From Chaetoderma sp. LZ-2023a (Eukaryota > Mollusca > Caudofoveata > Chaetodermatida > Chaetodermatidae), in assembly GCA_034401795.1 (NCBI GenBank), contig CM067367.1, positions 81,895,843 to 81,959,842 of the forward strand: a stretch of DNA of 64,000 nucleotides. The letters are read 5' to 3'. Both the position numbers and the translations under genes were made by a program. This document shows positions 1-64,000 of this stretch, in pieces. The notes beneath the pieces were generated by a model, which had not been told where the DNA came from, made no database searches, and saw only the letters and a program-made list of their open reading frames with translations. Positions within the stretch are counted from its first letter, which is position 1. Every line of letters starts with the position of its first letter.

Positions 1-148
1 GTGTATGCTCTTCCGTCAATAGCTTATTAGCCGCTTTACACGCGGTACCATCTCCAATATAAAAAGTGGGCTTAAGTCTGAACACAAATCCTGATAAATC
101 TATTTAGTTAATGTGGGAGATTAAAAGAATTAATATGATTCCGGGCAC

Positions 149-227
149 ACGCGTATGCGTGCGTGCGTGCGAGGTGCGCGCGTGCGTTCATGCGCACGTG
201 CATTCGTGCGTACGTGTGTGCGTCTAG
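149..227. repeat. GCGT/GCGC-type simple repeat
   Basis: Degenerate alternating purine-pyrimidine tract built from TGCG, TGTG and CGCG steps. No coding meaning is apparent. Confidence 0.8.
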
Positions 228-544
228 ACCTTAAACCCAAATGGAGTTTCAGATTTCAGTAAAATTTACTACGCTACTGCTGGACAGAACTTCCTCAGAA
301 CTGGCGTAGCTATATGTACCGGTCTCCGTATCTCTACTCCTGCTGACTACAACAATTGAATGTGTATTTCTAAAATAATAAAAGAAATTAATCTGGACAG
401 CCAATAAAATAACATATTGATCAAAGTTGTGGACAATATCATTCTCCAATCTCGGTCTTGTCGCTTTTCATTTCGTAGCGTGCAAGTGTGATAATCAAGT
501 TTGTGATACAATTTACTCGGATTCAGCACACTAAAATTAGGTTA

Positions 545-580
545 ACACACACACGCACGCACGCACGCATGCACGCGTAG
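545..580. repeat. AC/ACGC simple repeat
   Basis: Short (AC)n then (ACGC)n tract that directly abuts the truncated left side of the M1 copy starting at 581. Confidence 0.8.
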
Positions 581-756
581 ATGTTTATTAAATAGTAGAC
601 ATACAATTCGTACAACGTGTCGGACTGTTAAGCGTTAAAGACGGACTATACTGAGTCATTTATGCCATAATTAATTATGACGTCACCCTGCACTCCACTT
701 AGTTTTTGACGACATATGACGGCAGATGACGGATGGGTAAATTTGAAAGGTCCATT
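581..756 (+). mobile_element. M1 MITE, right half only
   Basis: Matches the right half of M1: ATGTTTATTAAATAGT, a run like ACAATTCGTACAACGTGTCG, a TGACGTCA-type site, and the outer end GAAAGGTCCATT. The central palindrome and left half are missing and are replaced at the junction by an ACGC microsatellite. Confidence 0.7.
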
Positions 757-1836
757 CCCGATGCCAAGCCTAGATGGAATACAAGAGGATGTTTTTGCAG
801 CCGTAGAACCATTTCGGAGACAAAACCATATTTTCGTTTGCATTACACGGTAAAATCACCATCGAATAACCATTGGGAATCATCATCTGTGACTACATCT
901 TACTGGTAATAATTCACCCGCTAGCCATGTCCACTATATGATATTCGTTCCAAACATCCCTTCTCTTGCCTGAATCAGCTATGGATGGTATTCATTTTTA
1001 TTCTGTGAAAGATTTCATGGGAAAGAAAGCCATATGCAGTCTGATGTGAACATGAATATCTAAGACAAGGAAATACGTTTAGACAATGTAATATATGAAT
1101 TTAAAATACTATAATTAACAACTTCCATGGCATTCATAGATGAGCAGAACAATGTGCCATTTTAGCTTGTTTCAGGTGGTAAGCATGGTGATAGTGATAA
1201 CCTGACTAATTCCGCCTGGCATATGATGACACCGTGACTGTGTTTTCACAAGACACAAAAATAGCATAAGTGGTGATATTGTAATTCGAGAGGCCAAAGA
1301 TCATGACACGTACTAACTGTCTTTTGATCAGGCTAAGTCGTACTATTGCCAGGACATGCATCAGTTATACCTCACATAGATACAGATTTTGAGACCTTAT
1401 TAATTCGTGGGTGTGTTCATTATACTGGTGAATTCTAGGTAATGCGAATCACCACAAAAACGTTTATTTTTATTAACCATTTAGTTGTACCAGACGTGTC
1501 CAGATTGGTGGCATTGCACAATGCGAGGCTTTATTTAGGTAGCAAATTATTTGTTACGGCAATTTCTAATCATTACTTGGTAAAGCTAGATATAACTGTA
1601 TGAGCATGGCTTAGGTAGCATACCATGTTTTCTGTGGTTTTGCTAACTTAACCAAGTTGTCTTGCAGCTCTACTCAAATCAGATTTAATCATACTGGGAA
1701 AAGGTTGTTTAAATATACGCATCCTTCTTACTGTCTTGTCCACATTCCCTTAGCATCCCAAATCCCAAATTGGTCCATCAGAGAAGATGTACTTGAAAAT
1801 AACAACTTGCTTTCAAATCTGGATGTCAATAATAGG
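757..1836. other. no recognised feature
   Basis: AT-rich sequence without an ORF of convincing length or composition, a recognised repeat or an RNA gene on either strand. Confidence 0.5.
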
Positions 1837-1838
1837 TA

Positions 1839-2072
1839 CAGTACAGCTCAGAAATAACTTAACATGTTTCCAAAACAAAATTAAGCATACTGTTGAATAT
1901 TTTTAACTTGATTGCAGTGGCAGACGTTACTGCCTCGGATAACAGTGACCTATCATCAAATTAAACCCAAAATATTCAACAGAACATTTCTTATATCGTG
2001 TTCAAACTTGTACAACCAACATGTTTCTATTTTTGTATTGGAAACATGTTAGGTTATTTCTGAGCTATACTG
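1839..2072. mobile_element. mariner/Tc1-type palindromic MITE (234 bp)
   Basis: The element starts CAGTACAGCTCAGAAATAAC and ends with its near-perfect inverse, giving about 40-bp terminal inverted repeats. TA dinucleotides lie immediately outside both ends (1837-1838 and 2073-2074). CAGT termini and TA duplications are typical of Tc1/mariner MITEs. The centre (about 1890-1982) is a degenerate version of the CTGTTGAATATTTT palindrome also found in M1. Confidence 0.7.
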
Positions 2073-2097
2073 TACATTACTCTGCAACTCAAGTAGC

Positions 2098-2690
2098 TTG
2101 AAATAGATTATCTTCAAGAGAATAGAACTAGATTTTCTTCAAGAGACGGGAAATAGATTATGTTTAAGAGACTGGAACTAGATTATCTTCAGGAGCCTGG
2201 AAATAGATTATCTTTAAGAGAGAGGAACTAGATTATCTTCAGGAGCCTGGAAATAGATTATCTTCAAGAGACTGGAAATAGATTATCTTCAAGAGACTGA
2301 AAATAAATTATCTTGAAGAGACTGGAACTAGATCATCTTCAAGAGACCGAGACTAGATTATATTCAAGTGACTGGACATAGATTATCGTTAAGAGACTGG
2401 AAATAGATTATCTTTAAGAGACTTGCGCTAGATTATCTTCAAGAGACAGGAACTAGATCATCTTTAAGAGACCGGAACTAGATTATCTTTAAGAGACTGG
2501 AACTAGATTATCTTCACGAGACTGGAACTAGATCATCTTCAAGAGACCGGAACTAGATTATCTGTAAGAGACTGGAAATATATTACCTTCAAGAGACTCG
2601 AACTAGATTATCGCTAAGAGACTGGAAATAGATTATCTTCAAGAGACTGGAACTATATTATCTTCAAGAGACTGGAACTAGATTATCGCT
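2098..2690. repeat. 25-bp minisatellite, about 24 copies
   Basis: Head-to-tail array of a 25-bp unit whose commonest form reads GACTGGAACTAGATTATCTT then CAAGA. Units differ by substitutions (AACTAG versus AAATAG, CTTCAAG versus CTTTAAG) but almost never by length, so the 25-bp register holds across the array. Confidence 0.9.
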
Positions 2691-3552
2691 GGTTCTGTGT
2701 GTAGAAGCGTAAAGCAAGTCGATCACAATGTCGTATTATGGGTCTTGATGTGATCTACGATGCAATATGCGCATCACGCTTTTATTAAGATCATCAGCAC
2801 AATGGAGGACTCCCGATGTAGCTCATTCTCGCAACACCATCGGACCGTACTAAATACGTCGTAATTCATCGTACATTACCTCTGGTAGTTTTCTCCCAGA
2901 AAAGCCCGCGCGCAATCGCAGAAAGTAGTTTTCACTCAGTCAATGAAAATGCACGTTACGGTTTTCGCTCGATTTTGACAGTCATTTGTCATTAACGTAA
3001 ACCCCATACGTAAACCACGAAGGCTATCGTCCCTTCAAAAATTTGCGCGAATTTTATATGCGTTTTCTTCGTCTAATTAACTTTGATCACACTGTAGCAA
3101 CATATATGTTGGAAGATCGTATGGCTCCTGTTCTACTACGCGTTCGTTTGTGTACATCCTGATTTAACAATCGCTTAAGACTGCAAGACACCAATTTTTG
3201 TACTGCAGCTGATGCGGTAATTTGGAATAGTATTTCTCTGAACGCTTCCACCACTGAAATCCTAGTATGTCCATATGAAAGCCCCAACATAATTAAAGGT
3301 AACCCCTTTAGTATTTTGGTAACTACTTTGGCTTGAACTGTTTGGCTTAATTATAGGTAGCAAAGCACATTCCAATCAAATTAGTTTCAAATCACTCAAC
3401 ATAATGTGCTTAAGCTCATACATCATAAATGGTCTGTTGTTGTATCTGGTATGTAGTGGTGAGATTGCTAAAATTAGATCTTTTTATTAAGATCTAAAAC
3501 ATTTAATTGTGTATGCTTAATATTATCAAACAATCATCATATCGAAACACAC
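2691..3552. other. no recognised feature
   Basis: No supported gene. A small hairpin around AGATCTTTTTATTAAGATCT (near 3476-3496) is the only local structure noticed. Confidence 0.45.
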
Positions 3553-3611
3553 ATATATTGAATGGAGATTGCTCCTTTAATTATTGAAACCCACAAAGTG
3601 ACAACTATATA

Positions 3612-5272
3612 TACACCTGTGCAAAAGTTAAGCACCACCCTATTTTTACGCACATGCGAGGGTATATTCATGTGCTATGAAGAAAGCAATAGCATAAACA
3701 TTTATGTACCCATCCATCTTAGTGCAAGAGGTAATAATGCAACTAGAGGAATGCTGATTATGATGGTGGGGAAACACTGTATGTTTTTGTTTGAACTTGA
3801 AAACGAGGCCTGAACATGGTTACGTTGACACAACTGACAACTATTGCCCTACAGTTGACACACGTGGCTAGATTGTCATTAATGGTGTCTGAAAACGAAG
3901 TTTAACATCTGTGCACGAGTTTGAGACTGTCATTATTAATACCGGGTATATCCACCTTGTGCCTGGATGACGGCCTGGACACGACGTCTCATGCTGGTCA
4001 CCAACCGACTGATACGCCATTGTGGTATTCGTTGCCATTCAAGATGGAGTGCGTCTGTTAATTCCTGTAGGTTCTGCACAGGAGGATCCCTCCTTCTCAC
4101 CATGTTTCCCAGAATGTCCCAGATGTGCTCAATAGGGTTCATGTCAGGGCTCCTTGCTGGCCATGGTAGGGTTTCGATGGCATTCTGGCGGAGGTATTCA
4201 TGCACAGCTCTAGCACGATGTGGTCGGGCGTTGTCATCCATGAATATAGGGTGGGTTCCAGGTGCATGATTTACAAAATGAGGGACCACAACTCTATCCA
4301 GTATGGAATCTTGATATCTTTGTCCATTTAGTGTGCCAGGTACAGTCAACAGATCCAGCTTACAATCAAATGAGATGCACCCCCATATCATAACGGAACC
4401 TCCACCAAATGGAACTTCTTCCATGATGTTACGTTGGTCGTACGCCGTGCGTCTGGACCCCCATACACGAGTTCGACCATCTGTGGCATGAAGCAGGAAC
4501 CGACTTTCATCGGACCAGTGTACCCGTCTCCAGGATCTCATGTTCCAGTGTCTTCTTTCGTTGCACCACCTCAGACGCTCCTCTTTGTGGTGTGCAGTGA
4601 GGAGAGGACGTCTGACAGGTATCCTAGCTTTCATGCCAGCAGCATGCAGTCTCCTTTTGACGGTAGACATTGACACTCTATTGCGCGTTTCCCATTGCTG
4701 GCTGAGCACTCTGCTGTTGGTGAATGGAGATCTCCTAACAAGGCGTACTAGGGCTCGATCATCACGGGCAGTAGTCTTCTTCGGTCTTCCAGATCTAGGC
4801 CTGTCCTTCACCTCGTTAGTTTGCCCATGTTTTGCAATCAAACGACTGATTACAGTATGGTTAATGTTCAGCTGTCTGCCAATCTCTCTGCATGACAAAC
4901 CAGTGGTATGCATGCCTATGATTTGCCATTTCACACGATCACTTAACCTTCGTCTTGCCATAGCGGTTCACAATCAAGAGCTAATTCTCTCTGTACAAAT
5001 AAACCACGGTCATGAACACAAAATTCCTAATCTTGTCGCCTAAATCTGTATGTAATGTTCTACACCTCAAACTGGACTTTTACATAACTGAACACGTGTG
5101 CTGTTTCCCGCCACGCACGGACATCAAGCGGCATGAAGTCATGCATGCATGTGCATTTCGTACTTGGAATTATGTCAGCTAACGCGGGGACAAAAAGTAT
5201 GGCAGCCTAGTCGTACCATCATGTTTCTACGTTCTATTGTTTTTGCTGGTGCTTAACTTTTGCACAGGTGTA
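3612..5272 (-). mobile_element. Tc1-like DNA transposon, structurally complete
   Basis: A 1,661-bp element with perfect terminal inverted repeats of about 26 bp beginning TACACCTGTGCAAAAGTTAA, flanked by TA at 3610-3611 and 5273-5274. It holds one intact transposase gene on the minus strand. Removing it and one TA rejoins the E repeat: the flanks GTGACAACTATA and TATGTGTAGTCTCGGACATG match the uninterrupted copy near 5984-6020. TA target choice, length and gene content fit the Tc1 group. Confidence 0.93.
3936..4961 (-). CDS. Tc1-like transposase, DD34E, intact
   Basis: A 341-aa protein that should bind the inverted repeats and catalyse cut-and-paste transposition into TA. Residues about 6-60 form the first helix-turn-helix (SCREIGRQLNINHTVISRL), followed by the linker GRPKKTT, which resembles the AT-hook-like GRPR motif. 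A second helix-turn-helix lies at about 65-115. The catalytic triad is visible: D151 in VHWSDESRF, D243 in FMDDNARPH and E278 in SPDMNPIEHIWD. Exactly 34 residues separate the last two, which is the Tc1 signature. Length is normal for the family, and there is no stop or frameshift. The chosen ATG gives the usual short basic N-terminus before the helix-turn-helix. The gene lies wholly within the inverted repeats, so this copy may be young and possibly active; activity is inferred. Confidence 0.95.
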   Translation of the reverse strand: MARRRLSDRVKWQIIGMHTTGLSCREIGRQLNINHTVISRLIAKHGQTNEVKDRPRSGRPKKTTARDDRALVRLVRRSPFTNSRVLSQQWETRNRVSMSTVKRRLHAAGMKARIPVRRPLLTAHHKEERLRWCNERRHWNMRSWRRVHWSDESRFLLHATDGRTRVWGSRRTAYDQRNIMEEVPFGGGSVMIWGCISFDCKLDLLTVPGTLNGQRYQDSILDRVVVPHFVNHAPGTHPIFMDDNARPHRARAVHEYLRQNAIETLPWPARSPDMNPIEHIWDILGNMVRRRDPPVQNLQELTDALHLEWQRIPQWRISRLVTSMRRRVQAVIQAQGGYTRY

Positions 5273-5369
5273 TATGTGTAGTCTCGGACATGGTTGAATG
5301 TTTTGGAGGTAGTCCGACTGGAAGCTGTTGTTGTCATAGATAGCAACCCCACCCACCCTTCAAACGGCC

Positions 5370-5564
5370 TTAACCCTTTAACTCTCACATCGGCTAAACG
5401 GTTTCTGAAGTGGTCCTGGAAATGTCCATTTGCAGTCCAAGAGAAGCCTATTTTTTTAAATTTTACCACTGGAATCATTTCAATGGTAAATTTTCAAAAA
5501 CAGTCTGCAAATGGATATTTTCTTTGAGAAAACTGAAATTTTCTTGAATATATTTAAAGGTTAA
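5370..5564. mobile_element. P (piggyBac-like) MITE inside the E repeat
   Basis: Left end TTAACCCTTTAAC at 5370; right end AAAGGTTAA at 5555-5564. The interior carries the family inverted repeat: GTCCATTTGCAG, AAGAGAAG, TTTTACCACTGGAAT and the inverse AATGGTAAATTTTCAAAAA. TTAA duplication with CCC/GGG ends is the piggyBac pattern. Confidence 0.65.
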
Positions 5565-6419
5565 GAGGTTAAAAACATTCAACAAAATGTTGCAAACACC
5601 ATAGGGGAATGAGATTGATCCTTTAACACTTGAAGCCCCAAAGCATATCCTGAGCTTTATCTTAAATGTGATCTGCAGAGATTCAGCAGTAAGATAGCAC
5701 ATACAAGGTTCATGGTCAGGTTTGTAGACTGAGACTAAGCATAAATCTAACCCTAGAAACCGCTGAAAAACCCAGAGTGCTAATTATATGTCTAGTTAAA
5801 TACTAACCATACTAATTGTTATTATTGTATTAATCTATATTTACTGCATCTGCATTATTATTATTTATGTATTCCTTCAAATAGCCAGTGCAGTTTTCTG
5901 AGCTAGTGTTACTCACTATAAATGTGTGTCTATTCTCCAACACCCAATTATATATAGTGTTAACTATACTACCAATTATATTTGGTGTCAACTATATGTT
6001 TAGGCTCTGACATGTTTCAATGTTTTGGGCCCAGTTTGACTGGAAGCTGTTGTTGCCATGGACAGCACCAGTCGCACTTCAAACTGTCTTAAAACATTCA
6101 ACAAGATGTTCTCTACACCATGGGGGAATGATATTGATCCTTTAACCCTTGAAACCTTAAAGTGTCAACAATATTACGCTAGCTTCAAGATAGTCAGTGT
6201 GGACCTCTATGCTAGAACAACTCCATATAAATGTTGTGTTCTCCAACACCCATGTAACTAAGTATGTAGTGGACTAACCTTAGTCCTTTATCCCTTGAAA
6301 CCCCAGTGTCACTTTATGCCAAGCTTCTGATACGGTGAATGTTTTTGAGGTCAGGTTAACTGGAACCTGTTGTTGTTCTTGGCCTATAAATTTACATTCC
6401 GGCCAAAACCAGCTTCTAC

Positions 6420-6618
6420 AGGTGTGTCAATGTCAATTTGCCGGCCAAAATAAGATTATTTTTTGGAAATGTACCCCTGGAATGAGTGAGCCGATAACTG
6501 AAATCAGTGATTGCAGTGGTAAATTCCCAAAAGTTGCCTCAGGATCTTGCCTTGCAAATGGACTTCAATAAGCAGATTTAAATTTTCATTAAAAAAATCC
6601 TGACCATTTAAGGGTTAA
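6420..6618. mobile_element. P MITE, degenerate
   Basis: Contains GTCAATTTGCCGGCC, CCCCTGGAATGAGTGAG and GCAGTGGTAAATT, and ends in ATTTAAGGGTTAA at 6606-6618. The left end is not clear. Confidence 0.5.
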
Positions 6619-6867
6619 GAATGTAATATGTTGGTGCCAATAAACCAGCGATATGAAAAATACATCATACCCCGAAGACATCATACATGTATATTTATCA
6701 CTCATCATCTCATTTGACTTGCTGTTTTTTCCACAACACAATCCTGTTGACAATAGCTGTGTGCATTTCATCCTGGATGTTCAGTACTGTGCACATTCTG
6801 GATGCAGTTGAATTTGTTTAATTAAACCTTTGATGGTAAAGATTAAGAAAGTTGTTATTTTTACTTA

Positions 6868-7017
6868 GTGAATGTCAATTTGCAGGCTAAGAATTGACAA
6901 TTTATCCCTGGAATGCCTGGCTCGCTTCTCAAGTCAGGCATTCCAGTGATAAATTCTTGAAAATATTCTCAATACCACCGCATAGGGGGGGGGGTCCGGC
7001 TCGACCATTAAAGGGTT
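6868..7017. mobile_element. P MITE
   Basis: Contains ATGTCAATTTGCAGGC, TATCCCTGGAATGCCTGGCT with its inverse CAGGCATTCCAGTGATAAAT, and the right end CATTAAAGGGTT. A run of Gs interrupts the GCCGGC-rich end segment. Confidence 0.6.
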
Positions 7018-7129
7018 CTGTTAGTTGATGAATTTTCAGTGAGCATGTCAGTAATATAGTGTTTGGACCGGTTGAATTTGACATTATTGGTCAGTGGTCA
7101 TCATTTCATAACCAAGTTTTTTCCATTTT

Positions 7130-7460
7130 GGGCCTAACTTCTTTCATTCTTTATTTAAAACGTTCACGTTTCCAGTTAAAGTGTTCATATTTGGAACTTA
7201 GATTTCAATTCTTCATATAGAAATGTTTGTATTTCCATCCTAAATTCTCATACCTTTGCATTTTGCATCCATATTTTGTGTTACTGAACAAGGCAGTTGC
7301 TTTTTAGTCCAGATTTTCTTGTTTCCCGTCAAAGGTTTGGTGTTTCTGACCAGAATCTTAACATTTCCAGCTTAAATGTTCACATTACTCGTCATTTGAA
7401 ATTCTTTTTCAAATTTGAACCCAGATATATGCATATTAACTATCAAAAGTTATATATTTC
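7130..7460. other. T-rich, loosely periodic tract
   Basis: Words such as TTTCCA, GTTCA and TTAAA recur at irregular intervals of roughly 25-35 bases, as in a badly decayed minisatellite. There is no supported gene here. Confidence 0.25.
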
Positions 7461-7534
7461 CGGGTAAACACTTGCTTATAAGCCCAAATTCACTGATTTC
7501 AGGAACAAATATTTGTATTCTCACACATACATGT

Positions 7535-7990
7535 ATTCTTGGTCCATGCAGCTAATACCATCAGCAGAACAGCAGACCCTATTGCACAGATTGTCTTTTT
7601 ATCTGATGCCCGCTCCGTCCTTGAGGCTATCACCAAAGGTAAGCTGCCACAACTTGCAGAAGCACTACAAACCATCAAATGCTTTCGGATAGCATTGCAG
7701 TGGATCATCCCCTCACACTGTGGAGTCCAAGGAAATGAGGAAGCAGACAAGATGGCAAAGGTGGGTGCAGAAGAGAATCAGACAGCAAACAAGGTTACCC
7801 ATACAGAGATGAAGACTATCATCAAGTCACTCTATAGAACACCTCAATCAGAAGATGCCTACCATCATCTCTCGAGGCCAGAGCAAGTGACCATTTTTCG
7901 TCTCAGAACTTGACATAACAGACTAAACCAACACATGTACAGGCGGTTCCACCTTACGACATCGCCTGCTTGTCCTTGTGGAGAAGAGCT
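7535..7990 (+). pseudogene. LINE 3' fragment: RNase H and C-terminal Cys motif
   Basis: The reading frame from about 7539 shows the end of a non-LTR retrotransposon polyprotein. The RNase H domain is recognisable from FLSDARSVLEAI and from WIIPSHCGVQGNEEADKMAK, the W-PSH-G-GNE-AD signature. The frame runs into TGA at 7911-7913 inside the conserved FRLRT-HNRLNQHMYRRF stretch. It then continues through a cysteine motif, SPACPCGEE, before being cut off at about 7990 where an M1 MITE begins. Endonuclease and reverse transcriptase are absent, as expected for a 5'-truncated insertion. LINE clades carrying RNase H include the I, R1 and LOA groups; I cannot assign this fragment more finely. Confidence 0.75.
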
Positions 7991-8337
7991 ATGCCCCGCC
8001 CATCTCAGGCTAAGCTCCACCCACGCCATGCCCGTGTTGTGATCAATCGATCCCTGCACTCTCTGAATCTCAACTTCCATAAAACTGCACAGGTAGGCTG
8101 ATGAATATTTTGAAACTAATTTGACTGGGTGATGTTGCTGCCTATTAGTTTCAAAATATTCAACAGATATGTTTATTAAATAATAAAGACATACAATTCC
8201 TACAACTTGACGGACTACTATGCATTTATGACGGACTAAATCGCGTCATTCATGGCGTAACTGATTATGTCAGCCTACATTTGATGTAGTTGATTATGAC
8301 ATCATATGATTGACTGTAAAACTGGATTCATCAATCG
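7991..8337 (+). mobile_element. M1 MITE
   Basis: Starts in GCCCCGCCCATCTCAGGCTA, contains GATCAATCGATCCCTGCACT, the core palindrome at about 8100-8165 and the CRE-like right half (GATTATGACATCATATGATT). It ends near TTCATCAATCGATT. The LINE fragment joins directly on its left. Confidence 0.8.
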
Positions 8338-9270
8338 ATTCTTCACCCAGTAGGAGCATATTTCTTTCGAATCGATCTACACAATAGTGTGAGAAATGCA
8401 AAATATTACAACAGTAATTACAATCATCTCCAGTGCTTACATGAATAAGACGTGTTGAGATACTGGAGAAAACATGGTCAACTATGGCGAAGGACATGTA
8501 AACGATAATGGCTTCACAACACTACATCCTATGAAAGGAAATGAGTACAACATCACCAATACATGTATCCCATGGCAGATGACATATAGAACAAGATATG
8601 AAACACCAGAGAGCACAAATGCTTTCATTGATGCTAAAACATAAAAGAGACCTGCAGAAACCAGATTGCTTATATTTGTGTGAGTGTGTGAGAATGAAAA
8701 GAAACAGATATGCGACAGAGACAAGAAAATAAGGAAGAACAGCTACACCATCATATCACAAACAAGCGATCGCAAATGGTCATACACGAAACAAAACAAG
8801 GAAAATACACAAATAAGCTATTAGTGCTGCAGCAAGGTCCTAAAAAGTCGCTTAGTTAGCGAACTACCCATACCAAAATATTAGTAAATACTACCTTATA
8901 TCAAAATGACCGCTACAGTGTGTAGAATAAAGATATAACGGATGACAAGCTTGAAAATAATTGCAAATCAACCTATGACCTGGTTTGTGAAGGGGTGGGG
9001 AGTATATTAGATAATGAAGCAATAAGCACCGGCATTGTCTTACTCGCAAGGCGCGTATATTTATGCATGTTTAATAAATGTCGAGGTGTATATTATCACA
9101 ACAATAACTAAAACAATTATAAATCAATCACCATATTCGGGTTTTTTTCCCGGGGTGGAGTGTGTGCGGGGGAGGTAGGCTGTTAATTTGTGATTACTGC
9201 AATTTATCTTTGTTTGCTGGCATATCAGACGTTCCGACCGGATAATTTATAAAAGTAAAGTGCGGGTGTT
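8338..9270. other. no recognised feature
   Basis: AT-rich, with no convincing ORF or repeat. Several short polypurine and G-rich patches occur (8990-9000, 9150-9175). Confidence 0.45.
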
Positions 9271-9277
9271 AAAAAAA

Positions 9278-9280
<3 letters not shown>

Positions 9281-9371
<91 letters not shown>

Positions 9372-9387
9372 TTTTTTTTTTTTTTTT
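9281..9387. repeat. (AT)n microsatellite with poly-T
   Basis: About 87 bases of alternating AT followed by about 20 Ts. Confidence 0.95.
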
Positions 9388-9389
9388 CT

Positions 9390-10380
9390 CACATAACTAT
9401 TACCCAAAAGGCAATACGAAACTGATGCGCCATTTGTAAAATATAGAGAATTGCTAGCAGAATGACAGAATTTAGCATTGCTATCCCTAAAAAGACCGCG
9501 AAACTGTATGTAATGTTAATTTATGAGACGTAAGAATGAAATGACGTTGTTGCCCTTGATCAAGATTCTGTGATGAAGGTAGGCAAAGTTCTCCAACATT
9601 CAAACCCTGGGATGTTTATCTTCAGAAAGTTTCAATACCGTTCAACATGTTCATGGCGGCTTCGCGAGTTGGAAATAGGCAGGTTTGTCAGTCAACAAAA
9701 GTGGAGTTCATCCCATTGCCGTTCACTTCAAACAGAAGCATTTATGCTAAGTACATGCCAACTCGATTGAGATCCTCTATGTATTAAACGAGGTTTATAA
9801 TTGAAACTATCTGGAAATGCGTCTATGCCATTTAATCCAGCCGTATCATATAAAGTCTTTTCTATAACCGATTAATGGCATATTTAAGTAAATACTCAAT
9901 AACCTGATTTGAGATAAATGTAGTAAAGTACCTCTGATTCACAACGGCGTGCACGTATTAGAAAAAAGTATCATTCTCTTTAGCGAAAAATACCATATTG
10001 AAGCTGATTTGAGGATCTTCTCGATGTTATAGCTCAGGAAATTGTATCAGAAAATATATTCTATCATGGAGTTAGAGGAGCAGCGCCTCATTGTTCGAAT
10101 ATGCTATTTAGGCATCTAGTCACCAAACTAAAATCTGTGCGGGATAATGGAACCTGCTTTCGAAATGGTAGCGTGTGAAATCGGGCGATTTCCTTACCTA
10201 TGTTGCAAAGCGTCTTCATTTTATATACTAATATTCTAATCATTTTGATTATTCTCTTCTTTAGATATATTAACGGTAAACAGCTGGTTATTAAACCAAG
10301 ATTCCACTGAATTGTTAGATTTCTGTATCACAAAATATGCCTAGGCTCATTCTGGTACTAACTGTTGATATCTATGACCA
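9390..10380. other. no recognised feature
   Basis: No ORF, repeat or RNA gene could be supported on either strand. Confidence 0.45.
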
Positions 10381-10755
10381 CAATGGACCTTTCCTGTTTT
10401 AGCCATGCCTCGCCCATCTCTATTTAAGCTCGACTCACACCTCGCTCGCGTTGTGATCGATCGATCTCTGAACGTCCTGACTCTCAATTTCCAGAAAACT
10501 ATACAGGTAAGCTGTTGACTATTTTGAAACTAATTTGACTGGGTGGAAGCCCAGTCAAATTGGTTTCAAAACATTCAACAGTATGTTTCTTGAATAACAA
10601 AACACACATTTGTACAACGTGTCGGACTATAACGTGTTAAAGACGGGCTTAATCGAATCATTCATGACGTCATGATTATAACGTCAGCATACACGTCGCG
10701 TAGTTGATTATAACGCCATATGATTGAGTGAGGAAATGGATTCATGAATTACATT
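10381..10755 (+). mobile_element. M1 MITE, near full length
   Basis: Begins CAATGGACCTTTCCTGTTTT, then GATCGATCGATCTCTGAACG, CAGAAAACTATACAGGTAAG, the core palindrome (about 10510-10577), GTACAACGTGTCGGACTA, and CRE-like sites such as CATGACGTCATGATTA. It ends at GGATTCATGAATT. It shows the module order of the family clearly. Confidence 0.85.
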
Positions 10756-10888
10756 GAACAAGGCTGTCTCCAGAATAAACAAGAGCTTCAAGAATAACTA
10801 GTCAACGGTCACCACTCTGCCATCAGTGCCATATACGTTAACCGACACCTGAAATAAATACACGGTGAATATGTTGGTCGATCTTGCG

Positions 10889-11465
10889 TTAAAGGAAACC
10901 TCACCTTATCTTATGTTAACCATTCACGTGATAGAATTCTTGACATTTTAGGTTGTTATGGTGTCGATAACGTAAGCTATTCAGGATTTAGTAGCTAAAT
11001 GTAGATACATTTCTATAGCCTATGATGGCTGCCATGATTTCCAACCAATCAGAAAAACGCTCGCGTGTCTGCCTCAGTATATGCGCTCAGTCGTATAGGT
11101 GCCCGTTATAGTTTGGTAATGTGGTATAAAAGGAATCGCACAGGTGAGCTGTTGAATAGTTAGAAACTGATTTGACTGGAAATATTCAACAGCTCACCTG
11201 TGCGATTCCTTTTATAGCGCATTACCTCAACAAAATGAGTATTATATAATGAAGAATGTAATGCATTGACACGTACATGACATCACACGCCATCGTTTGA
11301 GAAGAAAAAATGGTGGCGGTCACTGTTCAACGTGTACGCGGTATTACAAAGCAGATACATGTGATACAGGTATGGGAATGTGATAGGATATGAATGATAT
11401 GATATCTATAGAATATAATCTATCGGTGCAATGCAACATCTGAGATGAGATTAGCATCCCTTTAA
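10889..11465. mobile_element. K MITE (T2/Kolobok-like), 577 bp
   Basis: The left end reads TTAAAGGAAACC and the right end, inverted, TTAAAGGGATGC. Both fit the TTAAAGGRR end rule described for T2/Kolobok MITEs, with the TTAA target included. The centre (about 11119-11224) is an extended palindrome containing the M1-type core plus arms reading TATAAAAGGAATCGCACAGG. A second copy lies inverted at 25896-26400, and their homology covers the whole element, not only the core. Confidence 0.7.
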
Positions 11466-11469
11466 CTCT

Positions 11470-12200
11470 GTTTCTGTTATTCCGCTTTTGTAGTATTGTG
11501 TTTGTAGTTGTATTGTGTGGTTTCATCATAATGTACTTGTATTGTTATGCGCTTGGTGCATTGTCTTGCAATAATATACAATTTAAGCCAGACTATTGAG
11601 TAATATACAGGTATTTTGATGGGGGAAATGCTGCTGTTTTTGGAAGCAAGAGGTCTATGTCGAATTAGATTTAAAAGCAAACAAATGATGGACTGAAGCG
11701 GATTCTGCATCAAATATTTATTTCGCATAGTTTGTGAGCCAACCTATTTGCCCATTCACCGACACCTCTGTCTAAGCCCTGCACGCCATTTAGACAGCAC
11801 TGCGATCGATACACTTTAAATAACGACATAATATATCATATAGTCAATGTTTCTTTAATGGCTATGACACTAAAATAATGATAAATTTGTTTGAAATGGC
11901 CTTATCTATTACCACAGCTAATCTGTTGTATAATGCTGTCGCAATAATGGCGTTGTTTTGATTACATTAAGTCATTATCACTGAGGGGGGGGGGGGGCAT
12001 CCTCAGCGTATCCATGTATCCTTTTTTAAAAGATTAATAGAAAATGAACACACCATGCAACATATGTGATGAAATCGATCGGGTTCCACAAACTAGAGCT
12101 GACATCCATGAAGAACCCGTTTAACTATTACGTATGCGTCATGGTGGTTTTTGAGCTGGTTTGGAATGCTGCTCTTCCATTAGGCATACACATATTCAGG
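11470..12200. other. no recognised feature
   Basis: AT-rich, with one run of Gs at about 11985-11997. Nothing else supportable. Confidence 0.45.
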
Positions 12201-12204
12201 ATTC

Positions 12205-12612
12205 TGCACACACGCCTGCATGCATGCACGCACGCACGTACGCACGAACTGACGCACTCACGCACGCACGCGCACACGCACGTACACACATAACTATACA
12301 CACTCACACGCACACGCATGCGCATGCGTACATGTGTACATCCATGTACGTGCACGTGCATGTGCATTTGCTCCTGCACACGCACAAGTACAGACATACA
12401 CACACAAACGCATACGCACACACGCACACGCGCACGCACCCGCCTAGGGACACTGCACGCACACACACGGACACACACAACTACACAAGCACCCACACAC
12501 ACGAGCACGCGCATGCGCGCACGCACACATGCATATGCATGTGCAAGCGGGTACTCACACAAACTCACACACCCACACGCACGCAGGCAAATACGCACAC
12601 GCACACACACAA
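12205..12612. repeat. AC/ACGC-rich cryptic simple repeat
   Basis: About 400 bases of mixed CACA, CGCA and TGCA steps. Every long ORF crossing it is low-complexity Thr-His or Cys-Val and not a gene. Confidence 0.9.
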
Positions 12613-12777
12613 CATAAACCAATTAATCAATGCTACAGAACTAGCTGATATTGCAGCACTTATGTTTCCATGTTCTTTTGAACAATATGGATATATATAA
12701 ACACAATGCCATGAACTTACTGTTTCCTAGTATTTCTAACATCGACGACACAAACCGTCTTTATCACTATTTCTGTA

Positions 12778-12783
12778 CACGCT
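12778..12783. repeat. Polinton target-site duplication, left
   Basis: CACGCT directly before the left terminus AGTAGTC, repeated exactly at 21035-21040. Confidence 0.85.
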
Positions 12784-13735
12784 AGTAGTCAAGGGGGAGG
12801 CTGACTGCTATTATTCTTCTGTGATGATTGATGGGTATAGGCACGCGGCCAAGTGCAATTGTTGGAGAACAATAGCCGCCAGCAGGTTCCCTCCTGTCAA
12901 AAAATGATTGATGTGTGCATGACGACAAGTGCAATTCGTTCTAAATGAGTGGGTGGCTGCTGTTGTTCATGCAGGTGTCCGCTCCAAATGGGCGCCTACA
13001 GGCTATTGTCCGTTATGATGTGCTAATGGATAGATTAATTTGATTTTAAATAGGTGGCGCATGCGCGTGCTGTAAGTAACATATTAATTAGGTGGGCGGC
13101 GGTAGCCCCTGGTAGCCATCCCCCCACCCCCTTGTGGTTAAAATGATATTTATGCCTCAGTCATTTAATGTTCAACAAAATCAGATGGCAGTCATTTAAT
13201 TATTAAATTATTGGTGTCGAACAATGTCCACTGCATGTCCGTCAATGTTGATGAATAATGACGTCCTGAGCACCCTTGTCATGTTTAATGTATTAATTAG
13301 GTGTTTCACTTATGAACAATATCACACAGACATTTAGAACAATAGTGTTCAGCAGCCACCTGCATGAACAAAATGTGTTCCCAGTCATCTAAAAATCAGA
13401 GCGTTGCATTACACTGGTAATAGGTAAACTTATCGATGTTGTATAATATTATATAGATAATAACCATGTATCTATCGTATTTAATGAGATTCTTTAACGT
13501 GGCTGTCATTTAGTTATTAAATTTTCAAAAATATGAACTAAATGTGTTCCCAGTCATTTAATTTTCAAAAAATCAGAGTGTTGCGTTACACGAGTAATAT
13601 ATAAATGTAAAGTTATTGATGTTGTATGTATAATATTATATAGATAGTAATCATGTATCTATCGTATTTAAGGCGATATATGTCTTTAAAGTGGCAGTCA
13701 TTTAATTATTACATTTTCAAAAAATGTTGTGCTAT
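12784..13735 (+). repeat. Polinton left terminal inverted repeat
   Basis: Pairs with 19895-21034 in inverse orientation. Shared landmarks are GTAGTC--GGGG--GCTG at the tip, CAAGTGCAATTGTT, ATTGGTGTCGAACAATGTCC, CACCCTTGTCATGTTTAA, CACCTGCATGAACAAAATGT and TTATCGATGTTGTATAATAT. Internally, a segment of about 150 bp is duplicated (around 13375-13500 and 13545-13700), which is not seen on the right side. GAACAATAG recurs many times here and up to 14030. Confidence 0.8.
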
Positions 13736-14280
13736 ACAGGTGGATCCTTTTTTTCTTTACTGGGAACAGTAAGTTTTCCTAGTGTTAATACTATTTTTTT
13801 GGAAACCATGCTGCTGATCATTGTTGAACGTTTTTTCATAAAATACGGTTTTCATATCGCAGACTATAAAATACATTAATTATACTGCACGAGAGCACAT
13901 CGGCCACCTGCATGAATGATAGCACACATCCGGTCATTCAGAACAATAGCGTACAGCACCCACTTATGAACAATAGTTCCAGCTGACACTTATGAACAAT
14001 AGCGCACAGTGACCACATGCATGAACAAAATGGGTTCTAGTTAGTATAAAAGTGATATGATTTAACATAAACGCAACCTGCTATAAAATTGATTGAAGAC
14101 GTTAATAGAATTGTGTTAAAATAAAGATTGAGAGTGTAATGCGTAAAGAAGTTGTCAATACATAGCGAACTTATTCTCTCGATAGTGATCTTGTTTCTTA
14201 AAGTGAGTAGTGGACTATATTTGACCATTTAGCATTAGGATATTGTCCAAAACAAGACTAGTGACTACATGACAAACTTT
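13736..14280. other. Polinton internal non-coding segment
   Basis: AT-rich, with extra GAACAATAG/CCACCTGCATGAA words at 13900-14030 that look like a partial second copy of the inverted-repeat sequence. No supported gene. Confidence 0.45.
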
Positions 14281-14420
14281 ATGCAGCAAATATCCACTTA
14301 CTAATGATGATCTTAATCAATATGTGCAGCATGTTGACCCTGAGATAGTGAGCAATAATGAACAATTTCTAATAGATATGACAAGTGCCTATCTTCGATC
14401 AAACAGATCAATGCGCTGTT
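14281..14420 (+). pseudogene. broken upstream copy of the leader-ORF repeat
   Basis: ATGCAGCAAATATCCACTTA followed by ACTAATGATGATCTTAATCA repeats the opening of the ORF at 14442, with deletions that break its frame. It is a third copy of the module found twice inside that ORF. Confidence 0.5.
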
Positions 14421-14441
14421 CAAAATTAAACTAGGGACGAC

Positions 14442-15134
14442 GTGGCGAACAGTATGCAGCAAATATCTGCATGCATTTCATTCACTAATGATGATCTTAA
14501 CCAATATTTGCATGTGGTTGACACTGAGCTATTGAACGATAATGATCATTTTCTAACTGAATATTTAGATAGTGGCATTGTGCCTGCTCTTACTGCCATC
14601 TCGATGGATGCAGATATTATTCAGCAAATATCTGACTGTTTACCACACGCTGATGTACCTTCTTCTAACCAGCCTCAGTACGATGGAGTATTGGATTATA
14701 CAAACTATCTAAATGAGCCTACACAACAAGTGCCTATCTTCGATCAAACAGAATGTCAAATCGTGCAAAGTGTTTCGAACATTACGCATCAAATATCTGC
14801 ACTCATTCCACTCACTAATAATGATCATAATCAATATTTGTTGTGTGATGCCCAGGTTCTTTCGATCAATAATGATCAATTCCTCTTATATAATGGCGTA
14901 GCATATGCTCCTATCCAACCTCATGTAGGTGGCTCTCTGTTCGACTATTCGGACTATTTAACATTGAAGACTATATGTAAGTTCCATAGTAGAAAATATC
15001 ATATTGATGGTACTGAACATAGTGTATCATTTAAGAAATATCCTATTGCTGATTCGCCATTAACTCATTTAGAGTTTATATCAGGCACTGTTCAAACTCT
15101 GCTCGATACGTATAGCACCTATAGATATGTTTAA
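14442..15134 (+). CDS. Polinton leader ORF, internally repetitive, 230 aa
   Basis: Open frame of 230 residues. Residues about 5-42 and 115-150 are two copies of one module (QQISACISFTNDDLNQYL and HQISALIPLTNNDHNQYL). Shorter echoes such as IIQQISDCLPHADVP and repeated DYTNYL/DYSDYL also occur. It is acidic, Asn/Asp/Gln-rich, with no signal peptide or membrane segment visible. The last 60 or so residues (ICKFHSRKYHIDGTEHSVSF to VQTLLDTYS) resemble the extreme N-terminus of Polinton polymerases, so the ORF may be a repeat-bearing N-terminal extension of that gene rather than a separate protein. I do not recognise the repeated module. ORF integrity amid a badly decayed gene is notable, but no function can be assigned. 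Confidence 0.55.
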   Translation: MANSMQQISACISFTNDDLNQYLHVVDTELLNDNDHFLTEYLDSGIVPALTAISMDADIIQQISDCLPHADVPSSNQPQYDGVLDYTNYLNEPTQQVPIFDQTECQIVQSVSNITHQISALIPLTNNDHNQYLLCDAQVLSINNDQFLLYNGVAYAPIQPHVGGSLFDYSDYLTLKTICKFHSRKYHIDGTEHSVSFKKYPIADSPLTHLEFISGTVQTLLDTYSTYRYV

Positions 15135-18100
15135 TCAAATGACCATGTAACAATGGAGATCATTCAATCAGCGTTGGATATGCCTATCATGATGGATTTT
15201 CTGATATAGAATAAAATTACAATGGATCACATTTTGGATTCGATTGAAAAAGTAATTCAGTCAAACACTGAATGCAAGCTATCAGATGGCTTTGAGCTTC
15301 ACGTTTTTCGCATTGAGGACTGCAACTCTGGCAGGTGGCATGATATTCACCATGCTGTGGTCGAGTATAAGTATTTAAATCTGCTAAATATATATTGCGA
15401 TGATAAGGACGAGTACAAGCGCATCGAAAAATGTATTATACCTGTCCATGCCAAATATCCATTCTGTTTCGCAGCTGGTATATATTTAGACATAAAAGTT
15501 ATCGAGAAAACCATCAATCACATCGCTAAACACAAATGGCACAATTTGATACAAAATAAAACATATCAGACGCATATGGCACATGAGTTTTATGCAGCAT
15601 GTTGTATTCCTGAATGCGAGATTAATACTACTGACAGGTCGAAATTTTATCAACATTTCAGCAACGAATTTAGTATCCGAGTCTACTCCGAGTCAACGCA
15701 TGAATGTCTATTCAGTAATGACTCTACTACTACTCAACCATCAATATATCTTTTACATTCGGAATGCAGTAATCACATTTCATTAATAACATCTATCACT
15801 GCATTTCTTATGGTGTGGAATTACTGTCCCCATTGCGATGTATCATAGAGTAATACTCACGATTGCATAGCACTCTGTTGCCGATGTTTCTCTGCTAAAT
15901 CAGCTATTAATGCATGCAATTCTACAGTGACATTGCATATGATAATATGCAATGATTGTCATCATAAGTTTCATAATGGGCAATGTATGAGAAATCATCG
16001 TGCAAATGGGACATGCAAAATCATAAAGGCCTGTCCCCTCTGCTTCGCACATGTACATAAACGTAGTGATGAACACGTATGCGGAATGACTAAATGCCAT
16101 GCATGTAAAGATAAGTGTAATGTTAATGAAGAACATATTTGTTTTCATAAAGTAATTGATGAAACTGCTATGTCATTATCACATGAAAATGGGTGATGAG
16201 GATCTAACGTATGAATCTTACCAAAAATACATCATTTATGATACTGTAACATATTTAGAACCCGTTAACAATACGGACACTAATATTGTCAGTGACCATA
16301 AAGTTAATGGTAGCGAACATATGCTGTGACACCTGCATTTAGCAATCACTAAAACCTAAGTGTGCTACATGTCACTGAGGCATGAATAATGGATATGTTC
16401 GTTTTCATGGGTTAGATGCTATGGATCAGTTTGTTAAATGGTTAACGCACATAAAATCTAAGTGTGTTAAAACATGTCAATCGAAATTATGTTTTCTCTG
16501 ACCACCAGATTATTGCACATAATGTGCATGCATATGATTCACTTTTAATCATTCAATGCATATGCAGGTGCATTAACCTTCTTCTAAAACCATCAAACAT
16601 CATCATGCATGACCGTTCAATTCTCTCATTTCAAATAGGAACAATTCATTTCATCGATTCCATTAACTATTTTCCTCTTTCATTACATAAGGTCGGCAAT
16701 GCTTTTAATCTTCCTGTGCACAACGGAATATTTCCCCATCAGCTGAACTTGCCTCAGTATTTGGGTACAGTAATACCCTTTCCTGAGAGGAGGTATTCGG
16801 TGTGCAAAATATGAAAGGAAATGAACTGCTCCAATTTGATTGATGGGCCAATGAGCTGATATCTAGAGACGCACACTACGATGTCAATAAAAATCCAATT
16901 GAATATTGTAACAATGATGTAACCGTCTTACATTTAGCCATGTCTAGATTTAAGTCCTTAATTTCTGAATCAATGGATGGGATAACGCTAGCAGGTGTTA
17001 TAATGTAGCATATCACACTTTTTGTCTATGCCCTGATAGCAGTCAGACTTTACCCGACTACTCACTAAGAGCAAAACATGCATATAGCATGATCGCTGTT
17101 GAATGGATGGAATGGGTAAGGTTCAGTGATGCTTACCAAATCTTACATGCGCTAAACCAGGGTGAGCAAACGGTTTGTGGGCACTATGTAGATAGCTTAG
17201 CTCCATGCGAAGATATTAGTTTCGAGTTTTGTGGGTGTAAATTTCACAGTCATGAGTCAGATTGCTGTGGCAATAAACGTGAGCAGACATATACACCATA
17301 CGGTGATCAGACATACAAAGAAGTACATTCCGCTCTTCACTATCACATTTCAGTATTTTAATCGCATGGATATATGGTGAGAATTATGTGGGAATACGAG
17401 TTTAAGAAACTAATCGCAAATACCGATGGACTAAATGATTTTATCACTGACTTGAACTTGTGATGTGATGCACTATTTGGTGGGCACACATCCGCAATTC
17501 TATTATTTCTGGAAGTGGATGAACATACTAAGCTAGTATATTTAGACTTCATTTCCATGTACCCATCAGTGATGAAACAATGTCGTTTTCCAGAAGGTAC
17601 ATACGAGGTAGTAAGAGACGAGGATTTGAAGACAGTGCATGACTTCTTTGGTCTTATTAAATTCAAAGTCCTCCCTCCTCTTGATTTATACTTTCCTGTA
17701 TTACCTACTAGAATAAGTAAGCGGCTCGTGTTTGGACTATTTGCCGAATGCGCAAGAATCTGTCAATCTACCATAAATGAATAATTATGCAGAAAACCAA
17801 TGTTCCTTATGTGAGATTTGGACCACTCCTGAGCTACAGTTAGCTATTCACCATGGTTATATCATTAAAAAGATGTACGAAGTCTGGCATTATCCTGAGT
17901 CATCACAATATGAACAACATGGTGATAAGGAACTATTTTCTGAATACATTACCCGCTTCCTCAAAATTAAGCAGGAAAGTAGTGGGTAAACAGACTGGGT
18001 TTGTAGTGAAAGCAATAAAGAGTGCTATATACAAGAGTACAATGTGTATGAGGCTATACAACTTGACCCAGCGAAAATATCAAATAATCCGGCTTTAAGT

Positions 18101-18660
18101 TTTGGAGCTAAATCTGGATGGAATATTTTGTGGGGCCATTTTTCGCTATGTGATCATGATGGTATCAACGCGAAAAGAGCTACTAGAGCTTTTGAGGGAT
18201 AAAAGTAAATCTGTCAGCAGCATTTCATTCCTCAATGATAATCATTTAATGGTATTGTACTCAGTCAATGAAGAGTATATCGATTCCCCATTAAATACCA
18301 ACTGTATTCTTGCATCTTTCGTGACAGCTTAATGGCGAGTATAACTATATAAAGTCTTGTCCTTACTCGGTCGCCACGTAGCCTATCATTATATGGATTC
18401 CGTGGTATTTAGTAGCCATGAAGGTGAGCTGACCATTCAAGATCGAAGTGGGTATCTAGGTTCTTGGATGAATGAAATCCCCTCCGACTATGAGTTAACA
18501 AGATTTTGTGCACTCGTGCCAAAACTATAGTCCTGAAATGAAGCGTCGCGATGACCCATCGATTGTAAAACAGGTATCAAATGTCAAAGGTTTAATGCTA
18601 TGTACTGAACAATCAAAACAAGTAAATTTTGATGTGATGACAAAATCCATCGAATAAATT
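14950..18660 (+). pseudogene. polB: Polinton protein-primed DNA polymerase B, decayed
   Basis: Many frameshifts and stops, but the family B domain order is preserved. An N-terminal region (from 15222) contains EKVIQSNTECKLSDGFELHV. A cysteine/histidine-rich zinc-binding stretch (about 15820-16170) lies in the same frame after one TAG at 15846. The 3'-5' exonuclease follows: AHNVHAYDS and HFIDSINYFPLSL near 16510-16690, NGIFPHQLNLPQYLG near 16720-16770 and CNNDVTVLHLAMSRFK near 16905. Next come EWMEWVRFSDA and FEFCGCKFH at 17100-17260. Palm motif A is YLDFISMYPSVMK at about 17540. A motif B-like GWNILWGHF lies near 18117-18143. Motif C reads YHYMDSVVF at about 18390, where Y-x-D-T-D-S is expected, so one catalytic Asp is lost. 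The thumb region follows with GYLGSWMNEIP. It would replicate the element DNA from a protein primer. It is clearly non-functional here. Confidence 0.88.
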
Positions 18661-18884
18661 ATAAACGATGGTGAAATTACGGATAGTAATAGTGTACTAC
18701 TAAGCTACCCATCTAAGATCACACGCACATCTCAATTTAGAATACTTTCAGTCAATAGTAGGAAGATCTTCAGACCCGTCTTCAAAAAACGAATTTTGAA
18801 ACTGTGCAATTTATCTTCTGTTCCATATGGTTACACTAGCGTAGTATAAATATAAATAGTAACGATGTACTGCTATTGTTCAAC

Positions 18885-19700
18885 GGTGTGTATGACGTCA
18901 TGGTTAATGCACAACATTGATGTAATATATGATAAACAACTGTTAATGCCATAATATTGGTGCCTTTAATTAATATATCGGGCTTAACCATTTAATGGCG
19001 AAACCATCCATAGCCTCCCTCCTTAGTGGTCTATCAACTATATATCTATGCTGTTGAATATAACGAAACTAACATGAATGCGAGGTGGTAGCTTCCGACG
19101 TCCTCGCACAGTCAAATTAGTTTCAAAATATTCATCAGACTTAAATAACAACTGCGTCATAATTTAGATACCTGTGGCAGTCATTCCGGTGGTAAATTTT
19201 CAAAATTAGTCTTCTCTCGGTCCTAAAATTGGGCTTCCTCTAACCCACTAAGGAGGGTGGCTATGGAGGTGTTTGCCATTAAAGGGATAAGCACAATATA
19301 TTATGTTCAGGACCAAATTTAGTCACTAAAGAGTTAAGTACTGATTTTTGCCAGTTGTGTATGGATTAGGTGCGTCACCAATATAATATATGTTAAACAA
19401 TTGATAACGCATAATCTCATTGCCTTTAATTAATATATTGTCTTAATATTGCAGTATTAGTAAACATATCATTGTATCGCAGTTTGATGCAGCACCAAAT
19501 TTATTCACTAAAGAGTAAATTACTGATTTGTACCAGTTGTGCATGATGTCATGGTTTAGGTGCATCACTGATGTAACAAATGTTAAGCAACTGTTAACAC
19601 CATAATATAGATACCCTTAATACCATTGCCTTGATTTGATATATTGTCTTAATATTGTAGCATTAGTAAACATATCATTGTATGATAGTTTGATGCTGCG
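18885..19700. repeat. roughly 190-bp tandem repeat, about 3 copies, with nested MITEs
   Basis: Copies begin near 18889, 19306 and 19500 and share GTATG, ATGTCATGGTTTAGGTGCAT, TGTTAAACAACTGTTAA, CCTTTAATTAATATATTGTC and AGTAAACATATCATTGTAT. The first copy is interrupted by a P MITE (18984-19290) that itself contains an M1-type core. Confidence 0.6.
18984..19290. mobile_element. P MITE with nested M1-type core
   Basis: The left end TTAACCATTTAATGGCG and right end GCCATTAAAGGGATAA are inverse to each other. The flanking CATAGCCTCCCTCCTTAGTG and its inverse are also present at both ends. An M1-type palindrome (CTGTTGAATATAACGAAACT ... GTTTCAAAATATTCATCAG) occupies 19050-19139. Confidence 0.65.
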
Positions 19701-19894
19701 TACTGGAATCATATTGATGTAATAATATGTTATATTATTTTACAATGTCTGTATTAAGAAGATTAAATGATTTAATGTGTTTACTCGTTGTTAATCATGC
19801 CATTGAATGGTGCATCCATCACCCCCACCTTCATAATAATCTTCACCTAACCATGAATGTTCTTAGAGATAAAAACAGGATGAGTGAAAGCATA

Positions 19895-21034
19895 TTTTAT
19901 ATGTAGAAAATGGTTTTGAAAATTCATATATGAAATGACTGCCTTCATAATAATAGTATCAGGATTATATACTGAAAAAGCACTTGACTAGTATATGCAT
20001 ATTTTTACTGAAAAACGTCACAATTATTTTATGTTGATGGTTTAAAATGGTTTACATACCATTGAAGGAACTATTTTCGAGGATAGGAAAAGTTATTTTT
20101 AAAAACCTTTCAACTGGAATGATTGGCTAAAACATATAGCCAGCCGGCACATGATGTTGTTTCAATGTTGAATTCACGTTGAAATCACGTCGTGTATGTC
20201 ATGTGCCTGTTGGGATATTTCATATGCCTAACTGTGGCTTGTTAAAGAATCTCCTTAAATACGATAGATAAATGATTATTATCTATATAATATTATACAA
20301 CATCGATAACTGTACCTATTACCCGTGTAACGCAATGCTCTGATTTTTAAAAAGTGTAATGACTGGGAACACATTTTGTTCATGCAGGTGGCCGCTGGAC
20401 ACTATTGTTCTAAATGTGCGTCTGTGTGCTATTGTTCATAAGTGGCCACCGTGCACTATTGTTCATACAGGTGCCTTTGATCGTGCACATAAACGCTATC
20501 CTTCAAAAAGCACTGTTCAATGCGACAATTTGGCATAGGAAGCCACAATTCTGTTTAGTTTCAAAATATTCTACTTTTCACTACAACCACGAGGGGGACG
20601 CACTGCACACCTAATTAATATGTTAAACATGACAAGGGTGCAGGGGACATCATTATGCATCAACGATGCCGCATATGCAGTGGACATTGTTCGACACCAA
20701 AACAATAACGTGCAGCCTACACCAATAGTGTTACACTAGGTGCGCAATGTCAGGCCATTGTTCTCGTATTGATCAACTCGGCACAACCTGACTGATACAT
20801 ATCAATCATTCAGAAAATTGAACAATTGCACTTGACCGCCTGACATATACACACCAATCATTCTGACAACAAAACAATATCACACAAACGCACATATGAC
20901 CTACACGACCGCATTGCTCATTACACCTGTCAAAACCAATTAAAAACCCATTAATCAAATTGATTATGAATTAATTAGCATTGTCACGCATGAGTGATTT
21001 AGATAAATAGCCGCCAGCGAACCCCTAGACTACT
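19895..21034 (-). repeat. Polinton right terminal inverted repeat
   Basis: Inverse match to 12784-13735. It is longer because it contains a small palindromic insertion (20138-20216) and a fragment of an M1 right arm (TTAGTTTCAAAATATTCTAC, about 20557-20576), neither present on the left. Confidence 0.75.
20138..20216. mobile_element. mini palindromic insertion in the Polinton repeat
   Basis: AGCCAGCCGGCACATGATGT at one side and the inverse CATGTGCCTGTTGGGAT at the other, with TTGAATTCACGTTGAA in the middle. It is absent from the corresponding place in the left inverted repeat, so it is a separate insertion of about 80 bp. Confidence 0.5.
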
Positions 21035-21040
21035 CACGCT
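21035..21040. repeat. Polinton target-site duplication, right
   Basis: CACGCT immediately after the right terminus GACTACT. Confidence 0.85.
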
Positions 21041-22020
21041 AGAAGAGAGGATGAAGCAACACTGCAATCTAGCCACAACATAACACTAACATCTAAACGT
21101 CAACAGATCACCAGGACATGATAAGATCAAACACCATATGATACACATAGTTCAAGCAGCAATACATCTTACTTATTCAAATTAGAAATAAAAATTTCTG
21201 CGAAGATGTACCACCCCAGCTTATAGAAACATCTCCTTTTTAAAAACCTCTTTTCAAAAGGGGAAATCGACAGGAACCGGTTAATAACACGCCGATTTCT
21301 GGTCTAAGCATTTGGGCAAATTAATGGAAAAAATAATGGTTGACCAAATCTACAGCAATTCTAGCTCAAATTATCGTTTTTACCGATTTCAATCAGGATT
21401 ATTATATGCTGTCGAAGGGTTTAAATGAACGAAACTCCGCTTGGGTGTAGCTTTCCCTGACACAGCCAACGCATTCGACAGAGTATGACATAGGGCCCTA
21501 TTAGCAACAAAATGGCATAAATATCAGCCTGACAAATAGCTCGCAGACTACAACAGAAAACAAAACATTCATGTAAATTAAACATTGTCATCGCAGTGTT
21601 GTTTGATGGCCTTAGAGAGTAGACTGCCATTATGTTAGAGGCATATTATGGGCACGAAGCCACGCCTCTATTGTTAGATCGTTCTAATAATTTGAATATC
21701 GGCCGGACAAGCGTCTAAGGCTAGCAGATTGTCGTCGTGCATACGATCCCCTCTCAATGAACAGCATCCGTATGTGATTTACGGCTGATTTAGACATAGA
21801 CGAGAAAAGACTAATTCAAAATTTAATAAATATTTGGGATCTAATTTGACTAGGGGCTTTTGATAACTTCCTGCCAAATTAGCAAAATATTCAAAGAATT
21901 AACTGAATATTTTACTTGGAATTTAGGTAATGTGATTCATAGTCCGAGTGGATAAGCTACCATAAATTGCAAAACCCGCCACCTAGGCGTATGCGCTTAT
22001 TGCATTGAGTGACAGTGATC
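21041..22020. other. no recognised feature
   Basis: No supported gene. A short split M1-like word (TAATTTGACTAGGGGC and AAATATTCAAAG) occurs near 21842-21897 and may be a core remnant. Confidence 0.4.
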
Positions 22021-22027
22021 GATTATT

Positions 22028-22196
22028 AAAAAAGTCAATTTGCAGGACAAGAGAAGACTATTTTTTGAAAATGTATCGCTGGAATGCCCGGCTCGATTCT
22101 CGAACCAAGTATTCCAGTAATACATTTTCAAAAATAGTCTTCTCTGCAAAATGCCATTTTTCATGACCCATCGCATTAAAAAGTAATTGAAAGTTA
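22028..22196. mobile_element. P MITE
   Basis: GTCAATTTGCAGGACAAGAG, a TGGAATGCCCGGCTCG arm with its inverse ending TATTCCAGTAATACATTTTC, and AATAGTCTTCTCTGCAAAAT. Outer ends are weak. Confidence 0.6.
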
Positions 22197-22747
22197 GGTT
22201 TTGAAATAGTGTACGCAATAGAAAATAGTCACGATTATTTGATTATTTAATTTGTAATCTTATAAATTCACGATTTAAAACATAATCGCGGTTTTCGATT
22301 TAATCACATAATCGCTCAAGCCTAGAACAACAGAAACAAAACGTGCAAGTAAATTAAACATAGGCATCTCACGAAAGTCTAAATGCAGGATTTCCACATG
22401 TTACCGGACCTTTGACACGCTACTGATTAAGACGCATACCTAATGTAGCTGAATCACAGATAATCTCCTAAGGAGTGTAATGGATGGCACGTTCATAACA
22501 CCATAAGGAATTACTTAATGCAACCTCATTAAAAGATGAGTATTATTGTGTGCATCCAATCACACCATCGTGAAACCAATCTGTTTGTTAAAAACACCGG
22601 AATCTATGCCGCCCTATCCAACACATACTCGGGGATAAATTGATCAAATGACTTTAAATCAACAAACCACATACAAGAATTATTACTAAAGGGTAATATA
22701 ATTATTAAGATCAATGAAGAAAATAATGTACCTTATTTTACGTGAAA

Positions 22748-23116
22748 CTCTTAATAATCAACTAAGCGGCGTGTAGGATGAAGCCATAATCTTTCGTCAT
22801 AAATAATTCTATTTGTCCCGTCTTTAAGTAGTAATAGTTCGACACATTGTACGAATTCAAGAAGCGTATGGCTCTACTCTTTAATAAACATGCTGTTGAA
22901 TATTTTGAAACTACTTTGACTGGACGCTGTTTGTGCCATGGGAAACAGCAGCACCCAGTCATATTAGTTTCAAAATATTCAACAGCCTACCTGTATATTT
23001 TTCTGGAAATTGATAGTCAGGAATTGCAGAGATCGATCGATTCCAACACGAGCAAGGTGTTGGTGGAGCATAGCTAGAGAAGAGCGGAGCATAGTTAAAA
23101 ATGGAAAGGTCCATTG
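22748..23116 (-). mobile_element. M1 MITE, inverted, near full length
   Basis: From the CRE-side landmark AATAATCAACTAAGCGGCGT through the core palindrome (22890-22985), then CAGAGATCGATCGATT, ending GGAAAGGTCCATTG at 23103-23116. Confidence 0.85.
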
Positions 23117-23119
23117 TAC

Positions 23120-24416
23120 AGTACCATTGATGGTTTTGCTGTTCATGTGAGCTTTGCTAACCAGAGTCAGTAGCACGTTCAATAAACGACTTTTGATATC
23201 CTATTTAAATCATGAAATAAGGTATTATGTCCGAATGTCAGGTTCCAATGGCAGAAGAAAACATTTGAACTGGAGTGTTTAAACATCGTTGACTGTGACA
23301 TAGCTAAGTGATGTAATGCTTTCTCGCAGACTTGGGTTGGGTTTTTCAACTGGAAAATGTTTAACATTCTGAAAAGAATCCAGGTTGTCACTTTGGGACA
23401 CCGGTGGTCTATTGATGTATGAATATTGGTCTATCAGTGTACATCTCTTGCTTTCACTTGGCTTGTCTCGTCTCATCACAGCTGAGTATTCCTTCCTGTA
23501 CATAATGTACATAAACATTCAGTTCTACATTGTAGTAAGATGTCCCATTGTTGATGCTTCTTGAGAGAATATACATGGAAAACGGCCACCCACTCATACA
23601 CACTCACTCGGACTACTCAGCGATGCACTACATTGGCATATACTGCATGCGAAACCACCTGGTCTAATATGCTGAGTCACCAGTAAATAGAATAGCCTTG
23701 AATAGATCAGGCTGGCAGTGCGTTGTTAACAACCTGAGAGGTTGAACACAAATCTGTATCATTAGAGATAAAATATAAATGTTATTTTAATTACAGTGGG
23801 AAACTTGGAACGAACCTGAGAATAAAACACAGCTGCAATGGATAACATGAAATAATCGACTTATTCTTAATATTTCCAGTGCAAAATCTAAAAAATTGCT
23901 TGCGCATAAAGATATTAAAAATTAAAGTTTTGAGAAACGAGAGGAGTAAATACAGGAGAGTGATTAGATTAGATAGAATCCAAATCCAATAACCTATGTT
24001 CAATCATGCTTGTGTGAGCTGTAATATCATTTATAATTCAGGCGAATCCGATCAACTGGAGCGTTGCAAATAATACAAGTGAATTTGAAAATAGTAGCTT
24101 GGCTTATGTTGTATAGGGAGGCGGGGTACGCAGCCTTCTCTTCCACTCACCTTATTTGTATTGTGAATTTATAAGCGTGTTGTCATGTTTAGATCTCATT
24201 TCACTATGTAATGATTTCTGTCTCAGACATTTATATGGCATTCTTACAGCAGGAGCAATGACACTTTTATTGGTTGTACTGATTATTTGTTAGACAGAAT
24301 TCGTGACCACCCAGAAAAATATGTAGGTGAAAGCCTTTGTTCGGCCCTTAAACAAAAACAGCATACGTTAACACCATTTACGAACTAGTTACCAGTTTTC
24401 GAATGAGAATAATGAA
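23120..24416. other. no recognised feature
   Basis: No gene, repeat or RNA could be supported. Short ORFs are of random-like composition. Confidence 0.45.
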
Positions 24417-24780
24417 TAATGGACGTTTCCAATTTTGGCTATACCCCGCCATCTCTAGCTTAGCTCAGTTAACACCTCGCTCGTATTTTCAGATTTTCAG
24501 AAAACTATACAGGTTGGCTGTTGAATATTTTGAATTAATTTGACTGGGTGCAGCTGCTGCCTATGGCAGCACCAGCGTCCAGTCAAATTAGTTTCAAAAT
24601 ATTCAACATTTATTTTTTATTGAATAGCAAAGACAAACAATTCGTAAAACGTGACGGACTATTACAAGCTTAAGACGAGCTAAATCGAGACATGCATTCT
24701 GTAATTGGTCATGGCGTGATCGTACATGTCGCCTAGCTGGTTATGACGTCAGCTGATGGATGGATAGATTGGAAAGTGAT
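24417..24780 (+). mobile_element. M1 MITE, near full length
   Basis: TAATGGACGTTTCCAATTTT start, core palindrome 24520-24607 with GCAGCTGCTGCCTATGGCAG loop, TGACGTCAGCTGATGGATGG near the right end. Confidence 0.85.
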
Positions 24781-25226
24781 GTTGAGCAATAAAGGCACCC
24801 CATGATGCTGACTCCACAATAAGAAATTGGATACCGTAAATACTTTCCAGAATTCCTGACATTTATATCGTAAACTAAAAAAGACCTGTCCGGGATTGTC
24901 ATAAAATACGTCTACCAAAGTGGTAAACTATCAATTATTTGTCACGAATCATTGGCAAGTGTTGATATGAATGCCTCGTGTCTTTACACAGTACTCTGAT
25001 TTATCGATACGATTACATTCTTTTTATTTTATTTTCTCCCACTACCGAGACGAGACGATCGGCAACTCTCGAGTCTTTGAATCATGACCATTTGGGTATT
25101 TTCCACGACAAAGAAAAGCGCCATGATAAAGTGGGATCCGAGCAGATGATAGTATATCATCACATCCTGGGGGAATCAAAAAGCCATAATATACTGTCAA
25201 TGATAATGCCTTTATGCACGTTTAGG

Positions 25227-25622
25227 CAATTCATGAATCCATTTCCTCACTCAATCATATGCCGTCATAATCAACTACGCGATGTGTATGCTGATGTCAC
25301 AATCGTGACGTCATGAATGATCCGATTATGCCCGTCTTTAGCGCTTAATAGTCCGACACGTTGTACGAATCGTATGTTTTTGCTATTTAAGAAACATGCT
25401 GTTGGATATTTTGAAACTAATATGACTGGGCAATGGTTCTGCTATAGGCAGCAACAGCACTCAGTCAAATTAGTTTCAAAATATTCAACAGCTTACCTGT
25501 ATAGTTTTATGGGAGTTGATAGATAGGAAGTTCAGAGACCGATCGATCCCAACACGAGCGCGGTGTGGGTGGGGCTTAGCTAGAGATGGGCGGGGCATAG
25601 CTAAAACTGGGAATGTCCATTG
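25227..25622 (-). mobile_element. M1 MITE, inverted, near full length
   Basis: Starts ATTCATGAATCCATTTCCTC, has CGTGACGTCATGAATGAT, core 25396-25492, GACCGATCGATCCCAACACG, and ends GGGAATGTCCATTG. Confidence 0.88.
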
Positions 25623-25895
25623 TATGAAGCTGACCAAAACCTTTGCTTAATCCTGTAGAGAGAAATGATGGGCAAATTACCATACGCCCATTAGGGACTT
25701 CTGATTGTATTTGTATGTAGTTGACAAATCTGTAGATCAATGTATAATTCTGAAAATTATAGCAAATGTATTTTTCCACGTGTATTAGGCTGTAGAATGT
25801 TGATACATTTTTCTTTTTGCGATGGGAGCAGCATGGTATTGTATACATTCCTACTCGAATGCCTTACTTTGTTAACTAATTTTCAAATTACAATA

Positions 25896-26400
25896 TTAAA
25901 GGGATGTTAATCTAATCTCAAATGTTATATTGCACCGATAGATTAGATTTTATATATATCATATCATTCATATTTCGTCATATTCTCGTTTCAGTATCAC
26001 AAGTTACTACTTTGTAATATCGCGGAAATGTTGAACAGTGGTCGCCGCCATTTTGTCTCCTCAAGCGATAGCGTGTATTACATTCTTTATTATGTAATAC
26101 TCATCTCTTTGAACATTTTGGAACTAATTTGACTAGTTGATTAGTTTCAAAATATTCAACAGCGTATCTGTACCATTGCTTTTATACCATATTTCCAAAC
26201 TATAACTGGCCCCTCCTTGAGCGAGCGTGTATAATAAGGCATGCACGATATATTTTTCTGATTAAATCATGGCAGCCATCATAAAATGTAGGAATATAGC
26301 AACATCTTGCTACTAAAGCGTGAATAGGTAAAATGCCAGGGATGGATTATATGTGGCAAATTCTATCACCTGAATGGTTAGTTTAAGATAACGCTGCATA
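25896..26400. mobile_element. K MITE, inverted second copy
   Basis: Starts TTAAAGGGATGTTAATCTAA and is the inverse of 10889-11465 along its length, including GGCGGCGACCACTGTTCAAC-type sequence, the core palindrome (about 26103-26163), and CATGGCAGCCATCATAAAAT. The far terminus is decayed. Confidence 0.65.
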
Positions 26401-26834
26401 ATTCGATTGTACACTGTCGTCTCCATAACATTGATGTCGAGATCTTTGCTAGCACCATCACCACCTTCAATAGATCCTACATTATGTATTTATACGGGGA
26501 TATTCCTGTCGACATATTTAATGACAGACCCATCCCCATGGACAAACGTCGCTAACCAAAATGACAAACATCGCAAATCGTTGCTACTCGGATTTAACTG
26601 TACATTATGTACTATATTTAACTTGTTACACACTCGCTCGTCCACCAGTCCCAAAGCACGCGCGTGCGCACACATATACATTAATAAATTTGGTTGGCTA
26701 TGTTACCCAAATTTAATAGCGGTGTCACCACATTGTCTTGGTGCCGCTCGCCAAAGTGATAAACATTGCAAATCTAATATGAGTCAGATCGTGTCAACGA
26801 TATATGTGTTGGCTACCATGCCATTGGGCACTCC

Positions 26835-28320
<1,486 letters not shown>

Positions 28321-28321
28321 G

Positions 28322-28530
28322 TTAACCCTTTTATGACGAAGCCGACCGAAACCGACCTCTGCTGTGGTCTTGAGGAATGTCCATCGGGAAGCCAAATGAA
28401 GACTGTTTTTGAAATATTACCACTGCAATGACTGGCTCGGTAACAGAGCCAGCCATTCAAGCGGTCAATTTTCAAAAAGAGACTTTACTTGGTCGACAAA
28501 TAGATACTCAATAAGCAAATATTTTGATCT
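28322..28530. mobile_element. P MITE
   Basis: Left end TTAACCCTTTTATGACGAAG, then GACCTCTGCTGTGGTCTTGA, AATGTCCATCGGGAAGCC, and a central inverted repeat GACTGGCTCGGTAACAGAGC. The right end is weaker. Confidence 0.75.
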
Positions 28531-28577
28531 TTTGAAAAAATGTAGTCATTACAGAACATTTAAAAAAACTAATTCAC

Positions 28578-28945
28578 ACTAATATTAGTTTTAAAATATT
28601 AAATGACTTAGCTGTATAGTTACATTGGAATTTTGATTCTGGGAATTCAGGTTCCAAAGATTCGAATTAATTCCAACATGCATTAGTCTAGTTCCAATGA
28701 AGAGATCGGATCTGCCACTCCGATAGTCATAATCAATCAAGCCACCGTAGGATGACGTCACAATCAAAATGCGTTATGAATGGCGTATCTACGTCGTCGT
28801 GAACATTGACTAGTTCGTCAAGTGTACGATTTTTATGTCCTTACTATTGAATAAACATTATGTTGAGCACTGTTGCTGCCATAGGCAGTAAGAATACCCA
28901 GTCAAACTAGTTTTTAAATAATCAACTGCTTTACATTCCACAGGA
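28578..28945 (-). mobile_element. two M1 fragments, inverted
   Basis: 28578-28690 resembles the outer half (AATATTAGTTTTAAAATATT to TAATTCCAACATGCATTAG). 28722-28945 resembles the CRE half plus a core (GTTGAGCACTGTTGCTGCCA and the inverse CAGTCAAACTAGTTTTTAAA). Confidence 0.55.
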
Positions 28946-29740
28946 GGTGCAGAAATAGTTTCAATAGGTCCGCTGTGTTAGAATGCTCTGCAACAAAACT
29001 ATTCTATACGGAACGATAATGTTCGCTAAAAACCGTATCCCACCATCCTTTGTGCGACAGGCTTATGACGTAATATAACATCTGTGGTGTATGACGTTGT
29101 TTCACGTACAATTACGTCACAGATTGAAAACATGTTTTGCTTTTCGTGAGTCACCTCCAAACATGTTTCGCGAAATAGCAGAGCGCTCTAACACAACGTA
29201 TCGTCCCGTAGGAGAAACATGTTTTCTGCCAAATAAGCAAAACCTGGACAAATTGCAACAGACGCTGTTTTGGTTTTATATGATACTACTGGTCCTCAGG
29301 TACAATATTAAAAATTTCTTTTAAACATCCCACCGCGGGGAAGGACGTAATTAACATAATTATAAAAGGCCGCCAAATTTTAGCTTCGGGCGAAATATCA
29401 CATTTCTTATTAATTTTAGACACATGCAATGTATTACAAAAAGATAGAATGTATTTATTAGTAGAAAGACGTAGATGTACGGCAAAACATTTAGGGAGTC
29501 TCGACACCGTGTACAATATCGCCAGTTATTAGAAGCATGAATATACTTCTTATCCATTGATCATATTTATTTTTAGCTTAGAATGTCATATAAACATGGG
29601 TGAAAATGCTGCTAGGTTTACGTGGATGTATTTCTGCTTCAAGGAACAGTACAGTGAAGTTGTAGATTAATTTTAGTTTCTATAATATTTGTTCCTGGAT
29701 AATAAAAAATAGATCCAAAGTAAAATGAAAAATAAAAACG
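28946..29740. other. no recognised feature
   Basis: A small inverted pair around AAACATGTTTTGC/GAAACATGTTTTCTGCC (29128-29240) is visible. No gene supported. Confidence 0.35.
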
Positions 29741-29749
29741 GAATCAACG

Positions 29750-32010
29750 ATTTGTGTGTGCCAGTTAAATTACATCTGGCATGTCCTTATTGATGCAGCC
29801 CTTAATTCAATGTTTCTGTCGAGAGCGTATGACATTCCTATCTTGGAGGTTAATGAAGATAATATAGATGATGCGATATTGAAGGCCGATGACGTTGAAA
29901 TAGCTCTTCACCTTTTTAATGCTGTTATCAAACAGGACTCTACAGTTGAATCCGTATTATCAGATGATGTGTTTGAGAGGATAAATGAAAAGCTAGAGTC
30001 CGAGAAGTCAAAGATAGCATGTGGGGCTACCCTGTATACGTGTGGGTGCAGTAGCTGTAAATGGTAGATCTGCTCAAAGTGTTTCTGAGAGTTCAAAGAA
30101 CGGGTGACTAATTTGTACTTGAAACCACTGGCAGAGATCTTGCCCTTCTTCGCCGCTGCTTGCCACAGTTAGTGCGTGAAGTAGGTATACTTACACCTAA
30201 AAGACATGATAAAGCTAGAGAGTACAAGGCCCGACATTTAGACCAATTTCATGACCGGCCAATTTTTGGTGCGAAGGAGTGATAGATTATGAACCGGTAT
30301 TGCAAGTGACCTGGTGATAGAACAATACTTGATGAGGACGATCAAGGCCACTGGGGGCCAGACGCGTGGATGAAGGATGGCTGAGTTACAACGAACACAT
30401 TGGCTTTTAGCACACCCTTCGTGTGAAGAAATCAATGAAGCCATGCATGAACTAACAGAATCAATGTACCGAACTTCTGAGCAACATCAAGGCATGTTCG
30501 AGGCGAGGAATGCACCAGATCACAATGATAGTCTGAACATTTTAGAATATTTGCAAAGCTATTCTCCCTTGGTGGTATGTATGGAACAACATTTAGTGTC
30601 TGTTGATCGGGAGAAGCTCGCGCTTAACTCACGGCTCGTTTTCAAACGCTTGCTGATCGTATCAAATAACAGTGATTGTAATCTAGACACAACTTTGAAG
30701 CATGTCCTATCTACATAACCGCCATCTCTGTTTGACAAACATGGCCATCTATGGGAGGCGACCAAGTTGCAGCTGGCAGATGCTTGTAATCTACAACTTC
30801 TACTAAGAGCAAGACTGCAAGCCCGCAAACAGCACAAAAATACACTGTTTTTGATGGGGGCGTTATTGATTCACAGATTTCAGTGGAAGACTCGTGCCAC
30901 ATTTGATGGCATTGCTACGATCAACGTGGACTATATAAGGAAATTCAACAGTCCAACTGTTGTGTTTGATGGATATACGAATAGACCATCGATTAAGGAT
31001 ATGACTCTTCTGAGACGGCTAAAGGGATCAGTGGAATCAAAGGTGCTATTCCCAAACAACATGGCACAAGTCAAAAGAAAGATCATTTCTTGGCAAACTC
31101 GACCAACAAACATTACTTCATCAATCTCTTGTGCGAATAACTCCAAGAAAGTGATGTTCGAACTGTGAATGATGTCGATGATGCGCATGCTCTGACAGCA
31201 TTGACAGGGTTTGTAGATGTGCCAAATCGGATACAACCCACGTTATTGAGGAAGGCGCAGCCATATTAGTCTTGCTGTGTCACTTTGCAGAACCTGGCCT
31301 TCACACTCTAATCTACACATCGGATCACCTAGAGAAACACGACAAGACAGGCAGATACAACGTTCGGGACATCAATTCTCTTCGAGCAGAACTTGGCGAT
31401 GATGTTGCTCACTGCCTACGTCTAATTTATGCTTTAAGCTCCTGTCATACAACATCACGTTTATTTGGCATAGGGAAAGGTTTCCGCTTAGAACGATACA
31501 GACCAATGAATCGTTTAATAAACATGCAGAAAACCTTTGCAACGCTTCTACGAATGATGGCATTCAGCTAGCTGGCGAAAGGTTACTGGTGTGCCTCTAT
31601 GGAGACAATGAGAATGATACATTGGATACTCTGAGGCTTCGAAATCCTCATGAAAACGTGGTCAAAACTGTTTCATCTGTGCGAAGTCAAAAGCTGTCAC
31701 CAACGTCTGATGCTTGCAAGTATCATAGTTTCCGGGTTTTCTACCAGGTCGAGTTGGGGACGGGGAAGCGTAACAATTTAAAATGAGAAGATTTACAATG
31801 ACTGTCATCAGGGGAAACTTGTTCCCAGAAGTATAGATAGTCTACTAGCTCATGATTACGTTCTGAAAGTTATTCGATGTCAGCGCCGAGGAGACTGTGA
31901 GACTGTTAGATGCAGCTGCAGAAAGCACTGCTTGCATTGTACTGATGCCTGCGGTAAATGCGGGGATGTTAACTGCAGCAATGTTCCAAGTTTTCAAGCA
32001 TCCTTTGCAG
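29750..32010 (+). pseudogene. decayed XPG-nuclease/CXC transposon protein (older relative)
   Basis: Fragments in several frames follow the domain order of the protein at 50345-54158. QRTGDW-like coding and EILPFFAAACHS lie near 30090-30170, and FMTGQFLVRRSDRL with IASDLVIEQYLMRTIKATGG at 30250-30350. HWLLAHPSCEEINEAMHEL at 30377-30718 follows. A nuclease N-part TVVFDGYTNRPSIKD (about 30958-31000) comes next, then YALSSCHTTSRLFGIGKG (about 31428-31480), equivalent to the GCD-TS helix region of the later copy, and last a cysteine cluster RCSCRKHCLHCTDACGKCG (31910-31970). Many stops and frameshifts make it inactive. Sequence divergence from the later copy is large, so it is a different lineage of the same family, not a recent duplicate. 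No terminal repeats were found around it. Confidence 0.7.
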
Positions 32011-34840
<2,830 letters not shown>

Positions 34841-34844
34841 ATTC

Positions 34845-34910
34845 CAGTATGTCTGTTTGCAGGCCAAGGGAAGACTATTTTTGAAAACTGACCACTGGAA
34901 TACTGGACTC
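34845..34910. mobile_element. P MITE half copy
   Basis: GTCTGTTTGCAGGCCAAGGG, AAGACTATTTTTGAAAACTG and ACCACTGGAAT; the inverse half is missing. Confidence 0.5.
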
Positions 34911-35244
34911 TACGAAGCTGAAAAACATTGCTCCGTACGATTCTAGCACACCCTGCCAATGCACATATCAGCGACACGGCTAAATATGTTAATTACGACC
35001 ACTTGCTTTCGTGTGCAATAATGTATTACCCCTCATTAATGTCACATGACCAAATGCTGTTATTTGATTTGTTAAGATCAGGAATGGATGATCCGGTATT
35101 TCCCTCAAGCGAGAGCTATACTATACGGTATCCCCCGCGCGGAAAAACGTGTTTCAGTTTTACTGTACAGTTAGTCATAAAGCTTATTTTTATAATATGC
35201 GTGTTGCTAAAATGGCGGATACGCGCCCGCTTCGGAATTGATGA

Positions 35245-35342
35245 ATTTCAAGATTTCAAGCGCCTCAATCTCAAGACGACTATACTGGAACGTTGTTGCA
35301 TATTTTGAAACTAATTTGACGGGAGCTGTTGCTGCAGCAAGG
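35245..35342 (+). mobile_element. M1 MITE, left half fragment
   Basis: GATTTCAAGCGCCTCAATCT, ACTATACTGGAACGTTGTTG, CATATTTTGAAACTAATTTG and GGGAGCTGTTGCTGCAGCAA. It stops at the palindrome centre. Confidence 0.6.
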
Positions 35343-35776
35343 TTGTATATTCCGCAAAACACTTGTAGTCGAATAGCGAATGCATTACTGGACAAATTAA
35401 TCATAGCCATAAAAACGGCGAGTTAATTATCTATTGCAATCTTGTACATTTCTTCGTGATGTGATAATAATGATCCGCCTGACGAGCGTGTCACATACGG
35501 AAATCAACATACCGATGTGAAATGGATTACTCATAGAATTAATTGTAGGAGTAATTAGTCTCTATGGTAAGCCCATACAATGTATGATGCTATTCCGGAT
35601 TAACTCTCTAACGTGAACGAGATCATAGACGCCGTTTCTAGCGTACAACCAAGGCAAAAAAGTGTCAATTTCAATCTTTCAGAACTAGCTTAGAGATGTC
35701 TAATTCAAGAATTACTTATCTAATTATATTGTCACGCTACAATCTCTATCTTCGACGTCTGAGGGGTAATAAATTC

Positions 35777-35913
35777 GTTACACCAGTGTTTTGACTGTGG
35801 TACAGGCTGTTACCACACCTATGTATTCCCCCCCTCCCCCGGGCTACGCTCGGGAGATACAACGTTTGCGCGTGTTGTAACAGCCTGTACCCCCGTCAAA
35901 ACACTGGTGTAAC
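35777..35913. mobile_element. 137-bp palindromic MITE-like element
   Basis: Starts GTTACACCAGTGTTTTGACT and ends with its inverse. Arms of about 37 bp match with two or three differences. The centre is C-rich. Flanks share TAATA (left 35767-35771, right 35913-35917), but a clean target duplication is not certain. Confidence 0.6.
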
Positions 35914-35924
35914 TAATAGTATTT

Positions 35925-36345
35925 CTTAAAATGCACTCCATTTTCTGTCACCACAATCCATTTACTAGCATAAAAGAGTAAGTAGCATTTAGCGCGTATT
36001 TGTTTTGAGAAACCTCTCATTAATAGATCAAACAGTGACCGTTATAGACAGATTAGTATTTCGCGTTACATAATAGCCAGAAAGCAAAGCAACGACGAAA
36101 TTGATATGAGTAACCGTTTGTCCAAAAATTGTCAAAAAATGTAAATGATTGCTTATTGAATATGCATTTGCAGGCCAAGTGAAGACTGTTTTTGAAAATT
36201 GACCACTGGAATGGCTGGCTCGGTTACCGCGCCAGTTATTCCAGTGGCAAATTTTCAAAAATATTCTTCACTTGACCTCCCGATGGACATTCCTCAAGAG
36301 CACTGCAGAGGCCGGTTTTAGTCGGCTTCGTCATAAAAGTGTTAA
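35925..36345 (+). repeat. dispersed direct duplication, copy 1 (with a P MITE)
   Basis: About 210 bp from AATGCACTCCATTTTCTGTC to TTTGTCCAAAAATTGTC is repeated at 37470-37685, and both copies are followed by a P MITE (36157-36345 here, ending CATAAAAGTGTTAA). Confidence 0.7.
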
Positions 36346-36574
36346 AACCAGATTCAAAAACCGAATAAGAAAAATAATTTACTATTTAATACATTTTGTA
36401 GTGAAAATTGTTAACAAAATTTGACTTACAGCTGTTGTCAAATGAAGATCGTGTTTGCTTAACGACCGAGCATGCGGGAGTGGGTGAAGGAGCGAGCGAA
36501 GGGAGCGAGAAATTGTGGACTAGGTTCTGTATATTTACTTCATGAAGGATTCTTCTTAGCCCGTCGTTACACGA

Positions 36575-36760
36575 ATTATGTGTAACCACTATTTAATAAG
36601 CATTTTGTTGAGAATTTTGGAACTATCCAGGCGGGACGATGTTGGTACCATAAGTTACAACAATGCCCGGCCAGGATAGTTTCAAAATATTCAACAAGTT
36701 ACCTGCATAGTTACTCTCTAATTGATAATCAGTTAGTCGGGTTAATCCGGGCATCATAAT
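36575..36760 (-). mobile_element. M1 MITE, diverged
   Basis: CTATTTAATAAGCATTTTGT, the core with both arms carrying ATCC in place of the usual TTTGACT segment, then GTTACCTGCATAGTTACTCT. Outer ends are not recognisable. Confidence 0.55.
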
Positions 36761-36916
36761 CTGCTATCGTGGAACAAAAATGCCCTTGGAAAGGGATAAG
36801 CAAATTAGGAATTAATTCTTTAATTATTGTAAGATATGTAGAAGCGTGTGCAGGCGTAGGTGCCAATTTGTGGCTGAAAGAACTGTGTGTGATTTAAGGT
36901 GTATGTGCGACTTTCA

Positions 36917-37030
<114 letters not shown>

Positions 37031-37162
37031 CTGTCAGAATTTCTTTGTGTGTACATAGATGTAGAAATTTGTACAAATTGTAAATAATTTATGTATATAT
37101 GTTAATGAGGGCCTCTGTTAGATCAGGCCGTGTACTTGAAGATTTACCCTCAATAAATAACG

Positions 37163-37207
<45 letters not shown>
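37031..37207 (+). mobile_element. probable retroposon 3' tail ending in (ATT)n
   Basis: A small hairpin GGGCCTCTGTTAGATCAGGC lies at about 37109-37128. It is followed by a CCCTCAATAAATAACG segment with an AATAAA signal and then (ATT)n from 37163. A hairpin plus a short-unit tail is a common LINE/SINE 3' arrangement. No coding part is visible upstream, so this is inference. Confidence 0.4.
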
Positions 37208-37211
<4 letters not shown>

Positions 37212-37469
37212 CCTGGCCTCGTGATTCATTGACCGTATTGATCTAGAACACATGTTATCACATAACAAATTATTTCAGTCGAATTGAATCCAAAATATTC
37301 GGAAAGGATTTGTTCTACAAAGGAGAAGGTAATTAACTTTTATGTCCCAAATATTATAACATGTACAAAGGCGAAAAGCATTGCCAAGTACGGTTCCAGA
37401 ACAGCATGTCTGAGCTAAATATTTTAATTACGACCACTTGCTTTCGTGACGGATGATCATAAGACCACG

Positions 37470-37860
37470 TGTCTTAAAATACACACCATCTTCAGCCACC
37501 ACAATCCATTTACTAGCATAAATGAGTAGCATTTAGAGCGTATTTGTTTTTAGAAGCCTCTTATTAATGGATAAAGATTGGCTGTTATAGACAGATTATC
37601 TAGACCGTTTGACGTGTTACATAATAGCGAGAGCAAAACAAGGACGAAATTGATGTGATTAACCATATGACTAAATTTTGTCCAAAAAAAACAATATATA
37701 CGCTTAATGTAGGCAAATATTTTTTGAATTTTGAAAAGTTACAGCGCCAGTCATTCCAGTGGTAAATTTTCAAAAATAGCCTTCACTTAGCCTCCCAATG
37801 GGCATTGCTCGAGGTCACTGCAGAGGCCGGTTTTGGCCGACTTCGTGAGAAAATGGTTAA
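37470..37860 (+). repeat. dispersed direct duplication, copy 2 (with a P MITE)
   Basis: Parallel to 35925-36345: CACCACAATCCATTTACTAG, GTATTTGTTTTTAGAAGCCT, TTACATAATAGCGAGAGC. It is then followed by a P MITE ending GAGAAAATGGTTAA. A word TTAATTACGACCACTTGCTT just before it (37425) also occurs at 34990. Confidence 0.65.
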
Positions 37861-38249
37861 CTTTAATAGGGTATTCTACAGCGGAACTGCGTCAAACGTT
37901 TGGAACTATTGGAAATAAAACATTTTATTTATTATAATAGACATAATGAAATTTGCAATTAAACCTACTTAAGATCACTTGTCTACAGCGAGTTTTCGCT
38001 TACTTTCGTCTTATTATATTGATTTAAATCGTTTTGCTAAATCCGCTATCAATGATAATCTGCTGTTTTTGGAGTAATTACTGCATATAATATACACAGT
38101 AAAAAATGCCGATTTTGCACGGGCAGAGCGGTGTGGAAACGACACTAAACAGGTAGCAAGGATTGGAGATAGTTATGCTTAAAATTATTATCCTTAACAC
38201 ATCTGTTTAGAAGGTAGCATACGCGACGCTTAAGCAATGAATGAATCCA

Positions 38250-38730
38250 GTTTTAGCTTTACCCGTCCATCTCTAGCCAAACTCTACCCATGTTTTGACC
38301 GAGTTATGATCAATCGATCCCTACACTCTCCGAATCTCAATTTCCAGAAATATGTGCAGGTAAGCTGTTGAATATCTTGAATTTAATTCGCTCGTGTTGG
38401 GATAGCTCGATCACTGAACTCGCTACCTATCAATTTCCCCCCAAAAAATATGCAGGTAAGCTGTTAAATATTTTGAAACTAATTTGCCTGGGCGTTGTTG
38501 CTGCCTATGGAAGCAACAGCGTCCAGTCAAATTAGTTTCAAAATATTCAACATAATTTTTATTGAATGGTAAGGACATACAATTTGTATATCGTGCCGGA
38601 CTATTAGGCGTTAAAGACGGACTATTTAGAATCAGTAATTACGTCATGATTATACCGTCACCCTACACGCAGCGTAGTTGATTATCACGTCACATAATGG
38701 ATGGATAAACTTAGAAATGTCAATTGTTTA
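38250..38730 (+). mobile_element. M1 MITE with internal partial duplication
   Basis: Normal left module, then GCAGGTAAGCTGTTGAATAT (38358), then the module from CTCGTGTTGGGATAGCTCGA repeats and leads to a second GCAGGTAAGCTGTTAAATAT (38453) with the complete core (38460-38550). CRE half follows. It ends AACTTAGAAATGTCAATTG. Confidence 0.8.
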
Positions 38731-38953
38731 TATACGCTTACGTAATGAAACCTGGTATTGATGCGATTTTCTGGTGTTGCCTTCGACACGTTGATAATGC
38801 AGGGAGAAAACCAGGATAGCAGTCTTATAGATAATAACATACACTTACGGTAGACATTCCTCTGTTTTAGCAGAATTTTCTGTGTTATGATAAATAGTTC
38901 TGTCTTATTGTACTGCTGACTCCAGCTATAACCTCTGAGAACTCGTCATATGC

Positions 38954-39067
38954 GCGCGCTCTCTCGCTCTGTCTTTCTCTCTCTCTCTCGATCCCTCGCC
39001 CTCCCTCCCTCTCTCCCCCCTCCCTGCCTCTCCCCCCCCCCCCCCACCTCCCTCCCCCCTCTCCCTC

Positions 39068-39128
<61 letters not shown>
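38954..39128. repeat. (CT)n-rich polypyrimidine tract
   Basis: CT and CCCT steps, then a pure (CT)n run. ORFs here are Ser/Leu or Arg/Glu low complexity. Confidence 0.95.
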
Positions 39129-39130
<2 letters not shown>

Positions 39131-39256
39131 TGGAAAGCAGTATTATGCTATTACAGAGAAAACTGTTTAGTGGCATTGACCAACAATAGACTTTCAGCCT
39201 TAAATGGCATTGACAGTAGACACATTAATCAACTAGGGGTAAACAATGATAACATG

Positions 39257-39372
39257 CTATGTGTGTGCGTGTGCGTGCGTGTGTGCGTGTGCACGTGTGC
39301 GTGCGCGTGTGCGCATGCGCGTGTGTGTGTGTGCGTTGAGCGTACGTGCGTGCGTGCGTGCCTATTTGCGTG
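39257..39372. repeat. GT/GCGT simple repeat
   Basis: Mixed TGTG and GCGT steps. Confidence 0.9.
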
Positions 39373-40670
39373 CAATCTCTGGAAGGCTGATGATGGACAG
39401 AAGATATGGGATATCTTGCAGGAAGTAGCTTTGATGGTCGTCCTGCAGCAGCGGGAATTGAGGAATGATCGCTAGTGGAAGAGCGAGGTTGCAGTTCTTA
39501 AGCAGTATAACTCATGGACAGTAGATTGCTTTCTGGCTGTGTAGAAGTTGAGAAATCGATCGGTCCAACTTGGAGATGGTAAGGGCAAATCCCACTCCCC
39601 ACCATTCAAGGACCACGATTTGGATGATGTAATCTTTCTTTGCTGTGTGGCGATGTCCCTCGGCTACACAGATGAAGACCGAGCAACAGTTACGGCAAAC
39701 AGCCCATAGCCCAAGATGGACTACTTCATGGTGGACATGGAGATCATTCGATCTTGTGAATTTCGTGTCACAAGTAGAGCGTGCGGGCAAGAGGTGATCG
39801 TGACAATAAAACACATGCCGTATCCGTTTCTTTGATAACATAGTCATCGAGGCGATATATAATATTCGCTGTCCATCCAGGCTTGAAGGCTTTTTATTGA
39901 GATCATTCTTTATGAGCAGATATTACACGAAAGTCGAAATGCCAAGCTGGTGTTTTAGTGGAAATCATAGATTGATTTCTTTTTATTTTATATACAGGAA
40001 TACGAGTTAATACATGACATCAGTTTTGTGTTCAAATATTATTATTTTTTTATGGGTCCGTTGCCCATGTATTATCTCAATAGAGGTTATATTTATTTAC
40101 AACTTTTATCATATATTCAAACGGCGTCCCCAAGTCAGATTTCTCTGGTTCTGTAAATGTCGGATAACAGACAAACACGTGCACGCTGACCCTCGCGACC
40201 TATGTATTTATAATAGTTCAGAGATGCGGGTTCCAATTGTTGCTTAAACATTGGAAACATCTCCTCTCGTGGGGGAAGTGTCAGACCACGGGTTTTTACC
40301 TGTATCAACAATATGGTTCTTGTTTTGATACACTTTCATACATGTGGAATGGGTTCCTTGACGGCAATAACTGCGGGGGTTAGTAATCGGTTATTTCATC
40401 TTGGATTAATGCCTACTTTAGCACATGTTAAGCGCGGTGGAAGAAATGGTAATTCCGGTGGAGTAACGTCAGCGAGACGAAGGAATTATTTTCGTAGCCA
40501 ATAAGGTTTTTCCTTGGTTGAGAGAAAGAGACCGTGTCTTACTTGTTCCATTCGTAACCTCTTACCTTCCACTGGTGGTATTTCTTGTCGTCTGTATGCC
40601 AGGGGTGGGTTGTGTGCATCATCCGAGTGGCAGATTACATTTGTTCCACTGGTGATATCCGTAACACACT
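39373..40670. other. no recognised gene
   Basis: A minus-strand frame of 111 residues (39512-39847) has a Cys/His-rich patch (TCDTKFTRSNDLHVHHEVVH) that superficially resembles part of a C2H2 finger, but the spacing is incomplete and there are no neighbouring fingers. Confidence 0.3.
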
Positions 40671-40938
40671 TTATCACAATTGTATATTTGTATACTTAAT
40701 TCTCAAAACAACAGTAATTATATATAATATATATGGTTGGTGCAGCAAAAAAGAGCCACCAAGCATGGAGGTGCGTACGCGGTTATTCACAATGTCGATA
40801 TCATTCATGAGGAGTGGTCGGCCTGGGTCACATAAACACAGTTTTCCCAACCGCAGAGTTCCCATTATCTGCTCTGAGTTGGCATTGCAATTCTTACTGT
40901 CCTCCCCATCGGGAGATTGGGTTGCGGCTGGGCTAGTG

Positions 40939-41790
40939 CTAGAGCTGTTGTCGGTCGGTACAGGTTGGCAACATCGTGTAGCTAAGCATTTTATCCTGAC
41001 CGTAGACCAAGCAGTCAAAAAGAAAAATGGTCACTAGTTGACTGAGAAGATCGAGCTGCGGTGGTTTTCTCTTTTCTTTATGTGCGTAAAGCGCGCTTAG
41101 TACATGTAATGCTGTATTTTTATGCGGCAAGACCTCTAAACTAAATGAAAGTTCAGGACGACAGTCAACAGTCACGAATGGAGAATTGAAATGATGGTCG
41201 AGGAATTCGAAGCCTTTGAAATTAACGTCTCCGTGGTGAATGGTCTTAGTTAATGTGAATAGGGTTGCGGTGTTAAGATCATTTGCAACGGCATAGGGAG
41301 ACGGCGATGGTACTTCAGGCATCAGAAGGCGAGCTGAGAAATGCGTCGAACCGGGAGACTCAGCTTTCCTGTTACCTAGCCAAAAAAAGCTACGCTTAAG
41401 AGCTGAAGCAGCACAGATCGCGGTGCTGATGGACACATGACGATCGCAGGAGCTTTGAATGGGAGCTAAGCGGGAAGTGGCAGAAATAATGCTTGCTTGA
41501 AACTTTTGGTTTTAGGTGAAGCTCTACTTGTTGTGCAATGGACTTAATAATGAATTGAGAAAAATGCTTTTTGGTGGAGGACTGAGCGTCTTTGGCCAAA
41601 GCACTACTCTGGATCTCACGCTGTACAAAGGACTTTAGGATGCCACCTGCAAATTTGACAGCTAAGGCGATAGTATTTTGATAGTAAGTCGAAAGACAAC
41701 ACCGCCAACGATGCTAACTTATGTATTCACATCAAGCGGGATTGTTATCTGAAAATGACGTCCATGGCTGGTGGCTTTAGATGGGCCTAT
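40939..41790 (-). pseudogene. unrecognised minus-strand coding-like region
   Basis: A 165-residue open frame (40939-41436) of balanced, protein-like composition is followed upstream on the same strand by 41396-41599 (67 residues) in another frame. Coding-like sequence such as VKFAGGILKSFVQREIQSSA continues to about 41660. If real, it is a gene or element fragment broken by frameshifts. I recognise no family. Confidence 0.25.
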
Positions 41791-43254
41791 GAACAACAAA
41801 ACAAAAGGCCACTATAAGAGCAGGAGAAAATCAATCGCTTAAGGCGGTATATCTAAGAATCTGTAAAGAATAGAAAATACTAGATTAGTAGATACATTTA
41901 ATAACCGGAATGGGAAACGCCCTGTTCAGATGGTGGGATTTCTGCCTCACAAAGTGGGTCACGGTCGGTGAAGAGTACCAAACTGAGAGTTTCACAGCTA
42001 TTCCATGGGAAATGGGGCTTCTTGTTGGAAGCATGGCGGTGCCAGGCTGTTTGTGCCATGGGCGTGGCGGGTTCAGTCCCTCCTCTGTATCAGGGGTAAG
42101 GCGCAGTGTTTTACATACACAAGTATCCTTGAGGAACACAAGGAGCGGCGGAAAATTCTCTGGAGTGCAGAACAATATAGGCTCTTAGTTGGGCCGCTTT
42201 AACTTAGTGGTCCATCCAAAAATAGGTCTGAGCAGAGTTTTTCTAGATGTCGCTCGGGCAGACTGGTCACAGCGGGTCTTCAGCAGTGAATTTCACAAGT
42301 ACGGCTAGTGAAGTGGGAATACTTAGACCATCGACTGGGTTGTCGAACCTCTCCGCGCTAGGCCTTCACACGGTTGTATGTCATAGACATAGAACTGGCT
42401 GCTTTTATACTGGTCAGCTCTGTATCTCATTATATTCTGGCAAATGATTCCTGTATTGTGTTTAATCTGGCCCAATCAGGAGTCGCCTACGTCGGCTAGG
42501 TGATCTGAACTAAATCAAAGCCAGAGGCAGGCTATCAATGGCATAGCCAAGTTTCTGGTTTTCTTGTCCGGGTCTGACAATTTTTTGTACCGAATCCGTG
42601 GCCGTTTTCCTGTTGAATAACTTCTTGCTGTCTGTTTTCAGAATCCGGAATTCTCAAGCTTCTCAGAAATCCTAAAGACTCGAAGGGACATTTGTCATCA
42701 TAAGACATATTCCCGAGGAAGAAGTCGTGCAAAGCTCAGTAGAACCTAAAATGTATTAACGCAGTTAATTGCACCATGTATACTTAGCCGTGTTCTGCCC
42801 TATCGGAAAACCTGGATATTACGGGGGTATGCCCAGGGGCCCGGCGCATACGCAGATGAGAGAGATCGGGACTTACACACTCTTACCTGGGTCTGTGCAT
42901 TAGGGAATTGCCATCAGGCGTCGATCTTACTGGTTCAACCACAAAAGTGAGTTCATCCATTATGTTTTGATGAGAAGCTTGGTTATTTCAAAGGATCAAT
43001 TAGAGATTATTTCAAATCTAAAAAAAATACAATGATTTGCTCGTCTCAATATTTCTTCATTCATTGGTTAGCATACTCGACGGTGAAACGCTCCAGCGAT
43101 AAAATAATGTATTATTTTGTATAAAAGGGACCATTATCGATATGCAATTTAGAACTAATAGCTTGTTTGGTAAATGCAATATGGCGATATCGTATCAGAT
43201 TTATCACATTCATTTAGCAAGATCTCAATTAAAACTCGTTAAGACTCGTTCCAA
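41791..43254. other. no recognised feature
   Basis: No repeat family or gene supported. Base composition is slightly more GC-rich than the surroundings. Confidence 0.4.
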
Positions 43255-43627
43255 TAGATGAATCCACATTATCGATCAATAATATGACGTCATAATTAAC
43301 AACGTCACCTGTATGTTGACCTGATAATAATTATGGCCGTCGTAAACGCGTAATAGTTCGTCAAGTTGTACGAATTGTATATCATTACTATATATAATCA
43401 ATATACTGTTGAATAATTTGAAACTAATTTGACTGGGCGCCATTGCTGTCGCAGGCAGAAACACCTCCCAATCAGATTAGTTTCAAAATATTCTACAGCT
43501 TACCAATATAGTTTTCTAGAAATTGAGATTCAAGGAATGCATGGATCGGTCGATCCCAATACTGGAAAATCGTGGGTGGAGCTTAGCCTGAGATGGACCA
43601 GGCATACCTAAAACTTAATTCGTCCAT
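43255..43627 (-). mobile_element. M1 MITE, inverted, near full length
   Basis: GATGAATCCACATTATCGAT, AATATGACGTCATAATTAAC, core 43408-43498, GATCGGTCGATCCCAATACT, end TTCGTCCATTGC. Confidence 0.83.
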
Positions 43628-44795
43628 TGCAATATTTCTAAGGTCATGTGACACACCAATTTTAATATCTTCCTGGTTCTTCTGTCTAAGCTATCAATGT
43701 TAATGCGCTGAGTCTTGTGCATGTTATGCCATGTCATCTTTCATCACACTGACACATATAACAGTGATTTATACTCTCATTCCAGACCGCGTTCAGCTGT
43801 GTATGTTCTTGTATATTTCAGATACTTCTTCAGAGAATATGAGAGGCTAATACTAGATCAAAGAGCTAACCATGACACTGGGTGCAGTAGCGTAGCTACT
43901 GGAGGTTGGGCAACAGCAGTAAACTGCCACACCCGTATTGGGTATATATTGCCCAGATTATTTAGCCCAAATTCTATCAAACTGAGTGCTTGGAAGAGCC
44001 AATATTGTAGTATATTTACCTAAGTTGGGGAAATTTCCTATGGTTTTCGCCCGCCATAAGAAATCACGAAATCGCCACTGAGTGAGTACAGCCAATGTTG
44101 TGAAGCTCAGTACATTATCATGGGTCCAATACCACCATGATATCTAGTCAATACGCCAGATTAGTAACTTAACCGAATATAAAACATAGAAAATTCCACT
44201 TCGCAACATTCTTGTAAAATCCAGGCAGAGTATTCTCATAAAGATGGCATGATTTGTCCTTAATCATATGGAGCGGACATTTCTTCTGAATGAATTTTCT
44301 CCAAGCTAACGGTGTTATATACGATGAATACTATCCATCTGTATGTATGTTATTATTCTCTATGCCAGATTGCCCTTCTAAGACAGCTTACTTGGTTGGT
44401 GCTGGGCCAATACCGGGCCAATCCTGAAAGCCTAGTACGCTGCGTTATTTGGGTTAGCTTTCATGACACATAAAGGTTATTCATTCCAAATCATTTATTT
44501 CCATTTCGCCAGATGATCATTAATCGAAGTTAACTGGAAATCAGAATGCTCACGGCTGATTAAATTGAAGGCAAGCAGAGAGTGTGTGCTATATAGCACC
44601 GCGTTATGTGACATGTGGCGGATATTAATCTTTCTTTTATTGGCACCATACCAAAATAGATTCAGGGAGATACATTATTTATGGATACAGTTGGGAAAGT
44701 AATTATTTTAGATCATCAGGAATAATGCCACTTATCTGTGCTGTACAGTCGACTATTATGCCTCTGCGATAGGAATCAAAGTTTCTCAGTCAAAG
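43628..44795. other. no recognised feature
   Basis: Nothing supportable on either strand. Confidence 0.4.
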
Positions 44796-44993
44796 ATATG
44801 ACATCAGAAGTAAGTACGTAGCATGTAGGATGATGTCATAATCAATTACATCATGAATGGCTAAATTAATCCCGTCATAACCGCTTAATAGTCCATCAGT
44901 TGTAAGAATTATAGGGCTTTACTATTTAATAAATATGCAGATGAATATTTTGAAACAAATCGTACAGAGCGCTGATGCTGCTATAGCTGCGTG
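44796..44993 (-). mobile_element. M1 MITE, CRE half and left core arm only
   Basis: GATGATGTCATAATCAATTA, CGCTTAATAGTCCATCAGTT, TATTTAATAAATATGCAGAT, GAATATTTTGAAACAAATCG. It stops at the palindrome centre and joins LINE sequence. Confidence 0.65.
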
Positions 44994-44994
44994 G

Positions 44995-46560
44995 TTGTAT
45001 GACCACTGTCAGTTGTGCAGTATGTGTGCTATTAGGCAGGATAAGTGTCTTAGTTCGACAGCGTTTTTTGCTAGGTGGATATGGAACTCTACGAAATTAC
45101 TGTCTGCTTGTCCACACCATAATGATGGCTATATACGCAAGGTATTGTCTTAATGAGATTCAGTTCATCTTCGAACACAACTTAGATCCACTATCAATGT
45201 ATTTGTTGATGGTCTCGAAAGCCTTTGACATGTCAATAAGCAGTATGTATATATGCTGACATCTTTGACTGTATTTGCTGCTATTATTTTACTAGCAAAG
45301 ACCTGTTCTGTTGTGTTTCATCCTATCCTGCAAGTTGCTTGAGTAAGGGGTGTGATTGCTCATTCTGGCTCATTCTCTTTGTATAAAGCAGATGGGTAGA
45401 CTTTTTCTTAGCATCGATAGAAAGGGGGTAGAAAGCATGCTGCTTGTGCATCGCTTGGCCTTGCTTGATCTTTGTAGTACATTTACAACTATTAGTATTA
45501 ATTCTTTAGGCGTGTTCTCCAGTGCTCGCTGTTTCATTGTGGGGGAAGTCTTTTAAATGAAAAGCATGTCTCAGACATAACTTAATAGTTCTGTTTTTAT
45601 CTCAACTATGCCTGTATTTTTCTTGTTGTTAAACGTGTTCTTGATTTCTTCCTTGGCGATTGGCCCTCTCAGTTCCCTCGATGAAATGTTCCGGGAGTTT
45701 AACCTTTTTTGAAATATTGGTTCTTAAAATGAGCAGCTATTGTCTCTGTATGGAGTTTTCATTTGCTATGTAGGGTTTGTTCTCTCTCTCTCTGCGCGTG
45801 CGTGCATGTGTGCGTGGGTGCGTGCGCATGCGTGCATGTATGCGTGCATGTATGCATGCGCGTGTGTGTGTGTGTGCGCGTGCGTGTGTGCGTGCCTGCG
45901 TGCGTGTGCAAAGGAATCTTGAGCGTACACCTGTTGACATGAAGTATTTATTCATGAATTCTCTCTTAGTCTCTGGATGATTTTTATATTTCTTCTATTG
46001 TAACCATTGCCCATCTTGTGATTCAGTAGGGTGGGTATTTCTGTTATCTTTTAATTTCTCTCTATTTTCAGATGTTTTCTCCTTTGATCATTCACTTTAT
46101 TCTTTAAGTTTTCTTTTTTTTTGTGTGACAGTATATTAATTTGCGTGTCTTCATATTTCATTGTCCTTTTTTAGTACTACTACACACGCTGCAACTGTCT
46201 TCGTTGCCGTTACTATTCTTAGTCATCTCCTTTGATTTGTTTGAACTTTTGTAGTTTGGGTGTCCTCTGTCTCGTCTTTGTATTTTGCTTGATATTAAGG
46301 ATTGTGTCGTTTGTCATAGATTATTATTTTATTTTATTTGACAATTTCGAGTTTATTTTGACGATCACATATTTGTGATCTAATGGTGTAGTGGTTCCTC
46401 CAGTATGTTTTTGCATTCTCACAAAATCACACAATTTTAACCAATCTGGTTCCCGTAGGGATTTCTTCTATTTTGCATTTGTTCTTGCTGGTGTTTCCCA
46501 TGTTGTTATATAGGGCAGCTCGTGTGAGAAATATATATTGTTGATGTGTTAATAGAAATT
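44995..46560 (-). pseudogene. decayed LINE (endonuclease remnant and reverse transcriptase)
   Basis: Read on the minus strand, non-LTR retrotransposon sequence runs from about 46500 down to 45000. A weak endonuclease-end candidate (HTGGTTTPLDHKYVIVKINS, about 46340-46420) comes first. The start of the reverse transcriptase fingers is RGPIAKEEIKNTFNNKKNTG (about 45610-45680). The palm region follows: NTTEQVFASKIIAANTVKD (about 45260-45320), then LLIDMSKAFETINK (about 45197-45238), the equivalent of the D-x-SKAFDT motif A. Then comes EDELNLIKTI. Stops and frameshifts are frequent, and a GT-rich tract (45789-45911) interrupts it. The catalytic YxDD motif would lie beyond the point where an M1 fragment begins and is not found. 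Confidence 0.7.
45789..45911. repeat. GT/GCGT simple repeat
   Basis: Mixed TGCG, TGTG and CATG steps within the LINE pseudogene. Confidence 0.9.
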
Positions 46561-46872
46561 AATTTTTTGTAGTGATTCGCATTGCCTTGAATTCATCTTA
46601 TAATGTTAAAAGCAAGAATTAATACGGCACCAAAACATGCACCTTTCTGAAGTTTAAAGCATTTATTCCATGGGTGGGCGTTCTCATCATATGCCATGCT
46701 AAATTGAGCATGCTACCAGTATCACCATGCTTACCACATGCAATAGGCTCCTATGGCCCATTGCTCTGTCCATTTATGAACGCCAAGGAAGTTGTTTATC
46801 ATATTATTGTAATCAGATATTGCATTATTGTTTACATGGTTCTTTTTCTCATGATGTTTATATTAGAGGGCA

Positions 46873-47273
46873 TACAATTAACCCTTCCTGTTTTATCTAT
46901 GCCCGGCACGTCCCTAGTTAAGCTCTACCCACGCTTCGCCCATGTTTGGATCGACCGATCCCCAAACGCCCGGAGTATTAATTTCCAAATAGCTATATAG
47001 GTAAACTGTCTACGATGTTGAAACTAATTTGACTGGGAACTGTGGCTGCCCATGGCCAGTTAAATTAGTTTCAAAATATGCAACAGAATGTTTATTATTT
47101 TATTGTAAAGGCATACAATTCGTACAACAACGCATAGTCCGTCTTCAAGTATGCGTTCGTGATGTAGTTGTCTGTGTCATTCTCCATGACGTCATAATCA
47201 ATGACGTCATCCAACGCGTCACGTAGTGGGTTATGACGTCATATGATGGATAGATAAACTGGAAAGGCCGATT
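46873..47273 (+). mobile_element. M1 MITE, near full length
   Basis: CCTTCCTGTTTTATCTATGC, GATCGACCGATCCCCAAACG, compact core (about 47010-47085), three TGACGTCA sites within 80 bp (around 47187, 47201 and 47234), end GATAAACTGGAAAGGCCGAT. Confidence 0.83.
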
Positions 47274-48780
47274 ATTACAATGTCATGAGCAGCCTAGCAG
47301 ATTATGACGCAGAGCTAATTATATGAGTGTTTTAATCTACATGCCTGTAAGTAAGTAAAACATAATTATATTTCACTCAGTTAAAGCTCATATAACAACT
47401 TGTAAAGCAAAGTTTTGATAAATTCATAATTGTTTTAAAAAGTTTCATCTCTTTAAATTAACAAGGACTGCTATATAGTTTTCATTGGGAGACATACTTA
47501 TTATTGCAGGTCTAGAATTAAACATAATTTATTGTTCCGAACACGGCAGAAACATTGTTTTTAATTAAGCTGAAATTGGTGTTATACAGACTGTCTCCGC
47601 GATTCTGAAAAAACCCCACGGATTGTATTTCTTGTAAAATCAATGCATTGAATCCTGCATTAATTAGACTCTATTTCTCAAAACTTGGGAATATTTTTCT
47701 AAAAACATAGTATTCACCATATTTCAATTGCTATGATGGAGCAATCAATTAATACTAATCCTGTGTTTATATATTTTGAGACAGAAGGCTGGTTATACGT
47801 TTTCTTTCCCTTAAAACTAAAATTGTTAACTTTGCCAGTAAAAAGCGCTAACAGAATCTATATTTTTAAGATTGTTGAATTCTGTTAAAAGCATCCATTG
47901 TTAAAAATATAAAGGGCATTAACTGAACGCCTTAAGCCATATGGCAATAATAACATTAACGCTGCTTGCGCAAAATACTTTAGATAAGAGATTTTCCTGG
48001 TGCAAAATGGGTGTTTTAAGCAAGTTTCCTTTTGTCTGGTTGAGATTTTCAATTAACTAAAATCTTCAATCTATGTTTCTAAGACAAAACCATGCATCAA
48101 ACATTCTACAACCAGCCAACAACCTACACGGGCACGATACTCCATGTAACATTACCAATGCATCTATCAAATTCGTCACCGTGTAACGATTCAGTGACAG
48201 ACTATTATTTGAGTGATTTTACAGCAGGCAGTAATAGTGCTCACGCTTCAACGCTATGGGATTGCTGCTCGCTTACTGTTTCTTGGAGTTTACAAACATG
48301 GGATGCATAGCGGGTGTGGTACTTCTGGTGAAGAATCTTCCACTAAGATTGAAGATTTTCTACCCGATGAATAATGAAGCTTTAATATGCGAGCCGACAG
48401 CACGTATAACTAGTTTGCATTCAATGACTCAATTAATATGAACAAGAAAAGAACCAAGGTACTGCACTTAATAGCATGCAGTTAGTGTTAACTACACCCT
48501 ATAATGTGGTAAATATTGATAATCGCATAGGTAGATTTTATGATATGAACCTTTCCCTCCCATCACCCAAAGCCAACCAGTTTGGTGAAGATCTCATGAA
48601 CGTTAAATTCATGTATGCCAACTACAGGGTTATCCTTACGTGTCATAACTCTTACGTACAACTTGTCGGCGAGATCTAGAGGCATTTCGCAACCTGAAAT
48701 GTAGGCTGAATTCGTTGTAGACTTTTATAGAAAGTTTACTTAATCTCTGAAAAGCTTTGTAAAATTACCCTTTTCCCAAA
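47274..48780. other. no recognised feature
   Basis: AT-rich. Short ORFs only, none with recognisable motifs. Confidence 0.45.
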
Positions 48781-49270
48781 CGTGTTATATCCTTATTAGC
48801 CAAGAGGCACAGGTACTACTGGCGAACATGTCTACAAACACAGGGCGACGAGATGGGTGTCACTTCTGATAGGCACGGCACTGAGCCAGCTGGCATCACG
48901 TGATCTGGCCAGGCTGGCGGTGTGAACGTTATTAAGCCACACACCCAGACCTTAGTTCACGGTCCTTTCATGTGCCATTAGGCCTGACAACGAGCCAGCA
49001 GGTGGCATTAGATCTGCCTGCCCCAGCGCGATGAGATGGTTGGCCTTACCAGGGCGACGAGATGAATGGCAGTAGGCCACACCCCAAGACCTTAGACCAC
49101 ACTCCCTTGATGAGTTATTTGGCCTGCAAATTGACATAAATGTTGTCAATAGCTCTGACCAGGGCGACTGTATGGACGGCCTTACCATATCGACGAGACA
49201 GGTGTCAATTCTGATTGGCTTACCAGGGTCATTTGATCTCGGCCACGCCCATTAACGGCTTGTCAATCAT
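48781..49270. repeat. GC-richer tract with recurring GGGCGACGAGATG words
   Basis: AGGGCGACGAGATG at 48842 and 49051 and variants near 49159 and 49189, each associated with GGCCTTACC or GGCCACACC words and ACCTTAGACCAC. It looks like several decayed copies of one unit in mixed spacing. No gene is supported. Confidence 0.45.
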
Positions 49271-49325
49271 CGGCACGTGCCAGCACGTTTATGTCTCCGA
49301 AAACCGTGAAGATATGGGCGGAGAG

Positions 49326-49532
49326 CTGATTGGTCGATAGAGTGATGACATCATCAATAGGTGAATTTGGCCACGCCAACTTTTTTCTGGCACAAAATAC
49401 TCAAATCTACTTGGTTGAGAGAGAACAAAGGGTTTTTCTCGCGACCAAACGGATTCGAGCACTTTTGGTGGGAAAAAGGGAGCATGGCCTAATTGAATTA
49501 TTGATGACGTCATCATTCTCCTAACCAATCAG
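49326..49532. mobile_element. 207-bp palindromic element
   Basis: The left arm starts CTGATTGGTCGATAGAGTGA, passes TGACATCATCAATAGGTGAA and continues inward. The right arm is the inverse throughout (TTATTGATGACGTCATCATT, CCTAACCAATCAG). The inner parts ACTCAAATCTACTTGGTTGA and TCGCGACCAAACGGATTCGA also pair. It carries a consensus TGACGTCA on one arm. Confidence 0.65.
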
Positions 49533-49610
49533 AATCGGCGCCCCTTCAGTCACCTTTTTACTGTTTCACTTGCTTGACTACCAAAAGGGTAATGGTACAG
49601 TTTTGTCCTA

Positions 49611-49790
49611 GTCAATGTTCATGTGCAGGCCAAGAGAAGACCATTTCTTTGAAAATTTACCGCTGAAATGACTGGAAATTTTTGAAAAGATAATCCGCTC
49701 TTGGCTTGTAAATGGACATTTCTCAATGTCACTACAGAGATCGTTTGTTCATATTGCTCAGTGAAGGTCTAAATTGACACGAGGGGTTAA
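49611..49790. mobile_element. P MITE
   Basis: TGTTCATGTGCAGGCCAAGA, GAAAATTTACCGCTGAAATG and the outward inverse GCTCTTGGCTTGTAAATGGA; right end GAGGGGTTAA at 49781-49790. Confidence 0.7.
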
Positions 49791-49864
49791 TTTATTCAAA
49801 TCTGGTGATGCATAGTTATTTACCGTAGGCCTTGAAAGGTATTAAATGGTTGAACCCTAAATTA

Positions 49865-49979
49865 TGTCCCACAGTCGCAAAAATACAGGTATATTGTTGA
49901 CTACTTTAAAAGTAATTTAACGGGAACATGTTGCTATCATAGGAAGCAACAGCGCCCAAGTCAAAGTAATTTCAAATTA
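49865..49979 (+). mobile_element. M1 MITE, interrupted by the XPG transposon
   Basis: CAGTCGCAAAAATACAGGTA, core arms TATTGTTGACTACTTTAAAA and AAGTCAAAGTAATTTCAAAT. The sequence stops at ...TTCAAATTA and resumes at 54652 as TTACTCAACAACATAATTTA, which matches the expected continuation of M1 (TATTCAACA-ATGTTTATTAAA). Confidence 0.7.
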
Positions 49980-52900
49980 TAGTCCAGGAGCTAAAGCTAG
50001 GTCTGAATCGTGACGTAGCACACCCAGTATTCGGAAGGTCTGACACTTGCTGTGGCTTGGGGGACATGTCCCACACATTTTAAGCCCTGTTGTACAAACA
50101 AATTGTGGTAGCACTAATTAGTTATCCTGATTTCTTTGCATAGGGGGTCTAGGCTTTGGCTGTATCCACAGTGCACAACGACATAAGCATGATCGTGTCA
50201 TAACTCAAAGTAATATCGTATTAGATTCACCATATATGATATTTAGACGGATATCGATCTAACATATATCCAACATACATTTTGCATGCATATACCAAAG
50301 ACGAGGGTGAAATGTGAAGGTTATATTTTATGTATGTATAGTAACTCCATCATAGAATCTGTATATCCAGCTGTACCACTGTTGACAAAGCAAAGGAAAT
50401 TATTCCCCAAAGCCTTTACTGGCTGCTGCGGTGGGTTACCACGAATGCAGATTTAGCACCAGAGCAGTTTGGTAATGTTAGATCAGAATGTGCTAATGAA
50501 GGTGATGAGAGGCATGTAATGATGATATGCCAAGACATAGCGCATTGTGTATCACACGGGAGAAAGAAAATGCCAAAACACATAAGCCTCGCTATGACAA
50601 TGAGGCATCTTACAGGTTCCAAACAAGTTGTCACCATTCTGAATCGTATGGGTCATAGCGTTTGCTATGATGATATTGAGGTAGTTGACACTAGTATGGC
50701 GCTTGAAGTATTAGCTCAATCAACACGGTATGGAGTTGTAATACCAACAAACATTGATCCAAACTCGTTCGTTCAAGTAGCAGCTGATAACAATGATATA
50801 CTTGAAGAAACCTTAGACGGTAAACAGACAACTCACTCAACGACAATGGTGATTTTCCAACGAATGCAATTTGGCCCAAGACCAGAGCGTGTCATACATG
50901 CTGAACACTCAGTCAGGAGAAGGGCTTTGACAGCACCAGGTACTGAAAACAGAATTCTTGATTGTGGGGTGCTTGGTAGAAGACCAGATGTGACCGCGTT
51001 CATAGACACTGTCAAGAAGGATTGGTACCAATGTGATAGCTCAATCCAGGAACAGGCATTAGTCATGGATCTTGCATGGGCCATCGTTCGAATGTGTCCA
51101 ATAAAATTGTTTGCGGTAGATCTTGTACCCATGATGACCACAGAAACACAAACAGTCCCTAGTTGGAGTGGATTTAATGCACTTGTATCATGTGCTAACG
51201 CACCTTTTACACAAATCGGTTACTGTCCAATGATTTCCGGATCACCAACTGAATTCAATACGGTGTATACGGTCATGAAACAAGTTCAAAGAATGATGAC
51301 AACACTAGGACAGAATGACTCGGTCATTACATTCGAACTTGGCCATATATGTCAAGGCAAAGGAGATACAGTGGCGATATAAAGAAGAGTTTAGTGACAC
51401 TGTGATCAGACTGGGGGGATTCCACATTGCGCTAAACTACCTAGCTGTTATTGGAAAGATGTTTGATGACTCTGGCTTAGAAGATCTCCTCATAGAGGCC
51501 AACACATATGGTAGCAGCACGGCTGCTGCTCTACTTAAAGGGAAGTCATATAATCGAGGAGTGAGGGCTCACAAATTGGTTATGGAAGCGCTGCTGCGAT
51601 TACAATGGCAGTCTTTTTCCACATGGGTTCAACAAAATGGACAACATGAAGACCATATTACTCCAACAGAATTGGAGAGTCTGGATGAGAAAATTAAGAT
51701 TTGCCGAAGCAGCATTGACGACTTAGACGCACTACAAGAAAATTTCAAAGAGGTGTGTATGTACGTGAATACATTGCAACAGCTGTTCAAATCCTTTAAA
51801 GTTGAGTCAAGCTCGAAATCACACCTGTCCGCATTTTGGAACTCATATATTCATATGGTAGAGCTGCTGCTTGGATTCATAAGAGCTGAGAGAACTGGAG
51901 ATTGGCAGGCACACCTATCAGCTACTGCTGCTATGGCGCCATATTTCTACAGCATGGACAGAACCAATTATGCAAGATGGCTGCCAATATATCTTGCGGA
52001 CATGAAGATGCTTCCAAGTACACATCCCCATGTACATGAACAATTCTTGAATGGAAATCATTCCGTAAGTCGCCCAGACCATCCATTCAATCAAGTGTGG
52101 ACAGATATGGCCTTAGAGCAATCGATTAATTTGGATTCCAAAAAGCGAAGTGGTTTTATTGGAATAACACAAAAGCCAGGAGCTCTGGAGAGGTGGTTTT
52201 TAACTAGCCACGAGAGGGCAGCCATAACAACGGTCACAAAGCAAATGTGTGGGTTACAAGATAGTCACATGTTTGGAGTACATAAGGAAATGGGGACTAA
52301 TCGAATGAACAGGGATGAAACCGATATGCAAAAGATACTTTCGATGTTCTCATCAGATATAATGACCAATCCCTTTAATATTGCGGAAAACGAGGACAGC
52401 GAGTGTCTTCCTCTTGTAAACATTGTAACTGGCGTGGTATTGCCTAGTGAAATCGCCAAGAGACTTGTTTCCGCCTGTGACATTGGTAAGGAGATTATGG
52501 AAAATTGTGTTCACGAGCGGCTGGACACTAACACGAGAAGCTTTTGGGACACGTTGCCACACTTAATACTTAAAACATTTGCCAGCCTAGTACAGAAGAA
52601 AAAACTCAAAACTAATGATGAAAAAATTCACAATGTGAGATCTGACCGCGAACTATTTGGTCGATTATTTATTGCCGCAAGGTCCAGAGATGTTGATTTA
52701 AAACTAGTGATGACGTATGAACTGTCTGCTATTCCACTATCATTGTCACATACGGATGGGACTCTAAGAAAGAATGTGAAAAGTGTTTTGTTAAGTGAAC
52801 TAGAAAAGGAAGTAAATGTTGATGGATGGCTTCCACCTGTTGACAAGACAGGCGCAACAGCTTATGTAGTAGATGGCATGGCAATTGTGCAAATGGTTAA

Positions 52901-54651
52901 AACTGGAGGTACGTCTACATTTGGAGAATTGGCTGATAAATACTGGCACATCTTTACAGTTCCACTGAATCAAGAAGACTGCAACAGAGTAGATATAGTT
53001 TTTGACAGATATGATAGACTGGAATCTCTCAAAGCGGAAGAGCGGCTAAAACGTGGGTCATCAACAGCATTGGAAGTAAAGATTGCTGGAGAAAATACTC
53101 CCGTTCCAAAGCAATGGGCCAAGTACATCAGCAATCCAAGCAACAAAAGTAACCTGGTTGCATTTCTCAGCAAGCGGTGGCGTGATACTGGTCCAAATAT
53201 GCTATCTGCCGACAATTGCGTCATTCTTGCTGGTGGCTTTAATGATGGAATGGATGTTGTTGTCATTTCAGCGAACAATTCGTCGTATTTGGAAGAACTT
53301 CGATCAGATCACGAGGAAGCAGATACGCGTATGATGTTACACGCGCTACACGCTTCAAAAGACCACATGTGTGTTGTTATACAGTCTCCTGATACAGACG
53401 TGGCAGTACTTAGTATATATACGTATCGTTCGCTTCACTGTTCTGAACTATGGTTCCGTACGGGCACAAAGGACAAATTGCGATACATACCAATACATAC
53501 AGTTGCTCAAGTACTGGGCCCAGCTATCTGTCTGTCTTTGCCTGGGTTTCATTCTCGTACAGGTTGTGATAGCACTAGTGCATTATTTGGAGTCGCTAAG
53601 AGAAAAGCATTCAATCTCTTAAAGTCATCTGAATGTCATCAGCTTAGCTTAGCCCAACTCGGCGAACATGTTGACTTATCACCGAATACTGCAATTCTAT
53701 GTGAGAAATTTGTCTGTGAGTTGTATACCACCAGGGATGTGGGAAAGACAGCTGATGAAACCCGTTATTGGCTCTTTTGTCAAAAGAGACGAAGAAATGA
53801 AAATCTTTCACCTACATCGAATAGTCTAAAGCAACACACCGAAAGGGCCAATTTTCAAGCTCTTGTTTGGAGACGTTCATTGCAAGCTGTTCAGAATCTT
53901 CCATCTCCAAATGGACATGGCTGGAGTATAGTGGATGGTCTACTCAAGCCTGTTCTAATGTCAAAGGATCCTGCTCCATTTGGATTAATTGAACTCACAT
54001 CATGTAGATGTCAAAAGTCTGCCTGCAAAAGAACAGATCTCTGTCAATGCAAGGCTAACAATCTACTCTGCACTGAAGCATGCCTTTGTATGGGAGGTGA
54101 AATGTGTGACAATGTTCAGCATACAATTGTCGAAGATGACTCTGACACGGATGAGTAACATTCTCTCATTTGCTCACGTGATAAATATGTCCTGCCAGCT
54201 TGTGTAGACATGCACTGCATGTCAGTTAAAAATTTAATTATGAAAAATGTAGAAAACATGGGCATTGTTGTAGCTAAGGTATTGCTAGTCACAAGAAGAC
54301 CTAAGTGCCCCAATATGTACAAAGCAACATACGGGTCTTAGACGAGGTTGATTATGTATAAATCTGCGATATACGATCACTCCTTTCCATTTTGGTTAAG
54401 ATTGTATTGATATAACATGTGCTTAAGTTTGTGAAAAATTTAGCATTGTGAAAATTGTTTGAGAGCTACATTCTACACCTATTGTAAATGGGCTTCTCAC
54501 GGGTTAGTGATACCACAATTTTCTTGTACAACACGGCTCAGAATATACCCAAGACATCGGTCTAGCATAATATAGAGACACACCTTCCGAATACTGGGTG
54601 TGCTACGAAACCATTCTTCTAGACCCCTTTTGAAAATTGGCTCCCGGACTA
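49980..54651 (+). mobile_element. XPG-nuclease DNA transposon, 4,672 bp, both ends intact
   Basis: Termini TAGTCC and GGACTA are inverse, and the terminal repeats continue inward with GTCC(A/G)GGAGC(T/C)AA and then a perfect 26-bp block starting CGTAGCACACCCAGTATTCG (50014-50039; inverse at 54582-54607). A further looser match, TTGTACAA-AAATTGTGGTA-CACTA, lies about 80-100 bp inside. TTA flanks both ends (49977-49979 and 54652-54654), and removal of the element and one TTA restores an M1 MITE. The only gene inside is the long XPG/CXC protein. Three-bp duplications plus an XPG-type nuclease recall the Academ superfamily, but that assignment is a hypothesis. Confidence 0.8.
50345..54158 (+). 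CDS. transposon protein: candidate DDE-like N-part, FEN1/XPG-type nuclease, CXC domain
   Basis: One intronless coding region split by a single frameshift near 51335. The first part is open from 50345, with its first ATG at 50519, giving 287 residues. It has conserved-looking text before that ATG (SLYWLLRWVTT), so the true start may lie upstream or in a lost or spliced exon. It includes VQVAADNNDILEETLDG. The second part (51315-54158) is 947 residues. In its numbering, GGFHIALNYLAVIG and GFIRAERTGDWQAH come first; these with AADNND might hold acidic transposase residues. The nuclease follows: VVDGMAI (D520), IVFDRYD (D564), DHEEADTRM (E667, E668, D670), SPDTDVAVL (D693, D695) and TGCDSTSALFGVAKRKAF (D752). 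This matches the acidic set and helix-two-turn-helix order of FEN1/XPG enzymes. A tesmin/TSO1-like CXC cluster lies at 897-932. The nuclease call is well supported by motif order; the transposase role is inferred. Confidence 0.8.
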
Positions 54652-54654
54652 TTA

Positions 54655-55127
54655 CTCAACAACATAATTTATTAAATTGTGAAAGGGTTTGGTGTTGGGC
54701 CTTTAGTGTTCCATGTGTTAAAAACAACACGGTTTGCCTTTTTCCGACACAACGAGCGCGAGCGAAAGATTTGTTTCTTCCAATGTGTGCACAATGTGAG
54801 CATGCAGAAATACATACAAATCACCAATTTAAACTGTCACTTGTCTATTACAAATTGTAAAGGCATAAATATAACTCAATAGCTTTATTGAGCTATTTTG
54901 CTCAACATAATTGATCGGTTGGTGAGAAAATATCTGGATAAGTCACGGGGTGTTCGGAAATCCGGCGGCCAGTTACAAATTCGGCGTTTTTTATTAATCC
55001 AGAGAGCTGGTCGCCCTGATAGAAATGATTAAGCCGCTAGAGCAAATTTGCTATATAGGCCTAATGATGTCTGTCTCAGGCAACTGTGTGGCATTCCCAT
55101 TGCAGCGGCACCCTCAGTGGTTACAGT
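54655..55127. other. M1 remnant then no recognised feature
   Basis: The first 35 bases continue the interrupted M1 MITE. The rest has no supported gene or repeat. Confidence 0.45.
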
Positions 55128-55213
55128 CATGTTCACACTAGAGAGTTAATCAGGAATAACGCATACGTCAGTATGGCGTTATTCCTGATCAACTCTCTAG
55201 TTAGAACACGGTC
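55128..55213. mobile_element. D palindrome, copy 1
   Basis: CATGTTCACACTAGAGAGTT and the inverse AACTCTCTAGTTAGAACACG, with AATCAGGAATAACG pairing CGTTATTCCTGAT. An additional end, TTAGGCCGTGTTCTCATACA, starts directly after it at 55215. Confidence 0.75.
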
Positions 55214-55617
55214 TTAGGCCGTGTTCTCATACAGCCACTATTTCGGTAAATACCGGGTATATCGGCTAGCGTTCTCATTGGACTGGCTCTTGTACCGGAA
55301 TAAATACGTCATGTATTTCGAAATTTAATCCGACAAAATCGGCGGTTTATCTTCCGATATATCGCTATTGCTTCCTTATGTGATCGCAACCTATTCCCTC
55401 AAAATTTTCCCGGTAGCGTTACCGTCAGTATTTTCTCTCACTGTCTGCCAGTTAGCGGTACGATATCATTGTATCTCGCTCTCCACCAGGTAGCACCACC
55501 GTCCAGTCCAGGACTATCTTCCAGCTGTGCGAACGCAAAAAGATATATAGGCTATATATTAACCTACATAGTACACGAAATAGTTAAGTAGAATTAGGCA
55601 ATGAGAAAGAGGCCTTA

Positions 55618-55707
55618 GGCCGTGTTCTCGCTAGAGACTAAATCAGGAATAACGCCATACCTGAAGTATGCCTGTATTCCTGATTAACTCTCTAGTGAGA
55701 ACGCGGC
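55618..55707. mobile_element. D palindrome, copy 2
   Basis: GGCCGTGTTCTCGCTAGAGA ... TCTCTAGTGAGAACGCGGC, about 90 bp, flanked by TTA on the left and TTTA on the right. Confidence 0.78.
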
Positions 55708-55774
55708 TTTAGTTTATACAAATATCAGATTAAATAAATCACGCCAGACTCTTTATAGCTTTACTCTGCACTAA

Positions 55775-55863
55775 GGCCGTGTTCTCACTAGAGACTTAAT
55801 CAGGAATAACGCCATGCTGAAGTATGGCGTTATTCCTGATTAAGTTTCCAGTGAGAACAAGGC
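55775..55863. mobile_element. D palindrome, copy 3
   Basis: GGCCGTGTTCTCACTAGAGA ... GTTTCCAGTGAGAACAAGGC. The inner arms ATCAGGAATAACGCCAT and ATGGCGTTATTCCTGAT are perfect. Confidence 0.78.
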
Positions 55864-57089
55864 ATATCTTAAACAGCAACAGCTTGTAGTAACGCCGTTT
55901 GCAAAATGTATAACAGTTCGCAGATATAATGAATGAAATATATAACACTAGTAGCACATTAAGTTAAAGATTCTTCTGTAACTTGGTTTACTGTAAATAC
56001 TCATCAGACTTCCTGGCACAGATCCCATAAACCTACAGAGAGTAATCTGTGGTTACAATAAACGACGTCTAGTGGAGCGTTATTCGTCACTAATCATTGT
56101 CAAGTTGGGACATAAAAGCTTCTTTTCTTTGCTTCGTTCTTTGATTTATCGCTAAGATTACACTGTATTTATTTTATTTTCTCCCGTTATCGGGAAGAGA
56201 TAATCCGTAGATACACATTCATGAAATTTACGAACGTTTTTTGGTATTTGTGATGACAAGATAGGCGTCTATAAGAAACTGTGTGCGAAGTGGCCGCCGG
56301 TTTATCACGACATAAGTAGCGAATAATCACGGTCTTGTGCCAGAGCTGGATGTGAAGATTGACTGGCTACAGAACCAACATAGGCAGCACCAGCACCCAG
56401 TCAGATTAGTTGTATAATAATCGGCAGGTTGGTACTTCATAGCGCCAGTTCAAATCCAAAAGGACTGTACTTAAGCGATGACGAGTAATGAGATGGTAAA
56501 ATCTACCTACTTTAGGGTTATTCCAAAGACATATTGATGTTTATGCCCAATATATAACGTCAGGGTGTTTCCTAATGGCCAATTTCCTTGGTTTATACTC
56601 ATTATTAGTAGAAGAAAAGAGTGTACTACTATTGTCATTATGTTTCTTATTATATAGTTCATGCCTCCCGGTGCCCCCCCCCCACACCTACCCGCACCCC
56701 ATCCCCCACCTCCTCTACCCAGTAATGGGGATTTCCCTGTGATTTCGTTGTTTATACGCAAAATATGACATCAGCCTTGTGTGCATTAGGGAAAACATTC
56801 CAGAGCTCCCTTCTCAACAAACTCGTGTTTTGTCTGTTTGTATATTATATGGAGTTTTAATGCGAAAACACCAGTTTGTCAATGGTTTGCAGATTTAGCA
56901 AAACGTTTTAAAACATTTTCCATACTGGACGCAAGGCAGGATGATAAATGTAGGGTATACCTATTATCAATATGTATTTATTTACGTTCGGCCAGCCCCC
57001 ACCTCAAAATGAAATGTCGCGTTAGGGGTCAGGTATTGAATGATCTGTGTCGTCCTATTCCCTAACAATGGGCTCTCACACAGAGGCAA
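55864..57089. other. mostly unassigned; one M1-core remnant
   Basis: GGCAGCACCAGCACCCAGTC and AGATTAGTTGTATAAT (56382-56420) are a right core arm. A C-rich run lies at 56675-56690. No gene supported. Confidence 0.45.
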
Positions 57090-57213
57090 CTGGTTACCAA
57101 GCCACTCAATCCAGCGGTAATTTTCAAAAATAGTCTTCTCTTGGCCTATAAATGGCCAATACTCAATACCCCTTCAGTGGCTGGTTAGACCGGCTTGACC
57201 ATTTAAGGGTTAA
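57090..57213. mobile_element. P MITE, right half
   Basis: CACTCAATCCAGCGGTAATT, CAAAAATAGTCTTCTCTTGG, CCTATAAATGGCCAATACTC, right end CATTTAAGGGTTAA. Confidence 0.65.
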
Positions 57214-57309
57214 GTTGGCACAGGGGGTTGGGCTTTAGAGGTGTGGTTACACAGCCGACTATGCGCCTTAAGGAATGTAATCATTTAACCCTCAAAAGCT
57301 AATTACAAT

Positions 57310-57475
57310 AGGAAATGAGATGCATTGCTTTAATGCTTTGAACCCTGAATTTCCAGCATCGGAATTTTAAAACGATCATGCAGGTAAGCTGTTGAGTATT
57401 TTAAAACTAATTTGATAGGAACCTGTTCCAGCCGAATTAATTTCAAAATACCCAACAGACGATTTATACAATCGT
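57310..57475. repeat. E-like unit with M1-type core
   Basis: AGGAAATGAGATGCATTGCT, TTTAATGCTTTGAACCCTGA, then CAGGTAAGCTGTTGAGTATT and the inverse AATTTCAAAATACCCAACAG. Confidence 0.5.
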
Positions 57476-57544
57476 TAAGGATTTTGGCATTTTTACCTTT
57501 CGGGTTAATGGCTGAATTGGATAAGGAAAATCATAATATGTGCT

Positions 57545-57742
57545 TATTCAATGTCCACTTGAGGGCCAAGAGAAGAGTATCTGTCAAAGTTGACCATTGG
57601 AATGATAGACGCGGTTATCGAACCAGTCATTCCAGTGACTAAATTTCAAAAATAGTAGGCCTATTGCTTTGGCCTGTAAGCGAACATTCCAAACGTCCGC
57701 TACAGAAGCCGGTTTTGGCCGGCTTAACCCTGAAAGGATTAA
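57545..57742. mobile_element. P MITE
   Basis: ATGTCCACTTGAGGGCCAAG, AGTTGACCATTGGAATGATA, GAACCAGTCATTCCAGTGAC, GAAGCCGGTTTTGGCCGGCT, end AAAGGATTAA. Confidence 0.72.
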
Positions 57743-58289
57743 CCAACACGCTGTCCATAAAGTGTTTGATAAATATGACAGCAACAGTAGACATATTACC
57801 TAGTGATAAATAGATGTTATAGCATTGCTTGTGTTGTCACATATTTGCACTCGTATTTCACATTATTCTATATCAGTTTTAATATTTGCCGGAACGCGAA
57901 GCACGAGGATCAATATAGAAACTGACAAAGAATATCGTGCTAAATACTAGTGCAAATATGCGACTAAGCATCTCATAACATATTTATTACAGACGTTCCG
58001 TTTTTAGCGTTTTGCAGCATAATGTCACATTGGTCCCAGGCATATTAACAATGACAGTAATACAATAACGCACAGACGGCGACTTATTACTAATCAGTTT
58101 CGTAGGCCTGCTAGTGTCGTCGGCTAAGAGGTGTTCATATGCTTATTATATGATCTTATTGTAACAAGAATGGTAATAATATCGTCGTTTTATTTGGTTA
58201 AATGTTGACTTAACCAGAAATAAATTTTGAAAACATTAGAGAATAAGAGGAATTATAACGCACATTTCGTTTTTAATAGATAAGTTTTT
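57743..58289. other. no recognised feature
   Basis: Contains a short inverted pair: ATTTGCACTCGTATTTCACA (57842) and ACTAGTGCAAATATG (57947), with related words between them. It may be a decayed palindrome of about 120 bp. Confidence 0.35.
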
Positions 58290-58425
58290 GAAGCGGTCAA
58301 AACGACATCTACAGTGGTTTTGAAGAATGTTCATTTAATGTAAAACAGAAAGCTATTTTTAATTTTAGTGGTAAATTTACAGATATAACTATGATTTTCC
58401 TGAGATTTGACCAATATAGGGTTAA
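58290..58425. mobile_element. P MITE, degenerate
   Basis: CTACAGTGGTTTTGAAGAAT, GTTCATTTAATG, TTTTAGTGGTAAATTTACAG, end ATATAGGGTTAA. Confidence 0.5.
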
Positions 58426-58429
58426 CTAA

Positions 58430-58859
58430 TATGGGTAGACTTGTGTGCATTTTGATCTATTGGCAGAAGAGGAGTTAACAATAGGCATCCCAAACAACCA
58501 CTGACAAATTATGACAATATGCTTTTGGTGTGTCTAATAGATGATAGATCATTCTAAATGATAGCGTGCTTACTGAGGTGAGCTCAAAGCCATAATAATA
58601 TAAAGAAGATATTCCATTTCGTGGTCCCATTTTTGCTCATAACAGCATGCAGATACACCTATAAGAAGTATGTAGGTTTCTCAACAATCGTTCAGTGTTA
58701 TGCCCAACAATACATGTGAGTATAACGGTAGACACATGTGTTAACCAATCAACAGTTACTGTCGTCGACAAGAAGTGATGTTGCTAAACATGTCGGTTCT
58801 TATATCCACGTTGGTTTGACTTAACCATTGTAATGCTATTACCAAGACACCATAATGTA
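58430..58859. other. no recognised feature
   Basis: Nothing supportable. Confidence 0.4.
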
Positions 58860-59231
58860 GGAATCGGGTTTTAGCCCATCTCTAACTAGGCTCCACTCAC
58901 GATTTGCCCGGGTTGGTATCAATCGATCCATGCACTCCCTGGATCTCAATCTCCAGAAAACTATAGAGGTAAGCTATTGCATATTTTGAAACTAACTAGA
59001 CTACGTAACAGCAACATCGCCCTGTCAAATTAGATTCAAAATATTCAACAGAATGTTTATCAAATAGCAAAGACGTACACTTCGTGCAACGTACACGTGG
59101 CAGACTATTAAGCGTTTATAACGGACTTAATTACGTCAATTTATTACGTAATTGATTATGCCGTTAGCATCCATGTGGCGTAGTTGATCATGACGTCATA
59201 TGTTTGGCTGAGAAACTCGATTCATCAATTG
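58860..59231 (+). mobile_element. M1 MITE, near full length
   Basis: GGGTTTTAGCCCATCTCTAA, CAATCGATCCATGCACTCCC, core 58974-59052 with a shortened centre, CATGACGTCATATGTTTGGC, end CGATTCATCAATTG. Confidence 0.83.
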
Positions 59232-59377
59232 TCTTAGAAAGGCCACCGTTTGACACAGCCATAAATAAGGACGTTGATTTGAAACACAGTGTCGTCTAGA
59301 ATTGCAATTTGCAGCATAGGAATGGCTAAGCGTAAAGTTCTTGCAACGAACACAAATACCCATCATAGCGGAATTGC

Positions 59378-59761
59378 TGAATCCAATTTGTCAATCAAGT
59401 ATGTGACGTCATAATTAATTAATTATGTCACGTGTAGTTTGACGTCATAAACAAAATCGTAAGGAATGATAAGTCCGTTAGGAATTTTTAAAAGCCTGTC
59501 AGTTGTAGGAATTGTACGTTTTTACTAAATACTTTAATAAACACGCTGTTGACATTTTGAAACTAATTTTTTCTGGCCGCTGTTGCTGCAATAGGTAGTC
59601 AAATTAGTTTCAAAATAGTTAACAGTTTACCTGCATAGGTTTCTGGAAATTGAGATTCGGGGAGTTCATGTTTCGATCGATCCCAACACTGGCAACGCGT
59701 GGACTGAGCTTCGGCTATAGAGATGGGTAGTGTTTAGATAAAAGTAGATTCATCCATTGGT
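59378..59761 (-). mobile_element. M1 MITE, inverted, near full length
   Basis: Starts ATCCAATTTGTCAATCAAGT, has GTGACGTCATAATTAATTAA, core 59547-59626, CGATCGATCCCAACACTGGC, and ends ATTCATCCATTGG. It lies about 150 bp from the previous copy in opposite orientation. Confidence 0.83.
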
Positions 59762-60190
59762 CGGTGTTGGTGTTTAGTACACGCAACACGATGCAATATG
59801 TCGCCAGAGAAGTTAATCCTTACACCTTTATTAATCTGTTACATTGCGTATTACGAATTTCATTATTCCAAATGTTCGGCAAGAGAATCTGTCTTGCTTT
59901 TGCGTGCTACATAGAGTGGTTCGGTAAATATATATGCTATGCCATTCTATCAGAGATACGTACACGACAGCTGCTTCATAGATTGGTTAAATGGCATTCC
60001 GTCTGGTCCACTATCGAGGCGAGACATTAGAGAATTGTGTAATTCTTTAAGACAATCTTATCCATTAGATATTCTGTCCAGCGTCGAGGTTGGAATACTT
60101 TCTTTCATAAATAATTCATATTGTTCTTATAAAATAGCTGTGTATGCAAGGATAATGCTATTATCAGAACACATACGTTACAGACGTGAC
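59762..60190 (+). other. two short overlapping ORFs, unrecognised
   Basis: Frames at 59764-60030 (88 residues) and 59939-60199 (86 residues) overlap and have ordinary composition (LPRY-type YVHDSCFIDWLNGIPSGPLS). I recognise no family, and either could be chance. Confidence 0.15.
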
Positions 60191-60195
60191 TTATT

Positions 60196-60196
<1 letters not shown>

Positions 60197-60255
<59 letters not shown>
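60197..60255. repeat. (AAT)n microsatellite
   Basis: Pure trinucleotide array. Confidence 0.97.
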
Positions 60256-60375
60256 TGCAGGTCAGCAAATGAATTTGTAGAATGGTGTTATGAGTTGTTT
60301 ATTATTCTGTAAACAATGGGTTTAAGTATCACAGATTATGATGAATCACATACGTTTAACTACAGATACGAAATG

Positions 60376-60733
60376 AATGGACTAGAGTCATATGACGTCA
60401 TGCTCAGCTAAGCGGCGTGTAGGATGACGTCATAATCATTAAATGATTTTGTTAGGCCCGGCTTTAACTCTTAATAGTCCGACACGTTGTACGAATTGTA
60501 TGTCTTTACTATTTAAGAAACATGCTGTTGAATATTTTGAAACTAATTTGAAGCAGCAACAGCTCCTTGTCAAATTAGTTTCAAAATATTCAACAGCTTA
60601 ACTGTATAGTTTTCTGGAAATTGATAGTTAGGGCGCTGAGAGATCGATAGATCCCAACACGAGCGAGGTGTGGGTGTGGCTTAGCTAGAGATGGGCGGGG
60701 CATAGCAAAAACTGGAAAAGGCCGTTGAGGTCA
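60376..60733 (-). mobile_element. M1 MITE, inverted, near full length
   Basis: GAGTCATATGACGTCATGCT, GTGTAGGATGACGTCATAAT, core 60526-60598 with a shortened loop, GATCGATAGATCCCAACACG, end CTGGAAAAGGCCGTTG. Confidence 0.87.
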
Positions 60734-60934
60734 CGGAATGAACGTGTCGGTGATGTAGTACACTTTGCCAGCATTCTTTTCCTATCGCTGCAATTTTAAA
60801 AACCGTGGTTTTGATCAATGCCTAAATATTTATGGTGTTTATCAGCAGCGTCCTTACATAGCTTCTTCAATTATTCTTGGATGTATGTCCATTCTTCGGA
60901 AACGTAAGTGCCTTCTCAACATCATTTGGTTCAA

Positions 60935-61333
60935 TGGAGGAATTCAGTCTGGCAGTCAAATATATAACGTCATAATCAAATACGTCACAGGTAGGTTGGC
61001 ATCACAATTAATTACGTCACGAATGACGTATCTTAGTCTGTCGTAAACCCTTAAAAATCCGTCATGTGTACGAAGTGTGTGTTATTACAACACAATAACC
61101 ATTCTGCTGAATATTTTTTAGACTAAATTTACTGGGCGCTGTTGCTATCATAGGCAGCAACACCGCCCTGTCAAATTAGTTTCAACGTATTCAGCGGCTT
61201 AGCTCTATATATAGGTTTTTGGAAATTGAGATCCGCTGAGTGTCAGGTTCAATAGAACCCAACACTGGCAAAGCGTGGGCAGAGCTTAACAATAGACGAT
61301 CGGGGCATAGCTAAATTGGAGTGGCCTTTTATC
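60935..61333 (-). mobile_element. M1 MITE, inverted
   Basis: TATATAACGTCATAATCAAA, TTAATTACGTCACGAATGAC, core 61108-61200, AACCCAACACTGGCAAAGCG, end TTGGAGTGGCC. Confidence 0.78.
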
Positions 61334-62240
61334 ACCGACAATTATGCGGTGGCTCATCATCTTGATCAGTGAATTAGTCTTTAAACTATTATCTAATTGT
61401 TTATCTTTTGATGCTTAGTCCCCATGAAGTTGATTTCACTATGCATAGAATATGACCCTGAATAACCCGCCACGCCCAAAGTCCAGCCTACACTATGCAT
61501 ATTACGATACTTATCCGTAGATGTGATATCATCTAGCAAAATCCTGCTAGATGTATGGATAGGATCGTTCTTCCAGTCATTCCCTTATGGGGGAGGCATG
61601 TTGTTACTTCCCCGTTAAACCGTTATGCTATCACTGCTGTGACCGCCTTGAGATCCGAGAAGCCTTCTGTTTTCCAGATAGCTTTAAACGAGTGCCTATG
61701 TAGTATAGTGTCTAGATCTGTTGTTATCCATAACTCCACATACGCAGTTGGCTGCTATACCAATGTATCTGAGTTGCAGTACTATCGGAATACTAATTTG
61801 GCGTGGAGTTAGTATCCATATTTCACCAAGTGTCCTTGTGTATGTCACTTAGGTGGTGGTACCATTGAGACACTAGGCAGGATACAGCTGGCAATACCAG
61901 TTTGGATAGTATGTGGTTAGAGAGCATGTATATGTGCTTACCATTAAGCTATTTGTCACTGGCATGCAGTAAGATTTGACGCATGACAGATGAATGCACA
62001 TCCTGAAGCAGTTGCTTGATGCCAACTGTATTCGTGTACAATAAATATGTTCATAAGGTAGTTGCTATGGCCCAGAAGTCTGTGTGTGCTCTTTGGTATT
62101 TGATGCGCCCTCCCCATGCCCATGCTGGTCTATGATTACACGTGTGTCAAAGAGCTCTGCCCATGGCAAAGAAGTCACGCGCACTGAGGAATTCTGCCAG
62201 TAATCTCTATTTCTGCGGAATTTTCCCCTGGCATCGGAGC
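61334..62240. other. no recognised feature
   Basis: A small hairpin ATCTAGCAAAATCCTGCTAG lies at about 61531-61550. No supported gene. Confidence 0.4.
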
Positions 62241-62242
62241 GA

Positions 62243-62470
<228 letters not shown>

Positions 62471-63800
62471 GTGGGTGTATCCCGAGTCCTCCATCCGTAT
62501 CCACTTTATCGACTACTCAGTTTGCAGTTAACCTCTCCACACATGTATATGTGTCATCTGGTTGGAATTCTGATGGCTGGCCTTGGCTAAGAATAGGATC
62601 AGTGACATATCTTCATTGCCATTTTCAGTAGTTGGGGCACACGCATTAACAAAGCGACATTTAATGAAAGGCTGCAACATGGCCAAGCCAATGAATACAT
62701 ATTTTAAAACGTACAGTGGTATCCAGGAGCCTCCGTCCTATTACATATCCAACACATATGTATGTGGCGCCACTCTATTGAATGATAACCAGTGTGTTGC
62801 TTGCGGTATTCACTTGAATACCTGCTAGGATGAGCCAATCGTATTTACAATCGGTTCCTACAATGTACGCCGTTCACTCAGGTGTTGTCAAACCACGCAC
62901 ATTCCACGATTCCATTGCAAACGACTGGGGGTGTTGAGATGACATAGGATGTCGAAAGCAGTTTCTTTGAAGAATATATTTAGACATTCTCTAAGTTGTA
63001 TTTTAATTCCGTTGTCAGCATGCAATCGTCGATGACGTTAATGTCTTAGCTGAGTTGGTAATTACAAGGTAGACCGTCGTGAAGATCCCACCTTTGATCG
63101 TTTCCATTGTAATGCCCTGTACACCGAGCAAGAACTTGAGTTGTGATTGTTTGCATAAAAGTGATAGAAGAAAAGGGACTGTGTGGCACGCTGCCTATCC
63201 GAAAGCTCATAACACCACCTGCCATTTTGAAAAAAGAAATAGTTGTATTTAGAATGCGTGCGTGCGTTCCTGCATTCGTGCCTGTCAGTTAGAATTAGCG
63301 TTTTCCCATTCGCGCCCTCCTGTGACATCTTGTTACAGTTCCTGCACATTGATAATAGATTTGACAATAGATTATATCTAGTATATATATAGTAACATAT
63401 GGGTGGATGGAATAAGAGCGCACATGCCTAACATCAAATTGATACGTTTACCTTTATACGTAGAATGGTAACAAAAATTGTATCTTAAGTAGATGATCTT
63501 AAATTGGCTCTTAAATTCCGATTAACGAACAGAGCTTTCGGCCCGATTTATAAGTTGAACTTCTCATGTTAAATGTACCTGAAAGTGACGGAGTCCTACT
63601 ATCGCGACAAAAGTTCGAAGTATAAATCAAATTTTCTGGCACCGCGCGACTGACAGTGCTTTTGAGCTTTCGAGCCGAGCTAGCTCTAGTTCGACTGAAG
63701 CACGATTTATATGTCGCACTTTTCATGTGCAGTGCCAGCACAGAACAGCCTATTGGTGGTCAAGTCTTGACATGTGAGTGGAGAATGGTCCGAAAATAAA
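62471..63800. other. no recognised feature
   Basis: No supported gene or repeat family. Short ORFs such as 62583-62828 and 63062-63367 lack recognisable motifs. Confidence 0.4.
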
Positions 63801-63906
63801 ATTCGTTCGTTCATTCGTGCGTTCATTCATTCATTTATTCATTCATTCATGCAGGCACACACGTGCATGCTCACGCACACACGCGCGTGCACACATACAC
63901 GCACAC
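63801..63906. repeat. (ATTC)n-like and ACGC/ACAC simple repeat
   Basis: ATTCATTCGTTC steps followed by mixed CACA/CGCA steps. An AAAATAAAATTCG just before it could be a retroposon tail, but nothing upstream is recognisable. Confidence 0.85.
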
Positions 63907-64000
63907 ACTTTATTCGTTTTCAATTTATTATTCGGACAGTGAAGATGCCTTGAACGAGCTGTCATTAATAGTCATGAGGAAAATATAACGCTTGTCATTT

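Follow-up and report, generated by a model that had tools for sequence, protein, structure and literature searches.

A single insertion with defined ends

Within the window, the 64,000-nucleotide stretch of Chaetoderma sp. DNA analyzed here, one segment reads as a transposon that encodes a FEN1/XPG-type nuclease, which raises the question of what kind of element it is and which part of its protein would act as the transposase. Positions 49980–54651 are a single insertion. The termini proposed in the initial annotation, TAGTCC and GGACTA, lie exactly at 49980 and 54651, and the TTA expected on both flanks is present at 49977–49979 and 54652–54654. BLAST within the window matched 50005–50117 with 54504–54616 at 73% over 113 bp (E ~1e-12), and the perfect 26-bp block could be read inside both arms, confirming the long inverted repeats first noted by inspection. 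The features that delimit the element are as follows.

49980–54651, + strand: the complete copy (4,672 bp), derived from a ~6,165-bp element by internal deletion (ends, repeats and copy comparison)
49977–49979: left TTA of the 3-bp target-site duplication (exact 3-bp duplication in 29 of 34 copies)
54652–54654: right TTA of the duplication (flank reading)
49980–50117: left terminus TAGTCC, with an imperfect terminal inverted repeat that includes the perfect 26-bp block
54504–54651: right end, inverted repeat, last bases GGACTA

Elsewhere in the window, a 341-codon Tc1/mariner-type transposase ORF lies at 3936–4961 on the minus strand (Pfam HTH_Tnp_Tc3_2 and DDE_3 above cut-off), and two ORFs of 230 and 208 codons at 14442–15848 on the plus strand had no Pfam match at E<=0.01.

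Copies in the host genome share the ends and a 3-bp duplication

A DNA search of the host genome (2.44 Gb, 2,753 contigs) gave 1,990 first-look candidates, 34 of which were scored; these include the window's own copy and were all read with their flanks. Their main matches were 98–100% identical in this search, and 33 copies were 98.1–99.1% identical to the remaining one, a full-length copy. An exact 3-bp duplication was found at the TAG/CTA boundary in 29 of the 34, compared with 0 or 1 of 34 at five shifted control offsets. No copy of the 34 had a 4-bp duplication at that boundary, none had duplications of 4–8 bp, and none of 9 bp was listed. The other copies that the initial annotation had called for thus carry the same ends and a consistent short duplication. 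The five exceptions are L013 (TAT/TTA), L037, L039, L040 and L041; in the last two the left ends are degraded and the right flanks identical to each other. The duplications are 86% A+T, against 58% for the flanks, and the commonest is TTA (7/29).

When the genome was searched for the 18-base left end, allowing up to one mismatch, 1,465 matches were obtained (747 + 718), and the reversed control gave none. Such numbers, like the excess of duplications over the shifted offsets, are far beyond chance. Because the 34 copies had been selected in order of their resemblance to the window copy, we also took from the pattern list the first six left ends on the plus strand of contig C1. A right end was present in the fetched stretch for three and absent from it for the other three; all three complete pairs had an exact 3-bp duplication.

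With the joined flanks of L023, a search for the empty site recovered the two flanks of that copy and, beyond them, nothing but another repeat that begins at the duplication; it speaks neither for nor against an empty site. The right flank of L023 and, by eye, flanks of L001, L011 and L015 adjoin what appears to be a further repeat, its end beginning at the TTA duplication (GTTGTTGC.../...GCAACAGC); this repeat may be a hot spot for nested insertion.

The window copy is a deletion derivative

Only three of the 34 copies (L009–L011) are full length, at 6,165–6,166 bp. The other 31 have lost internal sequence from their 5' half, and at many of the junctions a few bases are common to both sides. 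Positions 1–413 and 408–4672 of the window element map to 1–413 and 1900–6165 of L011. Owing to this deletion of ~1.5 kb, about 365 N-terminal residues of the full-length protein are absent from the window copy. The 'one long coding region' described initially proved to be two overlapping ORFs that are out of frame with each other, one running to ~51361 and the next covering 51336–54158, the frame being broken at about 51330–51360. We read the window copy as defective and non-autonomous. Its junction and coding features are listed below.

50387–50392: internal-deletion junction (full-length ~414–1899 missing; six bases common to both sides)
50387–51361, + strand: remaining N-terminal frame, ~residues 370–691 of relative P0006; first predicted catalytic Asp at 50786–50788
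51315–54158, + strand: 947-codon ORF with the rest of the predicted DDE domain, the FEN1/XPG/EXO1-type nuclease and the CXC-like domain
~51330–51360, + strand: second predicted catalytic Asp, at the frame break between the ORFs
52104–52118, + strand: DMALE motif, with an invariant Asp (52104–52106) and the third predicted catalytic residue, Glu (52116–52118)
52776–53907, + strand: predicted FEN1/XPG/EXO1-type nuclease domain, approximate (model residues 690–1067 of the closest relative, P0001, by linear mapping)
54000–54113, + strand: cysteine-rich CXC (Tesmin/TSO1-like) domain, under the Pfam cut-off

Several deletion junctions recur. In full-length positions, a junction near 229/2389 is nearly common to L020, L025, L027, L028, L032, L034 and L036, one near 240/2400 to L024, L029–L031 and L037, and one near 332/2416 to L033 and L035. 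Near-identical junctions at different insertion sites look as if single deletion derivatives had themselves multiplied.

In a protein search of the host genome, 29 of 26,873 candidates were scored; 13 of these loci span all 1,621 codons, four of them without a stop. By eye, the L011 frame diverges from that of its relatives over a short stretch (~residues 373–387), and the frame of L010, the third full-length copy read, is broken, so an open frame is no proof of function. Differences from L011 seen in a single copy comprised 455 non-synonymous changes, stops included, and 129 synonymous ones; those seen in at least two copies comprised 74 and 28, the expected ratio being 2.9:1. Since these values are near neutral, coding constraint is visible only between families and species.

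These observations bear on whether the locus might belong to a host nuclease gene family, domesticated or multicopy, whose repeat-like flanks arose by chance. Such a family would agree with a large conserved protein that several animal annotations list as a gene, but it is contradicted by duplications made per copy at different sites, and the precise ends, the deletion derivatives and the near-neutral copy differences argue against it as well. We give it next to no credence.

A predicted FEN1/XPG/EXO1-type nuclease followed by a CXC-like region

Full-length members (~6.17 kb) encode one protein of ~1,621 residues. The initial annotation had noted in the protein of the window copy the order of acidic motifs typical of FEN1/XPG nucleases, followed by a cysteine-rich CXC domain. 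The acidic motif order and a cysteine-rich C terminus are present, and both are conserved in an alignment (A1) of the window protein with 48 of the 120 listed relatives, hand-picked for length and spread; the nine-cysteine CXC pattern occurs in 45 of the 49 aligned rows. Structure prediction, which had been proposed as a check for an XPG-type fold, yielded a model that strongly matches the FEN1/XPG/EXO1 fold, and with the alignment it places an H3TH-type motif and the acidic positions. We take the latter to be the FEN1 metal sites, by motif order rather than superposition.

By sequence, Pfam, phmmer against the PDB and profile searches against the PDB returned only sub-threshold or unrelated matches for the nuclease and CXC regions. 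The profile reached EXO1 at E 0.74 and, over the CXC region, LIN54 at E 0.06, and Pfam TCR scored 13.3–18.7 bits there against a cut-off of 23.5. Pfam scans of 13 sequences (two window ORFs and sets of five and six proteins; E limits 5, 1 and 0.1) listed neither an XPG nor a helicase family. The nuclease thus resembles FEN1, XPG, EXO1 and GEN1 in predicted fold, acidic positions and a GCD...GxGK motif, but it is too distant from them in sequence for significant detection and, unlike them, is fused to a probable transposase in a mobile element.

The N-terminal half probably holds a DDE transposase domain

To the N-terminal side of the nuclease, three acidic positions are near-invariant (37/38, 38/38 and 37/38) in an alignment (A2) of this half from 38 of the 120 listed relatives, again hand-picked for length and spread. 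The half was modelled as an RNase-H-like scaffold with a helical insertion, and its best structural matches were DDE recombinases at low Z; the predicted structure by itself is weakly suggestive of a DDE fold. Foldseek returned nothing at E<=0.001 for either structure model. The Pfam family DUF6589 matches the DDE half, with 31.4 bits for relative P0095 (cut-off 27) and 16.4 and 18.6 bits, below that cut-off, in the window family; no mention of DUF6589 was found in a limited literature collection. Zinc-finger-like motifs were seen by eye at the N terminus of the full-length protein.

The best structural matches were hAT (Hermes), Transib/RAG1 and IS256/MULE-type (ISCth4) recombinases, which share with the model an RNase-H-like core and, ahead of the last catalytic residue, a large helical insertion. 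PDB sequence searches revealed no similarity to any of them, and none is known to carry a fused nuclease. Hermes-type elements make 8-bp duplications and Transib 5-bp ones; an 8-bp duplication was seen in 0 of 34 copies, and hAT membership was rejected.

Could the nuclease be the transposase itself, with the N-terminal half merely binding DNA? The strong fold match and conserved acidic positions do belong to the nuclease. Against this stand the near-invariant acidic trio of the N-terminal half and its RNase-H-like scaffold, best matched by DDE recombinases; moreover, DDE strand transfer usually yields duplications of constant length beside inverted repeats. We regard the nuclease as sole transposase as very unlikely and set it aside. 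On the alignment and models, the N-terminal half probably holds a DDE transposase domain, to which the nuclease would be an accessory in the same protein.

Relatives and further families

A protein search scored 7,991 candidates and gave 234 matches at E<=0.001, of which 120 were listed; many full-length relatives have ~1,600 residues. Most of the 120 carry no source name, and the names given are unreviewed labels. Named sources among the 120 are Branchiostoma, Actinostola, Exaiptasia, Nematostella, Porites, Oculina, Holothuria, Patiria, Strongylocentrotus, Apostichopus and Anneissia. Where the proteins are named, nearly all are 'hypothetical', 'unnamed', 'uncharacterized', 'predicted' or 'Tesmin/TSO1-like CXC'. 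The suggestion that such sequences might be annotated only as uncharacterised proteins in invertebrates largely holds for the named rows, which come from corals, anemones, lancelets and echinoderms.

A search of the host genome with P0108, the relative from Patiria, revealed a second, distant family (28 of 22,465 candidates scored; L050–L055, on contigs C5 and C15). It is ~7.7 kb long, has the ends TAGGCC...GGCCTA, and shows 1,420-codon frames without stops at seven of the places listed. Duplications (CTA and GAT) flank two of three copies read; the right end of the third lies beyond the sequence read. A scan for related loci in genome and viral contigs found nothing with a single protein and two contigs with an alignment. 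One of these, L042, has no usable ends because its contig begins inside the gene. A relative with 34% identity sits on a contig that is filed under a Bathymodiolus symbiont; its ends are TAGTAGGG...CCCTACTA, its inverted repeats are long, and TTA flanks it on either side. TAG...CTA ends and a 3-bp duplication are therefore found in three families: that of the window, the second host family and that of the mussel-associated contig.

Family pieces also occur in bacterial bins (Planctomycetota, mussel symbiont, Sedimenticola and Thiodiazotropha), as the contigs of L042 and L043 and proteins P0042 and P0098. We infer that the Sedimenticola- and Thiodiazotropha-named relatives are contaminating animal host DNA, and such pieces suggest contamination of public bacterial genomes by animal hosts.

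Placement among DNA transposons

The Academ superfamily and its AcademX lineage reportedly go back to Kapitonov and Jurka in 2010 and Kojima in 2020. The AcademX nuclease is of the XPG type. A CXC-like domain may be standard for Academ, which is associated with a 'Cys8 zinc finger'. According to Kojima 2023 (PMC10045372), the duplications are of 3 or 4 bp in AcademX and of 9 or 10 bp in AcademH, lengths tied to nuclease and helicase, respectively. PMC10294476 counts Academ among 17 DDE/D superfamilies and reports its amplification in bivalves, with curated elements averaging 5,565 bp.

The family described here is a large element with long inverted repeats, a nuclease of its own instead of a helicase, and a 3-bp duplication (29/34), within the AcademX range; the 4-bp duplications also given for AcademX were found in 0 of 34 copies. 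Its 6,165 bp is near the mean of the curated bivalve Academ elements. AcademH, although in the same named superfamily, was rejected on the 3-bp duplications, and no helicase family was listed in the Pfam scans of the 13 sequences.

The initial annotation had left a choice between an Academ-like element and an undescribed superfamily. In the latter, a DDE transposase, a FEN1-type nuclease and a CXC region would resemble Academ in layout and duplication length while being unrelated at the superfamily level. None of the 120 listed relatives (234 at E<=0.001) bears the Academ name, and our placement is by shared features rather than by sequence. Missing names say little, because source names are unreviewed and mostly absent, and a nuclease with a 3-bp duplication is what PMC10045372 describes for AcademX, at a length close to that in PMC10294476. 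An undescribed superfamily is improbable and not needed. From these features we infer that AcademX is the best fit, and we put at about four in five the probability that this is an Academ-type (AcademX-like) family of cut-and-paste DNA transposons with a defective copy in the window. The kind thus appears to be already known, and the window element to be a well-documented added member.

A possible mechanism and its implications

In the mechanism that we propose, the DDE domain would cut at the TAG/CTA ends, which would be joined to a 3-bp staggered, A+T-rich target, filling-in then giving the duplication. The zinc-finger-like and CXC regions might bind the inverted repeats. Consistent with its EXO1/FEN1-like fold, the nuclease could process hairpins, flaps or recessed 5' ends arising from excision or joining. 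Internal deletions would plausibly reflect interrupted gap repair after excision, and the derivatives could spread in trans with protein from full-length copies.

We tentatively suggest, as a doubtful idea, that one polypeptide permanently combines a hAT/RAG-like DDE transposase, a FEN1/EXO1-class nuclease and a CXC DNA-binding domain and thereby lets the element process its own intermediates. If so, hairpins, flaps or recessed 5' ends, which in other transposons fall to the repair enzymes of the host, would be handled by the element. Our data also suggest that 'uncharacterized' or 'CXC domain' proteins of corals, anemones, lancelets and echinoderms are transposon-derived or transposon-related. 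The family has multiplied recently, full-length and deletion-derived copies lie together in one genome, and the predicted layout points to the probable place of the transposase, in the half that the initial annotation left unidentified, and to the closest likeness of the nuclease; the role of a flap-type nuclease in a cut-and-paste transposon therefore becomes testable.
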